From the NCBI RefSeq assembly GCF_021228295.1, contig NZ_JAJQPD010000005.1, forward strand, positions 1-64,000: a stretch of DNA of 64,000 nucleotides. The letters are read 5' to 3'. Positions 1 to 64,000 of this stretch are shown here, piece by piece. The notes beneath the pieces are model-generated. The model saw only the letters and a program-made list of their open reading frames with translations. It did not search any database and was not told the origin of the DNA. Position numbers and translations under genes: made by a program. Numbering within the stretch: the stretch's first letter is position 1; the number at the start of each line of letters is the position of its first letter. This stretch comes from Agromyces humatus (lineage in GTDB: Bacteria > Actinomycetota > Actinomycetes > Actinomycetales > Microbacteriaceae).

Positions 1-283
1 TATCGAGACCACGCCCCCGTAAGCGCAGGCCTCGATACGGCGCTGGCGCGCCAACTCGACCGACGAACAACCCCGCCGGTCGAGAAGCGACGAAGGAGCG
101 TATCGAGACCACGCCCCCGTAAGCGCAGGCCTCGATACGGCGCTGGCGCGCCAACTCGACCGACGAACAACCCCGCCGGTCGAGAAGCGACGAAGGAGCA
201 TATCGAGACCACGCCCCCATAAGCGCAGGCCTCGACACGGCGCTGGCGCGCCAACTCGACCGACGAGCAACTCGTCCTCACCA
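1..283. repeat. 100-bp tandem array of palindromic repeats
   Basis: A unit of exactly 100 bp starts at 1, 101 and 201 and runs into the window edge on the left. Each unit carries one forward half (CTCGATACGGCGCTGGCGCG then CAACTCGACCGACG) and one reverse half (CCGGTCGAGAAGCGACGAAG then TATCGAGACC), so a unit can fold on itself. The third copy has small changes (AGCATATC, CCCAT, CTCGACACGG), so copies have begun to diverge. The array fills the 361 bases before the first gene; I see no other gene there. Confidence 0.92.
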
Positions 284-361
284 GTGAAGCGGTGTCAGGT
301 GTTGTCCGGCAATGCCCGTGATGCGGCATCCGCGCCGCCGCAAGCGGCCCACAATCAACCG

Positions 362-658
362 ATGGCGCATCTCTACATACTGCGCTGCCGCGATGGCTCG
401 TTCTACGTCGGCAGCACGATCGATCTCGATCGCCGCATCGCACAGCACGCACACGGCGAAGGAGCCGCGTACACCCGCCGGCGACTGCCGGTCGTGTTGG
501 TCTACCACCAACAGTTCGACCGCATCGAGCAGGCGTATTCGGCCGAGAAGCAGGTGCAGAACTGGAGTCGGGCGAAGCGCATCGCACTCATTGAAGGGCG
601 GTTCGAGCTGCTGCCGTCGTTGGCGAAGAAGCGGTTCGGGCGCCCGTTGGTCGAGTAG
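362..658 (+). CDS. Small GIY-YIG nuclease family protein
   Basis: A 98-residue protein made of little more than one GIY-YIG nuclease fold of the UvrC N-terminal/YhbQ type. The paired strands read LYILRC (residues 4-9) and FYVGST (14-19), followed by Arg24-Arg25, His29, Tyr37 and a candidate metal-binding Glu62, spaced as in solo GIY-YIG proteins. No DNA-binding domain is attached. An in-frame ATG at 284 exists, but the added 26 residues lie in repeat-edge sequence and match nothing in the family, so I start at 362. The last codons (Val-Glu-stop) are GTCGAGTAG, which is part of the flanking palindromic repeat. The gene sits between two arrays of that repeat. Family membership is clear; the role (repair, or moving the repeats) is unknown. 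Confidence 0.85.
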   Translation: MAHLYILRCRDGSFYVGSTIDLDRRIAQHAHGEGAAYTRRRLPVVLVYHQQFDRIEQAYSAEKQVQNWSRAKRIALIEGRFELLPSLAKKRFGRPLVE

Positions 659-842
659 CGGGCGACCTCTCGTCGGTCGAGTAGTGGCGGAGGCCGCGTA
701 TCGAGACCATCCGCGGGTCTCGATACGGCGCTGGCGCGCCTACTCGACCGACGGCGGGAGGTCTCGATACGGCGCTGGCGCGCCTACTCGACCGACGGGC
801 AGGGTCTCGATACGGCGCTGGCGCGCCTACTCGACCAACGGC
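648..842. repeat. Mixed-orientation array of the palindromic repeat
   Basis: One or two reverse copies (GGTCGAGTAG at 648 and 679) are followed by three forward copies beginning GGTCTCGATACG near 717, 761 and 803, each ending CTACTCGACCGACG or a variant. The array begins inside the stop codon of the nuclease gene and ends three bases before the stop codon of the convergent permease gene, so it may also act as a folded 3' end for both transcripts. Confidence 0.9.
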
Positions 843-845
843 GGG

Positions 846-1751
846 TCACCCCTTGACCGCACCGCCGAGCAGGCCCGACACGAACTGCTTCTGAAACACC
901 AGGAACAGCAGCATGAGCGGCAGGGTCGCGAGCAGCGACCCGAGCATGAGCCCCGAGTAGTCCACGCGCGACATGCCGATCATGGTGTTGAGCGCCACGG
1001 GCACCGTGTACTGGTCTTCGGTGTTCAGCATCAGCAGCGGCCAGATGAACGCGTTCCACTGGCTGATGAACGTGTAGATCACGAGCGCGGCGATCTGCGG
1101 GCGCGCCACGGGCAGCACGATGCGGTAGAACGTGCGCAGCTCATTCGCCCCGTCGATGCGCGCCGCCTCGATGAGCGACACGGGGAAATCAAGGAATCCC
1201 TGTCGCATGAGGAAGATTCCGAACGCGTTGGCGAGGAACGGCAGGATGACGGCCTGGTACGTGTCGATCCATCCGACGCTCGCCATCATCTGGAACAGGG
1301 GCACGAGCAGCACCTGCATCGGGATCATCATCGTGACGAGCACGACACCGAGCAGCACCCCGCGTCCGCGGAACCGATACGTCGCGAGCCCGTACCCGCA
1401 CATGATGCTCACGATCGAGCTGAACACGGTGTAGACGACCGCGATCGCCAAGCTGTTGAACATCACGCGGCTGAAGTTCACCGACTCCTGCAGCCGCGCC
1501 AGGTTCTCCCAGAGCTCGCCGCCCGGCAGCATCGGCAGCGGCGTGCCGAACAGGTCGGAGGTCTGGTGCGTCGACGCGATGACCATCCACGCGAACGGCA
1601 GGATCGAGATCACGCTCGCGATCGCGAGCGCCAGATACACCGGTGAGCGCAGGATGCCGCGTTGCAGCGCCGGCCCGCGGCCGGCAGGCGCCGGTTCACG
1701 GGCATCGGATGTCGCGGGGTTGACCGATGCCAGGGCGGACGTCGCGGTCAC
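846..1751 (-). CDS. Sugar ABC transporter permease (MalG/CUT1 type)
   Basis: Inner-membrane subunit of a binding-protein-dependent carbohydrate importer, 301 residues with a GTG start at 1751. About six hydrophobic segments are visible, starting with the segment around SVISILPFAWMV. The cytoplasmic coupling loop EAARIDGANELRTFYRIVLP fits the EAA motif that contacts the ATPase. The GTG lies four bases inside the end of the upstream permease (GTGA overlap), so the two should be translated together and form the membrane heterodimer. No ATPase gene is nearby, as is common for actinobacterial CUT1 systems that share one MsiK/MalK-like ATPase. Substrate cannot be told from sequence. Confidence 0.92.
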   Translation of the reverse strand: MTATSALASVNPATSDAREPAPAGRGPALQRGILRSPVYLALAIASVISILPFAWMVIASTHQTSDLFGTPLPMLPGGELWENLARLQESVNFSRVMFNSLAIAVVYTVFSSIVSIMCGYGLATYRFRGRGVLLGVVLVTMMIPMQVLLVPLFQMMASVGWIDTYQAVILPFLANAFGIFLMRQGFLDFPVSLIEAARIDGANELRTFYRIVLPVARPQIAALVIYTFISQWNAFIWPLLMLNTEDQYTVPVALNTMIGMSRVDYSGLMLGSLLATLPLMLLFLVFQKQFVSGLLGGAVKG

Positions 1752-2668
1752 GGCTTCTCCCTCATGAGTCGGAACTGCACGATCGCGATGATCGCGGTGA
1801 TGACGACGAGCAGCCACGCGATCGCCGAGGCGTAGCCGAAGTCGAACTGGCGGAACCCGACCTTGTACAGGTACAGCACGGGCGTGAGCGTCGCATCGTT
1901 CGGTCCGCCCTCGGTGAGGATGAAGTTCTCGTCGAAGAGCTGCAGCGCCCCGATGGTCGAGGTCACCGTGGTGAAGATCAGCACGGGCCGCAACTGCGGG
2001 ATGACGATCTTTGTGAAGATCTGCCAGCGGCCGGCGCCGTCGATGCGGGCGGCCTCGTAGAGCTCGGCCGGAATCGACTGGAGTCCCGCGAGGATGATGA
2101 CCATGTTGTAGCCGGTCCAGCGCCAGGTGATCGCACCGATCAGCGCGATGCGCGCCCACCACTCGTTGTTGAGCCAGTCGATCGGTGCCACGCCCACGAA
2201 GGCGAGCAACTGGTTGACCGCTCCCCCGTCGGTGGCGAGCATGACCCGGAACACGACGGCGTAGGCCACGAGCGTGGTGACGGCCGGCAGGAAGGTGAAG
2301 AGCCGGAACCCCGACCGGAATCGAAGCCACGACTGGTTGAGCAGGTACGCGAGCCCCAGGGCCAGCCCGATCATGAGCGGCACCTGGATCACGAGGATGA
2401 TGCCCGCGTTCAGCAGGCTCTTGCCGACGAGCGGGTCCTTGAAGAGTCGCGCGTACTGCTCGAGGCCGACCCAGGTCGACACGCCGCCCGAAGTGGCGAA
2501 GAAGCTCTGCCAGAGCGACGACAGCAGCGGGTAGGTGAAGAAGACGATGAGCAGCGCGACCGCGGGAAGCACGAACCACGCGCCCGGGCGCTGGAGCCTT
2601 CGCCCCAGCGCCCGGCGCCGCGTGGCCGGCTTCGCCGCCGCTCGTGCGGCTGTGGCGGTGGTGGCCAT
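1748..2668 (-). CDS. Sugar ABC transporter permease (MalF/CUT1 type)
   Basis: Second membrane subunit of the same importer, 306 residues. A basic N-terminus rich in Ala and Arg precedes the first membrane segment (WFVLPAVALLIVFFTYPLL). The EAA coupling loop reads EAARIDGAGRWQIFTKIVIP near residue 200. The ATG at 2668 lies two bases after the stop of the binding-protein gene, and its stop overlaps the next permease by four bases. The order binding protein, MalF-like, MalG-like is the standard CUT1 layout. Confidence 0.93.
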   Translation of the reverse strand: MATTATAARAAAKPATRRRALGRRLQRPGAWFVLPAVALLIVFFTYPLLSSLWQSFFATSGGVSTWVGLEQYARLFKDPLVGKSLLNAGIILVIQVPLMIGLALGLAYLLNQSWLRFRSGFRLFTFLPAVTTLVAYAVVFRVMLATDGGAVNQLLAFVGVAPIDWLNNEWWARIALIGAITWRWTGYNMVIILAGLQSIPAELYEAARIDGAGRWQIFTKIVIPQLRPVLIFTTVTSTIGALQLFDENFILTEGGPNDATLTPVLYLYKVGFRQFDFGYASAIAWLLVVITAIIAIVQFRLMREKP

Positions 2669-2670
2669 GA

Positions 2671-3972
2671 CTACTCGGCGATCTCGCGCCCGGTCGCGGT
2701 GGCGATCTGGTCGGCCGCGTCCTGCAGCGTGGTCGCCGGGTCGGCGCCGTTCAGCACGGCTGCCACGACCGCGTTCGCCACGATGTCGCTCGCCTCGGCG
2801 TTGTCGGTCGTGAAGGTGATCGCCGGGATGCTCGCGGTCTGCTCGGCGAACAGCTCGTAGACGGGCTGGCCGCCGAAGTACTCGAGCGGCTCCTGGAAGT
2901 ACGCGTCCTGCAGGGCCGGGAGGTACGACGGGAACAGGCCCTCGGTCGCCATCATCGACGCCTGGTTGTCGGCGTCGGCGAGCGCGTAGTCGACGAACGC
3001 GGCGGCGAGCTGGGGGTTCTTCGCCTGGGCGGGCACCGCGAGCCCCGAGCCGCCGTTGTTCGACGTGCGGGCGCCGCCCTGCTCGAAGGCGGGCAGCTCG
3101 GTGACGCCGTACGTGCCGGCGTGCTCGGGAGCGTCACCCTGCAGTGTTCCGATCCACCACACGGCCTCGACGGTCGCCGCCGAGTCGCCGTCCTTCGCGG
3201 AGCTCACGCGGCCGTCCCAGCCCTTGACGTTCTTCAGGAGCCCCTTCTCGTTCATCGTCTGCAGCAGGGTGAGCGCGTCGACCGCCTCGGGCGAGGTGAT
3301 CGTGATGTCGCCGGCGTCATCGAAGAGGCCGATCCCCTGCTGCTGGAGGAGCATCTGGAAGGTGCCGCCGGTCGAGATGTCAGCCGAGAGCAGGGTGTGC
3401 CCGGTCTTCGCCTTGATGGTCTCACCGGCCGCGACGAGGTCGTCCCAGGTCTCGATCGACGACGGGTCGACGCTCGCCGCATCGAAGTAGTCGGCGCGGA
3501 AGAACAGGCCGACCGTGCCCGAGTCCCACGGCGCGACCTTGAGCGCGCCGTCGGCGTCGGACTGCGCCGACCACTTGAACGGGTCGAAGTCGGCTTCGGC
3601 ATCACCGAGCACCGGTGTGAGGTCGACGAGCCCCGTCGGGAACTCGTTGATGTACCCGGGCGCGCGATCGGTCTCGACCGTGACCACGTCGGGCAGTCCG
3701 CTGCCGGCCTGCAGCCCGACCGAGAGCTTGTCGTAGGCGTTGTCGTAGCCGACGTCGACCACGTTGACGGTGGTGTCGGGGTGCTCGGCCTCGAACTCGT
3801 CGCCCAGGCGGTCGAGCGCCGTTGCCGCGACATCCCACGACCACACGGTGATCTCGCCCGACACCTTGGCGTCGGGGTCGAGCACGACGGCGCTCGGGGC
3901 GCCGGCGCCCATGGTGCAGCCCGAGAAGAGGGCGAGTGCGGCCACGGGGACGAGCAGGGTGCGCGCTTTCAA
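2671..3972 (-). CDS. Extracellular sugar-binding lipoprotein (CUT1 ABC transporter)
   Basis: A 433-residue solute-binding protein of family 1 that would capture a sugar outside the membrane and deliver it to the two permeases downstream. A lipoprotein signal is plain: MKARTLLVPVAALALF then SGC as lipobox, with the mature Cys near residue 19. The body shows family features such as ITVWSWD near the mature start and later GTLQGDAP, and a GGSGLAV stretch near the hinge. I choose a TTG start at 3972 because AAAGGAG sits five bases before it; the open frame extends further upstream to 4149 only by reading through the palindromic repeat array. A GTATAC palindrome lies about 30 bases upstream. Confidence 0.9.
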   Translation of the reverse strand: MKARTLLVPVAALALFSGCTMGAGAPSAVVLDPDAKVSGEITVWSWDVAATALDRLGDEFEAEHPDTTVNVVDVGYDNAYDKLSVGLQAGSGLPDVVTVETDRAPGYINEFPTGLVDLTPVLGDAEADFDPFKWSAQSDADGALKVAPWDSGTVGLFFRADYFDAASVDPSSIETWDDLVAAGETIKAKTGHTLLSADISTGGTFQMLLQQQGIGLFDDAGDITITSPEAVDALTLLQTMNEKGLLKNVKGWDGRVSSAKDGDSAATVEAVWWIGTLQGDAPEHAGTYGVTELPAFEQGGARTSNNGGSGLAVPAQAKNPQLAAAFVDYALADADNQASMMATEGLFPSYLPALQDAYFQEPLEYFGGQPVYELFAEQTASIPAITFTTDNAEASDIVANAVVAAVLNGADPATTLQDAADQIATATGREIAE

Positions 3973-4000
3973 GGTGACTCCTTTGTCGTGTTTGTGTTCG

Positions 4001-4019
4001 GTATTTTGTATACAGCATA
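4001..4019 (-). promoter_or_regulatory. TGTATACA operator-like palindrome before sugar operon 1
   Basis: The core TGTATACA (4007-4014) sits in TTTTGTATACAGCATA, about 35 bases upstream of the TTG start of the binding-protein gene. The same core precedes the second sugar-transport operon at 9426-9433. Such AT-rich palindromes in a GC-rich genome are typical of GntR- or LacI-type sugar regulators; no such regulator is encoded in this window. Confidence 0.6.
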
Positions 4020-4032
4020 CGTGATCGGATGC

Positions 4033-4410
4033 CCCTCGGTCGAGTAGCACCGAAGGCGCGTATCCACCCCGTCGGTCGAGTAGCACCGAAGGCGCGTATC
4101 GAGACCACGCCGTCGGTCGAGTAGCACCGAAGGCGCGTATCGAGACCACGCCGTCGGTCGAGTAGCACCGAAGGCGCGTATCGAGACCTGCACCGGCGAG
4201 GGGTCTCGATACGGCGCTGGCGCGCCTACTCGACCGACGAAGGGGGTCTCGATACGGCGCTGGCGCGCCTACTCGACCGACGAAGGGGGTCTCGATACGG
4301 CGCTGGCGCGCCTACTCGACCGACGAAGGAGGTCTCGATACGGCGCTGGCGCGCCTACTCGACCGACGAAGGAGGTCTCGATACGGCGCTGGCGCGCCTA
4401 TTCGACCGGG
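4033..4410. repeat. Inverted array: four reverse then five forward palindromic repeats
   Basis: Reverse copies (GGTCGAGTAGCACCGAAGGC) start at 4038, 4074, 4115 and 4156. Forward copies (GGTCTCGATACGGCGCTGG) start at 4202, 4245, 4288, 4331 and 4374 with an exact 43-bp period. The two blocks face each other, making a long imperfect inverted repeat between sugar operon 1 and the end of sugar operon 2. The last copy supplies the stop codon of the GH63 gene. This fills the 425 bases between those genes apart from the operator. Short spurious reading frames cross it. Confidence 0.93.
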
Positions 4411-6134
4411 GGGCTCGAGAGCCCCACCGCGAGGTCGACGAACAGCGCCGCCGACCAGCCGAACGCCGTGGTGGCGGTCGCCGCCTTCTGGCCCGTGATC
4501 GGGTTGAAGTACTCGTGCGGCCCGCCGCCGTGCATGACGAGGGCGACCGTGCGCTCGGCAAGGTCGAGGGCGAGCCCCGCGCGCCCCGACGCGCGCAGGC
4601 CCGCGACGATGAGCGCATTCGTGTTCACCCACACGGGCCCGCGCCACATGTGCTCGGGAGAGAAGTCGGCATCGCCGACCGCAACCGTCGGCACCGCCCA
4701 CGCGGCACCGAAGCGACGCGGATCCGCGAGCGCGGCCACGAGCCGGTCGACGATCGGTTCGGGAAGGTGCCCGGTGAGCAACGGCATCAGTCCGACGACC
4801 GTGTCGCTCACGACGTCGACGCCGGCGGCGCGAGCCCGGAACAGCCCGCGTTCGTCGTCCCACAGATCGAGGAGCAGCCCGAGCGTTCGCTCGGCGCGCG
4901 AGCGATGTGCTGCGGCATCCGCATCGCCGAATCGTTCCGCGAATCGCGCGAGCTCGAGATCCTGCAGCACGAGGTACGCGCCGAGGTCGGGCGCCGTCGT
5001 CGGCAGCGGGCCGTCGAAGATGGGGCTGTCGTCGAGCCCCGACGAGTACGGATGACCGTACTCGGGCATGCCGTCGCCGTCGAGGTCGGACGCCGCGAAC
5101 CACCAGTCCTGCGAACGGCGGATCCTCGCGAGCTGCTCGCGCGCCCAGTCGTCGGCGGGCTCGATCTCGAGCACCTTCGCGAGCGCCCACGCGGCGAGGG
5201 GCGGCTTGGTCAGCGGCACGGGCGCCGAGGGGTCGGCGATCGCCGAGCCGGCGCGCCGCAGGGTCTCGCGGTCGCTCGGCGGCAGGTCGTCGCTCGTCGC
5301 CAGCACCCCGTGCTCGTGCACGACATCGGGCAGCTGCCCGTCGTCGCTCGGGAACCGGAACGCGAGCTCGAGCTGCTCGCGAGCGAGCTCGGGGTCGCCG
5401 TGCCGCAGGCCGACCGCGATGAAGTAGGCATCCCACTGCCAGAGCCCGACGTACCCGATCTTCGAGGGCACGACGGCACGTGCATGCCCGAGCGCCGGCA
5501 ACTCGACGATGTTGGCGCCGAGCACCCACCAGCAGAATGCCGTCATCGACTGCAGGTCGCGGCGCACTCGCGGGCAGCGCTCGAACCAGTCGAGCCAGAT
5601 CGTCTCGGTTGCCGCGAGGTCCGCGGGATGCGTGACGGATGCCGCGTGCTGAACGTTGCGGTCGGCGCCGATGTCGAGGCGCGCCGCGGTGGTCTCGTCG
5701 TCGAGCGCGATTCGGGTGAGCGCGCCGTCGGGCGTCGTCCACTCGATCGACATCCCGTCGGTCGAGTAGGCGCGCAGCGCCGTATCGAGGCCTTGCCCGT
5801 CGGTGGTCTCGATACGCTCGCTGGCGCTCGCTACTCGACCGACAGTGAGGGCATGCGGCCCGGCGAACGTCAGTCCGATGCCGCCGCCGAACTCGATCAC
5901 GTGCGGCAGCACCGCCGTGATCGGCAGTGCCGCCCCGTCGCGATCGCGCACGACGAGCGTGTCGAGCACCCGGCACTCGGCGAGCGACCGCTCGTACTCC
6001 GCCGTGTGCACGCGCACGCCGTCGCCCTCGCGGAAGACGAGGACACGCGAGCGGGGCAGGGTGAACGGCGCCCGCACGAGGTCGAGGTGCTCGCCCGCGA
6101 GCGCGGCGAGGGCAGCGGCATCCGTCACCGTCAT
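4398..6134 (-). CDS. GH63-type glycoside hydrolase (glucosyl/mannosylglycerate hydrolase-like)
   Basis: A 578-residue (alpha/alpha)6-barrel glycosidase of the GH63/trehalase-like group, resembling cytoplasmic mannosylglycerate and glucosylglycerate hydrolases and bacterial alpha-glucosidases. Landmarks are GLWQWDAYF, KPPLAAWAL, SSGLDDSP (near residue 365, likely with the acidic catalytic residue) and GGGPHEYFNP (near 540, candidate second acid). There is no signal peptide, so it should act inside the cell on what the linked transporter imports. The ATG overlaps the upstream permease by four bases. Two repeat copies sit inside the gene in frame (residues about 96-126), and the stop codon itself comes from the downstream array. 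Exact substrate is an inference. Confidence 0.85.
   Translation of the reverse strand: MTVTDAAALAALAGEHLDLVRAPFTLPRSRVLVFREGDGVRVHTAEYERSLAECRVLDTLVVRDRDGAALPITAVLPHVIEFGGGIGLTFAGPHALTVGRVASASERIETTDGQGLDTALRAYSTDGMSIEWTTPDGALTRIALDDETTAARLDIGADRNVQHAASVTHPADLAATETIWLDWFERCPRVRRDLQSMTAFCWWVLGANIVELPALGHARAVVPSKIGYVGLWQWDAYFIAVGLRHGDPELAREQLELAFRFPSDDGQLPDVVHEHGVLATSDDLPPSDRETLRRAGSAIADPSAPVPLTKPPLAAWALAKVLEIEPADDWAREQLARIRRSQDWWFAASDLDGDGMPEYGHPYSSGLDDSPIFDGPLPTTAPDLGAYLVLQDLELARFAERFGDADAAAHRSRAERTLGLLLDLWDDERGLFRARAAGVDVVSDTVVGLMPLLTGHLPEPIVDRLVAALADPRRFGAAWAVPTVAVGDADFSPEHMWRGPVWVNTNALIVAGLRASGRAGLALDLAERTVALVMHGGGPHEYFNPITGQKAATATTAFGWSAALFVDLAVGLSSPPVE
5757..5845. repeat. Palindromic repeat pair inside the GH63 coding sequence
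   Basis: A reverse copy (GTCGGTCGAGTAGGCGCGC) and a forward copy (GGTCTCGATACGCTCGCTGG ending CTACTCGACCGACAG) lie head to head within the glycosidase gene. They keep the reading frame and encode about 28 residues (VASASERIETT... AYSTDGMS) in the N-terminal sugar-side domain, with no stop in the gene's frame. Confidence 0.88.
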
Positions 6135-7081
6135 CGTCCGCCGAGGCCCGACGCGGCCATGCTGTTCAGGATTCGGCGCTGGCCGATGATGAAGGCGATC
6201 AGCATCGGGATCGTCGCGACCGCCGACGCCGCCATCACGAGCCCGTAGTTGATCGCACCGAACTGCCCGCGGAAGCTCGACAGCAGCAGCGGCACGGTGA
6301 ACAGGTCGGGCGTGTTCAGCAGCACGAGCGGGAACAGGAAGCTGTTCCACACGTCGAGGGCCACGATGATGCTGAGCGCCCCCAGACCCGGCTTCAGGTT
6401 CGGCAGGATGACGCTCCAGAAGATGCGCCACCGACCGGCACCGTCGACGATCGCGGCCTCCTCGAGCTCCTTCGGCAGCGACATGACGAACTGGCGCATC
6501 AGGAACACCGCGAACGGGTTCACGAGCATCGCCGGCACGATGAGCGACAGGTGCGAATCGACCCAGCCGAACTGCGCCATCAGCAGGTAGAACGGAATCA
6601 GCGTCACCTGCTTCGGAATCATCTGCGTCGCGAGGAACACGATGAAGATCACCCGGCTGCCGCGGAACTTGATGCGCGCGAACGCGTACCCCGCCATCGA
6701 GGCGGTGAGCAGGGTGCCGACGACCGCGAGCACGGCGATGTAGATGCTGTTGAAGTAGGCCTGCGCGAAGGGCGCCGCGTTCCAGGCCTCGACGTAGTTG
6801 TCGAGGGTCCATGGCGCGGGCCAGAAGCTCAGCGGATCCTGCAACAGCTGCGGCAGCGTCTTGAACGACGTGATGAGCATCCACACGAACGGGAACACCA
6901 TCGCGGCACCCGCCACGATGAGGGCGACGTGCAGCAGGGTGGAGCTCAGGCGACGGCGCCCGCGCCCGGCACGTGCGCTGCCCGGGCGCACCTCGAGGTC
7001 GGGCGCGACGATCGCGATCGTCGAGTCGGTCGGCGCGTCGCGCACGCCATCGGTGAGTCGGGTCATCCGCTGGTCGCTCAT
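6131..7081 (-). CDS. Sugar ABC transporter permease (MalG/CUT1 type), system 2
   Basis: A 316-residue membrane subunit. About 50 polar residues precede the first membrane segment (LLHVALIVAGAAMVFPFVWM), and the coupling loop EEAAIVDGAGRWRIFWSVIL is a clear EAA motif. It overlaps the MalF-like gene upstream and the GH63 gene downstream by four bases each (ATGA both times), tying import and hydrolysis into one translational unit. As in operon 1, no ATPase is encoded here. Confidence 0.92.
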   Translation of the reverse strand: MSDQRMTRLTDGVRDAPTDSTIAIVAPDLEVRPGSARAGRGRRRLSSTLLHVALIVAGAAMVFPFVWMLITSFKTLPQLLQDPLSFWPAPWTLDNYVEAWNAAPFAQAYFNSIYIAVLAVVGTLLTASMAGYAFARIKFRGSRVIFIVFLATQMIPKQVTLIPFYLLMAQFGWVDSHLSLIVPAMLVNPFAVFLMRQFVMSLPKELEEAAIVDGAGRWRIFWSVILPNLKPGLGALSIIVALDVWNSFLFPLVLLNTPDLFTVPLLLSSFRGQFGAINYGLVMAASAVATIPMLIAFIIGQRRILNSMAASGLGGR

Positions 7082-8049
7082 GCTGCGTCGTCCTCGTAGT
7101 GCACGAATCTCTTCTGGGCGCCGAATTGGATGCCGGTGATCACGAGCGTGAGCAGCAGCAGGATCACCGAAGCCGCGCTCGCCGGACCGAACTCGAAGCG
7201 CCCGAATCCGAGGTCGTAGATGTGGTAGACGATCGTGCGGGTCGCGTTGTCGGGCCCGGCGTCGGCCGTGAGGATGAAGACGGTGTCGAAGGTCTGCAGC
7301 GACGAGATGAAGGCCACGATCGACGAGAAGAAGATGATCGGCGACAGCAGGGGCATGCGGATGCTCCAGAACAGCCGCAGCGGGCCGGCGCCGTCGATGC
7401 GGGCGGCCTCGATCACGGACGGCGAGATGTTCTGCAGGCCGGCGAGGAAGATGATGACATTCAAGCCGAGCGCCGACCAGATCGTGACGATGCACACGGC
7501 GAGGAGCGCGAGGCGCGGGTCGCCGAGCCAGTCGGGCGGTGCGATGCCGAAGATCTTCGCGATGGTGTCGCTCAGCACGCCGTCGACCCGGAACATCTGC
7601 TGCCAGATCATCGCGACCGCGATGGTCGACGTGACCACGGGGGCGAAGAACAGAATCAGGTACAGCGTGCGCGTCTTGAGCTTCTCGAGCGCGACGGCGA
7701 TGACCACCGCGAGGCCGAGCCCGATCGGCACGGTGATGATCGCGATGAGCAGGGTGTTGACGATCGACCGCAGCAGCAGTTCGTCCTGCAGCTGGGCGGT
7801 GAAGTTCTCGAAGCCGACCCAGGTGAGCTCGGTGAGGCCGTTCCATTCGGCGAAGGCCAGCACCATGCTGGCGATGAACGGCACGAGCACGAACACGGCC
7901 ATGCCGACCACCTGCGGGGCGATGAAGATGTAGCCCCAACTGCGGTCGCGGCGCCGCCAGGCGGACTCCTTTCGGAGTCCGCCCGGCGCGCGGCCCGCGG
8001 AGGGTGACGCTGCCGCCGCAGCGCCGGCGTCAACCGTGGTCGCGGTCAT
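7078..8049 (-). CDS. Sugar ABC transporter permease (MalF/CUT1 type), system 2
   Basis: A 323-residue membrane subunit with an Ala/Pro-rich basic N-terminus, a first membrane segment around GYIFIAPQVVGMAVFVLVPF, and the coupling loop EAARIDGAGPLRLFWSIRMP. It follows the binding-protein gene by seven bases and overlaps the next permease by four. It is not a close copy of the MalF-like protein of operon 1, so the two transporters probably differ in substrate. Confidence 0.92.
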   Translation of the reverse strand: MTATTVDAGAAAAASPSAGRAPGGLRKESAWRRRDRSWGYIFIAPQVVGMAVFVLVPFIASMVLAFAEWNGLTELTWVGFENFTAQLQDELLLRSIVNTLLIAIITVPIGLGLAVVIAVALEKLKTRTLYLILFFAPVVTSTIAVAMIWQQMFRVDGVLSDTIAKIFGIAPPDWLGDPRLALLAVCIVTIWSALGLNVIIFLAGLQNISPSVIEAARIDGAGPLRLFWSIRMPLLSPIIFFSSIVAFISSLQTFDTVFILTADAGPDNATRTIVYHIYDLGFGRFEFGPASAASVILLLLTLVITGIQFGAQKRFVHYEDDAA

Positions 8050-8056
8050 GCTCTCG

Positions 8057-9355
8057 TCACTCGCCCGTGTTCTCGGCGATCAGGTCGGCGACCGCGTCGA
8101 GCGTGCCCTGCGCGTCGGACTTGCCCTGGTACAGACCGAGGAACAACTCGCTGATGTCGCCCGAAAGGCCCGGTACGCGCGCCTCGGAGGGGTAGTTGGC
8201 GAAGCCGATGTCGCGCATGTCGAGGAACGTCTGCGCGTGCGCAGGGTACCCGGCGTCGAGCACGACCTCGTCGGCGCCCTGGATCGACGGCACCGCGTTG
8301 CCGGCGCCTTCGAGGCGGAACGTCTGGCCCTCGGCCGAGAGGAACTCGGTCCAGAACGTGAACGCGGCATCGGATGCATCGGTGTTGGCGTCGATCGCGA
8401 GGTACGAGGCCGCGACACCCGTGGGCGCTTCCGCGCCGTCGGGCGTCGGCCAGCGCACGATGTCGTAGTCGTCCTGCACGCCGGCGCTCTCGAGCGTGCC
8501 GATCGTGTAGCGGCCCTGCGAGAAGAAGCCCGCCTGGTGCGTGACGAACAGGCTGTCTGCCCCGGCGCCCTCGGGCAGCACGTCGGCGACGACGAACGTG
8601 CCGTCCTGGAAGTAGCTGCCGAGGGTGTCGACGGCGTCGACCGTGGTCGCGTCGGAGTTGCCGACGAACTCCCCGGAATCGTCGTAGGCGGTGCCGCCCT
8701 GCGACGAGATCCAGCTGTAGTGGGTGGCCCAGTAATTCCAGAACATCGACCCGGTGAGGCCGGCCGCAGCCAGCTTGTCGTTCATCTCGAGGAACTTGTC
8801 GGTCGTCCACTCGCCGCTCTCGGCGAGGGTCGCGGGGTCTTCGGTGATGCCGGCCGCGGCGAGGGCCTGCTTGTCGTAGAAGAAGACGTCGGGGTTCGAG
8901 TCGTTCGGTGCGGCGTAGACCTCACCCTCGGACTCGGCGGCGCCGAACAGGCCGGGGAAGAAGTCGTCGGGCTTCGTCTGGCTCGCGTCGGACTCCATGA
9001 GCTCGGTCAGCGGCATCAGTCGACCGGAATCGACGAACTGGCCGAGCATGTCGTCGCCGACGTAGAAGACATCGGGAGCGGTGTTGCTCGTGAGCTGGGC
9101 GAGCAGCTTCGAGTGATAGTCGGAGTAGCTCGCGACGGGCTGCAGTTCGACCGTGATGTCGGGGTGTCGCTTCATGAACTCGTCGTTGAACTCCTCGAAA
9201 CGTGTGAGCTCCTCGGGTGTTCCCCAGGTCGACCAGACGACCGTGTCGCTGTCGGATCCACCTCCTCCCGCGCTGCATGCTGCCAGACCGATCATCAGGG
9301 CGCTCGCGGCTCCAACCGCGAGTAGGCGCCTCATCTTCGAGTTCGCGCGGGGCAT
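8057..9355 (-). CDS. Extracellular sugar-binding lipoprotein, system 2
   Basis: A 432-residue solute-binding protein for the second CUT1 importer. The signal peptide runs MRRLLAVGAASALMIGLAAC with a lipobox ending at a Cys near residue 27, followed by a Gly/Ser-rich tether. Mature motifs include TVVWSTWGTPEEL and the aromatic stretch MFWNYWATHYSWIS near residue 200, likely in the sugar pocket. An AGAGGTGG ribosome-binding site lies just before the ATG at 9355; an internal ATG at 9334 is a possible alternative. The TGTATACA operator lies about 70 bases upstream. Confidence 0.92.
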   Translation of the reverse strand: MPRANSKMRRLLAVGAASALMIGLAACSAGGGGSDSDTVVWSTWGTPEELTRFEEFNDEFMKRHPDITVELQPVASYSDYHSKLLAQLTSNTAPDVFYVGDDMLGQFVDSGRLMPLTELMESDASQTKPDDFFPGLFGAAESEGEVYAAPNDSNPDVFFYDKQALAAAGITEDPATLAESGEWTTDKFLEMNDKLAAAGLTGSMFWNYWATHYSWISSQGGTAYDDSGEFVGNSDATTVDAVDTLGSYFQDGTFVVADVLPEGAGADSLFVTHQAGFFSQGRYTIGTLESAGVQDDYDIVRWPTPDGAEAPTGVAASYLAIDANTDASDAAFTFWTEFLSAEGQTFRLEGAGNAVPSIQGADEVVLDAGYPAHAQTFLDMRDIGFANYPSEARVPGLSGDISELFLGLYQGKSDAQGTLDAVADLIAENTGE

Positions 9356-9420
9356 TCCGCCACCTCTTTCGTCATTGCAGGGGCCCGGCCCGAGGGTGGG
9401 CTCAGGGAATCACTCGCTCG

Positions 9421-9437
9421 TATTCTGTATACAAAAC
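9421..9437 (-). promoter_or_regulatory. TGTATACA operator-like palindrome before sugar operon 2
   Basis: TGTATACA at 9426-9433 in TATTCTGTATACAAAACG, the only AT-rich island in the gap between the SGNH gene and the binding-protein gene. It matches the core found before operon 1, suggesting one regulator controls both transporters. Confidence 0.6.
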
Positions 9438-9474
9438 GCAGAAACGTCAAGTCCCCCAGCCGATCATGGCCGCG

Positions 9475-10179
9475 TCACAGCCCGAGCCGCTCGAGCTCCT
9501 CGTCCATGCGACGGGCGATCTCGGCGTAGCCGTCGTCGTTCGGGTGGATGGTGTCAGCGGACATCCACTCGGGATGCCCCTCGATCCACCGCGATGCCCC
9601 GTCGATGTGGTCGGCCCCGACCCCTGCGGCACCCGCTTCGACCCACCCGATGATCTGCGCGACCGACTCGGGCCGTTCATCCTGGTACCAGAACGGCTCG
9701 ACGACGACGAGCCGGGCATCGGGCAGCTCCGCCCGAAAACGCGCGAAGTCGGCCTCGATCGCGGACTCGATGTCGCCCGCGTCGGTCGGCAACGCGAAGT
9801 TGTCGTTGAGCCCCATCGTGACGATCACGACGTCGGGTTCGGGCTCGTGATCGACGATCTGGTCGACGAGGTCGTTGCCCGCGAGAAAGGCGCGGTTGGT
9901 CACGAATCCGATCCCGTCGACGCTCGGGTTGAACTCGAACCAGCCCCGCTCGGCGCTCACGATCGTCGACCAGCGCCGCTCGGGTGAGCTCGCCCCGGTG
10001 CCGCGGGTGTACGAGTCGCCGTAGAACGCGACGACGACCTGGCCTGCGGAGGGCGATGCCGCCTGCCCCGGCGCCGAGGTCACCGGCATCGTGCATGCGC
10101 TCAGCGCGAGGCATCCGATCGTGACGCATCCGATCGCGGCGACTATCGCCGCTGTTCGCCGGATGCCTCGAACGGACAC
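9475..10179 (-). CDS. SGNH/GDSL-family hydrolase lipoprotein
   Basis: A 234-residue secreted esterase-like protein anchored as a lipoprotein (lipobox LSAC, Cys29). The SGNH blocks are present: GDSYTRG with the nucleophile Ser56, GLNDNF with the conserved Asn, and DTIHPNDDGY near the C-terminus with the Asp-x-x-His pair. Family members remove acyl or acetyl groups from lipids or polysaccharides at the cell surface; the substrate here is unknown. A GTG start at 10179 is chosen because it gives a normal signal peptide and lies just outside a palindromic repeat. It reads in the same direction as asd upstream, separated by that repeat. Confidence 0.85.
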   Translation of the reverse strand: MSVRGIRRTAAIVAAIGCVTIGCLALSACTMPVTSAPGQAASPSAGQVVVAFYGDSYTRGTGASSPERRWSTIVSAERGWFEFNPSVDGIGFVTNRAFLAGNDLVDQIVDHEPEPDVVIVTMGLNDNFALPTDAGDIESAIEADFARFRAELPDARLVVVEPFWYQDERPESVAQIIGWVEAGAAGVGADHIDGASRWIEGHPEWMSADTIHPNDDGYAEIARRMDEELERLGL

Positions 10180-10187
10180 GGACCTGG

Positions 10188-11318
<1,131 letters not shown>

Positions 11319-11330
11319 TCATCTTCCAGT

Positions 11331-11400
11331 TTGCAGGACATTCGCCGATTGACAGGACGTCTGGGCGCCCAAGTGTCCTGCAAAGGCAGGAATGTCCTGT
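11331..11400. promoter_or_regulatory. Cluster of four CAGGAC boxes upstream of asd
   Basis: CAGGAC occurs at 11334-11339 and 11353-11358 and, inverted, GTCCTG at 11375-11380 and 11394-11399. The outer pair reads TTTGCAGGACATTC and GAATGTCCTGTAAA, an almost perfect inverted repeat; the inner pair encloses the palindrome TGGGCGCCCA. Spacing is symmetrical (19 bases within each side). The block is AT-richer than its surroundings and lies 50-120 bases upstream of the asd start. It may be a paired regulator-binding site or a folded leader; I do not recognise the motif. Confidence 0.55.
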
Positions 11401-11409
11401 AAACCGGCA

Positions 11410-11479
11410 GGGGCTCGACGGCCGGGGCTCGACGGCCGGGGCTCGACGGCAGGGACTCGACGGCCGGGGCTCGACGGCC
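11410..11479. repeat. 14-bp tandem repeat between lysC and asd
   Basis: Five head-to-tail copies of GGGGCTCGACGGCC, two with one change each (GGGGCTCGACGGCA and GGGACTCGACGGCC), end seven bases before the lysC stop codon. The unit contains CTCGAC like the palindromic family, but the rest does not match it. Confidence 0.9.
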
Positions 11480-11486
11480 GGGGCGC

Positions 11487-12005
11487 TCAGCGACCGGTGC
11501 CGCCGTGCACGACCGCATCGTCGTCGCCGTCGAGGTCGAACGCGGTGTGCACCGCGCGCGCGGCGGCGTGCACGCTGTCGGCACGCGTGACGACCGAGAT
11601 GCGGATCTCGCTCGTCGAGATCATCTCGATGTTGATGCCCGCGTCGTAGAGCGCCTCGAACAGGCCCGCCGACACGCCCGTCGCCGAGCGCATCGCGTTG
11701 CCGACGAGCGAGAGCTTGCCGATCTGGTCGTCGTACTGCAGCGACAGGAACCCGATCGCGTCCTGCGCACCCGCGAGGGCGGTGAGGGCCTTCTCGCCCT
11801 CGGTCTTCGGCAGCGTGAACGAGATGTCGGTGCGGCCGGTCGACGCGGCCGACACGTTCTGCACGATCATGTCGACGTTCGCGTTCGTGTTGGCGACGAT
11901 CTTGAAGATCTTCGCGGCGACGCCAGGCTTGTCGGGCACCCCGACGACCGTGATCTTGGCCTCGGAGAGGTCGACGGCGACACCGGCGATGACGGACTCT
12001 TCCAC
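11487..12005 (-). CDS. lysC: Aspartate kinase beta chain (internal in-frame start)
   Basis: AAGGAG stands five bases before an in-frame GTG at 12005 (GTGGAAGAGTCC). Translation from there gives 172 residues holding only the two ACT domains. In Corynebacterium glutamicum the aspartokinase beta chain, made from such an internal start, is of this size and pairs with the alpha chain in the feedback-sensitive enzyme. The ribosome-binding site and spacing are seen; production here is inferred from that family knowledge. Confidence 0.75.
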
Positions 12006-12761
12006 AGCTGCTCCTTCGGGAAGACGCGAGGGGTCGTAGACGATCGTCCCCTCGTTGTTGTTGAACGACGAACGCACGTGCAGGGTGACGCCGTGCCGGC
12101 GTGCGAACTCGACGGCGCGAATATGCAGGACCTTGGCACCGGATGACGCGAGCTCGAGCATCTCTTCGGAGGTGATGCGATCGAGCTTGCGAGCCTTCTT
12201 GACCACGCGCGGGTCTGACGTGAACACCCCGTCGACGTCGGTGTAGATCTCGCACACGTCGGCCTCGAGCGCCGCCGCGAGCGCGACCGCGGTCGTGTCG
12301 CTGCCGCCGCGGCCGAGGGTCGTGATGTCACGGGTGTCGCGGTTGAAGCCCTGGAAGCCCGCGACGATGACGATCGCGCCGTCGTCGAGCGCCTCTCGCA
12401 GTCGCACCGGGGTGACATCGACGATGCGCGCGGCACCGTGCGTGGCATCCGTGATCATGCCCGCCTGGCTGCCCGTGAAACTGCGCGCCTCGTGCCCCAT
12501 GCTCTTGATGGCCATGGCGAGCAGCGCCATCGAGATGCGCTCGCCCGCGGAGAGCAGCATGTCGAGCTCGCGCGGCGCCGGAAGCGGCGTGACCTCGTTG
12601 GCGAGGTCGAGCAGCTCGTCGGTGGTGTCGCCCATCGCCGACACCGCGACGACCACGTCGTTGCCCGCCTTGCGGGTCTCGACGATGCGCTTGGCGACCC
12701 GCTTGATGCTCTCAGCGTCTGAGACGGACGACCCGCCGAACTTCTGCACGATCAAGCTCAC
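11487..12761 (-). CDS. lysC: Aspartate kinase (class III, alpha chain)
   Basis: Phosphorylates aspartate, the first step of the aspartate family. The 424-residue protein begins [13 protein letters not shown], the kinase signature, and continues with the amino-acid kinase fold to about residue 250, followed by two ACT domains ([16 protein letters not shown] and the segment around [13 protein letters not shown]) that usually bind lysine and threonine as feedback signals. The GTG start at 12761 follows AGGAGA. An internal ribosome-binding site and GTG at 12005 mark a separate beta chain. It is followed on the same strand by asd after a 207-base gap holding repeats and the CAGGAC boxes, so asd may have its own promoter. 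Confidence 0.95.
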
Positions 12762-12818
12762 GTGGTCTCCTGGGGATGGATTGCACGCGCCGGTTCGGAG
12801 ACCGGCGCCGAAAGTCCA

Positions 12819-12824
12819 ATCATA
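12819..12824 (-). promoter_or_regulatory. lysC: Probable -10 element for lysC
   Basis: TATGAT on the minus strand, about 58 bases before the lysC start, is the only good -10 hexamer in an otherwise GC-rich gap between two divergent genes. No convincing -35 box lies 17 bases upstream. Confidence 0.45.
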
Positions 12825-12943
12825 CGGCGGGGCGCATGCGGCGCCCTTCATGTGACGCCTGGGGTCGGCGCGGGCGAACGGGGTACGGATGCCTCGTGGC
12901 CGGGCCCGCGCGGCGGCGGCCGGTGCGGCGCTAGAGTGCGGAC

Positions 12944-13459
12944 ATGGCCGACGTGATCGAAGGCTGGAGCGAGTTCAACGTGGCGATGCTCGGCGCCACC
13001 GCAGCGCTCGCCGGGCTGCTCATCGTGGCGATGTCGGTGAACATCGCCGAGATCATGAAGGCGGCCACGCTGCCTTCGCGGGCCGCAGCCGCGATCGCGA
13101 CGCTCGTGGTCGCCATCGTCGCGACCGCGCTCGGGCTCGTGCCGAGCCAGCCGCACTGGCTGTACGGTGCCGAGGTGCTCGCGGCCACCCTCGTCGCCGT
13201 TGGGCTCGAGGTGCATGCGATCCGCACGATCCTCGGCGAGCCGGGAACGACCGGCGGGGCGCGCATCGCGAAATCGGTGGTCGGAATCCTGCCGCTCGCC
13301 GCGTTCGCCATCGGTGCGGTACTGCTGATCGTGGGCGGCACCGGCAGCGGGCTCGCCCTCGTCGCAGCCGGCCTCGCGTTCCTCGCCGCGGGTTCGGTGC
13401 TCGCGGTCGTGACGGCGATCCTGTACGCGTGGATCGTGCTGGTCGAGGTTCTGCGCTGA
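12944..13459 (+). CDS. Conserved small integral membrane protein, function unknown
   Basis: A 171-residue protein with about five hydrophobic segments (for example [19 protein letters not shown] near residues 13-31 and [19 protein letters not shown] near 112-130) and short loops. The N-terminal segment is Ala/Gly-rich with few charges. No catalytic motif is evident. It is divergent from lysC with 182 bases between, and convergent with the NTF2-like gene. Codon use matches its neighbours. I do not recognise a functional family. Confidence 0.75.
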
Positions 13460-13555
13460 CGCTGTCGCTGTCGCCCCCAGCGGTCTCGCACCCGCGGCGC
13501 GCGGTCGCGACATCCGCCGCCGATATTCCGAGACGAAGGGATGCCGCGACCAGAC

Positions 13556-13609
13556 GACCCGTCAGCGCAGGTCGACCCGTCAGCACAGGTCGACCCGTCA
13601 GCGCAGGTC
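13556..13609. repeat. 18-bp tandem repeat, three copies
   Basis: GACCCGTCAGCGCAGGTC is repeated three times (13556, 13574, 13592); the middle copy has one change. It lies in the gap between two convergent genes, 97 bases after one stop and 32 bases before the other. Confidence 0.9.
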
Positions 13610-13640
13610 GACGTTGCTGTCGGGCGCGCCCGACACGCGC

Positions 13641-14006
13641 TCAGCGCGGGCGGGGCATGTACCACTCGGTGTACTCGGTCGCCCGGCCGCTGGGGTCGAG
13701 TCGGATGACCCAGAGGTTCAGGTAGTCCTTCCCGGCGGGGTACTCGGTGCGACCCTGCACGATGACGAAGTTGCCCGACGGCGTCTCGTCTTCGTGCAGG
13801 AGCCTCCAGTCGAAGGCCCACGTGCCCGGGTCGTCGAGGTCCTCGAGCCATCCCGCGACGATCGCCTCGCGGCCACGCCGCGGCTGCGCGTCGGGAGAAG
13901 TCAGGTACACGGCGTCGTCGGTGAACAGCGCCCCGATCTGCTTGGGATCATTCGACTCCCATGCGGCCACGTACCCCGCCACCCATTTCGCGCCCGCGCT
14001 CACCAT
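13641..14006 (-). CDS. SnoaL/NTF2-like fold protein
   Basis: A 121-residue single-domain protein with the features of the SnoaL-like polyketide cyclase/NTF2 superfamily: an N-terminal helix ending YVAAWESNDPKQIGALFTDD, then AVYLTSP, RGREAIVAGW and a C-terminal sheet with NFVIVQGRTEY and TEWYMPRPR. Such folds form a cone-shaped pocket used by small isomerases, cyclases or binding proteins; no specific catalytic set can be named. ATG at 14006 lies behind GGGGAC. It stands alone between a tandem-repeat gap and a repeat-rich gap. Confidence 0.82.
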   Translation of the reverse strand: MVSAGAKWVAGYVAAWESNDPKQIGALFTDDAVYLTSPDAQPRRGREAIVAGWLEDLDDPGTWAFDWRLLHEDETPSGNFVIVQGRTEYPAGKDYLNLWVIRLDPSGRATEYTEWYMPRPR

Positions 14007-14415
14007 GTCCCCGTTCTAGTGCCGCCGCCCGAGTGCGTCAAGCGCCGCCGGCGCACCGAACTGCCGCTGCCGCGCTCCGAGCATCGGACGTCAGCGAGCG
14101 TAGCGAGACCCGCAAGTGCCCAAGTACCGGAGTGCCGGAGCGCCCAAGTGCCCAAGTGCCCAAGTGCCCAAGTGCCCAAGTGCCCAGCATCGACGACCCA
14201 CCACCGGCCACCACTCGCCCGAGTCTCCGCGCACTGCAGGATGAGAGGCTCGCGACATCCTCGGAGCTCGGTCGCGCCGCTCTGGTCCTGTACAACCGGC
14301 GCGGCCTGGCAGCCGCGCGACGGGCACCGTTGGCGGGGTCATCCGGCGGCCCCGGCCGAGGGACTCGGCCCCGGGCCCAGCCACCGGCCTCCGCCGGCGG
14401 CCTCCGCAGACGGGG
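14007..14415. other. Gene-free gap with 9-bp tandem repeats
   Basis: No gene is supported in these 409 bases. They hold a tandem run of the 9-mer GCCCAAGTG (about five copies, 14142-14186), degenerate copies before it (from 14112), an AGCGAGCGTAGCGAGACC stretch near 14090, and a GC-rich palindromic region close to the recR end (14340-14410). Confidence 0.7.
14142..14186. repeat. 9-bp tandem repeat
   Basis: Five near-perfect copies of GCCCAAGTG in a row, with diverged copies just upstream (CAAGTGCCCAAGTACCGGAG), a simple array likely to vary in copy number between strains. Confidence 0.9.
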
Positions 14416-15012
14416 TCAGCCGACGACGCGGCGCCCCTCGAAGGCGCGTCCGAGGGTGACTTCGTCGGCGTACTCGAGGTCGCCGCCGACGGGCAGGCCC
14501 GAAGCGAGGCGAGTCACGCGGATCTCGAGGGTGGTCAGCAGTCGGCTGAGATAGGTGGCCGTGGCTTCGCCCTCGAGGTTCGGGTCGGTCGCGATGATGA
14601 CCTCGGTGACGGTGCCGTCGGCGAGGCGCTGCATGAGCTGGCGGATGCGAAGCTCGTCGGGTCCGATGCCGTCGATCGGGCTGATCGCGCCGCCGAGCAC
14701 GTGGTATAGGCCACGGAACTCGCGCGTGCGCTCGATCGCGACGACGTCTTTCGCCTCCTCGACCACGCAGATCGAAGTGGGATCGCGTCGTGGGTCGCGG
14801 CAGATCGAACACGTCGACTGCTCGGACACGTTGCCGCAGATCTCACAGAACCGCACCTTGTCGCGGATCTGCAGCAGGATCTCGGCGAGCCGGCTCACGT
14901 CGAAGTGCTCGGTCTGCACGATGTGGAATGCGATGCGTTGCGCCGACTTCGGACCGATGCCGGGCAGGCGCCCCAACTCATCGATCAGTTCCTGGACGAT
15001 GCCTTCGTACAC
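14416..15012 (-). CDS. recR: Recombination mediator protein RecR
   Basis: Works with RecF and RecO to load RecA on gapped DNA. The 198-residue length is normal. It shows the N-terminal helix-hairpin-helix ([15 protein letters not shown]), the four-Cys zinc finger (CEIC near residue 56 and CSIC near 68) and the Toprim domain ([14 protein letters not shown] through [15 protein letters not shown]). The GTG at 15012 follows dnaX by three bases, the usual dnaX-recR arrangement, with GGGGAG inside the dnaX end as the ribosome-binding site. Confidence 0.96.
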
Positions 15013-15015
15013 GGG

Positions 15016-17325
15016 CTAGCCACGCTCCCCGAAGCCGGCGCGGGCCGGCGGTGCCTCGGTCTCTTCGATGAACGTTGCGCCGAGCACCTCGCGCACGACC
15101 GCCTCGCCGTAGCGCTGGATGCCGCCGTCGGTCGCCGCAGGCGCGGCGGGGGCGCGGCGACGCTTCGAGGTCGCGGTCTTCGTCGCGGCCGCAGGGGCAC
15201 TCGTCGGCACGGATGCCTCGGCTACGACCTCGGGCTCGGGACCCGGGTCGAACGGCGGCTCGATGTCTTCCGGAGGTGCCGCACTCTCGTCGAACGGCGG
15301 TGCGTCGTCGGCCGCATCGGGCACGGTTGCACGCTCGGCGACCATCGTCGTCGTGCGCGCATGCGAAACGGCCCCGGCTTCTGCCTCGGGAACGGGGTCG
15401 GTCGGGATCGCGACGGTCGCCCACGAGTCGACCGGTCCGGCGGGCGTGATCGGGGCAGGTGCCGTCTGAGCGGGCGGATCGACCGGCTGCGACGATGCGC
15501 GAGGAACCGACGACGCCGAGTCGGAACCGGGCGCCGGCGACGCCGAGTCGGAACCGGGCGCCCGTGGCGCCGCGGCTGCCGGAGCCCGCTCGGGCCCGCC
15601 GCCGGCGAGGGGCGCGCTCGCCTGCGGCGCCCCCGCGGACTCGTCGGCGCCGGGACTCGGCGTGGCGTTCGCGCCGATGACCCGCGGGAGGAACTTGACC
15701 GTCACGCCGAGCACGTCGTGGATCGCCGTGCGAAGAAGCTCGGCGGAGTTCTGGCTGCCGGTGCCCGCGCGGAGCCCCTGCACCTCACTCGGGCTCGTGA
15801 AGCCGAGCACGAGCACGTCGCCTTCGGTGCGGTACTCGAGAACCTGGGCCGAGAGTGCCGCCATCCACGCGGTGCGCTTGGTGCGCTGCAGCGCCGCGAG
15901 CACCTCGGGCCATGCGTCGCGGATCTGCTGGAGGGTCACCGGGCCGACCGAACGAGCAGGCGCAGGTCGAGGCGTCGGCGCAGCCGGCTCCCCCGCCGGT
16001 CGAGGCGTCGGCGCAGCAGCCGGCTCCCCCGCCGGTCGAGGCGTCGGCGCAGCCGGCTCCCCCGCCGGTCGAGTCGTCGACGCAGCCGGCTCCCCCGCCG
16101 GTCGCTCCGCGGCTGCGCGGCCGGCGTCGGGCGTGGCGGCTCGACCGGCGGCGAACTCGCCCCCGGCGACGCGCCGCTCGAGCTGCTCGACCCGAGCGAG
16201 CGCTCCGCGCTCGGTGTCATCGGCGCCCGGCACGAGCACGCGCGCGAGCATGAGCTCGAGGTGCAGGCGCGGCGAGGTGGCACCGGTCATCTCGGTGAGG
16301 GTCTGGTTGACGAGGTCTGCCACACGGGAAAGCTCGGCGGAGCCGAATGCGCCGGCCTGCACGGCCATGCGGGCGAGCTCGTCTTCGGGCACGCCGCGCA
16401 GTACGGCCGCGGCCGCCGCGGGCGACGAGGCCGCAACGACGATGAGGTCGCGCAGTCGCTCGAGCAGGTCTTCGACGAATCGCCGCGGGTCTTGCCCCGT
16501 CTGCACCACGCGGTCGGCCGCGGCGAACGCGCCGGCCGCATCGCGCGCCCCGATGGCGTCGACGACCTCGTCGAGCAGCGCGCCGTGGGTGTAGCCAAGC
16601 AGCGCCACCGCCCGCTCGTAGTCGATGGTCGTGCCCTCGGACCCGGCCATGAGCTGGTCGAGCAGCGACAGCGTGTCACGCGGTGAGCCGCCGCCCGCCC
16701 GCACGACGAGCGCGAGCACCCCGGGCTCGACCGTGATGCCCTCTTCGGCGCACAGCTGCTGCACGTACTCGAGCATCGGCGCGGGCGGCACCAGCCGGAA
16801 CGGGTAGTGGTGCGTGCGCGAACGGATGGTGCCGAGCACCTTGTCGGGCTCGGTCGTCGCGAAGATGAACTTCACGTGCTCGGGCGGCTCTTCGACGATC
16901 TTGAGCAGCGCGTTGAACCCGCCCGAGGTCACCATGTGCGCCTCGTCGATGATGAAGATCTTGTATCGATCGCGTGCCGGCGCGAAGATCGCCCGCTCGC
17001 GCAGGTCGCGCGCGTCGTCGACGCCACCGTGGCTCGCCGCGTCGATCTCGACCACGTCGAGCGACCCGCCCCCACCCCGCGACAGCTCGACGCAGCTGGG
17101 GCACACGCCGCATGGAGCATCGGTAGGCCCCTCGACGCAGTTCAGGCAGCGCGCGAGAATGCGCGCTGATGTGGTCTTTCCGCACCCGCGCGGACCACTG
17201 AACAGGTACGCGTGATTGACGCGATCGGTGCGGAGCGCCGTCATCAGCGGCTCCGTCACCTGGGACTGGCCGATCATCTCGGCGAACGTCTCTGGCCGGT
17301 AGCGGCGATACAGGGCGGTGACCAC
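15016..17325 (-). CDS. dnaX: DNA polymerase III subunits gamma and tau
   Basis: Clamp-loader ATPase of the replisome, 769 residues from a GTG at 17325. The AAA+ domain has Walker A GPRGCGKTT near residue 44, a zinc module (CLNC, CGVC, C near 60-80), Walker B IIDEAH and sensor 1 FATTEPDKV. Domain III follows, then a long Pro/Ala linker from about residue 405 containing four copies of an 11-residue unit (RPAGEPAAPTP), and a C-terminal DnaE-binding domain around VTLQQIRDAWPEVLAALQ. A second acidic, low-complexity tail follows. No slippery A-run is visible, so gamma by frameshift is not predicted. It heads the dnaX-recR unit. Confidence 0.96.
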   Translation of the reverse strand: MVTALYRRYRPETFAEMIGQSQVTEPLMTALRTDRVNHAYLFSGPRGCGKTTSARILARCLNCVEGPTDAPCGVCPSCVELSRGGGGSLDVVEIDAASHGGVDDARDLRERAIFAPARDRYKIFIIDEAHMVTSGGFNALLKIVEEPPEHVKFIFATTEPDKVLGTIRSRTHHYPFRLVPPAPMLEYVQQLCAEEGITVEPGVLALVVRAGGGSPRDTLSLLDQLMAGSEGTTIDYERAVALLGYTHGALLDEVVDAIGARDAAGAFAAADRVVQTGQDPRRFVEDLLERLRDLIVVAASSPAAAAAVLRGVPEDELARMAVQAGAFGSAELSRVADLVNQTLTEMTGATSPRLHLELMLARVLVPGADDTERGALARVEQLERRVAGGEFAAGRAATPDAGRAAAERPAGEPAASTTRPAGEPAAPTPRPAGEPAAAPTPRPAGEPAAPTPRPAPARSVGPVTLQQIRDAWPEVLAALQRTKRTAWMAALSAQVLEYRTEGDVLVLGFTSPSEVQGLRAGTGSQNSAELLRTAIHDVLGVTVKFLPRVIGANATPSPGADESAGAPQASAPLAGGGPERAPAAAAPRAPGSDSASPAPGSDSASSVPRASSQPVDPPAQTAPAPITPAGPVDSWATVAIPTDPVPEAEAGAVSHARTTTMVAERATVPDAADDAPPFDESAAPPEDIEPPFDPGPEPEVVAEASVPTSAPAAATKTATSKRRRAPAAPAATDGGIQRYGEAVVREVLGATFIEETEAPPARAGFGERG
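15964..16110. repeat. 33-bp repeats encoding the DnaX linker
   Basis: Four in-frame copies of GTCGAGGCGTCGGCGCAGCC plus CGGCTCCCCCGCCG (33 bp, one copy enlarged to 36 bp) encode the Pro/Ala linker between the clamp-loader body and the polymerase-binding end. Copy-number change would shift linker length by 11 residues without breaking the frame. Confidence 0.88.
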
Positions 17326-17401
17326 GCATCAATCGTAGTTGCCGCGTCTGACACGGCAGCCGATGCCGCGGGGCGTACGATGCTCGGACGGAAGGAGCGT
17401 G

Positions 17402-17776
17402 ATGACGGTGACGAAGATGACTCCGGCGCAGCTCGAACGGTTCACGGCTCGACTGCTCGCCGAGCGAGCGGACGCCGAGGCGCGGCACGTCGAGTTCGAC
17501 GACGCGATGACCGAGGTGCGCGCCGCCCGCGCAGGCGCCAATGCCGACGACGAGCACGACCCCGAAGGGCCGACGATGACGCAGGAATGGTCGCAGCGCA
17601 CCGCCGTGCTCGCGGACGTCGACGGCGAGCTCGCCGACATCGACCGCGCCCTCGCGCGCATCGCCGACGGCACCTACGGGGTGTGCGCCCGCTGCGGCAA
17701 GCGCATCGCGGTCGGCCGCCTCGACGCCAGGCCCACCGCGACGCTGTGCATCGACTGCGCGCGCCTCGCGCGCTGA
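17402..17776 (+). CDS. DksA/TraR-family C4 zinc-finger protein
   Basis: A 124-residue protein with an N-terminal acidic coiled-coil region (residues about 8-80) and a C-terminal four-Cys zinc finger, CARC near 94 and CIDC near 116, the layout of DksA/TraR proteins that enter the RNA polymerase secondary channel. The coiled-coil tip lacks the exact DxxDxA pattern of Escherichia coli DksA (ELADIDRALAR is the closest), so a ppGpp-linked role is unproven. GGAAGGAG stands four bases before ATG 17402; GTG 17399 is an equal alternative. It is divergent from dnaX. Confidence 0.88.
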   Translation: MTVTKMTPAQLERFTARLLAERADAEARHVEFDDAMTEVRAARAGANADDEHDPEGPTMTQEWSQRTAVLADVDGELADIDRALARIADGTYGVCARCGKRIAVGRLDARPTATLCIDCARLAR

Positions 17777-17835
17777 GGAGCCGCACCCGCTCGGCCTCGA
17801 CCCCGCCCAGCGAGCCGCTCGTCATTCTTCCCGTT

Positions 17836-17900
17836 CAGGGGATTCTCGCGACACGCCGCGGCGGCAGCCCCTCACGACGGCGCGTCGTCGAAATCCCCTG
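17836..17900. terminator. Long hairpin between convergent genes
   Basis: The arms 17836-17857 (CAGGGGATTCTCGCGACACG...) and 17879-17900 (...GTCGTCGAAATCCCCTG) pair at about 17 of 22 positions around a 21-base loop. It sits between the zinc-finger gene and the MFS gene, both of which end toward it, so it could end transcription from both sides. No T-run is present. It could also be a small mobile palindrome. Confidence 0.5.
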
Positions 17901-17914
17901 ATCCGGCAACAGCA

Positions 17915-19369
17915 TCAGACCGACGAGGCGGCAGCCCCGCGCGCGGCCGCGAGCCCTGAGAAGGAACGCAGGTAGAGCGGGCTCGACCCGAGCGCGAGGT
18001 ACAGCAGTCCGCAGGCGACGAGCGTCGGAACGAGCCCCAACTGCTCGGCCGCGAACCCACCGAGGAACGCCCCGAGCGGCATCGTCGCCGCGACCCCGGC
18101 CGTCGTGGCGCCGAACACCCGCGCCCGCATGCCGTTCGGGATCAGCCCGTACATCGCCGTGGAGATCATCGGGTTCAGCGCTCCGGCCGCGAGCCCCGAC
18201 GCGGCGAGCAGTGGCAGCAGCACGGGCACCGGCGCGCCCGCCGCCATCGCCAGGTACGGCGGAGCACCCGCCAGCACGAAGCACGTCGCGAACATCACCC
18301 GCCCCGAGAACCGATGGCCCACGACCCCGAACAACGCCGAGCCGGCGAGGGCGCCCGCGGCGAAGCATCCGACCATGAAACCCAGCAGCGCCGGATCGCC
18401 GAGCACCTCGGTCGCGTACAGCGGCTTCAGCACCATGACGCCGGCCGCATCGATCGCGTTCGTGAGCGTCACGAGCACCACGATCGCGCGCAGCAGCGGC
18501 TGGGTCACGACGAACCTGATGCCGGCGACGAAGCCTCGGCCCGAGGCATCCGTCTGTTCGTGCGCATCGGTGTGCTGCGAATCGGATGCCGCGACCCGGC
18601 GTGGCACGAAGCACAGCACCAGCAGCGCCGAGATGAGGAACCCGCCCGCGTCGACGACGAGTGCCGGCATCGGGCCGAGCAACGCGACCAGGACGCCGGC
18701 GGCGCCCGCGCCCACCATCATCGCGGTGCGCTGCACGGCCGACTGCGCCCCGGCGGCGCGGGCGATCGGGGTGCGCGCGAGCGCCGCGAGGTCGGGCGTG
18801 ATCGAGGTCTTCGCGGTGTCGCCCGGCGGGTCGAGCAGGCCGCCGAGGAAGACGAGCGCGAGCAGCGCCCCGAAGGGCAGCCCGACCGTCGCATGCAGCA
18901 CGGGGATCGCGAGGACCGTGAGGGCGCTCGCGACATCGGCGACGATGCTCGACGCGCGGTAGCCGAAGCGGTCGACGAGGACGCCGCCGAAGGCTCCGCC
19001 GATGACGAGCGGCACGGTGGCGAAGACGCCGACCACGCCCGCCGCGAGCGGGGAGCCGGTCTGCGTCAGGGCGATGATCGGGATCGCCACCAGCGCGATC
19101 GCGTTGCCGCCGAGCGAGAAGAAGGCCGCGGTGAGGTTCGCGATCAGCGGGAGGCGGCGGCGCGGCGGCCCCGTCGGCGTCGGCGTCGTCGTCGGCGTCG
19201 GTCGAGTAGGACGCGCAGCGCCCGTATCGAGACCGCCCGTCACGTCGAGCGCGGGGTCGGATGTCGCGGTGTCGCTCCTCGTGGTGCCGGATGTCGCGGG
19301 ATCGGATGTCGCGGTGCCGAATGTCGCGGGGCCGGATGTCGCGGTGTCGCTCTTCGTGGTGCCGGTCAT
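17915..19369 (-). CDS. MFS exporter (drug/efflux type)
   Basis: A 484-residue major facilitator with twelve predicted membrane segments. The first six begin with ANLTAAFFSLGGNAIALVAI near residue 90, and the loop 2-3 region reads GGVLVDRFGYRASS, the family's DRxGRR-like motif A. The first 80 residues are unusual: a Thr/Ser/Asp/Pro-rich tail encoded by short DNA repeats and one copy of the palindromic repeat. The ATG at 19369 follows AGGAGCGG and overlaps the ArsR-type gene by four bases (ATGA), so the regulator most likely controls this exporter. Substrate is unknown. Confidence 0.88.
   Translation of the reverse strand: MTGTTKSDTATSGPATFGTATSDPATSGTTRSDTATSDPALDVTGGLDTGAARPTRPTPTTTPTPTGPPRRRLPLIANLTAAFFSLGGNAIALVAIPIIALTQTGSPLAAGVVGVFATVPLVIGGAFGGVLVDRFGYRASSIVADVASALTVLAIPVLHATVGLPFGALLALVFLGGLLDPPGDTAKTSITPDLAALARTPIARAAGAQSAVQRTAMMVGAGAAGVLVALLGPMPALVVDAGGFLISALLVLCFVPRRVAASDSQHTDAHEQTDASGRGFVAGIRFVVTQPLLRAIVVLVTLTNAIDAAGVMVLKPLYATEVLGDPALLGFMVGCFAAGALAGSALFGVVGHRFSGRVMFATCFVLAGAPPYLAMAAGAPVPVLLPLLAASGLAAGALNPMISTAMYGLIPNGMRARVFGATTAGVAATMPLGAFLGGFAAEQLGLVPTLVACGLLYLALGSSPLYLRSFSGLAAARGAAASSV
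19197..19240. repeat. Palindromic repeat copy inside the MFS gene
   Basis: GTCGGTCGAGTAGGACGCGC...GTATCGAGACC reads through the MFS frame as about 15 residues (GLDTGAARPTRPTPT) between the disordered tail and the first membrane segment. It is a reverse-orientation copy. Confidence 0.8.
19259..19365. repeat. 32-bp direct repeats, 75 bp apart, in the MFS tail
   Basis: GGATGTCGCGGTGTCGCTCC... at 19259-19290 and the same at 19334-19365 with one change. Between them are further GGATGTCGCGG copies. The spacing of 75 bp is 25 codons, so recombination between the copies would shorten the tail without a frameshift. Confidence 0.85.
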
Positions 19370-20157
19370 GATCCGCTCCTCGGGAACGTGTGCGTGATCC
19401 ACCGCACCAGGCGCGTGCCCTCGCGGGGCTCGCCCCGGCGCGCCCACCACTTGTCGCGCACCGCGGCCAGGTCGGCGCCGAGCTCGCGGAACTCATCGAG
19501 CGTGAGGTGCGCGGCGCCGTCGCTCGAGTCGGACGCCGCGACCCACTCGGGCTCGAGGTCGATCTCGGCGTTCAGCGCGTCGACCAGCTCGTGGTGATAC
19601 GAGTCGAGCACGGTGCGGCGCATGGCCTCGGCGGCCTCGCGTCGTTCGGGGTCATCGAGGAACTCCTCGCTGCGCACGGTCGTCATCTCGTGCGCGGCCT
19701 GCCACCAGCGCTCTCGGCCGTCGCGCTCGTACTCGGGCGCCGGCACGACGAACCCGTGCTTCGCGAGCGTCGAGAGGTGGTAGCTCACCGAACCCGACGC
19801 CACGCCCGTCGCCTCGGCCAGCATGCCGACCGACTGCGGGCCGCGGCTGCGCAGCAGCCCCAGGATGCGCAACCGCAGCGGGTGCGCGAGCGCCCGCATG
19901 GGTCCGGCGTCGTGCAGGTCGATGGCCCGGCGCTCTGGGGCGTCGCCGGCCTGGGCGTCGCCGGGCTGGGCGTCGCCGGCCTGGGCACCGCTGGCCTGGG
20001 CACCGCTCATGTGGGCACCGCTCATGTGGGCACCGCTGGCCTGGGCACCGCCGGCCTGGGCGTCGCTTGTCTGGGCACCGCTCGTCTGGGCGCCGCGGGT
20101 CTGGGCACCGCTGGCCTGGGCGTCGCGCGCTTCGCGCGGAGGGGTCGACTCGCTCAT
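19366..20157 (-). CDS. ArsR-type transcriptional regulator with repeat tail
   Basis: A 263-residue regulator. Residues about 12-75 are thirteen pentapeptides of the form [ST/AG]-G/D-AQ/AH-x, likely disordered. A winged helix-turn-helix of ArsR type follows: AHPLRLRILGLLRSRGPQSVGML then VSYHLSTLAKHGFV, near residues 92-140. The C-terminal part has WWQAAHEMTT and a helical region around DSYHHELVDALNAEIDLE. It overlaps the MFS exporter gene by four bases and so probably represses or activates it. Paired 13-bp direct repeats just upstream may be its operator. The repeat tail is odd for this family. Confidence 0.87.
   Translation of the reverse strand: MSESTPPREARDAQASGAQTRGAQTSGAQTSDAQAGGAQASGAHMSGAHMSGAQASGAQAGDAQPGDAQAGDAPERRAIDLHDAGPMRALAHPLRLRILGLLRSRGPQSVGMLAEATGVASGSVSYHLSTLAKHGFVVPAPEYERDGRERWWQAAHEMTTVRSEEFLDDPERREAAEAMRRTVLDSYHHELVDALNAEIDLEPEWVAASDSSDGAAHLTLDEFRELGADLAAVRDKWWARRGEPREGTRLVRWITHTFPRSGS
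19934..20128. repeat. 15-bp minisatellite in the ArsR-type gene
   Basis: About thirteen head-to-tail copies of a CTGGGCACCGCTGGC-like 15-mer, each encoding five residues, with variants such as CTGGGCGTCGCCGGC and GTGGGCACCGCTCAT. The period equals five codons, so copy changes keep the frame. Confidence 0.92.
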
Positions 20158-20484
20158 GCCCTCATCGTAGTTCTACAAGATTCATTGCACAATACTTCTT
20201 GCCCAATAGTTCTTGCCGATGACCGGAGTCGGTGTTCTTGCCGAACCGCGGGCGCTTCTCTTGTCGATGAACCGGGTGCGGATGGCCCACCTCGAGCGCC
20301 CTCCCGCCGCCGCCCTCACCCTCCCACCGCAGGACCTTCGAGTCTCCCGAAGGCGTGTCGCGGCGGCGACACGCCGTTGGCAGCCGAAAGTTCCTGCACT
20401 GGTGACGTCGGAACCCGCGCCCGGATCCACTCGATCCCATCCACCCCAGCTCGACGGGGCGCGGGCGCGGGCGAAGCCCGCGAG
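20158..20484. promoter_or_regulatory. Regulatory gap upstream of the ArsR-type gene
   Basis: Two 13-bp direct repeats, CAATACTTCTTGC (20190-20202) and CAATAGTTCTTGC (20204-20216), lie 33-59 bases before the regulator start, in an AT-rich patch that would hold its promoter (minus strand). Further TTCTTGCCGA-like copies follow at 20235 and 20258. The rest of the 327 bases holds a hairpin (20352-20375) and a dispersed repeat after ackA; I see no gene. Confidence 0.55.
20352..20402. repeat. Second dispersed repeat family, copy A (hairpin)
   Basis: A perfect 10-bp stem GGCGTGTCGC/GCGACACGCC with a 4-base loop at 20352-20375 runs into CGACACGCCG...GTTCCTGCACTGG (to 20402). Related sequences occur at 40728-40764 (minus strand) and 41976-42012. 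It lies 80-130 bases after the ackA stop, so it may also act as a 3' hairpin; there is no T-run. Confidence 0.7.
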
Positions 20485-21711
20485 CTACCCGCGGACCACC
20501 GCGAGCGTCTGGCGGGCGATCTCGAGCTCTTCGTTCGTGGGCACGACGAGCACCACGACCTCGGAGGCGTCGGACGAGATCACCCGGGCTTCACGCGACC
20601 GCACCTCGTTGCGTGCCGCGTCGAGCTCGATGCCGAGGCGCTCGAGTCCGGCGAGCGCGGCGGCGCGCACGGGCGCGGCGTTCTCGCCCACCCCCGCGGT
20701 GAACGAGATCACGTCGACTCCGCCGAGCTGGGCGAAGTACGCCCCGACATACGCCTTGAGCCTGTGCACGTACACGTCGAACGCGAGGCTCGCCGCGGCA
20801 TCGCCCGCCGCTCGCCCCGCGAGCACATCGCGCACGTCGTTGGTGCCGGCGAGCCCGAGCAGGCCACTGCGCTTGTTGAGCAGCGTGTCGAGCGCGTCGA
20901 AGTCGTACCCGGCCCGACGGTGCAGGTGCACGAGCACCGCGGGGTCGATGTCGCCCGAGCGCGTGCCCATGACGAGGCCCTCGAGGGGGGTCATCCCCAT
21001 CGAGGTCTCGACCGACCGGCCGCCGTCGATCGCCGTGATCGACGCGCCGTTGCCGAGGTGCAGCACCAATTGGCGGAGCTCGGCGAGCGGCCGCCCGACG
21101 AACAGCGCCGCCTGCTCGGAGACGTACTTGTGCGAGGTGCCGTGGAATCCGTAGCGCCGCACCCGGTACCGCTCGGCGACCTCGGCGTCGATCGCGTAGG
21201 TGTACGCGGCCGGCGGCAACGTCTGGTGGAACGCGGTGTCGAACACCGCCACGTGCGGCACGTCGGGGAACACCTGCTCGGCCGCCTCGATGCCCTGCAG
21301 GTTCGCAGGGTTGTGCAGCGGCGCGAGCTCGACGAGGTCGGCGATGTTGATCTTCACGAGATCGGTGACGACCGTCGGCTCGAAGAACCGCTTACCGCCG
21401 TGCACCACCCGATGCCCCACGGCGACGGGCGGGTGCGAGGAGAGCGACGGCCCGTGCGCCGCGAATGCCTCGAGCATGACCCCGAATGCGGCGACGTGGT
21501 CGGGGATCGACAGCTCGCGCTCGGTGATCGACGGCGCGTCGACGCGATCGACCGACGGAACCTCGTCCCACGGGATCGTGTGCACCGCCCGCCCGACCCC
21601 TTCGCCGATGCGCTCGATGAGCCCTGAGGCGAGCGTGCGCTCGGTCGCCATCTCGATCAGTTGGTACTTCAGCGACGAAGACCCCGAATTGACGACGAGG
21701 ATGTCGCTCAC
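20485..21711 (-). CDS. ackA: Acetate kinase
   Basis: Interconverts acetyl phosphate plus ADP with acetate plus ATP. The 408-residue protein begins MSDILVVNSGSSSLKYQLI, the family N-terminal signature, and has GHRVVHGG (second signature), HLGNGAS and later FTAGVGENA. The GTG start overlaps the pta stop by four bases, so the two enzymes are made together for acetate overflow or use. Confidence 0.96.
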   Translation of the reverse strand: MSDILVVNSGSSSLKYQLIEMATERTLASGLIERIGEGVGRAVHTIPWDEVPSVDRVDAPSITERELSIPDHVAAFGVMLEAFAAHGPSLSSHPPVAVGHRVVHGGKRFFEPTVVTDLVKINIADLVELAPLHNPANLQGIEAAEQVFPDVPHVAVFDTAFHQTLPPAAYTYAIDAEVAERYRVRRYGFHGTSHKYVSEQAALFVGRPLAELRQLVLHLGNGASITAIDGGRSVETSMGMTPLEGLVMGTRSGDIDPAVLVHLHRRAGYDFDALDTLLNKRSGLLGLAGTNDVRDVLAGRAAGDAAASLAFDVYVHRLKAYVGAYFAQLGGVDVISFTAGVGENAAPVRAAALAGLERLGIELDAARNEVRSREARVISSDASEVVVLVVPTNEELEIARQTLAVVRG

Positions 21712-23930
21712 GGGGTATCGGCCGCCTGGATCGCGGTGATCGCCACGGTGTTGACGATGTCTTGCACCGTCGCCCCGCGCGAGAGGTCGTTGATGGGCTT
21801 GCGCAGTCCCTGCAGCACCGGGCCGATGGCGACCGCGCCCGCCGAGCGCTGCACCGCCTTGTACGTGTTGTTGCCCGTATTCAGATCGGGGAATATGAAC
21901 ACCGTCGCCCGCCCGGCGACGGTCGACTCGGGGAGCTTCGTGCGCGCGACCGCGGCGTCGGCGGCCGCGTCGTACTGGATGGGCCCCTCGACCGCGAGCT
22001 CGGGAGCCCGCTCGCGCACGAGCGCCGTCGCCCGGCGTACCTTGTCGACATCGGCCCCCGATCCCGACTCGCCCGTCGAGTACGACAGCATCGCCACGCG
22101 CGGCTCGATGCCGAACTGCGCGGCCGTCGCGGCCGACGAGATCGCGATGTCGGCGAGCTGCTCGGCCGTGGGGTCAGGCACGACCGCGCAGTCGCCGTAG
22201 ACGAGCACCCGGTCGGCGAGCGCCATGAGGAACACGCTCGACACCACGTCGACCTCGGGCACGGTCTTGATGACCTCGAACGCCGGGCGGATGGTGTGCG
22301 CGGTGGTGTGCACGGCACCCGACACCATGCCGTCGGCGAGCCCCATGGCGACCATCATGGTGCCGAAGTACGACACGTCCTGCACGGTGTCGCGGGCCTG
22401 TTCGAGCGTGATGCCCTTGTGCGCGCGGCGGCGCTGGTACTCGTCGGCGAGGCGGTAGACGAGCACGTGGTCGTGGTTCGAGAGCACCGTCGCCCGCGAG
22501 ATGTCGAGGCCGAGCCCGATGGCCCTTGCCCGGATCTCGATCTCTTCGCCGAGGATCGTCAGATCGGCGACATCACGTGCGATGAGCGTGGCCGCCGCGC
22601 GCAGGATGCGGTCGTCGTACCCCTCGGGGAGCACGATGTGCTTGCGTTCGCGCCGCGCCCGTTCGAGCAGCCCGTACTCGAACATGAGCGGCGTGACGAC
22701 CTCGGGCCGCGCGATCTCGAGCCGGTCGAGCAGCGCCGCACCGTCGACGTGCTGCTCGAACAGGGCGAGTGCCGTGTCGCGCTTGCGCTGCGATTCGGCC
22801 GCGAGCCGACCGCGGGTGTTGCGGATCGCGAGGGCCGTGTCGTAGCTGCCCATCGACGTCTGGATGATCGGCAGGCCCGCCTTGAGCCCCTCGATGAGCC
22901 GCTCGATGTGCTCGGAGAGCGGGAACCCGCCGTTCAGCACGATGCCCGAGATCGACGGGAACGTCGCCGACGCGTGCGCAGTCAGTACGCCCAGCAGCAC
23001 CTCGCTGCGATCGCCCGGCACGATCACGACCGAGCCCTCGATGAGCCGCGGCAGCACGTTCTCCATCGACATCGCGGCGATCACGACACCGAGCGCCTCG
23101 CGATCGAGCAGGTCGGGATCGCCCGCGTACAGCTCGCCGTCGACGGCCTGCATGATCGTGCGCATCGAGGGGGCGACGAGGAAGGGATCCTCGGGAATCG
23201 CCCAGACGGCGACGGCGCCGTCCTGAGCTTGTCGAAGGGATGACCCTGCCACGCCATCACCCGCGGCCGCACCCGCGCCGACCCGGCTGCCGGCTGCGCC
23301 GGCCGGGACATCCCACCGCGCCGCTGCGCGCACCGACTCGACGATCTCATCGAGCCGTTCGGGGTCTGCCCGGTTGACGACGATGCCGAGCACGCTCGCG
23401 TGCTCGCGTTCGAGTTCTTCGGCGGCGAGTTCGGTGAGCTGCGCCAGGTCGCCGGGGGTGCGCGCGTCGCTGTGCCCGAGTCGCTCGCTGTGGCCCAGCA
23501 CCGTGTTCTCGCCGACGCGGCCGCCGAGCACCAGCAGCACGGGCGCGCCCAGGTTCGCCGCGATGCGGGCGTTGAAGGCGAGCTCGGTGGGGGTGCCCAC
23601 GTCGGTGTAGTCGGATCCGAGGATGACGACCGCGTCGCATCGGTCTTCGACGGCCTTGAACCGGCGCACGATCGTGGCGAGGGCGGCATCGGGGTCGGTG
23701 TGCACGTCGTCGTAGCCGACGCCGATCGCCTCGTCGTACGACAGCTCGACCACTGCGTCGTGGGCGAGCAGCAGGTCGAGCACGTAGTCGCGCTCGTCGG
23801 TCGACCGCGCCACCGGCCGGAACACGCCCACGCGGGTGGCCCGGCGGGTCAGTGTGTCGAGCGTTCCGAGGGCGACCGTCGACTTGCCGGTATTGCCTTC
23901 GGCCGAGCAGATGTAGATGCGGTGGGCCAC
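21708..23930 (-). CDS. pta: Phosphate acetyltransferase
   Basis: Interconverts acetyl-CoA and acetyl phosphate. The 740-residue enzyme is the long, three-part form: an N-terminal P-loop domain like dethiobiotin synthetase (YICSAEGNTGKSTVALG), a central DRTGG region (near VIAAMSMENVL and VIVPGDRSE), and the C-terminal catalytic domain with VLPEGYDDRILRA, MVSGAVHTTAHTIRP and FPDLNTGN. Start is GTG at 23930 behind GGGGGAGT. Between the first two parts, residues about 210-240 form an extra Gly/Ala linker that includes the dispersed repeat CCTTCGACAAGCTCAGGA in frame (SLRQAQDGA). Confidence 0.96.
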   Translation of the reverse strand: MAHRIYICSAEGNTGKSTVALGTLDTLTRRATRVGVFRPVARSTDERDYVLDLLLAHDAVVELSYDEAIGVGYDDVHTDPDAALATIVRRFKAVEDRCDAVVILGSDYTDVGTPTELAFNARIAANLGAPVLLVLGGRVGENTVLGHSERLGHSDARTPGDLAQLTELAAEELEREHASVLGIVVNRADPERLDEIVESVRAAARWDVPAGAAGSRVGAGAAAGDGVAGSSLRQAQDGAVAVWAIPEDPFLVAPSMRTIMQAVDGELYAGDPDLLDREALGVVIAAMSMENVLPRLIEGSVVIVPGDRSEVLLGVLTAHASATFPSISGIVLNGGFPLSEHIERLIEGLKAGLPIIQTSMGSYDTALAIRNTRGRLAAESQRKRDTALALFEQHVDGAALLDRLEIARPEVVTPLMFEYGLLERARRERKHIVLPEGYDDRILRAAATLIARDVADLTILGEEIEIRARAIGLGLDISRATVLSNHDHVLVYRLADEYQRRRAHKGITLEQARDTVQDVSYFGTMMVAMGLADGMVSGAVHTTAHTIRPAFEVIKTVPEVDVVSSVFLMALADRVLVYGDCAVVPDPTAEQLADIAISSAATAAQFGIEPRVAMLSYSTGESGSGADVDKVRRATALVRERAPELAVEGPIQYDAAADAAVARTKLPESTVAGRATVFIFPDLNTGNNTYKAVQRSAGAVAIGPVLQGLRKPINDLSRGATVQDIVNTVAITAIQAADTP
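23221..23238. repeat. CCTTCGACAAGCTCAGGA element inside pta
   Basis: This 18-mer (minus strand), part of TCATCCCTTCGACAAGCTCA, is a well-known dispersed sequence found in many bacterial genomes. It lies in the linker of pta, is read in frame and brings no stop codon. It is the only copy I found in the window. Confidence 0.75.
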
Positions 23931-24077
23931 TCCCCCAGCCTATTGGGCGGCACTCGCCGTGCGGCTGAACGTTCGATGGCCGACGCAGTGCGGGACCACA
24001 GTCCGCTCACACACCCCACGGAAGCTCTCGGCCTTCTCATCCTGCATTGTGCTGGGGCAGGGGTGTCCGGGGGGGGT

Positions 24078-24114
24078 TGCCCGGGCATGAACGCAGCCCC
24101 GGTTACCCCGGGCA
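24078..24114 (-). terminator. GC hairpin downstream of the SRP RNA
   Basis: TGCCCGGG (24078-24085) pairs with CCCGGGCA (24107-24114) around a 21-base loop, just after the end of the SRP RNA on the minus strand. It may help stop that transcript before pta, which reads the same way. Confidence 0.4.
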
Positions 24115-24116
24115 CG

Positions 24117-24200
24117 AAAAGACTCCCCGCGCACCCGCCAGAGCCCGGTTACCCTTGCTGCGTTTCCGCCCTGGGGGAGTTGGCCTGGATGGCGCCACGC
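24117..24200 (-). ncRNA. ffs: Small signal recognition particle RNA (4.5S type)
   Basis: On the minus strand the core reads GGCGGAAACGCAGCAAGG then GTAACCGGGCTCTGG: the GGAA tetraloop and the asymmetric GCAGC side that bind Ffh. The outer stem pairs AACTCCCCC with GCGGGGAGT, and TTTT follows the 3' strand. This is the short Alu-less form. End points are approximate, set from the paired outer stem. It lies 174 bases before tRNA-Ser, in the opposite direction. Confidence 0.88.
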
Positions 24201-24355
24201 GGGGAGCCGTCATCAATCCTACCTGCTCCGCGGCACCCCTGAGACACCGAGCGGATGTCGCAGCACGAGGCATCCGCTCGCCCGTGAACTGAACGCGGGC
24301 CGGAGTCGGGTAGCATTTCATGAGGTCGCGCGCGTGTTCGCATGCCCGCGCCCAA

Positions 24356-24443
24356 GGAGGATTCGCCTAGTGGCCTATGGCGCACGCTTGGAAAGCGTGT
24401 TGGGTGAAAGCCCTCGGGGGTTCGAATCCCCCATCCTCCGCCA
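24356..24443 (+). tRNA. tRNA-Ser (anticodon GGA)
   Basis: 88 bases including an encoded CCA. The acceptor stem pairs GGAGGAT with ATCCTCC, followed by discriminator G. The anticodon stem-loop CACGC-TTGGAAA-GCGTG exposes GGA, reading UCC/UCU. The T arm is GGGGGTTCGAATCCCCC, and a long variable arm (GTTGGGTGAAAGCCCTC region) is the class II feature of serine tRNAs. Confidence 0.97.
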
Positions 24444-24458
24444 GTTCGACATCGTGAA

Positions 24459-24497
24459 CGGCTGAACCCCCGGTTTCGTGGGTTCAGCCGCTTCTTC
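24459..24497 (+). terminator. Terminator hairpin after tRNA-Ser
   Basis: A perfect 11-bp stem, CGGCTGAACCC (24459-24469) with GGGTTCAGCCG (24480-24490), around a 10-base loop, followed by CTTCTTC. It begins 16 bases after the tRNA end. Confidence 0.82.
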
Positions 24498-24844
24498 GTG
24501 GGCGGTGGTGGCGGCCGTTCACCGCAGGAATTCGCTCGAATGGCTCTTCGCTGGAGTTCGACCTATGCTGTCCTGAGCCGGGTCGTGAGGGCCCGGGGTG
24601 TCGACGAAGACGAAGGCGTTTCGTAGACCCCACGACGCCGGCACAATCTTCTCCACCCATGAGTCCATCGCTCCGCCGCCCAGCGCGCCGCGTCCCGAAT
24701 CACCTTGGCATCGGCTTCGGCCGAACGCTGTGGGCAAGGACGCAGTTCGCCCTTCCGATCGCGGCGGAAACCCGAGCGCCGGCATCCGTGTCCTCATTAA
24801 TGCCGAATAGCGCCCGCCTGCTCCCCCGACGCATGATGTGAGGG
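24498..24844. other. Gap without a supported gene
   Basis: About 350 bases with lower GC than the surroundings and poor codon bias in every frame. Short open frames exist on both strands but start in odd places and match no family I know. It may be a decayed segment next to the tRNA. I see no repeat or clear att-like copy of the tRNA end. Confidence 0.5.
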
Positions 24845-25453
24845 ATGTCGGTTGCAGGGGTGGAAACACGGAGTGGGGACGCAGGGGGCTCCTCCGCTCG
24901 AGCAACGGCAGTAAGGGGCGAGGGCCTCAGGGTGGTCACCCTGAGGCCTCGCCGCTCCCTCGGCTGGAGCGTCGGGCTCCCGGTCGCCGCGCTCGCGCTG
25001 CCACTGCTCGCGGCCGAGCTGTGGGTGCTCGACCCGAGCGGAGCCTGGCCGATCGTGGCATGGACCGCTGCGGTCATCGCCGCCGTCAGCATCGCCGCGT
25101 GGATCGCCTATCGGCGGACGCGGGTGTCGATCAGCCGCTACGGCATCGTCGAGCGGGGCTTCTTCGGTGCCACGACCACGGTCGCCGCGCGCGACATCGA
25201 CCAGGTGCTGCGCCTGCCGCTCTACCGCGCCAACAGCCTCGAGACCTCACGGGAACTCTTCGTCGTCTGCCGTGGCGGGCGCGGTCGGTTCCGCATGCGC
25301 GGCAAGTTCTGGGACCAGCGTTCGATGGATCTCGTCGCGGCGACCCTCGGCGCCGACGAGTCGGTGCGCACCGAACCGGTGACGCTCGCTGAGCTGCGGG
25401 CGAGTGATCCGAAACTGCTCTACTGGTTCGAGCGGCGCACACTCAGCGCCTGA
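24845..25453 (+). CDS. Membrane protein with PH-like domain
   Basis: A 202-residue protein. After a polar stretch, two hydrophobic segments (LGWSVGLPVAALALPLLAAE near 42-61 and IVAWTAAVIAAVSIAAWIAY near 69-88) precede a cytoplasmic part that resembles bacterial PH-like domains: RRTRVSISRYGIVERGFFGAT, then DIDQVLRLPLYRANSLETSREL and GRFRMRGKFWDQRSM. Function is unknown. The start is uncertain, since no ribosome-binding site stands before ATG 24845 and a later start near the first membrane segment would do. It is convergent with the next gene, eight bases apart. Confidence 0.68.
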   Translation: MSVAGVETRSGDAGGSSARATAVRGEGLRVVTLRPRRSLGWSVGLPVAALALPLLAAELWVLDPSGAWPIVAWTAAVIAAVSIAAWIAYRRTRVSISRYGIVERGFFGATTTVAARDIDQVLRLPLYRANSLETSRELFVVCRGGRGRFRMRGKFWDQRSMDLVAATLGADESVRTEPVTLAELRASDPKLLYWFERRTLSA

Positions 25454-25461
25454 ACACCGAC

Positions 25462-27702
25462 CTACGGGTACGCCCCCTCAGGGCCGCGCTCCTCGATCGG
25501 CGTGGTCGGCGTCGGCGTCGCCGTCTCGGGTACCGCCTCGAGTTGCTGCGCGTGCGGTGCGAGAGCGCGATCGAAGACGTTGCGCAGGAGTCGCGACATC
25601 CGCGGATCGGAATCAAGTCCGCCGACGAAGGTCAGCGACGCCGCGCTGAAGACGAAGCCGCCGTTCGGCCGTTCCATGAACACCATCGCGGAGCGCCGCG
25701 CGTGCAGCCCCTCGGCGAGCACCTGCGCGGACGTCGCGTCGCCACCGAGCCCGAGGCGCGCGTCGACCTCCCACCCGCTCGCGGGACCGTTGTACCCGCT
25801 GGCGCCGAACGTCGATCCGACGCTCAACCCCGTTCCCGCGAAGAGCGGATGGTCGCGCACGACCCGGTACGCGGCGAAGCTGCCCCACGTGGTCGGGTCG
25901 TAGGCGACGCCGAAGATCTGCGACTCGGGGAGTCCGAGCTCGCGGTACTCGTCGCGGCTACCGTCGGCGTTGCGGAAGGTGGCGGTGCTCGTGCTGGTGT
26001 CGTATGTGACCCGCTCGTAGATCCCGTTGCCGCCGAGGTACATCAGCCGCCCGCCGGTGCCGAGCCAGCCGATGAGGTTGGTGCGCATGGTCTCGGTCCA
26101 GTATTCGGGGTGCGTGGGCAGCACGAGAGCCTGGTAGCCGAGCAGCCAGTCCCCGGACGCGTGCAGGTCCTCGTCTTCGTAGACGTCGTACGAGATGCCC
26201 TGCGCCGACATCCAGCGCAGCAACAGCTGATCGCTGTACCAGGTGTGGTCCCGCCGCCCGTAGGCCGCGACGGGCACGCGCCGCTGCGGCGTCAACATCG
26301 ACAGGGCCCGCCGCGTGCCGGGCTGGCCGACGGTGTACTGGTTATGGCCGCCCCAGTGGTTGTAGGCGCGATACGTGAGCGTGGGCAGCAGCACGGCGAT
26401 CGGTGCGGTGGGGAGCGCGGGCCGAACAGTGAACGGGATGTCCCGGGCGAGCCCGCCGGGCGCCTGCACCCGCACGGAGTACAGGCCCGACGGCCATTCG
26501 GCCGGCACGTCGAACGAGAACGACTCGGGCCAGTCGCAGCCCGCGCTGCGGTAGTCACCCGGCAGGGTGCGGATGGCGCCGGCGAGCGTCACGGGGTCGC
26601 GCACCGTCTGCGGCCCGGTGCCCGGCGCGAGCCGCACGACCGAGGCACGGTACGAGGCGAAACTCGTCGACACCGCGACGGCGGCGACACCGCCCTGCCG
26701 CACGTCGAGCGTGGTCGCGTACCCCTGTAGGGCGGCGGTGGCCTCGAACGTGAACCCGGTGCCCACCTGGCGCCCTTTTCCGGCGTGCCACGCGGCACCC
26801 TGGGTGCCCGCGGTGCTCCACGTGATGAGCCGGTACGCCCTCAGCTTGTCGTCGAGGTTCGGGACGACCCCGGTGTCGAGCTGGATCCGGTAGAGCGCGC
26901 CGGAGCCTGCGCAGAACCCCGTCTTCTGCGACGTCTCGGCCCATCCGCTGTCGATCACCCGGCCGCTTCCGGGCGCCCAGCCGCCGTTGACATAGCGGTA
27001 CCACCGCAGCGAGCCGGCCATCGCGTAGATCACGCCGGCCGAGTCCGCGACGAGTTCGCCCACGCCCGACCATCCGTTGCCGACCTTCGTGCCGCCGGCC
27101 CATGCGCCGCTGCCCGTGGTGCCGTCGTTGCGCAGGTATCGGTACCAGTAGAGGTCGCCGGTGCCGGTCACACCCCAGATGATCCCGTCATAGCCGCCGA
27201 AGTGGCGCGGGAAGTTGGTGAAGCCGGTGCCGATGCGCGACCCGCTCCTCGCCGCCCACGACCCGGCGCCCGTCTCCGGATTGCCGACCAGGTACCGGTA
27301 CCAGGTCAGGTCGCCGTTCGGCAGGAGCGCGAACAGGGTCCCGTTCGATCCGGCGAGCACGGTCACGAAGCCGGCCCAGCCCTTGCCGATCTGTCGGCCG
27401 GCGCCGTTGTTCGCCCAGGAGGCGCTCGAATCCGTCCAGCCCCGGTGCCGGTACCAGTACAGCTTGCCGTCGGCCGCGATCGCGTAGATCACGCCGTTGC
27501 CGCCGCCGATCATCTGCACGAAGCGCTGCTTCGGGTCGACTCCGTCGAGCGCCGTCGCGGGCGCCGCTGCGAGGCCTGCTCCCACGCCGCCGATGATCGG
27601 CGCCGCGGCGATGACCGCCGCGCCGGCCCGCAGCACTGTGCGGCGGGTCAGGAGCGGGCCGTGCTCGCCCTGCGTCGGGTTCGTGCTCTCGCCGGAGTCC
27701 AT
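25462..27702 (-). CDS. Tat-exported tachylectin-like propeller/dimethylformamidase-like protein
   Basis: A 746-residue secreted protein. The twin-arginine signal is LTRRTVLRAGAAVIAAAPI (residues 20-38). Residues about 60-300 hold repeated YWYRY/TWYRY blades typical of tachylectin-2-like beta-propellers, which bind sugars. From about 390 the protein resembles the large-subunit domain of N,N-dimethylformamidase: LPTLTYRAYNHWGG, YDVYEDEDLHASG, LVLPTHPEYWT and GGRLMYLGGNGIYERV, with a Rossmann-like or amidotransferase-like fold. A Pro/Thr tail ends it. AAGGA precedes ATG 27702. It is divergent from a small secreted protein. Enzyme activity is inferred only. Confidence 0.82.
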   Translation of the reverse strand: MDSGESTNPTQGEHGPLLTRRTVLRAGAAVIAAAPIIGGVGAGLAAAPATALDGVDPKQRFVQMIGGGNGVIYAIAADGKLYWYRHRGWTDSSASWANNGAGRQIGKGWAGFVTVLAGSNGTLFALLPNGDLTWYRYLVGNPETGAGSWAARSGSRIGTGFTNFPRHFGGYDGIIWGVTGTGDLYWYRYLRNDGTTGSGAWAGGTKVGNGWSGVGELVADSAGVIYAMAGSLRWYRYVNGGWAPGSGRVIDSGWAETSQKTGFCAGSGALYRIQLDTGVVPNLDDKLRAYRLITWSTAGTQGAAWHAGKGRQVGTGFTFEATAALQGYATTLDVRQGGVAAVAVSTSFASYRASVVRLAPGTGPQTVRDPVTLAGAIRTLPGDYRSAGCDWPESFSFDVPAEWPSGLYSVRVQAPGGLARDIPFTVRPALPTAPIAVLLPTLTYRAYNHWGGHNQYTVGQPGTRRALSMLTPQRRVPVAAYGRRDHTWYSDQLLLRWMSAQGISYDVYEDEDLHASGDWLLGYQALVLPTHPEYWTETMRTNLIGWLGTGGRLMYLGGNGIYERVTYDTSTSTATFRNADGSRDEYRELGLPESQIFGVAYDPTTWGSFAAYRVVRDHPLFAGTGLSVGSTFGASGYNGPASGWEVDARLGLGGDATSAQVLAEGLHARRSAMVFMERPNGGFVFSAASLTFVGGLDSDPRMSRLLRNVFDRALAPHAQQLEAVPETATPTPTTPIEERGPEGAYP

Positions 27703-27898
27703 GGCGAATTCCTTCGCGCGCTCCCCGCCGGCGCGATTCCATTCTGCCACCAGTCGCCCGGATCGGATCGGCACCGTTGACCCCCATCTGCCGCGAAACA
27801 CCCCCCGAACAGGGGTCGCCGCCCACGGCTGCGTCGCGGGATGATTCGAGCGCGGCACTGCGGGCCCGGGCACTGTCGCCTGACGGAACGAGGGAACC

Positions 27899-28492
27899 AT
27901 GTCTGCATCTCCCCGGCACTCCGGCGTGCGCCGACTTCTCGCCACCGGAATCGCGGTCGGACTCGCGCTCTCGGTGCTCGCGATCGCACCGGCGGCGAGC
28001 GCGAAACCACTCGATCGAGGCTCATTCACCGAGGAGTTCTCGTTCACTGCAGAGGACTTCTGCGATGTCGAGGGCCTCGACATCCTCATCGAGGCCAGCG
28101 TCGAGATTCGGTTCCTGGTCAACGCCCGCAAGCCCGGCACACCCCCGTACTTCGTCGCGAACGAGCGGGTAGAGCAGTCCTACACGAACGACGCAGGCGT
28201 CACGGTCACGGAGACCATCACCACCCTCAACAAGGACCAGAAGATCACCGACAACGGCGACGGCACGCTCACGATCCTGGTTCTCGCGACCGGTGGCGCG
28301 ACGGTGTACGGCCCCGACGGCAAGGCCATCGCCCGCAACCCGGGGCAGGTGCGCTTCGAGTTCCTGGTCGACCACAACGGGACGCCCGCCGATCCCGACG
28401 ACGATGTCTTCCTCGAGGACCTCGGCGTTGTGAAGGGATCGACCGGGCGCACCGACGACTTCTGCGCGGCGGTGCTTCCCGTCCTCGGCTGA
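27899..28492 (+). CDS. Small secreted protein of unknown function
   Basis: A 197-residue protein with a clear Sec signal peptide (basic start SPRHSGVRRLL, hydrophobic core, AASA cleavage site near residue 34). The mature part is acidic and beta-rich with two Cys (CDVEG near 55 and FCAAV near the end) that could form a disulfide. It has no known catalytic motif. GAGGGAACC precedes the ATG. It diverges from the tachylectin-like gene, 196 bases apart, so the two may be expressed together. Confidence 0.78.
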   Translation: MSASPRHSGVRRLLATGIAVGLALSVLAIAPAASAKPLDRGSFTEEFSFTAEDFCDVEGLDILIEASVEIRFLVNARKPGTPPYFVANERVEQSYTNDAGVTVTETITTLNKDQKITDNGDGTLTILVLATGGATVYGPDGKAIARNPGQVRFEFLVDHNGTPADPDDDVFLEDLGVVKGSTGRTDDFCAAVLPVLG

Positions 28493-28535
28493 ACACGCTC
28501 GCCCGCGCTTCGGCGGCGGCCGCCGCGCCATCCGT

Positions 28536-29150
28536 TCAGCTCGTCGTGATGCCCAGCAGCGGCGCGCTCGACGTGCTCGACGGCAGCTCGTGGAATCCGA
28601 GCCGGTCGTAGAACGCCCGCGCGCCGGTGTTGGCCGCGTCCATGCCGAGGTGCACCGAGTCGACCCCGCGCGCGGCGAGCGCGTGCCGCAGCGTGTCGAT
28701 GAGGCGGCGCCCGAACCCCATGCCCTGCAGCTCGGGCAGCAGGTCGATGTGCAGGTGCGCCGGGTAGTCGGCGAGTTCGGCGATGCGCATGCGCTCGGGA
28801 TCGAGGCCGGCCCCGATGAGGTCGGCCTCGGTGAATGACGGTTCGTGGCCGGTCGGCGATCCGACCGACGGATGCCTCGCCGCGAAGCCGGGGGTCCACT
28901 CGCGCTTCCACCACTCGATGAAGGCGGCGGTGTCGGCCACGGCGATCACGTAGCCGAGCACCCGGTCGGAGTCGGCCACGACGTACGCGAGCTCGGGCGC
29001 GTACTCGACGTAGGGCAGCGCGAAGACCTCGGGCATGAGGCTGTCGTCGGAGTAGACGCCCGTGGCGTCGTCGCCGCCCGCCGCGGTGCGCAGGCAGATC
29101 TCGGCGACGGCCTCGCGGTCGGCGGGACGGTAGGGGCGGATCTCGGGCAC
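28536..29150 (-). CDS. GNAT-family N-acetyltransferase
   Basis: A 204-residue acetyltransferase. It begins MPEIRPYRPADREAVAEICLRTA, a common GNAT N-terminus; the acetyl-CoA loop is LPELQGMGFGRRLIDTL near residue 150 (QxxGxG/R type), and NTGARAFYDRLGFHEL closes the fold. Start is GTG at 29150, the first codon that fits the family, though no good ribosome-binding site precedes it. The close relatives I recall are eukaryotic O-GlcNAcase-linked or free GNATs; the substrate is unknown. A repeat array separates it from the ATPase gene upstream. Confidence 0.85.
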   Translation of the reverse strand: MPEIRPYRPADREAVAEICLRTAAGGDDATGVYSDDSLMPEVFALPYVEYAPELAYVVADSDRVLGYVIAVADTAAFIEWWKREWTPGFAARHPSVGSPTGHEPSFTEADLIGAGLDPERMRIAELADYPAHLHIDLLPELQGMGFGRRLIDTLRHALAARGVDSVHLGMDAANTGARAFYDRLGFHELPSSTSSAPLLGITTS

Positions 29151-29171
29151 GGGTTCATCATGGCGTACCGT

Positions 29172-29337
29172 GGCGGGTTGAGGAGCGACGAAGGAGCGTC
29201 TCGAAACCCGCGGGAGGTTTCGAGACGGTCGCTGCGCTCCCTCCTCAACCCACGGGCTACGAGACGGTCGCTGCGCTCCCTCCTCAACCCACGGGTTACG
29301 AGACGGTCGCTGCGCTCCCTCCTCAACCCACGGGGTG
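29172..29337. repeat. 39-bp tandem repeat of a palindromic-family variant
   Basis: Three exact-period copies of CGAGACGGTCGCTGCGCTCC...CTCAACCCACGGG start at 29221, 29260 and 29299. An inverted relative (GGGTTGAGGAGCGACGAAGG...TCTCGAAACC) sits at 29172-29204, making a head-to-head pair. The CGAGAC and GAGGAGCGACGAAGGAGCG parts relate it to the main family. It fills the gap between the GNAT and ATPase genes. Confidence 0.9.
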
Positions 29338-29344
29338 CGCGGGC

Positions 29345-31225
29345 CTACTTGCGCTTGGCCATGCCGAAGATGCCCGTGATGACCTGCTTCAAGATGGTCT
29401 GGGTCGTGCGCGAGCCGAGCACCTCTTCGAGCGCCGACTTCTCGGGCGATTTGCGGGACCGGCTGCGCGAAGTGGTCGACGTCTGCTTCATGAGCCGGTC
29501 GTACTCGGCCTGCGCCTTCTTGTCGGCCTTGGCAGCGTCGGCCTGGATCTTCGCCTGCATCTTCGCGTAGTCGGCGTCGGCCTCGGCCTTGGCGGCCGCA
29601 GCCGCTTCGGCGTCGACCTTTGCAGCGGCATCGGCGAGCTTCTTCGTCAGGATCTCGTGCGCCGACTCGCGGTCGAGCCCGGTGCCGTACTTCGCGAGCA
29701 GGGGCGACGCGGCGACCGTGGCGTCGATCGACGCGTCGGGCGACGGCGACATCGACGCCTGCGGGGCGCGCAGCCGGGTCCACGCGACGGGCGACGGGGC
29801 GCCCTTCTCGTTCATGACGGTGACGATCGCCTCGCCGGTGCCCAGCACGGTGAGCGTCTCTTCGAGGTCGTAGCCCGACTTCGGGTAGGTCGACACGGTG
29901 GCGCGCAGGGCCTTCGCGTCGTCGGGTGTGAACGCCCGCAACTGGTGCTGCACGCGCGAGCCGAGTTGGGCCAGCACATCGGCCGGCACGTCTTTCGGGG
30001 TCTGCGTGACGAAGAACACGCCGACGCCCTTCGAGCGGATGAGGCGCACGGTCTGGGTGATCTGCGTGAGGAAGTCCTTCGAGGCGTCCTTGAAGAGCAG
30101 GTGCGCCTCGTCGAAGAAGAACACGAGCTTGGGCTTGTCGAGGTCGCCGACCTCGGGCAGGTCGGTGAACAGGTCGGCGAGCAGCCACATGAGGAACGTG
30201 GAGTACAGCGCCGGCTTGTCTGCCACACCCGGCACCTCGAGCAGGCTGATGATGCCGCGACCGTCGGCTGCGGTGCGCAGGAACTCGGCCGTGTCGATCT
30301 CGGGCTCGCCGAAGAACACGTCGGCGCCCTGGTCGGCGAACGTGATGAGCTCGCGCAGGATGACCCCGACCGTCGCCTTCGACAGGCCGCCGAGCCCCTC
30401 GAGCTCGCCCTTGCCCTCGTCGCTCACGAGGTACGCGAGCACAGCCCGCAGGTCTTCGAGGTCGAGCAGGGCGAGGTTGTTCTTGTTGGCGTAGTGGAAG
30501 ACGAGGCCGAGGCTCGACTCCTGCGTGTCGTTGAGGCCGAGCACCTTGCTCAGCAGCAGCGGCCCGAAGCCCGAGATCGTCGCGCGGATCGGCACGCCCC
30601 GGCCGACGCCGCCGAGCGAGAAGTACTCGGTGGGAAAGCTCGCGGCGCTCCACTGCTGGCCGATGCCGGTCGTGCGCTTCAGGAGCTTCTCGCTGCCCTC
30701 GCCGGGCGTCGCGACACCCGACAGGTCGCCCTTGATGTCGGCGGCGAACACCGCGACCCCGGCCGCCGAGAGCTGCTCGGCGAGCACCTGCAGGGTGCGG
30801 GTCTTGCCGGTGCCGGTCGCGCCGGCGACGAGCCCGTGACGGTTGGTCATCGCGATCGGAATGCGCACCGGCACATCGGGCATCGCCTCGCCGTTGACGA
30901 GCGCGCCCATCTCGAGGGCGGGTCCCTCGAACGCGTAGCCCGCACGGATCGCATCGACGTGCGCGGCCTCGAGCGGACCGTCGGATGTCGCGGGCGCGGC
31001 CTGCTTCGCGGGCTCGGGCTGCGGCTGCGCTGCTTCAGGCGCGGCCTCGGCAGGGACATCCGCTGCCTGTTCGCCCTGCTCGGCCTGCTCGGCCGCTGCC
31101 TTCGCGAGCGCCGCCGCCTCTTCGGCCGCCTTGATGGCGGCCTCGGCCTGCGCCTGCAGCGCCTTCGCCGTTTCGGCCGCAGCGGCGGCCGCCTCTTGTG
31201 CTCGCTTCACCGCGTCATCGGCCAT
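29345..31225 (-). CDS. HerA-like ATPase (DUF853 family)
   Basis: A 626-residue P-loop ATPase of the HerA/VirB4-like group, related to Escherichia coli YjgR. The first 90 residues are an Ala/Glu/Lys helix of coiled-coil type. Then come MTNRHGLVAGATGTGKTRTL (Walker A near residue 135), FAADIKGDLSG, Walker B KLVFFFDEAH near 345, and FVTQTPKDVPADVL with the sensor Gln. A second charged coiled coil lies near 540-590. ATG 31225 is preferred over GTG 31231. HerA proteins pump or process DNA with NurA-type nucleases; no nuclease partner is beside it. Confidence 0.88.
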   Translation of the reverse strand: MADDAVKRAQEAAAAAAETAKALQAQAEAAIKAAEEAAALAKAAAEQAEQGEQAADVPAEAAPEAAQPQPEPAKQAAPATSDGPLEAAHVDAIRAGYAFEGPALEMGALVNGEAMPDVPVRIPIAMTNRHGLVAGATGTGKTRTLQVLAEQLSAAGVAVFAADIKGDLSGVATPGEGSEKLLKRTTGIGQQWSAASFPTEYFSLGGVGRGVPIRATISGFGPLLLSKVLGLNDTQESSLGLVFHYANKNNLALLDLEDLRAVLAYLVSDEGKGELEGLGGLSKATVGVILRELITFADQGADVFFGEPEIDTAEFLRTAADGRGIISLLEVPGVADKPALYSTFLMWLLADLFTDLPEVGDLDKPKLVFFFDEAHLLFKDASKDFLTQITQTVRLIRSKGVGVFFVTQTPKDVPADVLAQLGSRVQHQLRAFTPDDAKALRATVSTYPKSGYDLEETLTVLGTGEAIVTVMNEKGAPSPVAWTRLRAPQASMSPSPDASIDATVAASPLLAKYGTGLDRESAHEILTKKLADAAAKVDAEAAAAAKAEADADYAKMQAKIQADAAKADKKAQAEYDRLMKQTSTTSRSRSRKSPEKSALEEVLGSRTTQTILKQVITGIFGMAKRK

Positions 31226-31267
31226 GCGCACGATCCTATCGACGGGGACCCCCTTCCCCTTCCGGCA

Positions 31268-31296
31268 TTTTCATGTCAAGCTGGTTAACATGAAAA
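31268..31296. promoter_or_regulatory. Palindromic operator at the tetR start
   Basis: TTTTCATGT (31268-31276) and ACATGAAAA (31288-31296) form a perfect 9-bp inverted repeat with an 11-base spacer, in the 64-base gap between the ATPase gene and tetR. It overlaps the first candidate ATG of tetR. This is the size and position expected for an autorepressing TetR operator. Confidence 0.75.
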
Positions 31297-31871
31297 CCCG
31301 CTCGTACACGATGTCGACCCGCGCGCACTCCGTGCGGGCCACCGGCGAGCGGATTCTCGAGGCGGCACTCGCGCGCTTCTCCACCGCCTACTACGACGAC
31401 GTGACCCTCGACGAGATCGCCGCCGGCGCAGGCGTGACCGTGCAGACCGTCATGCGCAGGTTCGGCTCCAAGGCGGGCCTGGCGCGCGCACTCACCGAGT
31501 CGACGAGCGCCACCATAGCCACGCAGCGTGGCGAGGCTCCGGTGGGCGATGTCGCGGGTGCGATCCCGATCCTCGTGGAGCACTACGAGCAGTTCGGCGA
31601 CCTCGCGATGCTCCTCCTCCGTCAGGAGGAGCGCGTTCCCGCGATCGCCGACGCGACGACGATCGGCAAGCGATCCCACGCCGAATGGGTCGCGCACGTT
31701 TTCGCGCCGTGGCTCGAGGAGAGAACCGACGCCGCCCGTCAACTTCTGCACGCGCAACTGATCGCGACGTGCGACGTGTACACGTGGTATCTGCTGCGCC
31801 GGCAGTCGGGGCTTTCCCGTGCCTCGACGCAGCAGGCGCTGACCGAACTGGTGAAGGGAGTACTGAAATGA
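31290..31871 (+). CDS. TetR-family transcriptional regulator
   Basis: A 193-residue regulator (186 if the next ATG at 31311 is used). The helix-turn-helix is near residues 20-65: ERILEAALARFSTAYYDDVTL then IAAGAGVTVQTVMRRFGSKAGL, the usual TetR pattern. The ligand domain follows without a clear signature. ATG 31290 lies inside the palindromic operator, so either the repressor blocks translation and transcription at once, or 31311 is the true start. Its stop overlaps the glycosyltransferase start by four bases (ATGA), so it very likely controls that gene. Confidence 0.88.
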   Translation: MKTRSYTMSTRAHSVRATGERILEAALARFSTAYYDDVTLDEIAAGAGVTVQTVMRRFGSKAGLARALTESTSATIATQRGEAPVGDVAGAIPILVEHYEQFGDLAMLLLRQEERVPAIADATTIGKRSHAEWVAHVFAPWLEERTDAARQLLHAQLIATCDVYTWYLLRRQSGLSRASTQQALTELVKGVLK

Positions 31872-33118
31872 AGTTCCTCGCATACACCTCGCCCCACCGC
31901 GGAGACCTGTACCCCACGGTGCCGATCCTCCTCGAACTGCAGCGACGCGGTCACGTCGTCGTCGTGCACGCCCTCGCAGCCGAGGTACCGCGTCTGCGCG
32001 GGCTGGGCCTCACTGCGGAAGCGGTCGACCCACGCGTCGAGCACATCCAGCACGACGACTACCTCGCACGCTCTGCCGTCGGTGCCATCAGGCGCGCGAT
32101 CGCGGTCATGTCAGCCCGGGCGGAGTTCGAGGTCGACGAACTGTGGAAGGCGATCGACTCGGAGGGCCCCGACGTGCTCCTCGTGGACGCCAATTCGTTC
32201 GGCGCCACCACTGCCGCCGAAGCCTGGGGTGGTCCGTGGGCGCTGCTGCAGCACTTCCCAACTCCATTGCCCGCCGCCGAGGTCCCTCCGTTCGGGCCGG
32301 GGTTCCCTCCGGCGCGTGGCAGGCTCGGGCGGTTGCGCGACCGGCTGTTGCGCCCACTCGTCCTCGGTGGCTACGAGCGCACCCTGCTTCCGCCGCTCAA
32401 CGACCTGCGCCGTCGTCTGGGCGTTCGACCGCTGCGCGACGCGACCGACCTGTACACTCGCGCCCCGCTCACCCTGTACCTGACGTCGACGGCGTTCGAG
32501 TATCCGCGTGAAGCGTGGCCGGACTCGTACTGCCTGCCCGGCCCGATCACGTGGGAACCGCCCGCAGAACGCCCCGAATGGCTCGACACGATCCGCCGCC
32601 CCCTCGTGCTGCTCACCAACTCGTCGACGTTCCAAGACGACGGCGCGCTCGTCGAGATCGCGCTGGCGGCTCTCGCCGATGAGGCCTGCGGGGTCGTCGT
32701 GACGATGCCGACCGGCACCATCCCCGACAGGGTGCCCGCGAATGCGCATGTCGACGGCTTCGTGCCGCACACACCGCTGCTGGCGATCGCCGATGTCGTC
32801 GTCACGCACGGCGGCATGGGCGTCACCCAGAAGGCCCTGAGCGCGGGCGTGCCCGTCGTCGTCGTTCCGTGGGGCCGCGATCAGGCCGAGGTCGGCCGGC
32901 GAGCCGAAGCGGCGGGGGTGGGAGTCGTGCTGCCCAAGCGCAGGCTCTCGCCGCGCACGCTGCGCGCCGCCGTCGCACGGGCACGAACCCTCTGTCCGGC
33001 GGCCGCCGCGTTCGCCGAGGCCATGAAGCAGGAGGGCGGGGCGGCGCTGGCAGCCGACAGGCTCGAGCAGCTCGCGATCCGCAACGCGCCGGTTCACGAG
33101 GTGCCGCACACGGGTTGA
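31868..33118 (+). CDS. GT1-family (UGT/MGT-like) glycosyltransferase
   Basis: A 416-residue soluble glycosyltransferase with the GT-B fold. The acceptor-side N-terminal domain starts MKFLAYTSPHRGDLYPTVPIL, and the nucleotide-sugar motif is VVTHGGMGVTQKALSAGVP through PWGRDQAEVGRRAEAAGVG (near residues 315-355). Relatives glycosylate macrolides, flavonoids or other small hydrophobic molecules; some macrolide glycosyltransferases inactivate antibiotics. The coupling to a TetR gene fits an inducible detoxification role, which is inference. No polyketide genes lie nearby. Confidence 0.88.
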   Translation: MKFLAYTSPHRGDLYPTVPILLELQRRGHVVVVHALAAEVPRLRGLGLTAEAVDPRVEHIQHDDYLARSAVGAIRRAIAVMSARAEFEVDELWKAIDSEGPDVLLVDANSFGATTAAEAWGGPWALLQHFPTPLPAAEVPPFGPGFPPARGRLGRLRDRLLRPLVLGGYERTLLPPLNDLRRRLGVRPLRDATDLYTRAPLTLYLTSTAFEYPREAWPDSYCLPGPITWEPPAERPEWLDTIRRPLVLLTNSSTFQDDGALVEIALAALADEACGVVVTMPTGTIPDRVPANAHVDGFVPHTPLLAIADVVVTHGGMGVTQKALSAGVPVVVVPWGRDQAEVGRRAEAAGVGVVLPKRRLSPRTLRAAVARARTLCPAAAAFAEAMKQEGGAALAADRLEQLAIRNAPVHEVPHTG

Positions 33119-33155
33119 GCCGGATCAGGCCCGCCAGGTCAGGCCCGTCAGCCCC

Positions 33156-33629
33156 TCAGAGTCGCATTCGAGGCGGCGGCCCGAGTCGTTCGGGCTTCGC
33201 GATGCCGCGTCGCGTCAGTCGCACCGCCGAGTTCAGGTACAGGAACGCGAGCACCGCGAACTGCAGGGCTCCGATGATCGGGTCGACGGTGGGCACCTGC
33301 GCGGCCCCGACGGCCCGCACCGCGAGGAACACGAACGAGACCGCCATGAACGCGAACAGGATGCCCAGGTTCTTGCTCAGCGTCGGCCAGGCGGTCATGC
33401 GCCACCACGGGCGCTTCGGCGCGACCGCCTCGCCGGCGCCCCGGAACAGCCGTGCGCCGAGCACGAACGCGCCGATCGTCACGGTCGCGTCGACGAGGCT
33501 CGGCACGAACGGCGCCGCACCCGCCGCGAACAGCAGCGCGCGGATCGGGTACCCGATGCCGTAGGCCACGGCGACGTAGAGCAGCTTCAGTTCCCAGCGC
33601 ACGATGCGCAGGTCGAGGATGCGCCGCAT
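33156..33629 (-). CDS. Small membrane protein of unknown function
   Basis: A 157-residue protein with about four hydrophobic segments: LLYVAVAYGIGYPIRALLFA, VDATVTIGAFVLGARLF, LGILFAFMAVSFVFLAV and IIGALQFAVLAFLYLNS. The C-terminus is basic with Pro. ATG 33629 follows GAGAGGACC; a longer reading upstream is not supported. It is convergent with the glycosyltransferase gene and divergent from the phosphatase-fold gene, 91 bases away. I do not recognise the family. Confidence 0.75.
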   Translation of the reverse strand: MRRILDLRIVRWELKLLYVAVAYGIGYPIRALLFAAGAAPFVPSLVDATVTIGAFVLGARLFRGAGEAVAPKRPWWRMTAWPTLSKNLGILFAFMAVSFVFLAVRAVGAAQVPTVDPIIGALQFAVLAFLYLNSAVRLTRRGIAKPERLGPPPRMRL

Positions 33630-33720
33630 CGTGGTCCTCTCGTTCGGGGTGGTCGACCGGCACGTCGTCCGGCAGGTCGGAACCACGCTACCGTGCGCCT
33701 TCCGCGCGTACGCTGAACAG

Positions 33721-34590
33721 ATGACGGATGCCGCCCTCATCGGGCGGGCGACCGCGCCCGACCTGCACGTGATGACGTACAACATCCGTCGGCGTGTCCC
33801 GGGCAATCGACCGGGCAGTCCCGACCGATGGACGACGCGCAAGCATCTCGTCGAGCGGATCCTCGCCGCCGAGCAACCCACCGTCGTCGGCGTGCAGGAG
33901 GCGCTCACCGACCAGGCCGACTTCGTGGCCGAAGCCCTCGGCCCGCGGTACCGCTGGGTCGGCGACGGCCGCGACCCCTCGGGGCGCGGGGAGAAGTGCC
34001 CGATCTACTACGACGCCGAGCGCCTCCAGATCACCGAATGGCGCCAGCGTGCGCTGTCGTCGACACCGGAGCACCACGGATCGCGATCGTGGGGCAACGT
34101 GACGCGCCGCATCCTGGTGTCGGCCGAGTTCACCGATCTCGTGACGAGCAACCGCCTGCTCGTCTTCAACACCCATCTCGACCACCTGTCGCGGCGCTCC
34201 CGGCGACACTCCGCGCACATGATCGTGCGCCTCGCGCGGGCCGCCATCGCCGCCGATCCCGACGCGGCGGTCGTCGTCCTGGGCGACTTCAACGCCGACG
34301 AGCGATCACCCGCCCACCAGACGCTCACCGACGGCGGCACGCTGCACGACGCATGGGAGGCGGCGGCGGAACAGGTCACGCCGCTGTTCGGCACCTTCTC
34401 GAACTATCGAGGCCGTCGACCCGGCGGGCGGCGCATCGACCACATCCTCGTCGGCGGCGCCGTCGAGGTGTCCCGAACCGCCATCAACGTGACGAGGTTC
34501 GACGGCAGGGCGGCATCCGACCACGAACCGGTGCAGGCGGTGCTGCGTGCGGGCTCGGGGTCCGCGGGCGGGTCTAGAGTGCTGCCATGA
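33721..34590 (+). CDS. Endonuclease/exonuclease/phosphatase-fold protein
   Basis: A 289-residue protein of the EEP superfamily (DNase I, exonuclease III and inositol-phosphatase fold). The metal and catalytic motifs are in order: MTYNIRR near residue 18, VGVQEALT near 58, NTHLDHLS near 140, VLGDFNAD near 182 and ASDHEPV near 260. There is no signal peptide. Members without extra domains cleave DNA, RNA or phosphodiester head groups, and the substrate cannot be fixed here. The stop overlaps the next gene by four bases, heading a four-gene run. Confidence 0.88.
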   Translation: MTDAALIGRATAPDLHVMTYNIRRRVPGNRPGSPDRWTTRKHLVERILAAEQPTVVGVQEALTDQADFVAEALGPRYRWVGDGRDPSGRGEKCPIYYDAERLQITEWRQRALSSTPEHHGSRSWGNVTRRILVSAEFTDLVTSNRLLVFNTHLDHLSRRSRRHSAHMIVRLARAAIAADPDAAVVVLGDFNADERSPAHQTLTDGGTLHDAWEAAAEQVTPLFGTFSNYRGRRPGGRRIDHILVGGAVEVSRTAINVTRFDGRAASDHEPVQAVLRAGSGSAGGSRVLP

Positions 34591-35186
34591 TGCGCACGGC
34601 ACTGCGTGCCCCAAGCGGTCCCGCCGAGGTGACCGCCGACGTGCTGCGCCTCCTCGCGGTGCTCAGCATCGTCGTCGCGGCCATCGGCTGGGGGCCGCTC
34701 TCGGGCCTGAGCTTCGTCGCCGTGGTCGCCGCGCTGCTCGTACCGCGGGTGTTGCGTCTGCGGCCCGCCTTCGACATCGCGTTCGGCGTCGCCGTGCTGT
34801 TCTCGACGTGGAGCAGCGTGCTGGGCGTCTACTACACGACGCGCTGGTGGGACGTGCCGATGCACTTCGTCACGAACGGGCTCTGCGCCGCGCTGCTCGT
34901 CGTGGTGCTCGTGCGGCTCGGCGTGCTCGCCGACCCAGCGACACTGCCGCATCCCAGGCTGTCCGCGACCGTGGCCACCACCGCACTCGGACTCTCGCTG
35001 GGGGTGCTCTGGGAGCTCTTCGAGTGGTTCGGCCGCTCGTTCCTCGACGACGAGATCCTGGTGGGTTACGCCGACACGCTCGGCGATCTCCTCGCCGGGG
35101 GCCTCGGGTCGCTGTCGGCGGGTCTCGCCATGACGTTCCTGATGGCTCGACCTCGTGCGCTGCCGCGACCTAGGGTGAAGGCGTGA
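34587..35186 (+). CDS. Integral membrane protein, DUF2238/YjdF-like
   Basis: A 199-residue protein with about five membrane segments. Conserved polar residues sit in or near the membrane: WDVPMHFVTNGLCAA near residue 90, LWELFEWFGRS near 140 and DTLGDLLAGGLGSL near 158. This set (His in a helix, WExxEW, DxxxDL) resembles the DUF2238/YjdF group, whose function is unknown. It overlaps both neighbours by four bases. Confidence 0.75.
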   Translation: MMRTALRAPSGPAEVTADVLRLLAVLSIVVAAIGWGPLSGLSFVAVVAALLVPRVLRLRPAFDIAFGVAVLFSTWSSVLGVYYTTRWWDVPMHFVTNGLCAALLVVVLVRLGVLADPATLPHPRLSATVATTALGLSLGVLWELFEWFGRSFLDDEILVGYADTLGDLLAGGLGSLSAGLAMTFLMARPRALPRPRVKA

Positions 35187-36418
35187 GCCCCGCCAAGGAC
35201 AATGCGACGGTGCTCGAGATCGGCGGCCGCGAGGTTCGCATCTCGAACCCCGACAAGGTCGTGTTCCCCGAGCCCGGCCTCACCAAGTTCGACCTCGTGC
35301 AGTACTACCTCGCGGTCGCCGACGGCGCCCTGCGCGGCGTCGACCGCCGGCCGATGGTGCTCAAGCGGTTCGTGAAGGGCATCTCGCAGGAGGCGTTCTT
35401 CCAGAAACGCGCGCCCGAGAAGCGGCCCGAGTGGATCGAGACCGCCACGCTGCACTACGCGTCGGGCAACTCGGCCGAAGAGGTCGTCGTGACGCATGCG
35501 GCGGCGCTCGCCTGGGTCGTGAACCTCGGCTGCATCGATCTCAACCCGCACCCCGTGCGGGCCGACGACCTCGACCACCCCGACGAACTGCGCGTCGACC
35601 TCGACCCCATGCCCGGAGTCGACTGGAGCCAGATCGTCGACGTCGCCATGGTCGCGCGCGAGGTGCTCACCGACCACGGGCTCGTCGGGTGGCCGAAGAC
35701 GTCGGGCTCACGGGGCATCCATATCTCCGCGCGCATCGAACGGCGCTGGGACTTCCGCCAGGTGCGGCACGCGGCAGAGACGCTCGCCCGCGAGGTCGAA
35801 CTGCGTGCACCGGGCCTCGCGACCGCGCGCTGGTGGAAAGAGGAACGCGGAGAGAGCGTGTTCGTCGACTTCAACCAGAACGCGAAGGATCGCACGGTGG
35901 CGTCGGCGTACTCGATCCGGCCGCTGCCCGACGCGCGCGTGTCGACGCCGCTCGACTGGAGCGAGGTGCGCGACAGCAGACCCGAGCGCTTCACCGTGGC
36001 GACGGTGCTCGAGCGGTTCGCCGAGCGCGGCGACCCCGCCGCTGGCATCGACGAGACCGTCGGCCGGCTCGACCGACTGCTGGCACTCGCCGAACAGCTC
36101 GGGCCCGCCGAGAAGGCGCCGAGCGGCGGCGACGGGTTGGGCCGGCGGCAGTCGAGCATGCCGCTCATCGAGATCGCCAGGGCCAAGACGAAGCCCGAGG
36201 CACTCGAGGGGCTCGAGCGATGGAAGGCCCGGCACGCCGACGTCGTCGCGCTGCTGCAGCCGGCCGACGTGCTCGTCGACGGCATGCGGGGCAGCTCGTC
36301 GCTCTGGTACCGCATCCGGGTGAACCTGCAGCACGTCCCCGAGGCGCAGCGCCCGGCACAGGAGCCGCTCGAGATCGACTACGACCCGTGGGCGGGCAAG
36401 GAGTGGACCCGCTCGTGA
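35183..36418 (+). CDS. LigD-type polymerase/primase domain protein, stand-alone
   Basis: A 411-residue protein built on the archaeo-eukaryotic primase fold found in bacterial LigD, here without ligase or nuclease domains. Motifs are VVFPEPGLTKFDLVQYY near 25, the catalytic pair in LRVDLDPMPG near 140, KTSGSRGIHISARI near 175 and FVDFNQNAKDRTVASAYS near 228 followed by PVSTPL-like RVSTPLDW. The last 110 residues are an extra domain of unknown role. Such proteins fill short gaps or add ribonucleotides in Ku-dependent end joining; no Ku gene is in the window. GTG start overlaps the gene before. Confidence 0.88.
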   Translation: MSPAKDNATVLEIGGREVRISNPDKVVFPEPGLTKFDLVQYYLAVADGALRGVDRRPMVLKRFVKGISQEAFFQKRAPEKRPEWIETATLHYASGNSAEEVVVTHAAALAWVVNLGCIDLNPHPVRADDLDHPDELRVDLDPMPGVDWSQIVDVAMVAREVLTDHGLVGWPKTSGSRGIHISARIERRWDFRQVRHAAETLAREVELRAPGLATARWWKEERGESVFVDFNQNAKDRTVASAYSIRPLPDARVSTPLDWSEVRDSRPERFTVATVLERFAERGDPAAGIDETVGRLDRLLALAEQLGPAEKAPSGGDGLGRRQSSMPLIEIARAKTKPEALEGLERWKARHADVVALLQPADVLVDGMRGSSSLWYRIRVNLQHVPEAQRPAQEPLEIDYDPWAGKEWTRS

Positions 36419-37290
36419 GCGACCTGGGGCCGGTGAATCCCGGTCACGCCGAAGAGGCCGCCTGGGTGCGACGCTGGCGCCTGCGACCCGACGCCGATCC
36501 CGTCACGACCTCGTCGAGCACGCTCATCCCGGTGCGCACCGAGGTCGGCGAGCCGGCGATGCTCAAGCTCGCGCAGTCCGACGAAGAGGCGCGCGGCGCC
36601 GACCTGCTCGTCGCGCTCGGCGGCCGCGGCGCCGCCCGGGTCCTCGAGCGCGACGGTGCAGCGGTGCTGCTCGAGCGAGCCACCGGTGGTCGCGACCTCG
36701 TGCGCCTGGTCGAGGCGGGTCATGACGACGAGGCCACGCGCATCCTCTGCGCCGCCGCCGACCTCATCCACGATGCATCCGCGGCCGTGCTCGCGTCCGA
36801 CGACCCGCCCGGGCTCATCGGGCTGCCGACCTGGTTCCGGCACCTGTTCTCGAACGCCGACGGTCTCAGTGCGTTCCATCGGCGCGGTGCCGACACGGCC
36901 GCGAGGCTGCTCGACGCCCAGCGCCCGGCCGTCGTGCTGCACGGCGACCTGCACCACGGCAACGTGCTCGACTTCGGCGAGCGCGGCTGGCTCGCGATCG
37001 ATCCCAAGGGCCTTCTCGGCGAGGCCGCGTTCGACTACTGCAACCTGCTCTGCAATCCCTCGCACGAGCGGGCGCTGCGACCCGGCCGCCTCGAGCGGCA
37101 GGTCGGCGTGGTCGTCGCCGCGACCGGTCTCGAAGCAGCGCGGCTCGCCGACTGGCTCGTGGCGTGGTGCGCGCTCTCGTCGACGTGGTTCGAGATCGAC
37201 GGCGATCCGCGGCTCGCGGCATCGGCGATGGCGATCGGCGAGCGGGCGCTCGAGCTGCGGCGCGATGTGGGAATCAGCGGGCGAGCGTGA
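36415..37290 (+). CDS. Aminoglycoside/hydroxyurea phosphotransferase-like kinase (APH(6) family)
   Basis: A 291-residue kinase-fold protein of the StrB/APH(6) and hydroxyurea-kinase family. The catalytic loop is VVLHGDLHHGNVLDF near residue 180 and the metal-binding DPKGLLGEAAFDYCN near 195. The N-lobe lacks a clear Gly-rich loop but has ATP-lobe segments such as EPAMLKLAQSDEEARG. Family members phosphorylate streptomycin or act on unknown metabolites; true resistance is unproven. The GTG overlaps the polymerase gene by four bases, and its 3' end overlaps the convergent racemase gene by 17 bases. Confidence 0.85.
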   Translation: MSDLGPVNPGHAEEAAWVRRWRLRPDADPVTTSSSTLIPVRTEVGEPAMLKLAQSDEEARGADLLVALGGRGAARVLERDGAAVLLERATGGRDLVRLVEAGHDDEATRILCAAADLIHDASAAVLASDDPPGLIGLPTWFRHLFSNADGLSAFHRRGADTAARLLDAQRPAVVLHGDLHHGNVLDFGERGWLAIDPKGLLGEAAFDYCNLLCNPSHERALRPGRLERQVGVVVAATGLEAARLADWLVAWCALSSTWFEIDGDPRLAASAMAIGERALELRRDVGISGRA

Positions 37291-38470
37291 CGGGTTGCGC
37301 CGGCGCCCACGCGCGCAGCAGTTCGTCGCGCACGGTGACACCCGTGCCCGGGCCATCGGGAACCCGCAACTGGCCGTGGTGCTCGCCGGTGCCCAGCACG
37401 AACGGTTCGGTGAGGTCTTCGGCGTAGTAGCGCGACGACGCCGACGTGTCGCCGGGCAGCACGAACCCCGGCAGCGCGGCCAGGGCGACGTTCGCGGCGC
37501 GGCCGACGCCGGTCTCGAGCATGCCGCCGCACCAGGCCGGCACGTCGAGCTCGCAGCAGACGTCATGCACGCGCAGCGCCTCGAGGTAGCCGCCCATGCG
37601 GCCGGGCTTGATGTTGATGATCGACGTGGCGCCCCGCTCGATCGCGTCGATCGCCGTCGAGACGCCGAGGATCGACTCGTCGAGGCACACGGGCGTGTCG
37701 CACTCGGCGGCGAGTCGCGCGTGCGTCGCGAGGTCCTCTTCGGCGAACGGCTGCTCGATGAGCAGCAGGTCGAGATCGTCGAGGCGCGCGAGCAGCGGGA
37801 TGTCGTCGGCCGTGTAGGCCGTGTTCGCGTCGACCTGCAGCATGCCGGCGGGGCCCATGAGCTCGCGCACCGCGCCGACCGGCACGAGATCCCATCCGGG
37901 CCGGATCTTCAGCTTGATGCGCCGGTACCCCTCCTCGAGGTACCCGGTGACCTCGTCGAGGAGCTCTTCGAGGGTCGGCGCGATGCCGACCGACACGCCG
38001 CAGTCGACCCAGTCGCGCTCAGCCCCGAACGCCTCCCCCATCGACCGCCCCTGCGCCCGCAGCTCGGCGTCGAGCACCGCCGCCTCGAGTGCGCCCTTCG
38101 CCATGCGATGCCCCGCGACGAACGCCAGCGCGGGCGCGACCGCGGCTGCGAGCGGCACCGATGCGCCACGGGGCATCGGGTCGCGAGACACCGCCCGCCC
38201 GTCGACGCGCAGCCGGCCGAGCAGCGCCGGGCCGAGATGCCGTTCGATGACGGATGCCGCGCCGTCGACGTACTCCGACGAGTAGAACGGGTCGCGACCG
38301 GCCACGCACTCGCCCCAGCCGTCGCCCGCGTCGGTGCGCACGCGCACCATGAGCACCTCGCGCACCGTCTCGCGGCCGAAGCTCGTCTCGAACGGGCGTA
38401 CGAGCGGCACTTCGATGCGGTGCAGCTCGATCGCCTCGATGCGGGGCGCGTCGGGGATGGTGTCGCTCAT
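37274..38470 (-). CDS. Enolase-superfamily N-succinylamino acid racemase/o-succinylbenzoate synthase-like
   Basis: A 398-residue enolase-superfamily protein of the MLE/OSBS subgroup. The capping domain begins IELHRIEVPLVRPFETSFGRE. The barrel has the catalytic KLKIRPG (KxK near residue 175), metal ligands in LQVDANTAYT, LLIEQPF and CLDES, and the opposite Lys in NIKPGRMGG, the arrangement shared by menaquinone-pathway OSBS and N-succinylamino acid racemase. The neighbours (GNAT and saccharopine dehydrogenase-like, all overlapping) are not menaquinone genes, which favours the racemase role. It is the last gene of the operon. Confidence 0.86.
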   Translation of the reverse strand: MSDTIPDAPRIEAIELHRIEVPLVRPFETSFGRETVREVLMVRVRTDAGDGWGECVAGRDPFYSSEYVDGAASVIERHLGPALLGRLRVDGRAVSRDPMPRGASVPLAAAVAPALAFVAGHRMAKGALEAAVLDAELRAQGRSMGEAFGAERDWVDCGVSVGIAPTLEELLDEVTGYLEEGYRRIKLKIRPGWDLVPVGAVRELMGPAGMLQVDANTAYTADDIPLLARLDDLDLLLIEQPFAEEDLATHARLAAECDTPVCLDESILGVSTAIDAIERGATSIINIKPGRMGGYLEALRVHDVCCELDVPAWCGGMLETGVGRAANVALAALPGFVLPGDTSASSRYYAEDLTEPFVLGTGEHHGQLRVPDGPGTGVTVRDELLRAWAPAQPVTLAR

Positions 38471-39363
38471 CGGGCCTCCCGGTCGGGGTCGTCGGTCGTG
38501 AAGACGTAGTCGCCCGCGGCGTCGAGCTCGACGCGGAGCCCCTGGCCGCGGTCGCCCAACGCGGCGAAGGCGGCCCGGGACAGCTCACGCAGGCGCGCCG
38601 CCTCTGCCGGGTCATCCGCTCGCAGTCCCTCGAAATCGGGGACGAGCGCGAGGCCGCCGCGCGCCGACCACGCCGGCTGCGATTCTCGGGCGAGCGCACG
38701 CGTCGTGCGCGGCGAGTCGAGGCGCCAGCGCACCTCGAAGCGGTCGCTGCGGTCGGCGCCTGTGATGGCGTCGTCGAGCCGGCCGTAGAAGTCGGGGTGG
38801 AACGCGATGACCTCGGCACCGAGGCGCACGAGGTTCATGCGGGCGTTGCGGCGGATGAGGGGATCGTAGGTCCAGCGCACCTCGGCGACGCCGTGTTCGA
38901 GGCAGATCGCGCGCTGGCGCAGCTTCAGGGCCAGGCCGATGCCCCGGCCGCGCGCGACCGGGTCGACGGCGTTCATATGGGAGTGCAGGTGCACGCCGTC
39001 GCCCCAGCCGAGGAAGCCGAGGAGCGCGCCGAGGGCCGGGGCCGGGGGCGGGCGGGGCGGATCTGCGGGGTTTCGAGACGCGTCCTCCTGCGGCGGGCGC
39101 GCCTCGACCCGCCCGTTCCGGGTCGCCGGCTCGGTCGGCACTGCGATGAGCAACGTGTTGCCCGCGTGATCGAGCGCCTGGAGGATCGACCTGTCGGGTC
39201 CGCGGCCCTCACCCCAGGTCACCGTGAAGCGGTCGAGCACGGCGTCGAGCTCATCACCCACGGCCGGGCGCGTGATGACGGCGGCGCGCCGGTCGGCGAC
39301 ATCCGCCGCCTCATGCGCCTCGCGAACGATCGCGGCGACGACGTGGGGCGTAGCGGCGGTCAC
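38467..39363 (-). CDS. GNAT-family acyltransferase (racemase operon)
   Basis: A 298-residue acyltransferase. The acyl-CoA loop is VDPVARGRGIGLALKLRQRA near residue 145, and TYDPLIRRNARMNLVRLGAEV follows, a pattern seen in GNATs found beside N-succinylamino acid racemases. The C-terminal 100 residues form an extra domain. A Pro/Arg-rich insert near residues 82-112 is encoded by a degenerate palindromic repeat (GTTTCGAGACGCG to GCCTCGACCCG). GTG at 39363 overlaps the dehydrogenase gene and its stop overlaps the racemase start. Succinyl transfer to amino acids is inferred. Confidence 0.8.
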   Translation of the reverse strand: MTAATPHVVAAIVREAHEAADVADRRAAVITRPAVGDELDAVLDRFTVTWGEGRGPDRSILQALDHAGNTLLIAVPTEPATRNGRVEARPPQEDASRNPADPPRPPPAPALGALLGFLGWGDGVHLHSHMNAVDPVARGRGIGLALKLRQRAICLEHGVAEVRWTYDPLIRRNARMNLVRLGAEVIAFHPDFYGRLDDAITGADRSDRFEVRWRLDSPRTTRALARESQPAWSARGGLALVPDFEGLRADDPAEAARLRELSRAAFAALGDRGQGLRVELDAAGDYVFTTDDPDREAR

Positions 39364-40634
39364 GCGGCCCGGTCCTCGATGCGCCACGCCTGGCCGTAGC
39401 CGCCGTCGGTGACGGGACGTGCCATGAGCTCGAGGAACGGCGCGGCATCGAACGCCTCGGGTCCGAGCACGCCGCGGCCCGCCCAGACGCCGGTCGCGAG
39501 CAGTTCGAGCGCGATCACCGGGTTGAGTGCGGTCTGCCACACGACGCACTGGCTCTCGTACTCGCGCATCGTCCACTCGTTGTCGGCGACGTGATAGAGG
39601 TACGACGACCGCGGCGCGCCGTCGGTGCCCGTGCCCGTGACCCACAGGCCGGCACACGTCTTGCCCGTCATGCGCGGACCGATCGTGGCCGGATCGGGCA
39701 GCGATGCCGCGACCACGTCACGCGGGGCGACATGCACCGGCCCGTTCTCGCTGCGCACCCGCACCGGGCTCGTCGAATCGAGCCCGAGCAGGTGCAGCAC
39801 CTGCAGCACGTTGATGAACTCGGCACCCAGACCGTACTTGAACGTCACGCGCTTCGCGTCGACCCAGCGCGGCATGAGCAGCACCTCTTCGTGCTCGACG
39901 TTCACGCACTCGACCGGCCCGATGCCCTCGGGGAACTCGAACACCTCGGGCTCGCTGAAGGGCGGCGTCGTGTACCAGCCGGCGTCCTCCTCCCAGATCA
40001 CGGGCGGATTCAGGCACTCCTCGATCGTCGTCCAGATCGAGAACGACGGGGCGAAGATCTCGTTGCCCTCGTCGTCGGTCACGACGAGGTTCGCGCCGTC
40101 GCGCACCCCGAGCTCGTCGATGTCGCTGAAGAGGTGGTCGGCGGCGAAGCGGGCGAACACGTCGCTCAGCCCCGGCTCGACACCCATGCCGACGAGGGCG
40201 AGCCGCCCCGCGGCATCCCAATCGGTGGTCTGCGCGAACTGGTCGTCGCCGAGCTTCACGCCCGTCTTCTCGTAGGGGTCGGTCGGATGCGGCTCGCTGA
40301 GGCTCATCGCCATGTCGAGGTAGTCGGCGCCGGCCGCGAGCGCGCCCGAGAAGATCGCCGGCACGAACTTCGGCTCGACCGCGTTCATCACGTGGGTCGC
40401 CGCATGTTCGCGAGCGACGGATGCCACGACCTCGGGATCGGATGCATCGATCTGCGCCGTGGCGAACCGGGCTGCGACCTCGTCGCCGTGCCTCGCCCTG
40501 ATCCACTCGACCGTGCGTTGCGCACGGGACTCGTCGTAGTCGCTCACCACCAGCAGCTCGTAGAAGTCGCGGCGGGCCGCGATCTTGGCGATGGCGTCTC
40601 CGACGCCTCCGGCGCCGACGAGGAGGATGCGCAT
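39360..40634 (-). CDS. Saccharopine dehydrogenase-like protein
   Basis: A 424-residue NAD(P)-dependent enzyme of the saccharopine dehydrogenase family. The Rossmann start is MRILLVGAGGVGDAIAKIAA, followed by the family's long C-terminal domain with VGMGVEPGLSDVFA near residue 148, PVECVNVEHEEVLLMPRWV near 240 and KTCAGLWVTG near 325. Relatives split or make imine bonds between lysine-like amino acids and keto acids, or act in carboxynorspermidine synthesis. It heads the operon with the acyltransferase and the racemase. The ATG follows AGGAGGATGC. Confidence 0.86.
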   Translation of the reverse strand: MRILLVGAGGVGDAIAKIAARRDFYELLVVSDYDESRAQRTVEWIRARHGDEVAARFATAQIDASDPEVVASVAREHAATHVMNAVEPKFVPAIFSGALAAGADYLDMAMSLSEPHPTDPYEKTGVKLGDDQFAQTTDWDAAGRLALVGMGVEPGLSDVFARFAADHLFSDIDELGVRDGANLVVTDDEGNEIFAPSFSIWTTIEECLNPPVIWEEDAGWYTTPPFSEPEVFEFPEGIGPVECVNVEHEEVLLMPRWVDAKRVTFKYGLGAEFINVLQVLHLLGLDSTSPVRVRSENGPVHVAPRDVVAASLPDPATIGPRMTGKTCAGLWVTGTGTDGAPRSSYLYHVADNEWTMREYESQCVVWQTALNPVIALELLATGVWAGRGVLGPEAFDAAPFLELMARPVTDGGYGQAWRIEDRAA

Positions 40635-40727
40635 GCCTCGACGCTAGCGTGGCAGCGCCCCGCGGTCGAGGGTCGGGGTGGGCGCATGCCCGGGCTCCCG
40701 CGCACCTCCGCCTACCCGCCATCCGAG

Positions 40728-40764
40728 CCACAGCAGGAACTTCTGGCCAACCCTCGGCGTGTCG
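40728..40764 (-). repeat. Second dispersed repeat family, copy C
   Basis: On the minus strand CGACACGCCG, an 11-base middle, then CCAGAAGTTCCTGC and TGTGG. It matches the 20367-20402 and 41976-42012 copies in both ends, with a variable middle. It lies in the gap between two genes. Confidence 0.7.
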
Positions 40765-40809
40765 TGCCGCTCGATCGGGCTCGCACGGCGATTCATCCTG
40801 TTGTGGCCG

Positions 40810-40840
40810 GCCGAACGACCGAGGTTGCGGGTCGTTCGGC
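40810..40840 (-). terminator. Perfect hairpin after the AbiEi/Vsr-like gene
   Basis: GCCGAACGACC (40810-40820) pairs completely with GGTCGTTCGGC (40830-40840) around a 9-base loop, one base beyond the stop codon of the gene on the minus strand. There is no T-run, so it is a likely but atypical terminator or RNA-stability hairpin. Confidence 0.65.
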
Positions 40841-40841
40841 G

Positions 40842-41804
40842 TCACGCGACGGGCGGCAACCCACGGTGCCGGCGCACGATCTTCGCATCCTCGACGACGC
40901 GGGCCACCGCGGCGAAGGTCACCGGCCACTCGTCGAGCACGTGCTTCGCACTCGGCCGCACGACGGGGATGCCGAACGCCTGCCCGACGAGCGACCGATC
41001 GCGATCGGCGAAGAACTCCGCGGCGCTCGAATGGAATCCACGGCCATCCACCTCGAACAGGACGCATCCATCGATGAGCCCGTCGAACCTCCCGAAGCCC
41101 GTGAGGTCGACCTGCGGCTCGACGTGGAACCCGCTCCGCGACATCCGTCGAACGAACAGGCTCTCGACGCCCGACTCCGGCATGCCGGTGAAGCGGTCGA
41201 CGAGCGTGGCGGATGCGCTCGGCAGGGTCGCCAGCACGGCATGGACCTCACGACGGGTGAGCACGCGCTCGTGGAGCACCGAATCGATCACCGCGCTCGC
41301 GTGCTCGGCGTCCATGCAGCGCACGGCCGCGGCCAGCGCGGTCTGCGGCGAGTCGATCCAGTCGAGGGCGCGCCGCGGGGCGATCTCGCGAGCCCAGTGC
41401 ACGCGGGGTGGCGCATCAGGTGCGAGAAGGACCTTGCGCGAACGGCGCTTCCGATTCGGCACCGACGGATGCCACACACCGGGGTTCGCGACCTCGAGCT
41501 TCTCGGATGGGGCAACGAGTCGCGACGCCGTGCGCGGCACGCGGAGATGCAGCCTCTCGTCGACGCCCGCCCACACGCCGAAGCGACGGAGGGCGGACGA
41601 GCATCCGATGCGGCTGCCGACCGTGATCGCGCGGAGCTGGTCCGGATCGGCGAGCGGCGAAGCGACCCAGCCGCGCCGGGGTCGGCTGACCAGTCCCGAT
41701 GCGACGGCTGCGTACAGATCGGCCTCGCGGATGCCCCGTGCCCGCAACGTCGTGGCGCGTGCGACCTCGCCGAGGACGGTGAGTTCGGCGAGAAGATCGG
41801 GCAT
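40842..41804 (-). CDS. AbiEi-like N-terminal plus Vsr/DUF559-like nuclease-fold protein
   Basis: A 320-residue protein common in actinobacteria. The N-terminus (MPDLLAELTVLGEVARATTL then LYAAVASGLVSRPRRGWVA) is a winged helix-turn-helix like AbiEi antitoxins. The C-terminal 100 residues resemble the very-short-patch repair/DUF559 nuclease fold: GMPESGVESLFVRRMSRSG, then VDLTGFGRFDGLID with an Asp, LFEVDGRGFHSS and VRPSAKHVL. The Glu and Asp expected for metal binding are present. No AbiEii toxin is beside it. Starts at 41846 or 41921 would add up to 39 residues. Function is unknown. Confidence 0.78.
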   Translation of the reverse strand: MPDLLAELTVLGEVARATTLRARGIREADLYAAVASGLVSRPRRGWVASPLADPDQLRAITVGSRIGCSSALRRFGVWAGVDERLHLRVPRTASRLVAPSEKLEVANPGVWHPSVPNRKRRSRKVLLAPDAPPRVHWAREIAPRRALDWIDSPQTALAAAVRCMDAEHASAVIDSVLHERVLTRREVHAVLATLPSASATLVDRFTGMPESGVESLFVRRMSRSGFHVEPQVDLTGFGRFDGLIDGCVLFEVDGRGFHSSAAEFFADRDRSLVGQAFGIPVVRPSAKHVLDEWPVTFAAVARVVEDAKIVRRHRGLPPVA

Positions 41805-41933
41805 GACCACATCGTGCGGCAGCGCGCCGGCCCATTGGGCGGACATCGCGACACCGGGGACGGGGCTCCGACGACCGGGACCCGGGAGGACGAGTGCAGG
41901 CAGGCGGGCTGCGGATTCCACGCGTGGTCAGAG

Positions 41934-42012
41934 CCAGTGCAGGAACATCCGCGTCTGTGCTGGCGCGCCGGGGCGCGACACGCCGCAGGGGAACCAGAGG
42001 TTCCTGCATTGG
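41934..42012. repeat. Second dispersed repeat family, copy B, with inverted flank
   Basis: CCAGTGCAGGAAC (41934-41946) and GTTCCTGCATTGG (42000-42012) are inverted, enclosing CGACACGCCG (41976). The element would fold as one hairpin of about 79 bases. It lies between the AbiEi/Vsr-like gene and the uricase stop. In the rest of this 287-base gap I see no gene. Confidence 0.72.
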
Positions 42013-42091
42013 CCGACGAGCGAAGAGTGGGTTTCGGGAGCGAACCATGGGGATGGATCGGGCGAGGACGACCCCGCGGAGCGGACGGGCG

Positions 42092-43003
42092 TCAGCAGAA
42101 GCCGACGACCGCGTCCCAGGCGGCTGCGGGTGACTCGACTCCCTCGCGGACGACGGCGGCCTCGATGAGGCCGTAGGGGCGGTCGGCGGCGTAGAACACC
42201 TCGTTGGGGTTGTCGAGCCCGAACGGCGAGAGGTCGACCACGAAGTGGTGCTTGTTCGGCATGGAGAGGCGGATCTCGGCGATCTCGTCGTGCCGTTCCA
42301 GCACTCGGCGGCCCATGTCGAAGAGGGTGGTCTGCAGGGCGGCCGAATACGCCTCGGTGAACGCCTCGAGCAGTAGCGCGCGCACGCTGTCGCAGGCGTC
42401 GTTGTAGTCGAAGCCGGCGTTGACGCCTGCCCCGCGGTAGCGCCACCGCGCCGACACATCAGTCGCGAGGATGCGGTCGCGCGTCTCGGGGAGCGTCGTG
42501 TACCGGTCTTTCGGGTACCCCTCGAACCCCGACTGGGTGGTCTTCAGCACGGTGAGGTCCTTGAGCCCGGCGATGACGTGCCGATCAGCGCCATCGGCGA
42601 CCACGAGCGCGGTGCGCACCTCCTGCCCCGAGCGCACGAACGCGTGGTCGTTCGGCTCGCCGTGGGCGACGATGCGCTGCCACGCGAACTTCTCGGCCTC
42701 CCACCGCCCGCCGCTCACCCAGTCGAACGAGCCCGTGAAGTGGTCGGCGAGGCGCAGCAGGAACTCCTCCGGCGAACCGATGCCGTCGCGCGCGAAGGCG
42801 AAGATCGTGTTCTTCTGCGTGTCGGTGGGCACGATGTGCGCGTTGTCGCCGGCGAGATGGGCGGCGGTGAAGTCGCCGCGCAACTGCGACGTGACGTTGA
42901 GGTCGTCGATCTCGTGCCGGGCGGTATCGCGAGTCACCTTGACGACACGCACCTCGGCCTTGCCGTACTGGTTGGCTCCGAGGACGATGGCGGGTTCGGT
43001 CAT
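42092..43003 (-). CDS. uox: Factor-independent urate oxidase
   Basis: Oxidises urate to 5-hydroxyisourate with O2 and no cofactor. The 303-residue length is normal for uricase. Seen motifs include VLGANQYGKAEVRVVKV at the start, VPTDTQKNTIFAFARDGI near residue 60 (the Lys-Thr catalytic region) and MPNKHHFVVDLSPFGLDNPNEVF near 245, the uricase signature. GGGAG precedes the ATG, three bases after uraH. It is the last gene of the purine operon that starts with aceB. Confidence 0.96.
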   Translation of the reverse strand: MTEPAIVLGANQYGKAEVRVVKVTRDTARHEIDDLNVTSQLRGDFTAAHLAGDNAHIVPTDTQKNTIFAFARDGIGSPEEFLLRLADHFTGSFDWVSGGRWEAEKFAWQRIVAHGEPNDHAFVRSGQEVRTALVVADGADRHVIAGLKDLTVLKTTQSGFEGYPKDRYTTLPETRDRILATDVSARWRYRGAGVNAGFDYNDACDSVRALLLEAFTEAYSAALQTTLFDMGRRVLERHDEIAEIRLSMPNKHHFVVDLSPFGLDNPNEVFYAADRPYGLIEAAVVREGVESPAAAWDAVVGFC

Positions 43004-43006
43004 GGC

Positions 43007-43345
43007 TCAGCTCCCTCGATAGGTCGAATAGGCGAACGGGCTCAGCAGCAGGGGCGCGTGCACGTGCCGGCCGTCGTCGACGATGCGCACGGTGAGCACG
43101 ACCTCGGGGTAGAACGTGTCGACGCCCCGCCCGCCGAACCACGCGCCGGTGTCGAACCGCAGCCGGTACTCCCCCGACGCCAACTCGTCGGGTCCGAGTT
43201 GCGAGACGCGACCGTCGTCATCGGTGACGGATGTCGCGACGCGATGCCAGCTGCCGCCCTGGCGGGTCTGCAACTCGACGGCGATGCCCGCCGCGGGCCG
43301 GCCGTTCGTGGCGTCGAGCACGTGGGTGGTGATGCGCGAATTCAT
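43007..43345 (-). CDS. uraH: 5-Hydroxyisourate hydrolase
   Basis: Hydrolyses 5-hydroxyisourate to OHCU. The 112-residue transthyretin-like protein has ITTHVLDATNGRPA at the start (active-site His), a central Arg in EYRLRFDTGAW, and ends with the diagnostic YRGS after HVHAPLLLSPFAYST. It overlaps uraD by four bases (ATGA). Confidence 0.97.
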   Translation of the reverse strand: MNSRITTHVLDATNGRPAAGIAVELQTRQGGSWHRVATSVTDDDGRVSQLGPDELASGEYRLRFDTGAWFGGRGVDTFYPEVVLTVRIVDDGRHVHAPLLLSPFAYSTYRGS

Positions 43346-43848
43346 TCGAACAGTCCCTTCAGCCTCAGCACCGCGATCTGGCGCAGTTGATCGGCGACCA
43401 CGGGCAACTCCTCGTCATCGGAGTGCCCCAGACGCTCGTTGAGTGCGCCGAGGATCTCGGTCGCCGACCGGCCCGCAGCCCGGATCAGGAAGACCCGGCC
43501 GAACCTCCGCTCGTACGCGAGATTGCCCTCGACGAGCGCCGCGGCCACGGCGGTCTCGGGCGTGCCGATGCCGGCCTGCTCGGCACGGGACATCCGGGCT
43601 TCGGCGTTCGAGCCGCCGAGGCGCTCGCCGATGCGCGGATGCTGCGCGAGCGCACCGTCGACCTCGGCCGTGGTGAACGGCGACGCGGCGTCCTCGGCGG
43701 CAGCCACGAGTTCGTCGACTCCGGCGTACGGGCGGCCGTCGACGAGTGAGGCGCACCAGCGAGCGATGTCGAGGCAGGGCCGCAACAGCGCGAGCGCCTC
43801 GTCGCGCGGCGTGGCGTTGAATTGATCGAGCGACAGTGCCGGGGTCAC
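43342..43848 (-). CDS. uraD: OHCU decarboxylase
   Basis: Decarboxylates 2-oxo-4-hydroxy-4-carboxy-5-ureidoimidazoline to S-allantoin. The 168-residue helical protein has the catalytic His in ALAQHPRIGERLGG near residue 67 and the family ends NLAYERRFGRVFLIRAAGRS and LRLKGLFE. The GTG start overlaps allB by four bases. It lies between allB and uraH, matching pathway order. Confidence 0.95.
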   Translation of the reverse strand: MTPALSLDQFNATPRDEALALLRPCLDIARWCASLVDGRPYAGVDELVAAAEDAASPFTTAEVDGALAQHPRIGERLGGSNAEARMSRAEQAGIGTPETAVAAALVEGNLAYERRFGRVFLIRAAGRSATEILGALNERLGHSDDEELPVVADQLRQIAVLRLKGLFE

Positions 43849-45239
43849 GGCCCCACCTCCCGTCGCAGCAGCCGCCCGCGCGGCACCGACCGGTCGACCG
43901 GCTCGCCCGCGAGCAGCGTCGACCGCACCACCCCGGTGAGCTCCCGCCCGTCGTACGGGGTGATGGGGTGCCGGTGCTCGAGCGCCTCGGCGTCGACGGT
44001 GAACGACTCGTCGGGCGCGAACACGACGAGGTCGGCAGCGAAGCCCGCGGCGATCGCCCCCTTCGCGTTCAGGCCGACGCGACGGGCCGGAGCCGGCGAC
44101 ATCCATTCGACGACGCGCGCGAGCGGGATGCCGCGCCCGCGCGCCTCGGTCCACACGAGCGGCAGTCCGAGCTGCACCGAGGCGATGCCGCCCCACGCCT
44201 CGGCGAAGTCGCCGTCGCCCGCGAACTTCAGTGCGGCCGGCGCGGGCGAGTGGTCGGAGACGACGAAGTCGACGACTCCCGACTCGAGCCCGTGCCAGAG
44301 CGCGTCGCGATTGCCGGCCTCGCGGATCGGCGGGCAGCACTTGTACGCGGTGGCGCCGGCGGGAACCTCTTCGGCGCACAGCGTCAGGTAGTGCGGGCAG
44401 GTCTCGACGGTGAGCCGCACCCCGTGACGTTTCGCCGCGGCGATGCGGTCGAGTGCGTCGGCGTCGCTGAGGTGCAGGATGTGCGCGCGCACCCCGGTGT
44501 GCGCGGCGCGCTCGATGACCGCGGCGATCGCGGCGCCCTCGGCCGCACGGGGACGCGAGGCGAGGAAGTCGGCGTAGGACGAGCTGTGCGGGTGCGCCGC
44601 GCCGTCGATGAGCGCCGCGTCCTCGGCGTGCACGATCAGCAGCGAGTCGTCGGCCTCGACGAGCACGCGCATCGCCGTCTCGAGCTCGTCGACCGTGACG
44701 GGCGGGAACTCGTCGACGCCCGAGTGCACGAGGAAGCACTTGAACCCGAACACCCCGGCTTCGGCGAGGGGCACGAGATCGTCGTCGTTGCCGGGCACGA
44801 CTCCGCCCCAGAACCCGACGTCGACGAACACCTCGCCCTCGGCCGCCGCGCGCTTCACCGCGAGCGCGTCGATGCTCGTCGTCGGCGGGATGCTGTTGAG
44901 CGGCATGTCGACGATCGTCGTGACGCCGCCGGCCGCGGCGGCCCGGGTCGCCGACGCGAAGCCCTCCCACTCGGTGCGCCCCGGCTCGTTGACGTGCACG
45001 TGCGTGTCGACGAGCCCGGGGATGAGCACTTCGTCGTCGGCGAGTTCGACCTCGCGAACCCCAGCGAGCCGCAGTCCCGACACGAGTGGCACGACCTGCT
45101 CGATGACGCCGTCGCGCACACCGACCTCGTGCGGCGAGAACTCTCCGCCGACGAGCACCCGCTCTCCCCTGACCACGAGATCGAACGGTTCGGATGCCGC
45201 GGCCGCGGCCGCACGCGACATCCGCTCGCTCACCGCCAT
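43845..45239 (-). CDS. allB: Allantoinase
   Basis: Opens the allantoin ring to allantoate. The 464-residue amidohydrolase has the metal motif DTHVHVNEPGR near residue 78, the Lys to be carboxylated in FGFKCFLVHSG near 170, His residues in IVHAED and ILHLSD, and the Asp of FVVSDHSP near 335. Start is ATG 45239 (GTG 45242 is adjacent) behind GGGGGTGAG, eight bases after allE. The stop overlaps uraD by four bases. Confidence 0.95.
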   Translation of the reverse strand: MAVSERMSRAAAAAASEPFDLVVRGERVLVGGEFSPHEVGVRDGVIEQVVPLVSGLRLAGVREVELADDEVLIPGLVDTHVHVNEPGRTEWEGFASATRAAAAGGVTTIVDMPLNSIPPTTSIDALAVKRAAAEGEVFVDVGFWGGVVPGNDDDLVPLAEAGVFGFKCFLVHSGVDEFPPVTVDELETAMRVLVEADDSLLIVHAEDAALIDGAAHPHSSSYADFLASRPRAAEGAAIAAVIERAAHTGVRAHILHLSDADALDRIAAAKRHGVRLTVETCPHYLTLCAEEVPAGATAYKCCPPIREAGNRDALWHGLESGVVDFVVSDHSPAPAALKFAGDGDFAEAWGGIASVQLGLPLVWTEARGRGIPLARVVEWMSPAPARRVGLNAKGAIAAGFAADLVVFAPDESFTVDAEALEHRHPITPYDGRELTGVVRSTLLAGEPVDRSVPRGRLLRREVGP

Positions 45240-45246
45240 CACCGGC

Positions 45247-46092
45247 TCACCCCCATCGGCTCGCCGCCCTCGCGAGGTCGGGGCCGGTGAGCCGCACCTG
45301 GCGGTTCACGTCCTTGTAGAGCAGGTAGCGGAACGGCCCGGGACCGCCGGCGTAGCAGGCCTGCGGGCAGAACGCCCGCAGCCACATGAAGTCGCCCGCC
45401 TCGACTTCGACCCAGTCGCCGTTGAGCCGGTAGACGCCCTTGCCCTCGAGCACGAAGAGCCCGTGCTCCATGACGTGCGTCTCGGCGAACGGGATGACTC
45501 CTCCGGGCTGGAACGTCACGATGTTCACGTGCATGTCGTGCGCGAGGTCGTCGGGGTCGACGAATCGGGTGGTGGCCCAGGCGCCGTTCGTGCCGGGCAT
45601 CTCTCGCGGCGCGACATCCTGGTCGCGGGTCACGAACGAGGCGACCTCGTACCCTTCGAGCGGCTCGTACGCCTTGCGGATCCACTGGAAGCTCGTGAGC
45701 TCGGCGCCCTCGTTCGAGATCGCCCAGTCGGCCCCTGCCGCGATGTACGCGTAGCCGCCGGCTTCGAGCACGTATCGCTCTCCTTCGAGCTCGAGCGTGA
45801 GCTGGCCGGTCGTCACGAACAGGACGCCCTCGACTCCCTCCTCGCGCTCGGGCCAGTCGGCTCCGCCTCCCGGCGCGATCTCGACGATGAGCTGCGAGAA
45901 CGTCGTGGCGAACCCGGCGATGGGGCGCGCGAGGATCCATGCGCGCGTGCCGGTGAATCCCGGCAGGTTGCTCGTCACGATGTCGCGCAGCACGCCCTTG
46001 GGAATGACCGTGTACGCCTCGGTGACGATCGCCCGGTCGGTGAGCAGTTCGCTCTGTGCAGGCAGCCCGCCGGACGGGGTGTAGTAGCTCAT
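45247..46092 (-). CDS. allE: (S)-Ureidoglycine aminohydrolase
   Basis: Releases ammonia from S-ureidoglycine to give S-ureidoglycolate. The 281-residue bicupin has the first cupin around GVEGVLFVTTGQLTLELEGE and the metal-binding second cupin HVMEHGLFVLEGKGVYRLNG with Gln in FCPQACYAGG and the end YLLYKDVNRQ, as in known enzymes of this type. A strong AGGAGG stands six bases before ATG 46092. It overlaps the aldolase-like gene by four bases. It needs an allantoate amidohydrolase, which is not in this window. Confidence 0.94.
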   Translation of the reverse strand: MSYYTPSGGLPAQSELLTDRAIVTEAYTVIPKGVLRDIVTSNLPGFTGTRAWILARPIAGFATTFSQLIVEIAPGGGADWPEREEGVEGVLFVTTGQLTLELEGERYVLEAGGYAYIAAGADWAISNEGAELTSFQWIRKAYEPLEGYEVASFVTRDQDVAPREMPGTNGAWATTRFVDPDDLAHDMHVNIVTFQPGGVIPFAETHVMEHGLFVLEGKGVYRLNGDWVEVEAGDFMWLRAFCPQACYAGGPGPFRYLLYKDVNRQVRLTGPDLARAASRWG

Positions 46093-47357
46093 GACGCCTC
46101 CTGGTGACGCGGCGGATGTGCGAGCGCGACGAGGGTCGCCTCGTCGATTCCGGTTGCGGCCGCGACCTCGTCGACCGAGATGGCGCCGCAGCGCACGCCG
46201 CGCAGCACGAATCCGGCGAGCGCGCGCACGGTGGCCGGTTCGTCGAGCACTGCGCCAGTGGCGCCGCGGAGGGCGTCGCGAAGGCGTTCGGATGCCTCGG
46301 GCCAGCCCTCTCGGTAGAAGGCGTAGGTGGCGAGGTACCGGGTGACGAGCTGGTTGGGGTGCAGGTCCCAGCCCTGGAAGAACCCGCGTTCGAGCGACCG
46401 GCGCACGAGCCGCGCGTGCAGCCGCCACGCGTCGGCGGTGCGCCGGCCGACGGGCAGGATGTTGGTCGACCCGTCCGAGAGGCGGATGCCCGTGCCCGCG
46501 ACCGCGAGCTGCATGAAGCCCTTGGCGAGGTCGGCCGCCGGGTGCTCCAGCGACTGATAGCGTGCCGCGATGCCGAGCGCGGCGCTGTAGTCGTAGGTGC
46601 CGTAGTGCAGTCCGCTGATGCGACCCGGCACGGCCAGGGCGAGTTGCGCCACCGGCGACGATCCGTAGACGCCGAGCACGAGCTGCGGCGTCTCGACCTG
46701 CACCTCGAACCGCAGCCGCCCGTGCGGCAGTCCGTGCGCGCGTTCGAGCACGGTCATGACCTCGGCTGCGGCTTCGACCTGGGCGACCGTCGACACCTTC
46801 GGCAGGGTGAGCGCGAGGCCGTCGGGCAGCCCGCCGTTCTCCATGAGGGTGCCGATGAAGAGATCGAGGGTGCGGATGCCCCGGGCGCGGGTCGCGGCTT
46901 CGAACGACTTGAACCGGATGCCGATGAAGGGCGGCGCGAATCCGGCACCCGCGGCGGCGGTGATGCGCTTGGCGGCGCGCATCGCCTCGGCGTCTTCGGC
47001 CACGTCGCCGTGGTCGCCGTAGCCGTCCTCGAAGTCGATGCGCAGGTCTTCGATGGGTTCGATCGCGAGCTTCTCGCGGACGCGCGGCACGACGTCGGCG
47101 GCGAGCGTCGGATGCAGGCCGACGAGCGACGCGACGGCGTCGAGACCGCCGGCATCGTCGACGGCGTCGCGCACGGTGCGCCGCCACACGGTCGCCAACT
47201 CGGGCGTGAACCGGTCGGCCGGCACGTACACGGTGTGCACGGGCTGGCGGGATCCGTCGTCGCCGGGGTACGCCGTGCGCAGCAGGTCGTCGGTCGCGGT
47301 GAGGCGGGCGTCGATCGCGGCGAGATCGGCTGCGGTGAGCGAGGTGGTCACGCTCAC
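46089..47357 (-). CDS. HpcH/HpaI aldolase-like protein (DUF6986 type) in the purine operon
   Basis: A 422-residue protein related to the citrate-lyase beta/HpcH-HpaI aldolase and malate-synthase superfamily. Seen motifs are LRIDFEDGYGDHGDVAEDAE near residue 105 (acidic metal site), IGIRFKSFEAATRARGIRTL near 145, FEVQVETPQLVLG near 215 and RISGLHYGTYDYSAALGIA near 240. It lies between malate synthase and ureidoglycine aminohydrolase with four-base overlaps on both sides, a position that ties it to glyoxylate or ureidoglycolate. Its reaction is not established; GTG 47357 is chosen because of the GTGA overlap. Confidence 0.83.
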   Translation of the reverse strand: MSVTTSLTAADLAAIDARLTATDDLLRTAYPGDDGSRQPVHTVYVPADRFTPELATVWRRTVRDAVDDAGGLDAVASLVGLHPTLAADVVPRVREKLAIEPIEDLRIDFEDGYGDHGDVAEDAEAMRAAKRITAAAGAGFAPPFIGIRFKSFEAATRARGIRTLDLFIGTLMENGGLPDGLALTLPKVSTVAQVEAAAEVMTVLERAHGLPHGRLRFEVQVETPQLVLGVYGSSPVAQLALAVPGRISGLHYGTYDYSAALGIAARYQSLEHPAADLAKGFMQLAVAGTGIRLSDGSTNILPVGRRTADAWRLHARLVRRSLERGFFQGWDLHPNQLVTRYLATYAFYREGWPEASERLRDALRGATGAVLDEPATVRALAGFVLRGVRCGAISVDEVAAATGIDEATLVALAHPPRHQEAS

Positions 47358-48952
47358 TCCAGGAGCTCGTAGGCGGGCAGGGTGAGGAAGTCGACGTACT
47401 CGTCGGCGAGGCACAGGTCGGCGACGAGTCGCGCGGCCGGCTCGGTATAGGCGGCGAACCGCTCGGGCGGGGTGTCGGCGCGCAGGTGCGCGAGTTCTTC
47501 GTCGAAGACCTCGCGTACGAGCTCGGGCGTCATGGTGCGCCCGGTGTCGGCGAGCACGACGCCGTGCTGCACGTGCTGCCACACCTGCGAGCGCGAGATC
47601 TCGGCGGTGGCGGCGTCCTCCATGAGGCTGTGCAGCGCGACGGCACCGCTGCCGGCGAGCCAGGCCGCCGTGTAGGCGACGCCGACCGACAGGTTGGTGC
47701 GAAGGCCCGCCTCGGTGACCTCGCCGCCGCCCGCCGCGATGTCGAGCAGCTGCGCGGCGGCGACCTCGACGTCGGGGCGCTGCCGGTCGAGCTGGTTCGG
47801 CCGGTCGCCGAGCACCGCATCGAACACCTCGCGACAGACGGGCACGAGGTCGGGGTGCGCGACCCACGACCCGTCGAACCCGTCGTTCGCCTCGCGGGTC
47901 TTGTCGGCGCGCACCTTCTCGAATGCGACTGCCGTGGCGTCGGGGTCGGCTCGGTTCGGCACGAACGCCGCCATGCCGCCCATCGCGACCGCTCCCCGGC
48001 GGTGGCACGTCTTCACGAGCAACTCGGTGTACGCGCGCATGAACGGCGCCGTCATCGACACCGACGCGCGATCGGGCACGATGAACTCGGGGCCCGCGTC
48101 GCGGAACACCTTGATGATGCTGAACAGGTAGTCCCAGCGGCCGGCGTTGAGGCCCGACATGTGCTCGCGCAGTTCGTGGAGGATCTCGTCCATCTCGAAC
48201 GCGGCCGGGATCGTCTCGATGAGCACCGTCGCACGCACGGTGCCCCGGGGGATGCCGAGCGCCTCTTGTGCGAACACGAACACGTCGTTCCAGAGGCGTG
48301 CCTCGAGACGGCTCTCGAGCTTCGGCAGGTAGTAGAAGGGGCCGTCGCCGTTGTCGATGAGCTGCCTCGCCGTGTGGAAGAAGTGCAGCCCGAAGTCGAC
48401 GAGCGACCCCGAGGCGCGTTCGCCGTCGACGAGCACGTGCTTCTCGGGCAGGTGCCAGCCGCGCGGCCGGGTGACGACGGTGGGTCGGCGCAGGTCGGTG
48501 CGCAGCGCGTACGCCTTGCCCTCGGGCGACGTGTAGGCGAGCGTGCCGCGCGCCGCGTCGCGCAGGTTGCGCACGCTGCCGACGACGTTCGCCCAGGTGG
48601 GGCTCGACGCGTCCTCCATGTCGGCGAGCCAGACCCGCGCGCCCGAGTTGAGCGCGTTGATGGCCATCTTGGCGGGCATCGCCGGCCCCGTGATCTCGAC
48701 CCTGCGGTCGACGAGCGCCTCGGGCGGGGGCGGAACGGTCCAGTCGGCGGCCCGTACGTCGGCGGTCTCGGGCAGGAAGTCGAGCGGCTCACCGCGGGCG
48801 ATGCGTTCGCGGCGCGCGTGCCGCGCGGCGAGCAGCTCGCGACGGCGTGCGTCGAATCGATGGTGCAGCTGCTCGACGAAGGCGAGGGCCTCATCGGTGA
48901 GGATCTCGCTGCTGCCCGCAACCTCGTCGTGGCGGGCGGTCTCGATGCTCAT
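47354..48952 (-). CDS. aceB: Malate synthase A
   Basis: Condenses glyoxylate with acetyl-CoA to malate. The 532-residue protein has IEITGPAMPAK-like ITGPAMPAKMAINALNSGA near residue 87, DMEDASSPTW, LIETIPAAFEMDEI near 245, the signature GLNAGRWDYLFSIIK near 270 and FVPNRADPDAT-type FVPNR near 330. It opens the purine operon, where it would take the glyoxylate from ureidoglycolate. It is divergent from xdhA across 127 bases. There is no isocitrate lyase gene near, which supports a purine-linked role. Confidence 0.95.
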   Translation of the reverse strand: MSIETARHDEVAGSSEILTDEALAFVEQLHHRFDARRRELLAARHARRERIARGEPLDFLPETADVRAADWTVPPPPEALVDRRVEITGPAMPAKMAINALNSGARVWLADMEDASSPTWANVVGSVRNLRDAARGTLAYTSPEGKAYALRTDLRRPTVVTRPRGWHLPEKHVLVDGERASGSLVDFGLHFFHTARQLIDNGDGPFYYLPKLESRLEARLWNDVFVFAQEALGIPRGTVRATVLIETIPAAFEMDEILHELREHMSGLNAGRWDYLFSIIKVFRDAGPEFIVPDRASVSMTAPFMRAYTELLVKTCHRRGAVAMGGMAAFVPNRADPDATAVAFEKVRADKTREANDGFDGSWVAHPDLVPVCREVFDAVLGDRPNQLDRQRPDVEVAAAQLLDIAAGGGEVTEAGLRTNLSVGVAYTAAWLAGSGAVALHSLMEDAATAEISRSQVWQHVQHGVVLADTGRTMTPELVREVFDEELAHLRADTPPERFAAYTEPAARLVADLCLADEYVDFLTLPAYELLE

Positions 48953-49079
48953 GCGGCTTCCGCTCCCTTCCGGGGATGTCGCTCACACGCTCTGCTTCAT
49001 CTTCGCGCAGAAGCGACCGCGTGGGTACAAGAACAGCGGGAACGGCGCGGCGTAGACTCCGAACACGAGGAGTTGGACC
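48953..49079. promoter_or_regulatory. Divergent control region between aceB and xdhA
   Basis: The 127-base gap carries TAGACT (49053-49058), a fair -10 for xdhA 22 bases before its ATG, and a small inverted repeat GCTTC...CTTCGCGCAGAAGC around 48997-49016 that could bind a shared regulator of the two halves of the purine island. GAGGAG before xdhA is its ribosome-binding site. Confidence 0.5.
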
Positions 49080-50534
49080 ATGGATCACGTCGTTGTGACG
49101 GTCAACGGGATGGCGCGCCCGCTGCCGGGTGTCGCCGCGCATACGAGCCTGCTCGATGCGCTGCGCGATCTGGGGCTCACGGGCTGCAAAGAGGGCTGCG
49201 CCGAGGGCGAGTGCGGTGCGTGCGCGGTGCTGCTCGCCACGGCCGACGAGCGGGGCGGCGCCGAATGGACGGCGGTGAACGCCTGCCTCGTGCCGGTCGC
49301 CGCGGTCGACGGCCAAGAGGTCGTGACCTCCGAGGGACTCGGCACGCCCGCGGCGCCGCACCCCGTGCAGGCCGGCCTCGCCGCCGCCGGCGGCTCGCAG
49401 TGCGGCTACTGCACCCCGGGTTTCGCGTGCAGCATGGCCGCCGAGTTCTACCGTGCCGGGCGGGCGCCGGCCGACGGCGCTTCACACGGCGGCAACGGCG
49501 AACACGGCCCGAACGGCTTCGACCTGCACGCGCTCAGCGGCAACCTCTGCCGGTGCACGGGCTACCGTCCGATTCGCGACGCCGCCTTCGGGCTCGGCAC
49601 GCCCGAACCCGCCGACCCGCTCGCGCAACGCCGTGCCCGTCCGGCCCCCGAGCCCGTCGCCACCCGTCTCGGCGCCGACGGCGCCCGCTTCGTGCGCCCG
49701 GCGTCGCTCGACGAGGCGCTGCGGCTCGTGCGAGACGAGCCCGATGCGGTGGTCGTCGCCGGATGCACCGACTGGGGCGTCGACGTGAACCTGCGCGGCC
49801 TGCGGGCCGAACTCGCGATCGCGATCGAGCGGCTGCCCGAGCTGCGCGAACTCACCGTGGGCGACGCCTCGCTCGAGATCGGCGCCGCGCTCACGCTCTC
49901 CGAGATCGGGCGCCGCCTCTCGGGTCGCGTGCCACTGCTCGACCAGGTCTTCCCGCAGTTCGCGTCGCCGCTCATCCGCAACCGCGCGACGCTCGGCGGC
50001 AACCTCGGCACCGGCTCGCCCATCGGCGACACGCTGCCCGCCCTGCTCGCCCTCGAGGCGCGGGTCGTGCTCGCGTCGGTCGACGGCGAGCGCGTGGTCG
50101 ACCTCGCCGACTACTTCACCGGGTACCGCACCACGGTGCGCCGCTCCGACGAACTCATCCGGGCCGTGCGCGTGCCGCTGCCGATGGCGCACGTCACGGC
50201 GTTCCACAAGATCGCGAAGCGACGCTTCGACGACATCTCGAGTGTCGCCGTCGCGTTCGCACTCGACCTCGACGACGGTGTCGTCGCCTCGGCGCGCATC
50301 GGGCTCGGCGGCGTCGCCGCCACCCCCATCCGGGCTCGAGCCACCGAGGCGGCCCTCTACGGGCAGCCGTGGAACGACGAGATCGTCAGCAACGCGGCAT
50401 CCGTGCTGGGGTCCGAGGGCACGCCGATGTCCGACCATCGCGCGAGCGCCGAGTACCGCGCGCTCATGCTCGAGAGCGCCCTGCTGAAACTGCACCGCAC
50501 CCACCCGATGGCGAGCGAGGAGGTGCCCGCATGA
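49080..50534 (+). CDS. xdhA: Xanthine dehydrogenase small subunit (2Fe-2S and FAD)
   Basis: A 484-residue electron-transfer subunit. A plant-type 2Fe-2S domain comes first (CKEGCAEGECGAC near residues 37-49 plus the Cys of NACLVP), then the second cluster with CGYCTPGF near 105 and CRCTGY near 160, a linker, and an FAD-binding domain with VVVAGCTDWGVDVN near 222 and RNRATLGGNLGTGSPIGD near 300. GAGGAG precedes the ATG. It overlaps xdhB by four bases. Confidence 0.96.
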   Translation: MDHVVVTVNGMARPLPGVAAHTSLLDALRDLGLTGCKEGCAEGECGACAVLLATADERGGAEWTAVNACLVPVAAVDGQEVVTSEGLGTPAAPHPVQAGLAAAGGSQCGYCTPGFACSMAAEFYRAGRAPADGASHGGNGEHGPNGFDLHALSGNLCRCTGYRPIRDAAFGLGTPEPADPLAQRRARPAPEPVATRLGADGARFVRPASLDEALRLVRDEPDAVVVAGCTDWGVDVNLRGLRAELAIAIERLPELRELTVGDASLEIGAALTLSEIGRRLSGRVPLLDQVFPQFASPLIRNRATLGGNLGTGSPIGDTLPALLALEARVVLASVDGERVVDLADYFTGYRTTVRRSDELIRAVRVPLPMAHVTAFHKIAKRRFDDISSVAVAFALDLDDGVVASARIGLGGVAATPIRARATEAALYGQPWNDEIVSNAASVLGSEGTPMSDHRASAEYRALMLESALLKLHRTHPMASEEVPA

Positions 50535-52939
50535 GCGAACTCGCGGCACGTCCGGCGAACCCCGTGGTCGGAGTCCCCATGCCCCACGAGAGCGCGGCGA
50601 TGCACACCACGGGCACCGCGATGTACACCGATGACCTCGCCGCCCGCACCGACGGCGTGCTCACCGCGTGGCCGGTGCAGTCGACGCAGGCGCACGCGCA
50701 CGTGCTGCTCGACGTGCGGCCCGCGCTCGAGGTGCCCGGCGTCGTGCGGGTGCTCACGGCCGCCGACGTGCCGGGCGTCAACGACGCGGGCGTCAAGCAC
50801 GACGAGCCGCTGTTCCCCTCCGAGGCGATGTTCCACGGGCACGCGCTCGCGTGGGTGCTCGGCGAGAGCGCCGAGGCCGCGCGGCTCGGCGCGGCCGCGG
50901 TGACGGTCGAGTACGAGGCGCTCCCCTCGATCATCACGATCGCCGAGGCCATCGAGGCGGGGTCCTTCCAGGGCATCTCGCCCACCGTGCAGCGCGGCGA
51001 TCCGGCCGCGGCCCTCGCGACCGCGCCGCACGTGTTCACGGGCGTCACCGAGATCGGCGGCCAGGAGCACTTCTACCTCGAGACGCACGCGTCGCTCGCG
51101 CACGTCGACTCCGAGGGGCAGGTGTTCGTCGAGTGCAGCACGCAGCATCCGAGCGAGACGCAGGAGATCGTCGCGCACGTGCTCGGGGTGTCGAGCCACC
51201 GGGTCACCGTGCAGGCGCTGCGCATGGGCGGCGGCTTCGGGGGAAAAGAGATGCAGCCGCACGGCTTCGCGGCCATCGCCGCGCTCGGCGCGACGCTCAC
51301 GGGCCGGCCGGTGCGGCTGCGGCTCAACCGCACGCAAGACCTCACGATGACCGGCAAGCGGCATCCGTTCCACGCCGAGTGGACGGCGGGGTTCGACGAC
51401 GACGGGCGCATCGTCGCACTCGAGACGACGCTCACCTCCGACGGCGGATGGAGCCTCGACCTCTCGGAGCCCGTGCTCGGCCGCGCCCTGCTGCACGTCG
51501 ACAACGCCTACTTCGTCCCCGACTTCGCCGCCCACGGCCGCATCGCGAAGACGAACAAGACCTCGCAGACCGCGTTCCGCGGGTTCGGCGGGCCACAGGG
51601 CATGCATGTCATCGAAGACGTGCTCGGCCGGGTGGCGCCCGCGCTCGGCATCGACGCCGCCACCCTGCGCGAGCGCAACCTCTATGCGCCCGGGCAGGCC
51701 ACCCCGTACGGACAGCCGGTGCGGCACGCCGAGCGGCTGCGGCGCATCTGGAGCGAGCTGCGCGAGTCGAGCGACTTCGACGCAAGGCGCGCCGAGATCG
51801 CCGAGTACAACGCCGCCCACCCCGACGCCAAGCGCGCCCTCGCCATCACGCCGGTGAAGTTCGGCATCTCGTTCACCCTCACCGCGTACAACCAGGCCGG
51901 CGCGCTCGTGCACGTCTACAAAGACGGCTCGGTGCTCGTGAACCACGGCGGCACCGAGATGGGTCAGGGCCTGCACACCAAGATGCTGCAGGTCGCCGCG
52001 ACCGCCCTCGGCCTGCCGATCGAGTCCGTGCGACTCGCGCCGACCCGCACCGACAAGGTGCCGAACACCTCGGCCACGGCCGCATCGTCGGGCGCCGACC
52101 TGAACGGCGGCGCCGTCAAGGCCGCGTGCGAGCAGATCCGCGGCCGCATGGCCGCGGTCGCGGCGGGCATGCTCGACGCCGACCCGGGCGACGTGTCCTT
52201 CGCCGACGGTCGAGTGTCGGCGCACGCGACATCCGATCGCTCGTATTCGTTCGCCGAGATCACCCAGGCGGCCTACCACCAGCGGGTGCAGCTGTGGGCG
52301 GCGGGCTTCTACCGCACCGAGGGACTGGCCTGGGACACCGCGCGCATGCAGGGCCAGCCGTTCAAGTACTTCGCCTACGGCGCGGCGGCGAGCGAGGTCG
52401 AGGTCGACGGGTTCACGGGCTCGTATCGCACCCGGAGGGTCGACATCGTGCACGACGTCGGCGACTCGCTCTCGCCGCTCATCGACCTCGGCCAGATCGA
52501 GGGCGGCTTCGTCCAGGGCGCCGGCTGGCTCACCCTCGAAGAGCTGCGCTGGGACGAGACCGACGGCCCCGGCCGTGGCCGCCTGCTCACCCAGTCGGCG
52601 AGCACCTACAAGCTGCCGAGCTTCTCCGAGATGCCCGAGGTGTTCAACGTGCACCTCGTCGAGCACGCCGCCGAAGACGGTGCCGTCTACGGGTCGAAGG
52701 CGGTCGGCGAGCCGCCGCTCATGCTCGCGTTCAGCGTGCGCGAGGCGATCCGCGAGGCGGTCGCCGCGTTCGGCCCCGCCGGCCACTGCGTCGAGCTGGG
52801 CTCGCCGGCGACGCCCGAGGCGGTGTTCATGGCGATCCGCGCGGCACGGGGTGCCGGGGCTGTGGTGCGCAAAGCACCCCGATCGGATGTCGCGACCGCG
52901 CGCACGACGTCGCAACCGCTCGTCGCGTCCGACACCTGA
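50531..52939 (+). CDS. xdhB: Xanthine dehydrogenase large subunit (molybdopterin-binding)
   Basis: The 802-residue catalytic subunit oxidises hypoxanthine and xanthine to urate using a molybdenum cofactor. Seen signatures are GTAMYTDDL at the start, GGQEHFYLET near 175, MGGGFGGKEMQ near 233, AFRGFGGPQG near 350 (substrate Arg) and SKAVGEPPLMLA near 720 with the catalytic Glu. Its molybdenum would come from the mod system at the window end. ATG 50531 overlaps xdhA; a long reading frame upstream on this strand is only the antisense of aceB. Confidence 0.96.
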   Translation: MSELAARPANPVVGVPMPHESAAMHTTGTAMYTDDLAARTDGVLTAWPVQSTQAHAHVLLDVRPALEVPGVVRVLTAADVPGVNDAGVKHDEPLFPSEAMFHGHALAWVLGESAEAARLGAAAVTVEYEALPSIITIAEAIEAGSFQGISPTVQRGDPAAALATAPHVFTGVTEIGGQEHFYLETHASLAHVDSEGQVFVECSTQHPSETQEIVAHVLGVSSHRVTVQALRMGGGFGGKEMQPHGFAAIAALGATLTGRPVRLRLNRTQDLTMTGKRHPFHAEWTAGFDDDGRIVALETTLTSDGGWSLDLSEPVLGRALLHVDNAYFVPDFAAHGRIAKTNKTSQTAFRGFGGPQGMHVIEDVLGRVAPALGIDAATLRERNLYAPGQATPYGQPVRHAERLRRIWSELRESSDFDARRAEIAEYNAAHPDAKRALAITPVKFGISFTLTAYNQAGALVHVYKDGSVLVNHGGTEMGQGLHTKMLQVAATALGLPIESVRLAPTRTDKVPNTSATAASSGADLNGGAVKAACEQIRGRMAAVAAGMLDADPGDVSFADGRVSAHATSDRSYSFAEITQAAYHQRVQLWAAGFYRTEGLAWDTARMQGQPFKYFAYGAAASEVEVDGFTGSYRTRRVDIVHDVGDSLSPLIDLGQIEGGFVQGAGWLTLEELRWDETDGPGRGRLLTQSASTYKLPSFSEMPEVFNVHLVEHAAEDGAVYGSKAVGEPPLMLAFSVREAIREAVAAFGPAGHCVELGSPATPEAVFMAIRAARGAGAVVRKAPRSDVATARTTSQPLVASDT

Positions 52940-52952
52940 GCCGGGGCGTGCC

Positions 52953-53780
52953 GTGGACTGGGTCGACGCCGTGCAGCGGCTGCGCGGTGCGCGCACGCCG
53001 TTCGTGATCGTCACGCTCGCGATGGTGCGCGGGCACGCGCCGCGCGACGGCGGGGCGAAGATGGTCGTGGCCGCCGACTCGCTCTTCGGCACGGTCGGCG
53101 GCGGCAACCTCGAGGCGACCGCCGTCGACCGGGCCCGCGCGATGCTGGCCTCCGGCGCGGCCGAGCCCGATCTGCTCACGCTGACCCTCAGCGACCGGGC
53201 CGTCACCGATTACGGCGTGCAGTGCTGCGGAGGAGAGGTCACGATGCTCTTGGAACCCGTGCGGGTCGTGCCGTCGGTGGCGATCTTCGGTCTGGGCCAC
53301 GTCGGTCTCGAGCTCGCCCGTGTGCTCAGCCGGCAGCAGGTCGAGCTGCACCTCGTCGACTCGCGCGCCGAGATGCTGGCGTCGGAGCGCATCGGGGTGC
53401 TCGCCGATGCGGTCGCGACGGTGCACGTGCGGCACCTGCCGGTGCCCGAGGCGGCGCTGGCCGACCTGCCCGACGGCGCGCACGTGCTCGTGATGACGCA
53501 CGACCACGGTGAGGACCTCGCGATCGTCGAGTCCGCCCTCAACACGCCGGGCCTCGCATCGATCGGGCTCATCGGCTCACGGTCGAAGTGGGCGCGGTTC
53601 CGGGCGCGACTCATCGACGCCGGTCACGATGAGGCCGAGCTGGCCCGGGTGACGACGCCGATCGGCATCGACGGCATCGCGTCGAAGGATCCGGCGGCGA
53701 TCGCGGTGAGCGTCGCCGCGCGCATCCTGCAACTCGTCGAGGAAGCGGCCGCACGTCCGGGCCCGCCGCTCCCCCGCTGA
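52953..53780 (+). CDS. xdhC: XdhC molybdenum-cofactor insertion chaperone
   Basis: A 275-residue XdhC/CoxI-type protein that binds sulfurated molybdenum cofactor and delivers it to the XdhB subunit. The N-terminal domain has VTLAMVRGHAPRDGGAKMVV and VGGGNLEATAVD; a Cys pair QCCGGEV near residue 91 may bind the cofactor; the C-terminal Rossmann half begins VAIFGLGHVGLELARVL and includes LIGSRSKWARF. The GTG at 52953 comes 13 bases after xdhB. It is convergent with the RND gene, 13 bases apart. Confidence 0.92.
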   Translation: MDWVDAVQRLRGARTPFVIVTLAMVRGHAPRDGGAKMVVAADSLFGTVGGGNLEATAVDRARAMLASGAAEPDLLTLTLSDRAVTDYGVQCCGGEVTMLLEPVRVVPSVAIFGLGHVGLELARVLSRQQVELHLVDSRAEMLASERIGVLADAVATVHVRHLPVPEAALADLPDGAHVLVMTHDHGEDLAIVESALNTPGLASIGLIGSRSKWARFRARLIDAGHDEAELARVTTPIGIDGIASKDPAAIAVSVAARILQLVEEAAARPGPPLPR

Positions 53781-53793
53781 TCAGACGCCGCGA

Positions 53794-56700
53794 TCAGACC
53801 GCGGCCGGCTCGGGCGCCGGTGGCGCCGCCTCGGGCTCGGGCTCCTCGGGCGGCGGAGTCCGCTGCGACTTCGGCTTCGCGAACCGCAGGTACAGCGGCG
53901 GCACGACGAAGAGGTTGAGCAGCGTCGACGTGACGAGCCCGCCGAGGATGACGACGGCCATCGGGTGCTCGATCTCGTGGCCGGGGATCTCGCCCATGAC
54001 CACGAGCGGCACGAGGGCGAGCCCCGTGGCGAGCGTGGTCATGAGGATGGGCGAGAGTCGCTCGGCGGCACCGCGCATCACGAGTTGCCTGCCGAACGTC
54101 TCGCCCTCGTAGCGTTCGAGGTGCTGGCAGTGGTTGATCAGCAGGATGCTGTTGCGCGCCGCGATGCCCATGACCGTGAGGAACCCCACGATCGAACCGA
54201 GTGAGAGCACGGCACCGGTGATGAAGGCCGCGAACACGCCGCCGACCAGGGCCACGGGCAGCGTCAGCAGGATCAGCGTCGCCAGTCGCCAGCTTGCGAA
54301 CGCCGCCTGCAGCAGCAGGTAGATCACGAGTATCGCCGCCACGGCGAGCAGGAGCAACCGGTTGGTCGCCGCGTCGCGCTCCTCGGCCTCGCCGATGATC
54401 TCGGCATGGAATCCGGCGGGCAGCTCGACCTCGCGCAGCCCCTCCTCCATCGCGGCCACGACCGAACCGAGCTTGCCCTCTTCGACGTTGGCCTCGATGT
54501 CCATGCGGCGCGAGTTGTCGTCGCGCTCGATCGCGTTCGGAGTCGCCCGCAACGACACGTCGGCGACCGCCGAGAGCGGGATCACCTCGCCCGACGGAGT
54601 ATCGATCGGCAGGTTGCGGATGCTCGTGACATCGGATCTGATCTCGACCGGGCTCCAGACCTGCACATCGTAGGCCTTGCCGCCCCGGAAGACGTCGCCG
54701 ACCTCTTCACCCGCGACGAGCGTGGCCGCGGCGCGACGCACGTCGCCCGGTTTCAGGCCGTGTTCCTGCGCGGCGTCGAGGTCGACCGTGACCTCGAGCT
54801 GGGGAACATCGACCTGCAGCGACATGTGCTCGTCGATCGCCCCGTCGGTCTCGAGGAAGATCTCGAGGATCTCCTCGCCCGTGTCTCTCAGGGTCTGCAG
54901 GTCATCGCCGTACAACCGCACGACGACCGCGGTATCGCCGCCCGTGAGCACCTCGCGAATGCGTTCCTTGAGGTAGGTCTGCACGTCGCGACGGATGCCC
55001 GGGTAGCCCTGCACGAGCTCCTGCACCTTCGCGAGGGTCGCGTCGTAGTCGACCGCCGGATCGATGCTGATCCAGTTCTCGCCGAAGTACACGCCGTAGA
55101 CCTCGTCCCCGTTGTACGCCTGCCCGATGTGCGCGCCGCAGTTGCGCACACCCTCGATCTCGAGCAGTTCCCGGCAGGCCCGCTCGCTGATTCGCACTTC
55201 CTCGGGAGCGGAGGTGCCGGGTTGCGTGACCCAGTGCATCAGGAAGTCGCGCTCCTTGAAGTCGGGCAGCAACGATTGGCCGAGGAACGGCACCGTGACC
55301 GCGCCGACGACGACCAGCGCGCCGAAGAACACGTACCCGGGCCACGGGCGGTCGACGATGGGCTCGAGCCCCTTGCGGTACCCGCGCTTGAGCACCCGGA
55401 CGACCGGCGGATCGCGCGGGTCGAGCGGCGCCTTGCGCAACAGGATCAGCGCGAGCGCGGGTGTGACCGTGAGGGCGACGACCATCGACGAGAGCACGGC
55501 GAGGGTGTAGGCCAGCGCGAGCGGGCGGAAGAAGGCCCCGGTGAGACCCTCGAGGAAGAAGATCGGCACGGCGGCCACGATGATGATGAGGGTCGCGTAG
55601 ATGATCGGGCCGCGCACCTCGAGCGAGGCCTCGAGCACGACCCTCGCCGTGGATCGTTGCCCGCCCTCGGCGCGTTCCTGGCGCAGGCGTCTCACGATGT
55701 TCTCGATGTCGATGATGGCGTCGTCGACCACGACGCCGACGGCGATCACCAGCCCGGCGAGGATCATGGTGTTGATCGGCGTGCCCGTCAGGTAGATGAC
55801 GAGCGCCGCCGAGACCAGCGAAAGCGGGATCGCGATGATGCTGATGAGCGCGGTGCGCCACTGGAACAGGAACAGGGCGAGCACCATCATCACGAGGAGG
55901 ACGCCGAGCAGGAGCGCGAGCGAGAGGTTGCTGATCGATTCCTCGATGAAGGTCGCGGGCCGGAAGATCTCGGTGTCGATCTCGATGCCGCGCAGGCCGG
56001 GCGCCAGGTCGGCGAGCACCGCCTCGACGCCCTCGGTCACCTCGAGCGTGTTGCCCCACGGCAGCTTCTCGACGATGAGCATGAGCCCTTCGCCCTCGTT
56101 GATCACGGCGTCGCCGATGAGCGGCTGGTGATCCTCGACGACGCGGGCGACGTCACTCAGCCGCAGCGGATCGCCGCCGCGCTCCTCGATCGTCACCTCG
56201 GCGAGTTCCTCGGGGGTCGTGATGGGCAGCACGTGCTGGATCCCGAGTCGCTGCTGGGGTGTGGCGACGTACCCGCCCGTTCCGATGACGGAGCCATTCG
56301 AGAACTGCAGCAGCCCGGCATCGAGCGCGTCGGCGGTCACGGTCATGACCTGCTCGAGGCTGACCCCCTCGGCGGCCATCTTCTCGGGCTCGGCCTGCAC
56401 CTGCAGCATCTGCAGCCGCTCGCCCCAGATGGGGACGTTCGCCACCCCGGGAACGCGCAGCAGGTGCGCGCGGATCTTCCAGTAGGTGATCATCGACATC
56501 TCGATGACCGAGTGTTCCTCTGAGGTCAGGCCGATCTTCATCACCCGGCTCGTCGACGACAGCGGCTGCAGCATGATCGGCGGCGAGGCCCACGTCGGCA
56601 GGGTCGGTGTGGCGGTCGTGAGGCGCTCGGCGACGAGCTGTCTCGCCTTGAGCAGATCGGCACCCGGCTCGAAGATCAGCACGATCGACGAGATCTGGCT

Positions 56701-56958
56701 GACCGACTTCGATCGGATCTCGTCGAGCCCCTCGACGCCGTTGAGCGCCTCCTCGAGGGGCACAGTCACGAGCTGCTCGACCTCTGCTGCGGTCAGGCCG
56801 ATGCAGAGCGTCTGGATCTCGACCCTCGGAGGCGCGAACTCGGGGAACACGTCGACCTGCGCCGAGCTGAGCTGCACGCCGCCGAACACCATGATGCCGA
56901 TGGCCAGCGTCATCACGATGGTCCGGAACTGAAGGCTGAACCCGATGAGGCGTCGCAT
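53794..56958 (-). CDS. RND efflux permease (heavy-metal/CusA-like)
   Basis: A 1054-residue resistance-nodulation-division exporter with twelve membrane segments and two large outer loops. The N-terminus ([19 protein letters not shown] then [17 protein letters not shown]) fits CusA/CzcA-type proteins. The proton-relay helix reads [14 protein letters not shown] near residue 410, and the second-half partner region [11 protein letters not shown]-like [11 protein letters not shown] near 945. A Pro/Glu-rich tail ends it. I start at ATG 56958 because the longer frame overlaps the lipoprotein gene by 26 bases and lacks family match. It follows the lipoprotein by 16 bases. In a Gram-positive the export target is the outside or the cell envelope. 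Confidence 0.9.
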
Positions 56959-56974
56959 GTCGGTGCCGTCGCGA

Positions 56975-57433
56975 TCAGTGCGCAGTGTCGAATTCCGCAC
57001 CGAAGAGCTCGGCAGCGCCGAGCGTCACGACGCTCGTGCCCGGCTCGGGGCCCTCTGAGAGGTGGGCGGTCTCGCCGTCGATGCGGTCGACCACGACCGC
57101 CGCCCGGATGAACACCTCGGGTTCGGTGGTGGTGTACACCCACGTGTCGCCGTCGTGATCGTAGATCAGCGCAGCGTAGGGAACCGTGAGCCCGCCATCA
57201 CCCGCTTCGACCTCGGCGGTCTCGAGTCCGAGCCGTTCGATGGCCTGGGGTGTCAGCGTGAGACTGCTGAGCTCCTCCGTGATCTCCTCCTTGACGGCCG
57301 GCTCGGGTCCGGCTGCGGCACCGGCCTCGGTGACCTCCGCGCACCCGGCGAGGCTGAGCGTCCCCCCGACGATGGCGAGTGCTGCGAGCACCGTCGCGGC
57401 CACCCGCCGGACCTTCAGCGTTGCATCGTTCAT
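56975..57433 (-). CDS. Short lipoprotein, truncated RND adaptor-like
   Basis: A 152-residue lipoprotein (lipobox SLAGC, Cys31). The mature part resembles only the C-terminal beta-barrel/membrane-proximal end of periplasmic adaptor proteins: LTVPYAALIYDHDGDTWVYTTTEPEVFIRAAV and later GTSVVTLGAAELFGAE, matching the family pattern VPxxAxxxDxxGxxxVxV. The coiled-coil hairpin and lipoyl domain are absent, as expected where there is no outer-membrane channel to meet. It lies between two RND permeases and overlaps the upstream one by four bases. Confidence 0.8.
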   Translation of the reverse strand: MNDATLKVRRVAATVLAALAIVGGTLSLAGCAEVTEAGAAAGPEPAVKEEITEELSSLTLTPQAIERLGLETAEVEAGDGGLTVPYAALIYDHDGDTWVYTTTEPEVFIRAAVVVDRIDGETAHLSEGPEPGTSVVTLGAAELFGAEFDTAH

Positions 57434-60400
57434 GACGGTTCCTGCCTCCATTCCGCCACTGGAGCATTCAAGTTCACGAGCGAACTGTCGGCGGTCTTCG
57501 TGCCGCCCCAGGCGAGCACGAGCAGCGGCAGAACGACCAGGGCGACGAGGATCGACGTCACCGTGCCGCCCCAGATGACGGCCGCCACCGGGAGCACGGT
57601 CTCGAAGCCGACCGTGCCGCCGAAGAACGCGGGCGGGGCGAGCAGCGCAACGGATGCCACGAGCGCGATCAGCGTCGGGCGGATGCGGGCGCCCGCGGCG
57701 GCCCAGATCGCCTTCGCGGGAGATTCGGCCTGCCCGGCGGCCATCGCCGTCTGGTAGGCGCCGATCAACATTCCCGCTTCGCGCACGGCGAACGCGAGTA
57801 CCGGTACGAGCGCGATGACGAGCACGAGCGAGTCGAGACCGCCGGAGAGCCACGCGCCGACCAGGCCGCCGGCGAGCGCCAGCGGAAGCGTCAGCAGCGC
57901 GATCGCGCCGAGCCGCCACGACCCGAGCATCGTCTGCAACAGCACGAGGACGACGATGGCCGCGGCCGCGAGCAGCCACCACGTGAGCTGGCCCGAGGCC
58001 TGCTGTTCGCGGTACTGCGGCGGGACCTCGGCGTGGTACTCCACGGGGAACTCGACGTCGGCGATCGCCGCACGCACATCGGCCTCGACGTCGGCGAGGC
58101 TGCGTCCCTGCACGTCGGCGGTGATGTTGATGCGCCGATGGGTGTCGTCGTGCCGGATCACCGCGAGGTTCGGGCTGACGCGCACGTCGGCCACATCGGA
58201 GAGCGCGACGGTTTCGCCGCCCGGCGTGTTGATGATGAGGTTCTCGACGTCGGTGAGGCTGTGTCGGGTCTGCTCGGTGCCCTTGACGACGACCTGGAAG
58301 ACCTTCTGCTCCTCGAACATGTAGCCGACCTCGAAGCCCTGCAGTACCGCGGCCGCGGCTCGGCGCACATCGCCGGGCTTCACGCTGTACTGCTTGGCCT
58401 TCTCGAGGTCGACCTCGATCTCGGCGATCGGCTGCAGGAGATCCTGCTGGATCGTCGGTTCGACGAGCCCGTCGATCCCGCTCATCGCGGCCTGAAGCTC
58501 GGCGGCCTTCTCGCGAAGGATGTCGATGTCGATGCCGTACACGCGCACCTGGAAGTCGCGCTCCTGTGCGGCGCGTACGCGCTCGAGCTGCCGCTCGGGA
58601 TACGACATGACGCGATTCGCGAGTCCGGGATACCCGTCGATGACCTGCTGCACGTCGTCCTTGACCGCGGCGTAGTCGGCGCCGTCGTCGAGCGTGACCC
58701 AGATCTCGCTGCCGCTGACGTCGGACTCGGTGTCCGATGTGATGGCACGGCCGACATGACCGCCGACCGCCGCGACGCCGGACAGGGTGCGCAGCTCATC
58801 CGCCGCGCGTGTCGTGATACGGCTCATCTCGTCGTTCGACGTTCCGGCGACGGAGTCCCACTCGACCAGGATCGTCCGGTCGGCCACCGACGCGAGCACG
58901 GGCGCGCTCGAGGTCGTCAGCGGGATGGTTCCGAGTGCGAGCACGCCGAGCACGACGGCTGCGAGCGCGGCGATCCAGCCGCCTCGCCCGGCGGAGGCTC
59001 GTTCCATCGCACCTGCGTACTTCGTCGTCATCCCTGCCACCGCGGTCGATTCCTTCGGCGCCTCGGCGTCGTCCTTGCGCGGCAGCAGCAGGCTGGCGAG
59101 CGCCGGCGTCACGGTCAGCGCCACGATCATCGCGACCAGGAGGGTCACGAGGTAGGCGATCGCAACCGCCCGCAGGATCTCACCGTTGAGACCCGCGATG
59201 AAGAAGCTGGGGGCGATCGCCACGGCCGACACGAGGGCGCCGAACAGCGCGGGCAGGCGTGAACGGCGAAGCGCGGTGGCCAGGATGCCGGTTCGCTGGG
59301 CGACCGCGTCGGCCGACGCGTCAGCATCGGTGGCCGTGGGCGCGGCACTCCCTCGCGGTGGGCGCGGAGCGGTGCCCCGCGTGCGCAGCGAATCGAGGTC
59401 GGCGACGGCATCGCCGACGGCGACCGTGAGCGCCAGGGCGAGTCCGACGAGGGTCATGGTGTTCATGACGGCGCCGGTGACCTGCAGCGTGAGGGCGGCG
59501 GCCGTGCCCGAGACGAGGACTGCCAGCGCGGCGATCAGCGCGTACCGCCACGAGCCGAGCCCGAGCCCGATCACGAGCGCGACGAGCAGCAGCCCGACGA
59601 GCGCGGCCCATCCGAGTTGGCCGGCCGCGGTCTCGAGGAACGTCGCCGGCTGGAACACGGTGGTGTCGGCCTCGATGCCGGCGAGCCCCGGTGCGAGGTC
59701 GGCCATGGCGGCCTCGATGCCGCGGGTGACCTCCAGGACATCCGCCTCGGGGAACTTCTCGATGACGATGAGCAGGCCGGGCCCATCCCCGGTGATGGCG
59801 TCGCCGATGAGCGGTTGGTGGTCTTCCCGCAGGTCGGCGACGTCTGCCAGCGTGAGTCTCTGCGGGTTGCCCTCGATGACGACTTTGCCGAGGTCTTCTG
59901 GAGTCTGGATCGGGAGCACGTGCTGGATGCCGATGCGCTGGTTGGCGGATTCGATGAAGCCGCCGGTGCCCGGGGTCGATGCCTCGAGGAAGCTGAGCGG
60001 CGAGACCCACACCGCGTTGCCGGCGGTCTCGATGACGTCATCGAGGGTCACGCCGGCGGCCTCGAGCCGTTCGGGTTCGACCTGCACCTGGACCTGCTGC
60101 TCGCGCTGTCCCCAGGTCGAGACGTTGGCGACGCCGGGAACACCCATCAGCACGGGCTTCACCGTCCATCTGGCGAGCACCGACATGTCGATGAGCGACA
60201 CGTCCTCGGACGTGAGTTGGATCATCATGACGCGACTCGTCGACGACAACGGCTGCATCAGCACGGGCGGCGCCGACACGTTCGGCAGTGCGTGTGCCTG
60301 CGTGAGCCGTTCGGCCACGAGTTGGCGCGCGCGCAGGAGATCGGTGCCCGGCTCGAACACGAGCTCGATCGACGAGAGGCTGGGAACCGAGACCGAGCGG

Positions 60401-60648
60401 ATCTCGTCGAGCCAGGCCACGCCGTTGAGCAGGTCCGCCTCCATGGGGCTCGTGATCAGCTGCTCGACCTCTTCGGCCGACAGGCCGAGCGCCTCGGTCT
60501 GGATCTCGACGTGCGGTGGCGCGAACTCGGGCAGGTTGTCGACCGCCATCGTCGGCAGGCTGACCACTCCGAACGCGAGCACTCCCGCAGCCACGGCCGC
60601 GACGAGCAGCCGGAATCGCAGGCTCCAACGCACCAGCCACGAGATCAT
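57430..60648 (-). CDS. RND efflux permease, divergent paralogue
   Basis: A 1072-residue RND exporter, paralogous to the downstream permease (shared start pattern NLPEFAPPHVEIQTEALGLS and [19 protein letters not shown]). The fourth membrane helix is unusual: VAVGDAVADLDS near residue 412 replaces the [10 protein letters not shown] seen in the partner, losing one Asp, and a Pro/Arg/Ala-rich insert of about 35 residues follows. The second half has AVREAGMLIG near 960 where the partner has ARNSILLI. Start at ATG 60648 behind GGGGGACG. It heads a three-gene operon (RND, lipoprotein, RND). The two may form a hetero-oligomer. Confidence 0.88.
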   Translation of the reverse strand: MISWLVRWSLRFRLLVAAVAAGVLAFGVVSLPTMAVDNLPEFAPPHVEIQTEALGLSAEEVEQLITSPMEADLLNGVAWLDEIRSVSVPSLSSIELVFEPGTDLLRARQLVAERLTQAHALPNVSAPPVLMQPLSSTSRVMMIQLTSEDVSLIDMSVLARWTVKPVLMGVPGVANVSTWGQREQQVQVQVEPERLEAAGVTLDDVIETAGNAVWVSPLSFLEASTPGTGGFIESANQRIGIQHVLPIQTPEDLGKVVIEGNPQRLTLADVADLREDHQPLIGDAITGDGPGLLIVIEKFPEADVLEVTRGIEAAMADLAPGLAGIEADTTVFQPATFLETAAGQLGWAALVGLLLVALVIGLGLGSWRYALIAALAVLVSGTAAALTLQVTGAVMNTMTLVGLALALTVAVGDAVADLDSLRTRGTAPRPPRGSAAPTATDADASADAVAQRTGILATALRRSRLPALFGALVSAVAIAPSFFIAGLNGEILRAVAIAYLVTLLVAMIVALTVTPALASLLLPRKDDAEAPKESTAVAGMTTKYAGAMERASAGRGGWIAALAAVVLGVLALGTIPLTTSSAPVLASVADRTILVEWDSVAGTSNDEMSRITTRAADELRTLSGVAAVGGHVGRAITSDTESDVSGSEIWVTLDDGADYAAVKDDVQQVIDGYPGLANRVMSYPERQLERVRAAQERDFQVRVYGIDIDILREKAAELQAAMSGIDGLVEPTIQQDLLQPIAEIEVDLEKAKQYSVKPGDVRRAAAAVLQGFEVGYMFEEQKVFQVVVKGTEQTRHSLTDVENLIINTPGGETVALSDVADVRVSPNLAVIRHDDTHRRINITADVQGRSLADVEADVRAAIADVEFPVEYHAEVPPQYREQQASGQLTWWLLAAAAIVVLVLLQTMLGSWRLGAIALLTLPLALAGGLVGAWLSGGLDSLVLVIALVPVLAFAVREAGMLIGAYQTAMAAGQAESPAKAIWAAAGARIRPTLIALVASVALLAPPAFFGGTVGFETVLPVAAVIWGGTVTSILVALVVLPLLVLAWGGTKTADSSLVNLNAPVAEWRQEPS

Positions 60649-61012
60649 GACGTCCCCCACGCCTGCGCCTGGTGCCGCGTCGGCGTTGCCGGCAGCACCC
60701 GCGCTCCCCTGAACCTCCTGTGCAGACCGCGTCAACCGCGAGTCTCGCCGCGTGGATCGCCAAGATGTACCGGCGGCCGCGCGCCGTGCATGCTCGATTT
60801 CCGAATGGTGCCGCGCTGGAAACTGAGCAATCGTCGTCAGTGTGGCACAGCCGGTCGGGCAGTACAACTTCTTTGGTTGACGAAATCGGTATCGATAAGT
60901 TAGGATAGCCAACCCTACATCCGGATGACGCTTTCCAAGGCGCTTCCACCGTTTCGCCGATTCGGGCGATCTTCGCTGTTCTTTCCGCAGATGCGGTCGT
61001 ATTGTCGATTTC
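60649..61012. promoter_or_regulatory. Divergent control region, RND operon and molybdate operon
   Basis: A 364-base gap of lower GC between the two operons. It holds a candidate promoter reading toward the mod operon (TTGACG at 60877-60882, 18-base spacer, TAGGAT at 60901-60906) and a DtxR-like palindrome over the -10. On the other strand TATCGAT and TTGGCT occur but do not pair well. I see no gene in it; the open frame upstream of the RND ATG has no family match. Confidence 0.55.
60900..60918. promoter_or_regulatory. DtxR/IdeR-like iron box
   Basis: TTAGGATAGCCAACCCTAC matches the actinobacterial DtxR/IdeR box TTAGGTTAGCCTAACCTAA at 15 of 19 positions, with both TTAGG/CCTA half-sites partly kept. 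It overlaps the candidate -10 box. It may link the divergent operons to iron or manganese supply, or be a related metal regulator's site. Confidence 0.5.
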
Positions 61013-61420
61013 ATGACGCACTATCGGATCAGTGAGGCAGCGGCGCTCGTCGGCGTCAGCGACGACACGATACGTCGATGGCTGAGAGATGGCCTCCTTA
61101 AGGGGGGTAACGACGAGGCCGGGCGACAGGTCGTGCCCGGCGATGAACTCGCGGCACGCGCCGTCGCGATCGCCGCGACCGTCGACGACCGCAGCCCGGT
61201 GCGACGCAGCGCCCGCAACCGATTCGTCGGCCTGGTCACGCGCGTCGAGATCGACGGGTTGATGGCCCAGGTCGAGCTGCAGTGCGGCCCGCACCGCGTC
61301 GTGTCGCTCATGTCGGCCGAGGCCGCACGCGACCTGCGCCTCGAGGTCGGCTCACGCGGCGTCGCCGTGGTCAAGGCGACCATGGTCGTCATCGAGACCG
61401 ACGAGGAACCTCGCGCATGA
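61013..61420 (+). CDS. MerR-type HTH plus Mop (TOBE) molybdate-binding regulator
   Basis: A 135-residue protein joining a MerR/excisionase-like helix-turn-helix (YRISEAAALVGVSDDTIRRWL, residues 4-24) to one Mop/TOBE domain (NRFVGLVTRVEIDGLMAQVEL through VVKATMVVIE, residues 68-130), which binds molybdate or tungstate. It therefore resembles the ModE regulator with a swapped DNA-binding part. It overlaps modA by four bases, so it is expressed with the transporter and probably represses it when molybdate is plentiful. Confidence 0.9.
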   Translation: MTHYRISEAAALVGVSDDTIRRWLRDGLLKGGNDEAGRQVVPGDELAARAVAIAATVDDRSPVRRSARNRFVGLVTRVEIDGLMAQVELQCGPHRVVSLMSAEAARDLRLEVGSRGVAVVKATMVVIETDEEPRA

Positions 61421-62244
61421 GACATCCGATCGTTCGCTCGACGCTGCCCGTCGTGTTCGCCGCGCTCGCACTGACCGCGTGCTCGGGCCCGGCAGGCGAC
61501 GCCGGGTCCGAGTCCGGCGAGCCCACCGCGGCGCCCGGCGAACTCACCGGAGCGCTCACGATCTACGCGGCCGCCTCGCTGAACGCGGCCTTCGACGAGC
61601 TCGCCATCGCCTTCGAGGCGCGGCACCCGAACCTCGACGTGCTGCCCATCACCTACGACGGGTCGTCGGTGCTCGTGACGCAGCTCATCGAGGGGGCGCC
61701 GGCCGACGTCCTCGCCTCGGCCGACGAGCGCAACATGAAGAAGCTGGTCGATGCCGGGCTCACGCTCGAGCCCGTGGACTTCGCGACGAACGTGCTCACG
61801 ATCGCCGTCGCGCCCGGCAACCCCCTCGGCATCGAGACGCTCGACGACCTCGCCGACGGCGCGACCGAAACCGCCGACGGGCTCCCGATCACCGTGGTGT
61901 TGTGCGGCCCCGAGGTGCCGTGCGGCGACGCGGCCCAGTCGCTCTTCGCCGAAGACGGCATCACGGTGACGCCCGCGAGCGAGGAACAGAACGTGTCGGC
62001 CGTACTCACCAAGGTGGGCCGCGGCGAAGCCGACGCCGGGCTCGTCTACGTCACCGACGTCGAGGCGGCCGGCGGCGAGGTCGACGGAATCGAGATCGAG
62101 AATGCGGATGCCGCGACCAACGTCTACCCGGTCACGGCGCTCACCGACGCGGCGAACCCCGAGGCGGCGAGCGCGTTCGTCGAATTCGTCACGTCGGAGG
62201 AGGGCCGGGCGGTGCTCGCGTCGTTCGGCTTCGGGACGCCATGA
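61417..62244 (+). CDS. modA: Molybdate-binding lipoprotein ModA
   Basis: A 275-residue solute-binding protein (lipobox LTAC, Cys22). The mature part starts LTIYAAASLNAAFDEL, the ModA signature, with YDGSSVLVTQLIEGAPADVLAS near residue 82, VPCGDAAQ near 168 and GLVYVTDV near 212. Ser, Ala and Tyr positions for oxyanion binding are present. It overlaps the regulator and modB by four bases each. Confidence 0.95.
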   Translation: MRHPIVRSTLPVVFAALALTACSGPAGDAGSESGEPTAAPGELTGALTIYAAASLNAAFDELAIAFEARHPNLDVLPITYDGSSVLVTQLIEGAPADVLASADERNMKKLVDAGLTLEPVDFATNVLTIAVAPGNPLGIETLDDLADGATETADGLPITVVLCGPEVPCGDAAQSLFAEDGITVTPASEEQNVSAVLTKVGRGEADAGLVYVTDVEAAGGEVDGIEIENADAATNVYPVTALTDAANPEAASAFVEFVTSEEGRAVLASFGFGTP

Positions 62245-63098
62245 CGGCGTCTTCGCCCGCGGGCGTCACGGCCCGTGCGAGTGAGACCCGTCGTGACGAT
62301 GCCGCTGCGGCGCGACGCTTTCCACTGTGGCTGTACCTCCCGGCCGCCGTCGGCGCGGCGGTGCTCGCGCTGCCGCTCGTCGCCCTGCTCGTCCGCCTCG
62401 ACTGGACGCAGGTGCCCGCCGCGGTCGCCTCACCCGCCGCACTGCAGGCGCTCACCCTCTCACTCGCCACCGCCGCGATCGCGACGGGCGTGTGCATCGT
62501 GCTCGGCGTTCCGCTCGCCATGGTCATCGCCCGCAGTTCGAAGGGCATCGCCGCGGTGCTGCGTACCCTGACCACGCTGCCGCTCGTGCTGCCGCCGCTC
62601 GTGGGCGGCATCGCGCTGCTCGCGCTGCTCGGGCGCAACGGCCTGTTCGGCGAGACGCTCGGCGTGCTCGGCCTGCGCATCCCGTTCACGACCGCCGCGG
62701 TCGTGATCGCGCAGACGTTCGTCGCGCTGCCGTTCCTCGTGATCACGGTCGAGGGGTCGCTTCGCACGGCCGGCACCCGCTACGAGACGGTCGCGGCCGG
62801 CCTGGGTGCACGCCGCTTCACGGTGTTCCGGCGCATCACGCTGCCGCTCGTGGCCCCCGGCCTGATCGCCGGCACCGTGCTGTGCTTCGCACGCGCGCTC
62901 GGCGAGTTCGGGGCGACGGCGCTGTTCGCGGGCAACTCGGCCGGCATCACCCGCACGATGCCCTTGGCCATCTACACGGCGTTCAACGGCGCCGGCGTCA
63001 GCGAGGACACCGCGATCGCGCTGTCGCTCATGCTCGTCCTCGTGGCGGTCGCCGTGCTGGTGCTCATGCGCAGCTGGCGTGAGGACGCCCCCCGATGA
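62241..63098 (+). CDS. modB: Molybdate ABC transporter permease ModB
   Basis: A 285-residue permease with five or six membrane segments. An Arg/Ala-rich N-terminus precedes LWLYLPAAVGAAVLALPLVA. The coupling motif is TVAAGLGARRFTVFRRITLP near residue 190, followed by RALGEFGATALFAGNSAG, a diagnostic ModB stretch. It overlaps modA and modC by four bases each. Confidence 0.95.
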   Translation: MTASSPAGVTARASETRRDDAAAARRFPLWLYLPAAVGAAVLALPLVALLVRLDWTQVPAAVASPAALQALTLSLATAAIATGVCIVLGVPLAMVIARSSKGIAAVLRTLTTLPLVLPPLVGGIALLALLGRNGLFGETLGVLGLRIPFTTAAVVIAQTFVALPFLVITVEGSLRTAGTRYETVAAGLGARRFTVFRRITLPLVAPGLIAGTVLCFARALGEFGATALFAGNSAGITRTMPLAIYTAFNGAGVSEDTAIALSLMLVLVAVAVLVLMRSWREDAPR

Positions 63099-64000
63099 CC
63101 GGCACGAACGGCGGGGAGCTCGACGCCCGGGTCGTCGCCGAGGTCGGCGACTTCAGGCTCGACGTCGAGGTCGCGGTCGCGGCATCCGAGGTACTCGCGG
63201 TGCTCGGCCCGAACGGCTCGGGCAAATCGACGCTGCTCGCCGCCATCGCCGGCCATCACCCGCTCACCGCCGGTGCCGTGCGCATCGGCGAGCGCGTGCT
63301 CTCGCGCACCCCCACGATCGACACAGGCGCGATCGACGCGGGCGCCGCCGAGGTCGACCTGGCCGAGCGTTCCGTGGGCCTGCTCGGCCAGCACCCGCTG
63401 CTGTTCCCGCACCTGACCGCGCTCGAGAACGTCGCGTTCGGCCCGCGCGCGCAGGGCATGGCGAAGCGCGAGGCTCGCGTCGCGGCATCCGACTGGCTCG
63501 ACCGCGTCGGTCTCACCGGGCTCGAGCGTCGACTCCCCTCCGCGCTCTCGGGCGGCCAGCAGCAGCGGGTCGCGCTCGCCCGCGTCCTCGCGGCACAGCC
63601 CGACGTGCTGCTGCTCGATGAGCCGTTCGCGGCGCTCGACGTGCAGACGGCCGCGGCGATGCGCCGACTCGTCGCCGAGCAGCGTTCGACGCTCGGGATC
63701 CCGACGCTGCTCGTCACGCACGATCCGCTCGACGCGATCGTGCTCGCCGACCGCGCCGCCATCCTGCACACGGGGCGGATCGTGCAGCAGGGGCCGACCG
63801 CCGAGGTGCTCGGGCACCCGCGCACGCCGTTCGCTGCCGCGCTCGCGGGGGTCAACCTGCTCACCGGCGTCGCGATCGCGCGCGATGCCGTGCGCGTTGC
63901 GGGTGCGAGCGGGCCGATCGCGCTGCGTGGCACGGGCGAGGCGCTGCGGGTGGGCACTCCCGCCTCGGTCGTGTTCAGTCCGGCGTCGGTGCATGCGCGA
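63095..64000 (+). CDS. modC: Molybdate ABC transporter ATPase ModC (partial, cut by window end)
   Basis: The first 302 codons are present and no stop is reached. Walker A is LGPNGSGKSTLL near residue 38, the signature LSGGQQQRVALARVL near 150, Walker B VLLLDEPF near 172 and the switch His in VTHDP near 204. The C-terminal part beginning near 255 (LTGVAIARDAV through GEALRVGTPASVVFSP) fits a Mop/TOBE domain that senses molybdate. ATG 63095 overlaps modB by four bases. Confidence 0.94.
   Translation, partial: MTGTNGGELDARVVAEVGDFRLDVEVAVAASEVLAVLGPNGSGKSTLLAAIAGHHPLTAGAVRIGERVLSRTPTIDTGAIDAGAAEVDLAERSVGLLGQHPLLFPHLTALENVAFGPRAQGMAKREARVAASDWLDRVGLTGLERRLPSALSGGQQQRVALARVLAAQPDVLLLDEPFAALDVQTAAAMRRLVAEQRSTLGIPTLLVTHDPLDAIVLADRAAILHTGRIVQQGPTAEVLGHPRTPFAAALAGVNLLTGVAIARDAVRVAGASGPIALRGTGEALRVGTPASVVFSPASVHAR

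Follow-up and report, generated by a model that had tools for sequence, protein, structure and literature searches.

Inverted palindromic repeats of matching class around a small stand-alone GIY-YIG nuclease: a candidate enzyme–repeat pair of bacterial genomes

Dispersed palindromes that have no known partner enzyme represent an open problem, and a small nuclease encoded in several phyla is a candidate for such a partner. The locus considered here brings the question into focus: near the left edge of the window (the whole analysed stretch of DNA, 64,000 nt), a gene for a 98-aa GIY-YIG nuclease stands among palindromic repeats, and the original prediction held that this enzyme could cut and spread them in the place usually taken by the transposase RAYT. 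In the passages on RAYT used here (PMC2817692, PMC8266576), rayt genes are described as fast evolving, “always” flanked by inverted palindromes, co-evolving with them and present in relation to the abundance of the cognate repeat. Does the nuclease form a pair of this kind with its palindromes, and if so, how might it act on them?

The nuclease gene and the repeats around it

The first base of the window coincides with the first base of a contig (C11) belonging to a genome of 4.04 Mb, and since this contig starts inside a tandem array, the assembly is interrupted at the repeat, which leaves the left array incomplete. The features of the window are as follows:

1–270, no strand assigned: left repeat array with a 100-nt tandem unit, truncated at the contig end
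78–110 and 178–210, minus strand: palindrome units of the left array, within the 100-nt tandem array
28–61, 128–161 and 228–261, plus strand: degenerate units of the left array (2–3 mismatches)
362–658, plus strand: stand-alone open reading frame of the GIY-YIG nuclease (ATG at 362, TAG at 656–658, 98 aa)
649–658, plus strand: repeat box GGTCGAGTAG, the TAG of which is the nuclease stop codon
675–708, minus strand: palindrome unit of GGTC class, the first whole unit 3′ of the gene
716–749, plus strand: unit of GGTC class, inverted partner of 675–708
760–793, plus strand: unit of GGTC class
803–836, plus strand: unit of GGTC class
4074–4188, minus strand: three tandem GGTC-class units (4074–4106, 4115–4147, 4156–4188)
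4202–4407, plus strand: five tandem GGTC-class units, the last (4374–4407) with one mismatch
5760–5840, no strand assigned: inverted unit pair inside a glycoside hydrolase gene (5805–5840 exact; 5760–5792, identified by eye, has a degenerate outer stem)
10192–10224, plus strand: dispersed GGTC-class unit
19200–19234, minus strand: dispersed GGTC-class unit
29176–29250, no strand assigned: inverted pair of GGTT class, as found around the second nuclease of this genome

The sole Pfam match of the 98-aa protein is the GIY-YIG domain (PF01541; E 2.1e-17, 63.6 bits against a cut-off of 22.6). Residues Y5, Y15, G17, R25, H29 and E62 are all present, and in the alignment of relatives the corresponding columns are conserved in 125/127 (Y5), 126/126 (Y15), 127/128 (R25), 127/128 (H29) and 125/127 (E62) rows, Y15, G17, R25, H29, E62, W68 and K72 each being kept in at least 125 of the 125–128 rows filled. 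The conserved tyrosine, arginine and glutamate of the set Y5, Y15, R25, H29 and E62 are presumably the catalytic residues. A domain above the curated score together with these residues assigns the protein to the GIY-YIG nuclease superfamily. With E allowed up to 1, the PDB sequences matched are those of UPF0213 proteins only, namely 1zg2 (E 3.2e-16) and 1ywl. Across 16 pairs of nucleases, one of them from a clade without units, dN/dS amounts to 0.03–0.15, i.e. the gene is under strong purifying selection. A second nuclease of the same genome (L002), 57% identical to the first, resides in arrays of the different, GGTT class.

Copies of the 100-nt tandem repeat occupy positions 1–100 and 101–200, with a third one (78% match) starting from 201; in the right array the units follow each other with a spacing of 43–44 nt. 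The 34-nt core, searched with at most 3 mismatches, gave 11 matches in the window and none in 100 shuffles, and genome-wide the GGTC class has 42 exact copies and the GGTT class 111 copies, reversed controls giving 0 in both cases. Thus all three structural claims made for this locus, an intact GIY-YIG core in a 98-residue nuclease, a gene boxed in by repeat arrays and a stop codon that itself belongs to a repeat, were borne out by the profile score with the conserved residues, by the occurrence of one palindrome on both sides beyond chance and by the TAG of the 649–658 box, respectively. Overlap of stop codon and repeat box recurs in 15 out of the 184 distinct loci, including 7 from Chloroflexota.

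Apart from this, the pair at 5760–5840 lies in frame in the MGH1-like glycoside hydrolase gene (window positions 4401–6137, minus strand), where it encodes about 27 residues that fall beyond the Pfam domain; a search for a close homologue of this hydrolase without the unit pair found none for comparison. A known structured RNA was considered for window positions 1–6000 and rejected, as Rfam returned two matches of chance level (E 0.21 and 0.37).

Architecture and folding of the palindromic unit

In a fixed reading direction the layout of the unit is O5-TCGA-N-ACG-(stem and loop)-CT-N′-CTC-O3. Pairing of the O3 arm with O5, and of N′ with N, follows from 230 distinct units collected without requiring pairing. 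Since the units are mutual copies, the events counted are not independent; in these terms the first outer pair is C:G 112 times and T:A 106 times (218/230 paired against 111 expected), N and N′ are paired in 206/230 units (121 expected), a further 12 showing C:A and 5 T:G, and the inner stem covaries likewise. Classes differ in the O5 arm and include GGTC, GGTT, CCCT, CGTT and others. The generic pattern of the unit occurs 10–14 times per 64 kb of simulated sequence, so lone units mean little.

Folded individually as DNA, the palindromes differ in their propensity to fold relative to shuffles: z is −2.8 for the canonical unit at 716–749 and −0.4 for 671–708 of the window, −1.9 for a GGTT unit, −5.2 for a Chloroflexota unit and +0.6 for a CCCT unit, which means that the 671–708 and CCCT-class units fold no better than shuffled sequences. 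The canonical unit reaches its lowest energy when TCGA pairs with TCGA, which leaves the covarying outer arms open. From these predictions a folded substrate seems likely for classes with a long stem, while the outer arms, as an alternative to being arms of a hairpin, might serve as duplex half-sites for a dimeric protein.

The repeats share with REPs, BIMEs and REPINs the arrangement in inverted pairs and arrays. High copy number is shown by the 42 GGTC and 111 GGTT copies of this genome, and close inverted pairing by 400 kb of genome G180, with 15 pairs in −/+, 9 in +/− and 1 in same-strand orientation. They differ from REPs in the core, here TCGA and CTC with variable outer arms, and the GTAG tag of REPs, though present in the canonical class, is not invariant: its T corresponds to the N′ position and covaries with N, giving GAGTAG, GAGGAG or GAGCAG in other classes. 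Another point of comparison is the CGTC REPs, characterized by a CGTC tag, a stem of 8–9 bp beginning with AT and a CCA tail, which “apparently lack a dedicated transposase” (PMC3733652) and in this respect are similar to the palindromes discussed here. Identity of the two, suspected from the flanks of locus L104, was rejected because the architecture differs when the units are compared by eye with the published description (PMC3733652).

Association of units and classes with the nuclease

Relatives of the nuclease were gathered by protein similarity alone, resulting in 78 named loci and in 101 hits distributed over 75 of 299 Microbacteriaceae genomes; five of the named loci (L035, L045, L055, L086 and L091) duplicate family loci, reducing the named set to 73. 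With a unit regarded as flanking if found within 400 nt, both sides are occupied in 48/73 named loci and 78/101 family hits as compared to 1/271 control placements; one side is occupied in 18/73, 7/101 and 41/271, respectively, and no unit is nearby in 7/73 named loci and 16/101 family hits. Counted over the 78 named loci, with groups taken from the record titles, two-sided units accompany 41/51 nucleases of Actinomycetota, 10/17 of Chloroflexota, 1/4 of Bacteroidota and 1/6 of others; all 17 Chloroflexota loci have at least one unit, while at least one side is occupied in 42/271 control placements. The pairing is found mainly in Actinomycetota and Chloroflexota, and the flanking units are mostly inverted. 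The same bracketing is seen without any motif: alignment of both flanks as inverted repeats reaches a score of at least 30 in 84/102 distinct loci versus 76/2817 control placements. Among 184 distinct loci, 128 are two-sided, with the innermost pair oriented −/+ in 84, +/− in 15 and on the same strand in 29 (25% −/+ expected); units upstream of the gene are predominantly on the minus strand (252 against 76 plus) and downstream units on the plus strand (236 against 87 minus). Both sides carry the same class in 111 of these 128 loci, shuffles giving at most 49, and the units of two-sided loci lie at a median of 11 nt past the stop codon and 75 nt upstream of the aligned start.

Plasmid-borne relatives, 10 of 24 records examined, comprise two two-sided loci, both from Methylobacterium (L172 and L174), two one-sided (L173 and L176) and six without units, including the YazA of Bacillus. 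The Methylobacterium palindromes are of TCCT class and have an orientation opposite to that of most other loci. Ten of the 16 unit-less family loci are neighbours on the nuclease tree (L238–L240, L242, L244–L246, L248, L250, L251) and may constitute a housekeeping branch; one pair from it, L239 and L240, combines conserved neighbours with low dN/dS.

The class of repeat follows the lineage of the nuclease. On a tree built from 94 columns, with many forks unresolved, 35 class changes suffice for 132 loci, whereas shuffles require at least 57; the label counts omit the 21/186 rows without a clear class, in which the top class was seen once. For Microbacteriaceae alone 22 changes were obtained in 78 loci, and shuffling of classes within 28 genera reached 22 in none of 1000 trials. 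The same correspondence is met on the scale of whole genomes, where counts of cognate copies include the flank units themselves: at least 5 copies of GGTC are held by 20/29 genomes whose nuclease bears this label, 11/46 other nuclease genomes and 11/224 nuclease-less ones; for GGTT the figures are 26/30, 8/45 and 15/224, and for CCCT 10/13, 2/62 and 12/224. Where a genome has only one label of the three, the labelled class ranks first in abundance in 12/17 (GGTC), 16/18 (GGTT) and 8/10 (CCCT) cases. The CGTT class is present in 4 of 50 chosen genomes, all four of the same genus; of the three among these 50 with CGTT nuclease flanks, G215 has 99 copies, G258 15 and G232 none. Paralogues of one genome may differ: apart from the two nucleases described above, flanked by GGTC (L001) and GGTT (L002), G021 combines GGTC with CCCT, while in G271 and G182 two copies are of GGTC and GGTT class and the third has no units. 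Landing of the gene among whatever repeat is common in the genome would not easily yield both class matching and differing paralogues. Separately, a palindrome of the type CCCTTCGAC..GCTCAGGG reaches 277–463 copies in G050, G071, G120, G140 and G266, the nucleases of which are flanked by the same class, and 172–298 copies in genomes of the same genus with no nuclease match (G134, G175, G187 and G224).

The canonical repeat is found in 71/299 and the nuclease in 75/299 family genomes: 48 have both, 27 the nuclease only, 23 the canonical repeat only and 201 neither (odds ratio 15.5; the within-genus test of this association covered 31 genera). At least 5 copies of the GGTT or CCCT class are held by 15 of the 27 nuclease-only genomes, and when all three classes (GGTC, GGTT, CCCT) are taken together, repeats are present in 68/75 nuclease genomes versus 48/224 others and at a level of at least 20 copies in 47/75 versus 17/224; permutation within 33 genera reproduced the association in none of 20000 trials. 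The 48 genomes that carry 50 of the 78 named loci were counted for the canonical class only, and 27 contain it. Both genomic checks proposed initially, whether orthologues usually have the same repeat on both sides and whether repeat copy number tracks the presence of the gene, gave affirmative answers, the second also within genera, so that the pairing suggested from one locus is supported beyond it by two-sided flanks, class matching and co-occurrence in genomes.

The association has exceptions. Of the 17 nuclease-less genomes with at least 20 repeats, seven exceed 100, with 627 in G045 and 298 in G187; repeats thus persist without the nuclease and perhaps multiply without it, which counts against a strict need for the enzyme. 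A nuclease hidden in the 23 genomes having the canonical repeat only was considered and rejected: PF01541 is detected in 21 of them, with the best matches in frames of 544–950 aa, a length expected of UvrC, and eight weaker matches in the same set belong to frames of 290–657 aa. The profile gave no match in the other two, G012 and G156, which are 82% and 88% complete.

Gain, loss and movement of the gene, and possible mechanisms

Signs of mobility are given by comparison of related genomes. Nine searched genomes of one genus share an intergenic site at which six contain nuclease sequence together with units and three (L254, L259 and L260) neither the nuclease nor any unit; among the six copies the one in L253 is inverted, that in L255 has an in-frame stop and that in L258 is apparently frameshifted. 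Weaker second matches of this comparison (L261–L269) were set aside. One of the empty-site genomes, G058, has no nuclease match and not a single GGTC, GGTT or CCCT copy genome-wide, and another, G350, has 0 units in 400 kb sampled, equal samples of two relatives containing 25 and 49. Between the same neighbours the gene is found inverted in L128/L134, L132/L221 and L210/L229, the last pair having no recognisable units, and nucleases 85–91% identical occur in non-matching neighbourhoods (L056/L107, L115/L122, L205/L209). Searching for empty sites of single units, we could align four places, one of which presents a near-clean single-unit difference (G347, L301 8175–8207, versus G180, L313), the rest being too diverged; neither a target-site duplication nor a target-site rule emerged from these four places. 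Two side observations concern the surroundings of the gene. The site common to the nine genomes (L252–L260) adjoins GTTTCACGTGAAAC motifs that resemble parS sites. L197 has its upstream neighbour in common with L208 and its downstream one with L226, an arrangement suggestive of a rearrangement breakpoint at the nuclease gene.

Taken together, these data lead us to favour, with a probability of about 0.6, the reading that the nuclease gene and the palindromes compose one selfish system in which class-specific cutting is the spreading step. The small nuclease would recognise its cognate palindrome via the class-specific outer arms and the fixed TCGA and CTC elements; the substrate would most likely be a hairpin, either an extruded cruciform or single-stranded DNA at the replication fork, and a nick introduced near its foot would help repair or replication to copy the repeat elsewhere. 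Placed between inverted units, the gene would be kept and moved as an autonomous cassette, with dispersed units and inverted pairs as its non-autonomous copies. GIY-YIG enzymes are known as hydrolytic nucleases rather than strand-transferases, and we therefore prefer a homing-like repair route; the same property speaks against the selfish pair, since a purely hydrolytic nuclease alone does not insert DNA at new sites. Weighing in the folding results made our confidence in it slightly lower. Repeat-rich genomes lacking the nuclease would be explained by loss of the gene after the spread, by analogy with RAYT, for which the passage on REPtrons states such loss.

Several other explanations deserve consideration. 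A structure-specific nuclease may act as a caretaker, removing or resolving hairpins and cruciforms of repeats spread by something else, and repeat-rich genomes would then retain the enzyme because repeats are harmful without it. The exclusively UPF0213 matches in the PDB agree with this, as do a review passage that joins Slx1, YhbQ and YazA, the strong purifying selection and the correlation of the gene with repeat load; but such a role predicts neither boxing of the gene by inverted units of its own class nor different classes for paralogues of one genome, and 17 nuclease-less genomes live with at least 20 repeats, so we consider it rather unlikely. That the gene is a passenger, caught between repeats moved by another enzyme and travelling without acting on them, is in line with repeats found without the gene and with its inversions and relocations, which fit a passive segment between inverted repeats. 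Yet in 800 kb from two repeat-bearing genomes with 74 units only one other gene-sized interval is boxed, the class tracks nuclease lineage rather than host genus, the arrangement recurs in Chloroflexota, and no candidate RAYT was found to do the moving, all of which makes a mere passenger improbable.

The proximity of units to the gene also admits that they are binding sites controlling its expression, or terminators, with distant copies being incidental; up to hundreds of matching copies elsewhere and the joint presence or absence at the site common to nine genomes would be left unexplained, and we regard this as very improbable. Hardly any credit can be given to REPs driven by RAYT with the nuclease irrelevant, in spite of the resemblance of imperfect palindromes in inverted pairs to REPs and REPINs. 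The lack of RAYT, claimed originally for this locus, was confirmed by a profile search that did not find Y1_Tnp in this genome; the domain occurs in 3/299 family genomes, none of which holds GGTC, GGTT or CCCT repeats, and RAYT as a driver was rejected on these grounds.

Compared with known systems, the selfish pair most resembles RAYT (TnpA-REP): a stand-alone gene for an enzyme of DNA-cutting type lies between inverted imperfect palindromes, the enzyme co-evolves with its repeat as in REPtrons, and presence of the gene correlates, with exceptions, with the abundance of its cognate. The enzyme itself is different, a GIY-YIG protein of about 98 aa with no Y1 domain instead of an HUH tyrosine transposase, and has low dN/dS unlike the fast-evolving rayt genes. 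Judged by analogy, the nuclease shows the associations typical for RAYT in a less strict form and, not being a RAYT, looks as if it works like one. Its closest solved relatives by sequence, the Slx1-like UPF0213 proteins YhbQ and YazA (1zg2, 1ywl), are likewise small single-domain GIY-YIG proteins. YazA of B. subtilis (L180) and a Sphingomonas relative (L175) differ by lying in housekeeping-type clusters with no unit nearby; L173, another relative from Sphingomonas and in a cluster of that type too, is flanked by two units, both on the same side. A non-eukaryotic Slx1 group is listed in a 2006 survey; the literature drawn on includes PMC1564403, PMC7017083, PMC1839093 and PMC8049555. With GIY-YIG homing endonucleases the proposed system would share the promotion of inheritance of the enzyme’s own encoding DNA, yet neither an intron nor an extra DNA-binding module was seen for the 98-aa protein, and the signature of group I intron endonucleases (TIGR01453) scored 19.8 bits against a cut-off of 56.05.

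Among the matches listed from the open-licence literature, which is without preprints and most subscription journals, there was no report of a GIY-YIG nuclease paired with REP-like repeats, though one may exist elsewhere; a search by literal sequence found 547 papers, and of the 40 listed none had a title pointing to the subject. If the proposed role is true, it implies a second, RAYT-independent route of making and moving REP-like repeats, based on a hydrolytic nuclease instead of an HUH transposase; GIY-YIG enzymes would gain a new role in the evolution of bacterial genomes, and nucleases that differ naturally in their palindrome specificity would become open to study as a set, the pairs of differing class within one genome being suitable for testing against each other. 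Whether one superfamily of dispersed O5-TCGA-(stem)-CTC-O3 palindromes, including the CCCTTCGACAAGCTCAGGG type, is spread in several phyla by class-matched single-domain GIY-YIG nucleases is a broader proposition, on which we see the chances as evenly balanced.

One more locus (L046, 3001–3267) lacks units as defined here, but its gene is bracketed by a long inverted repeat (alignment score 194), so other types of palindromes may exist.
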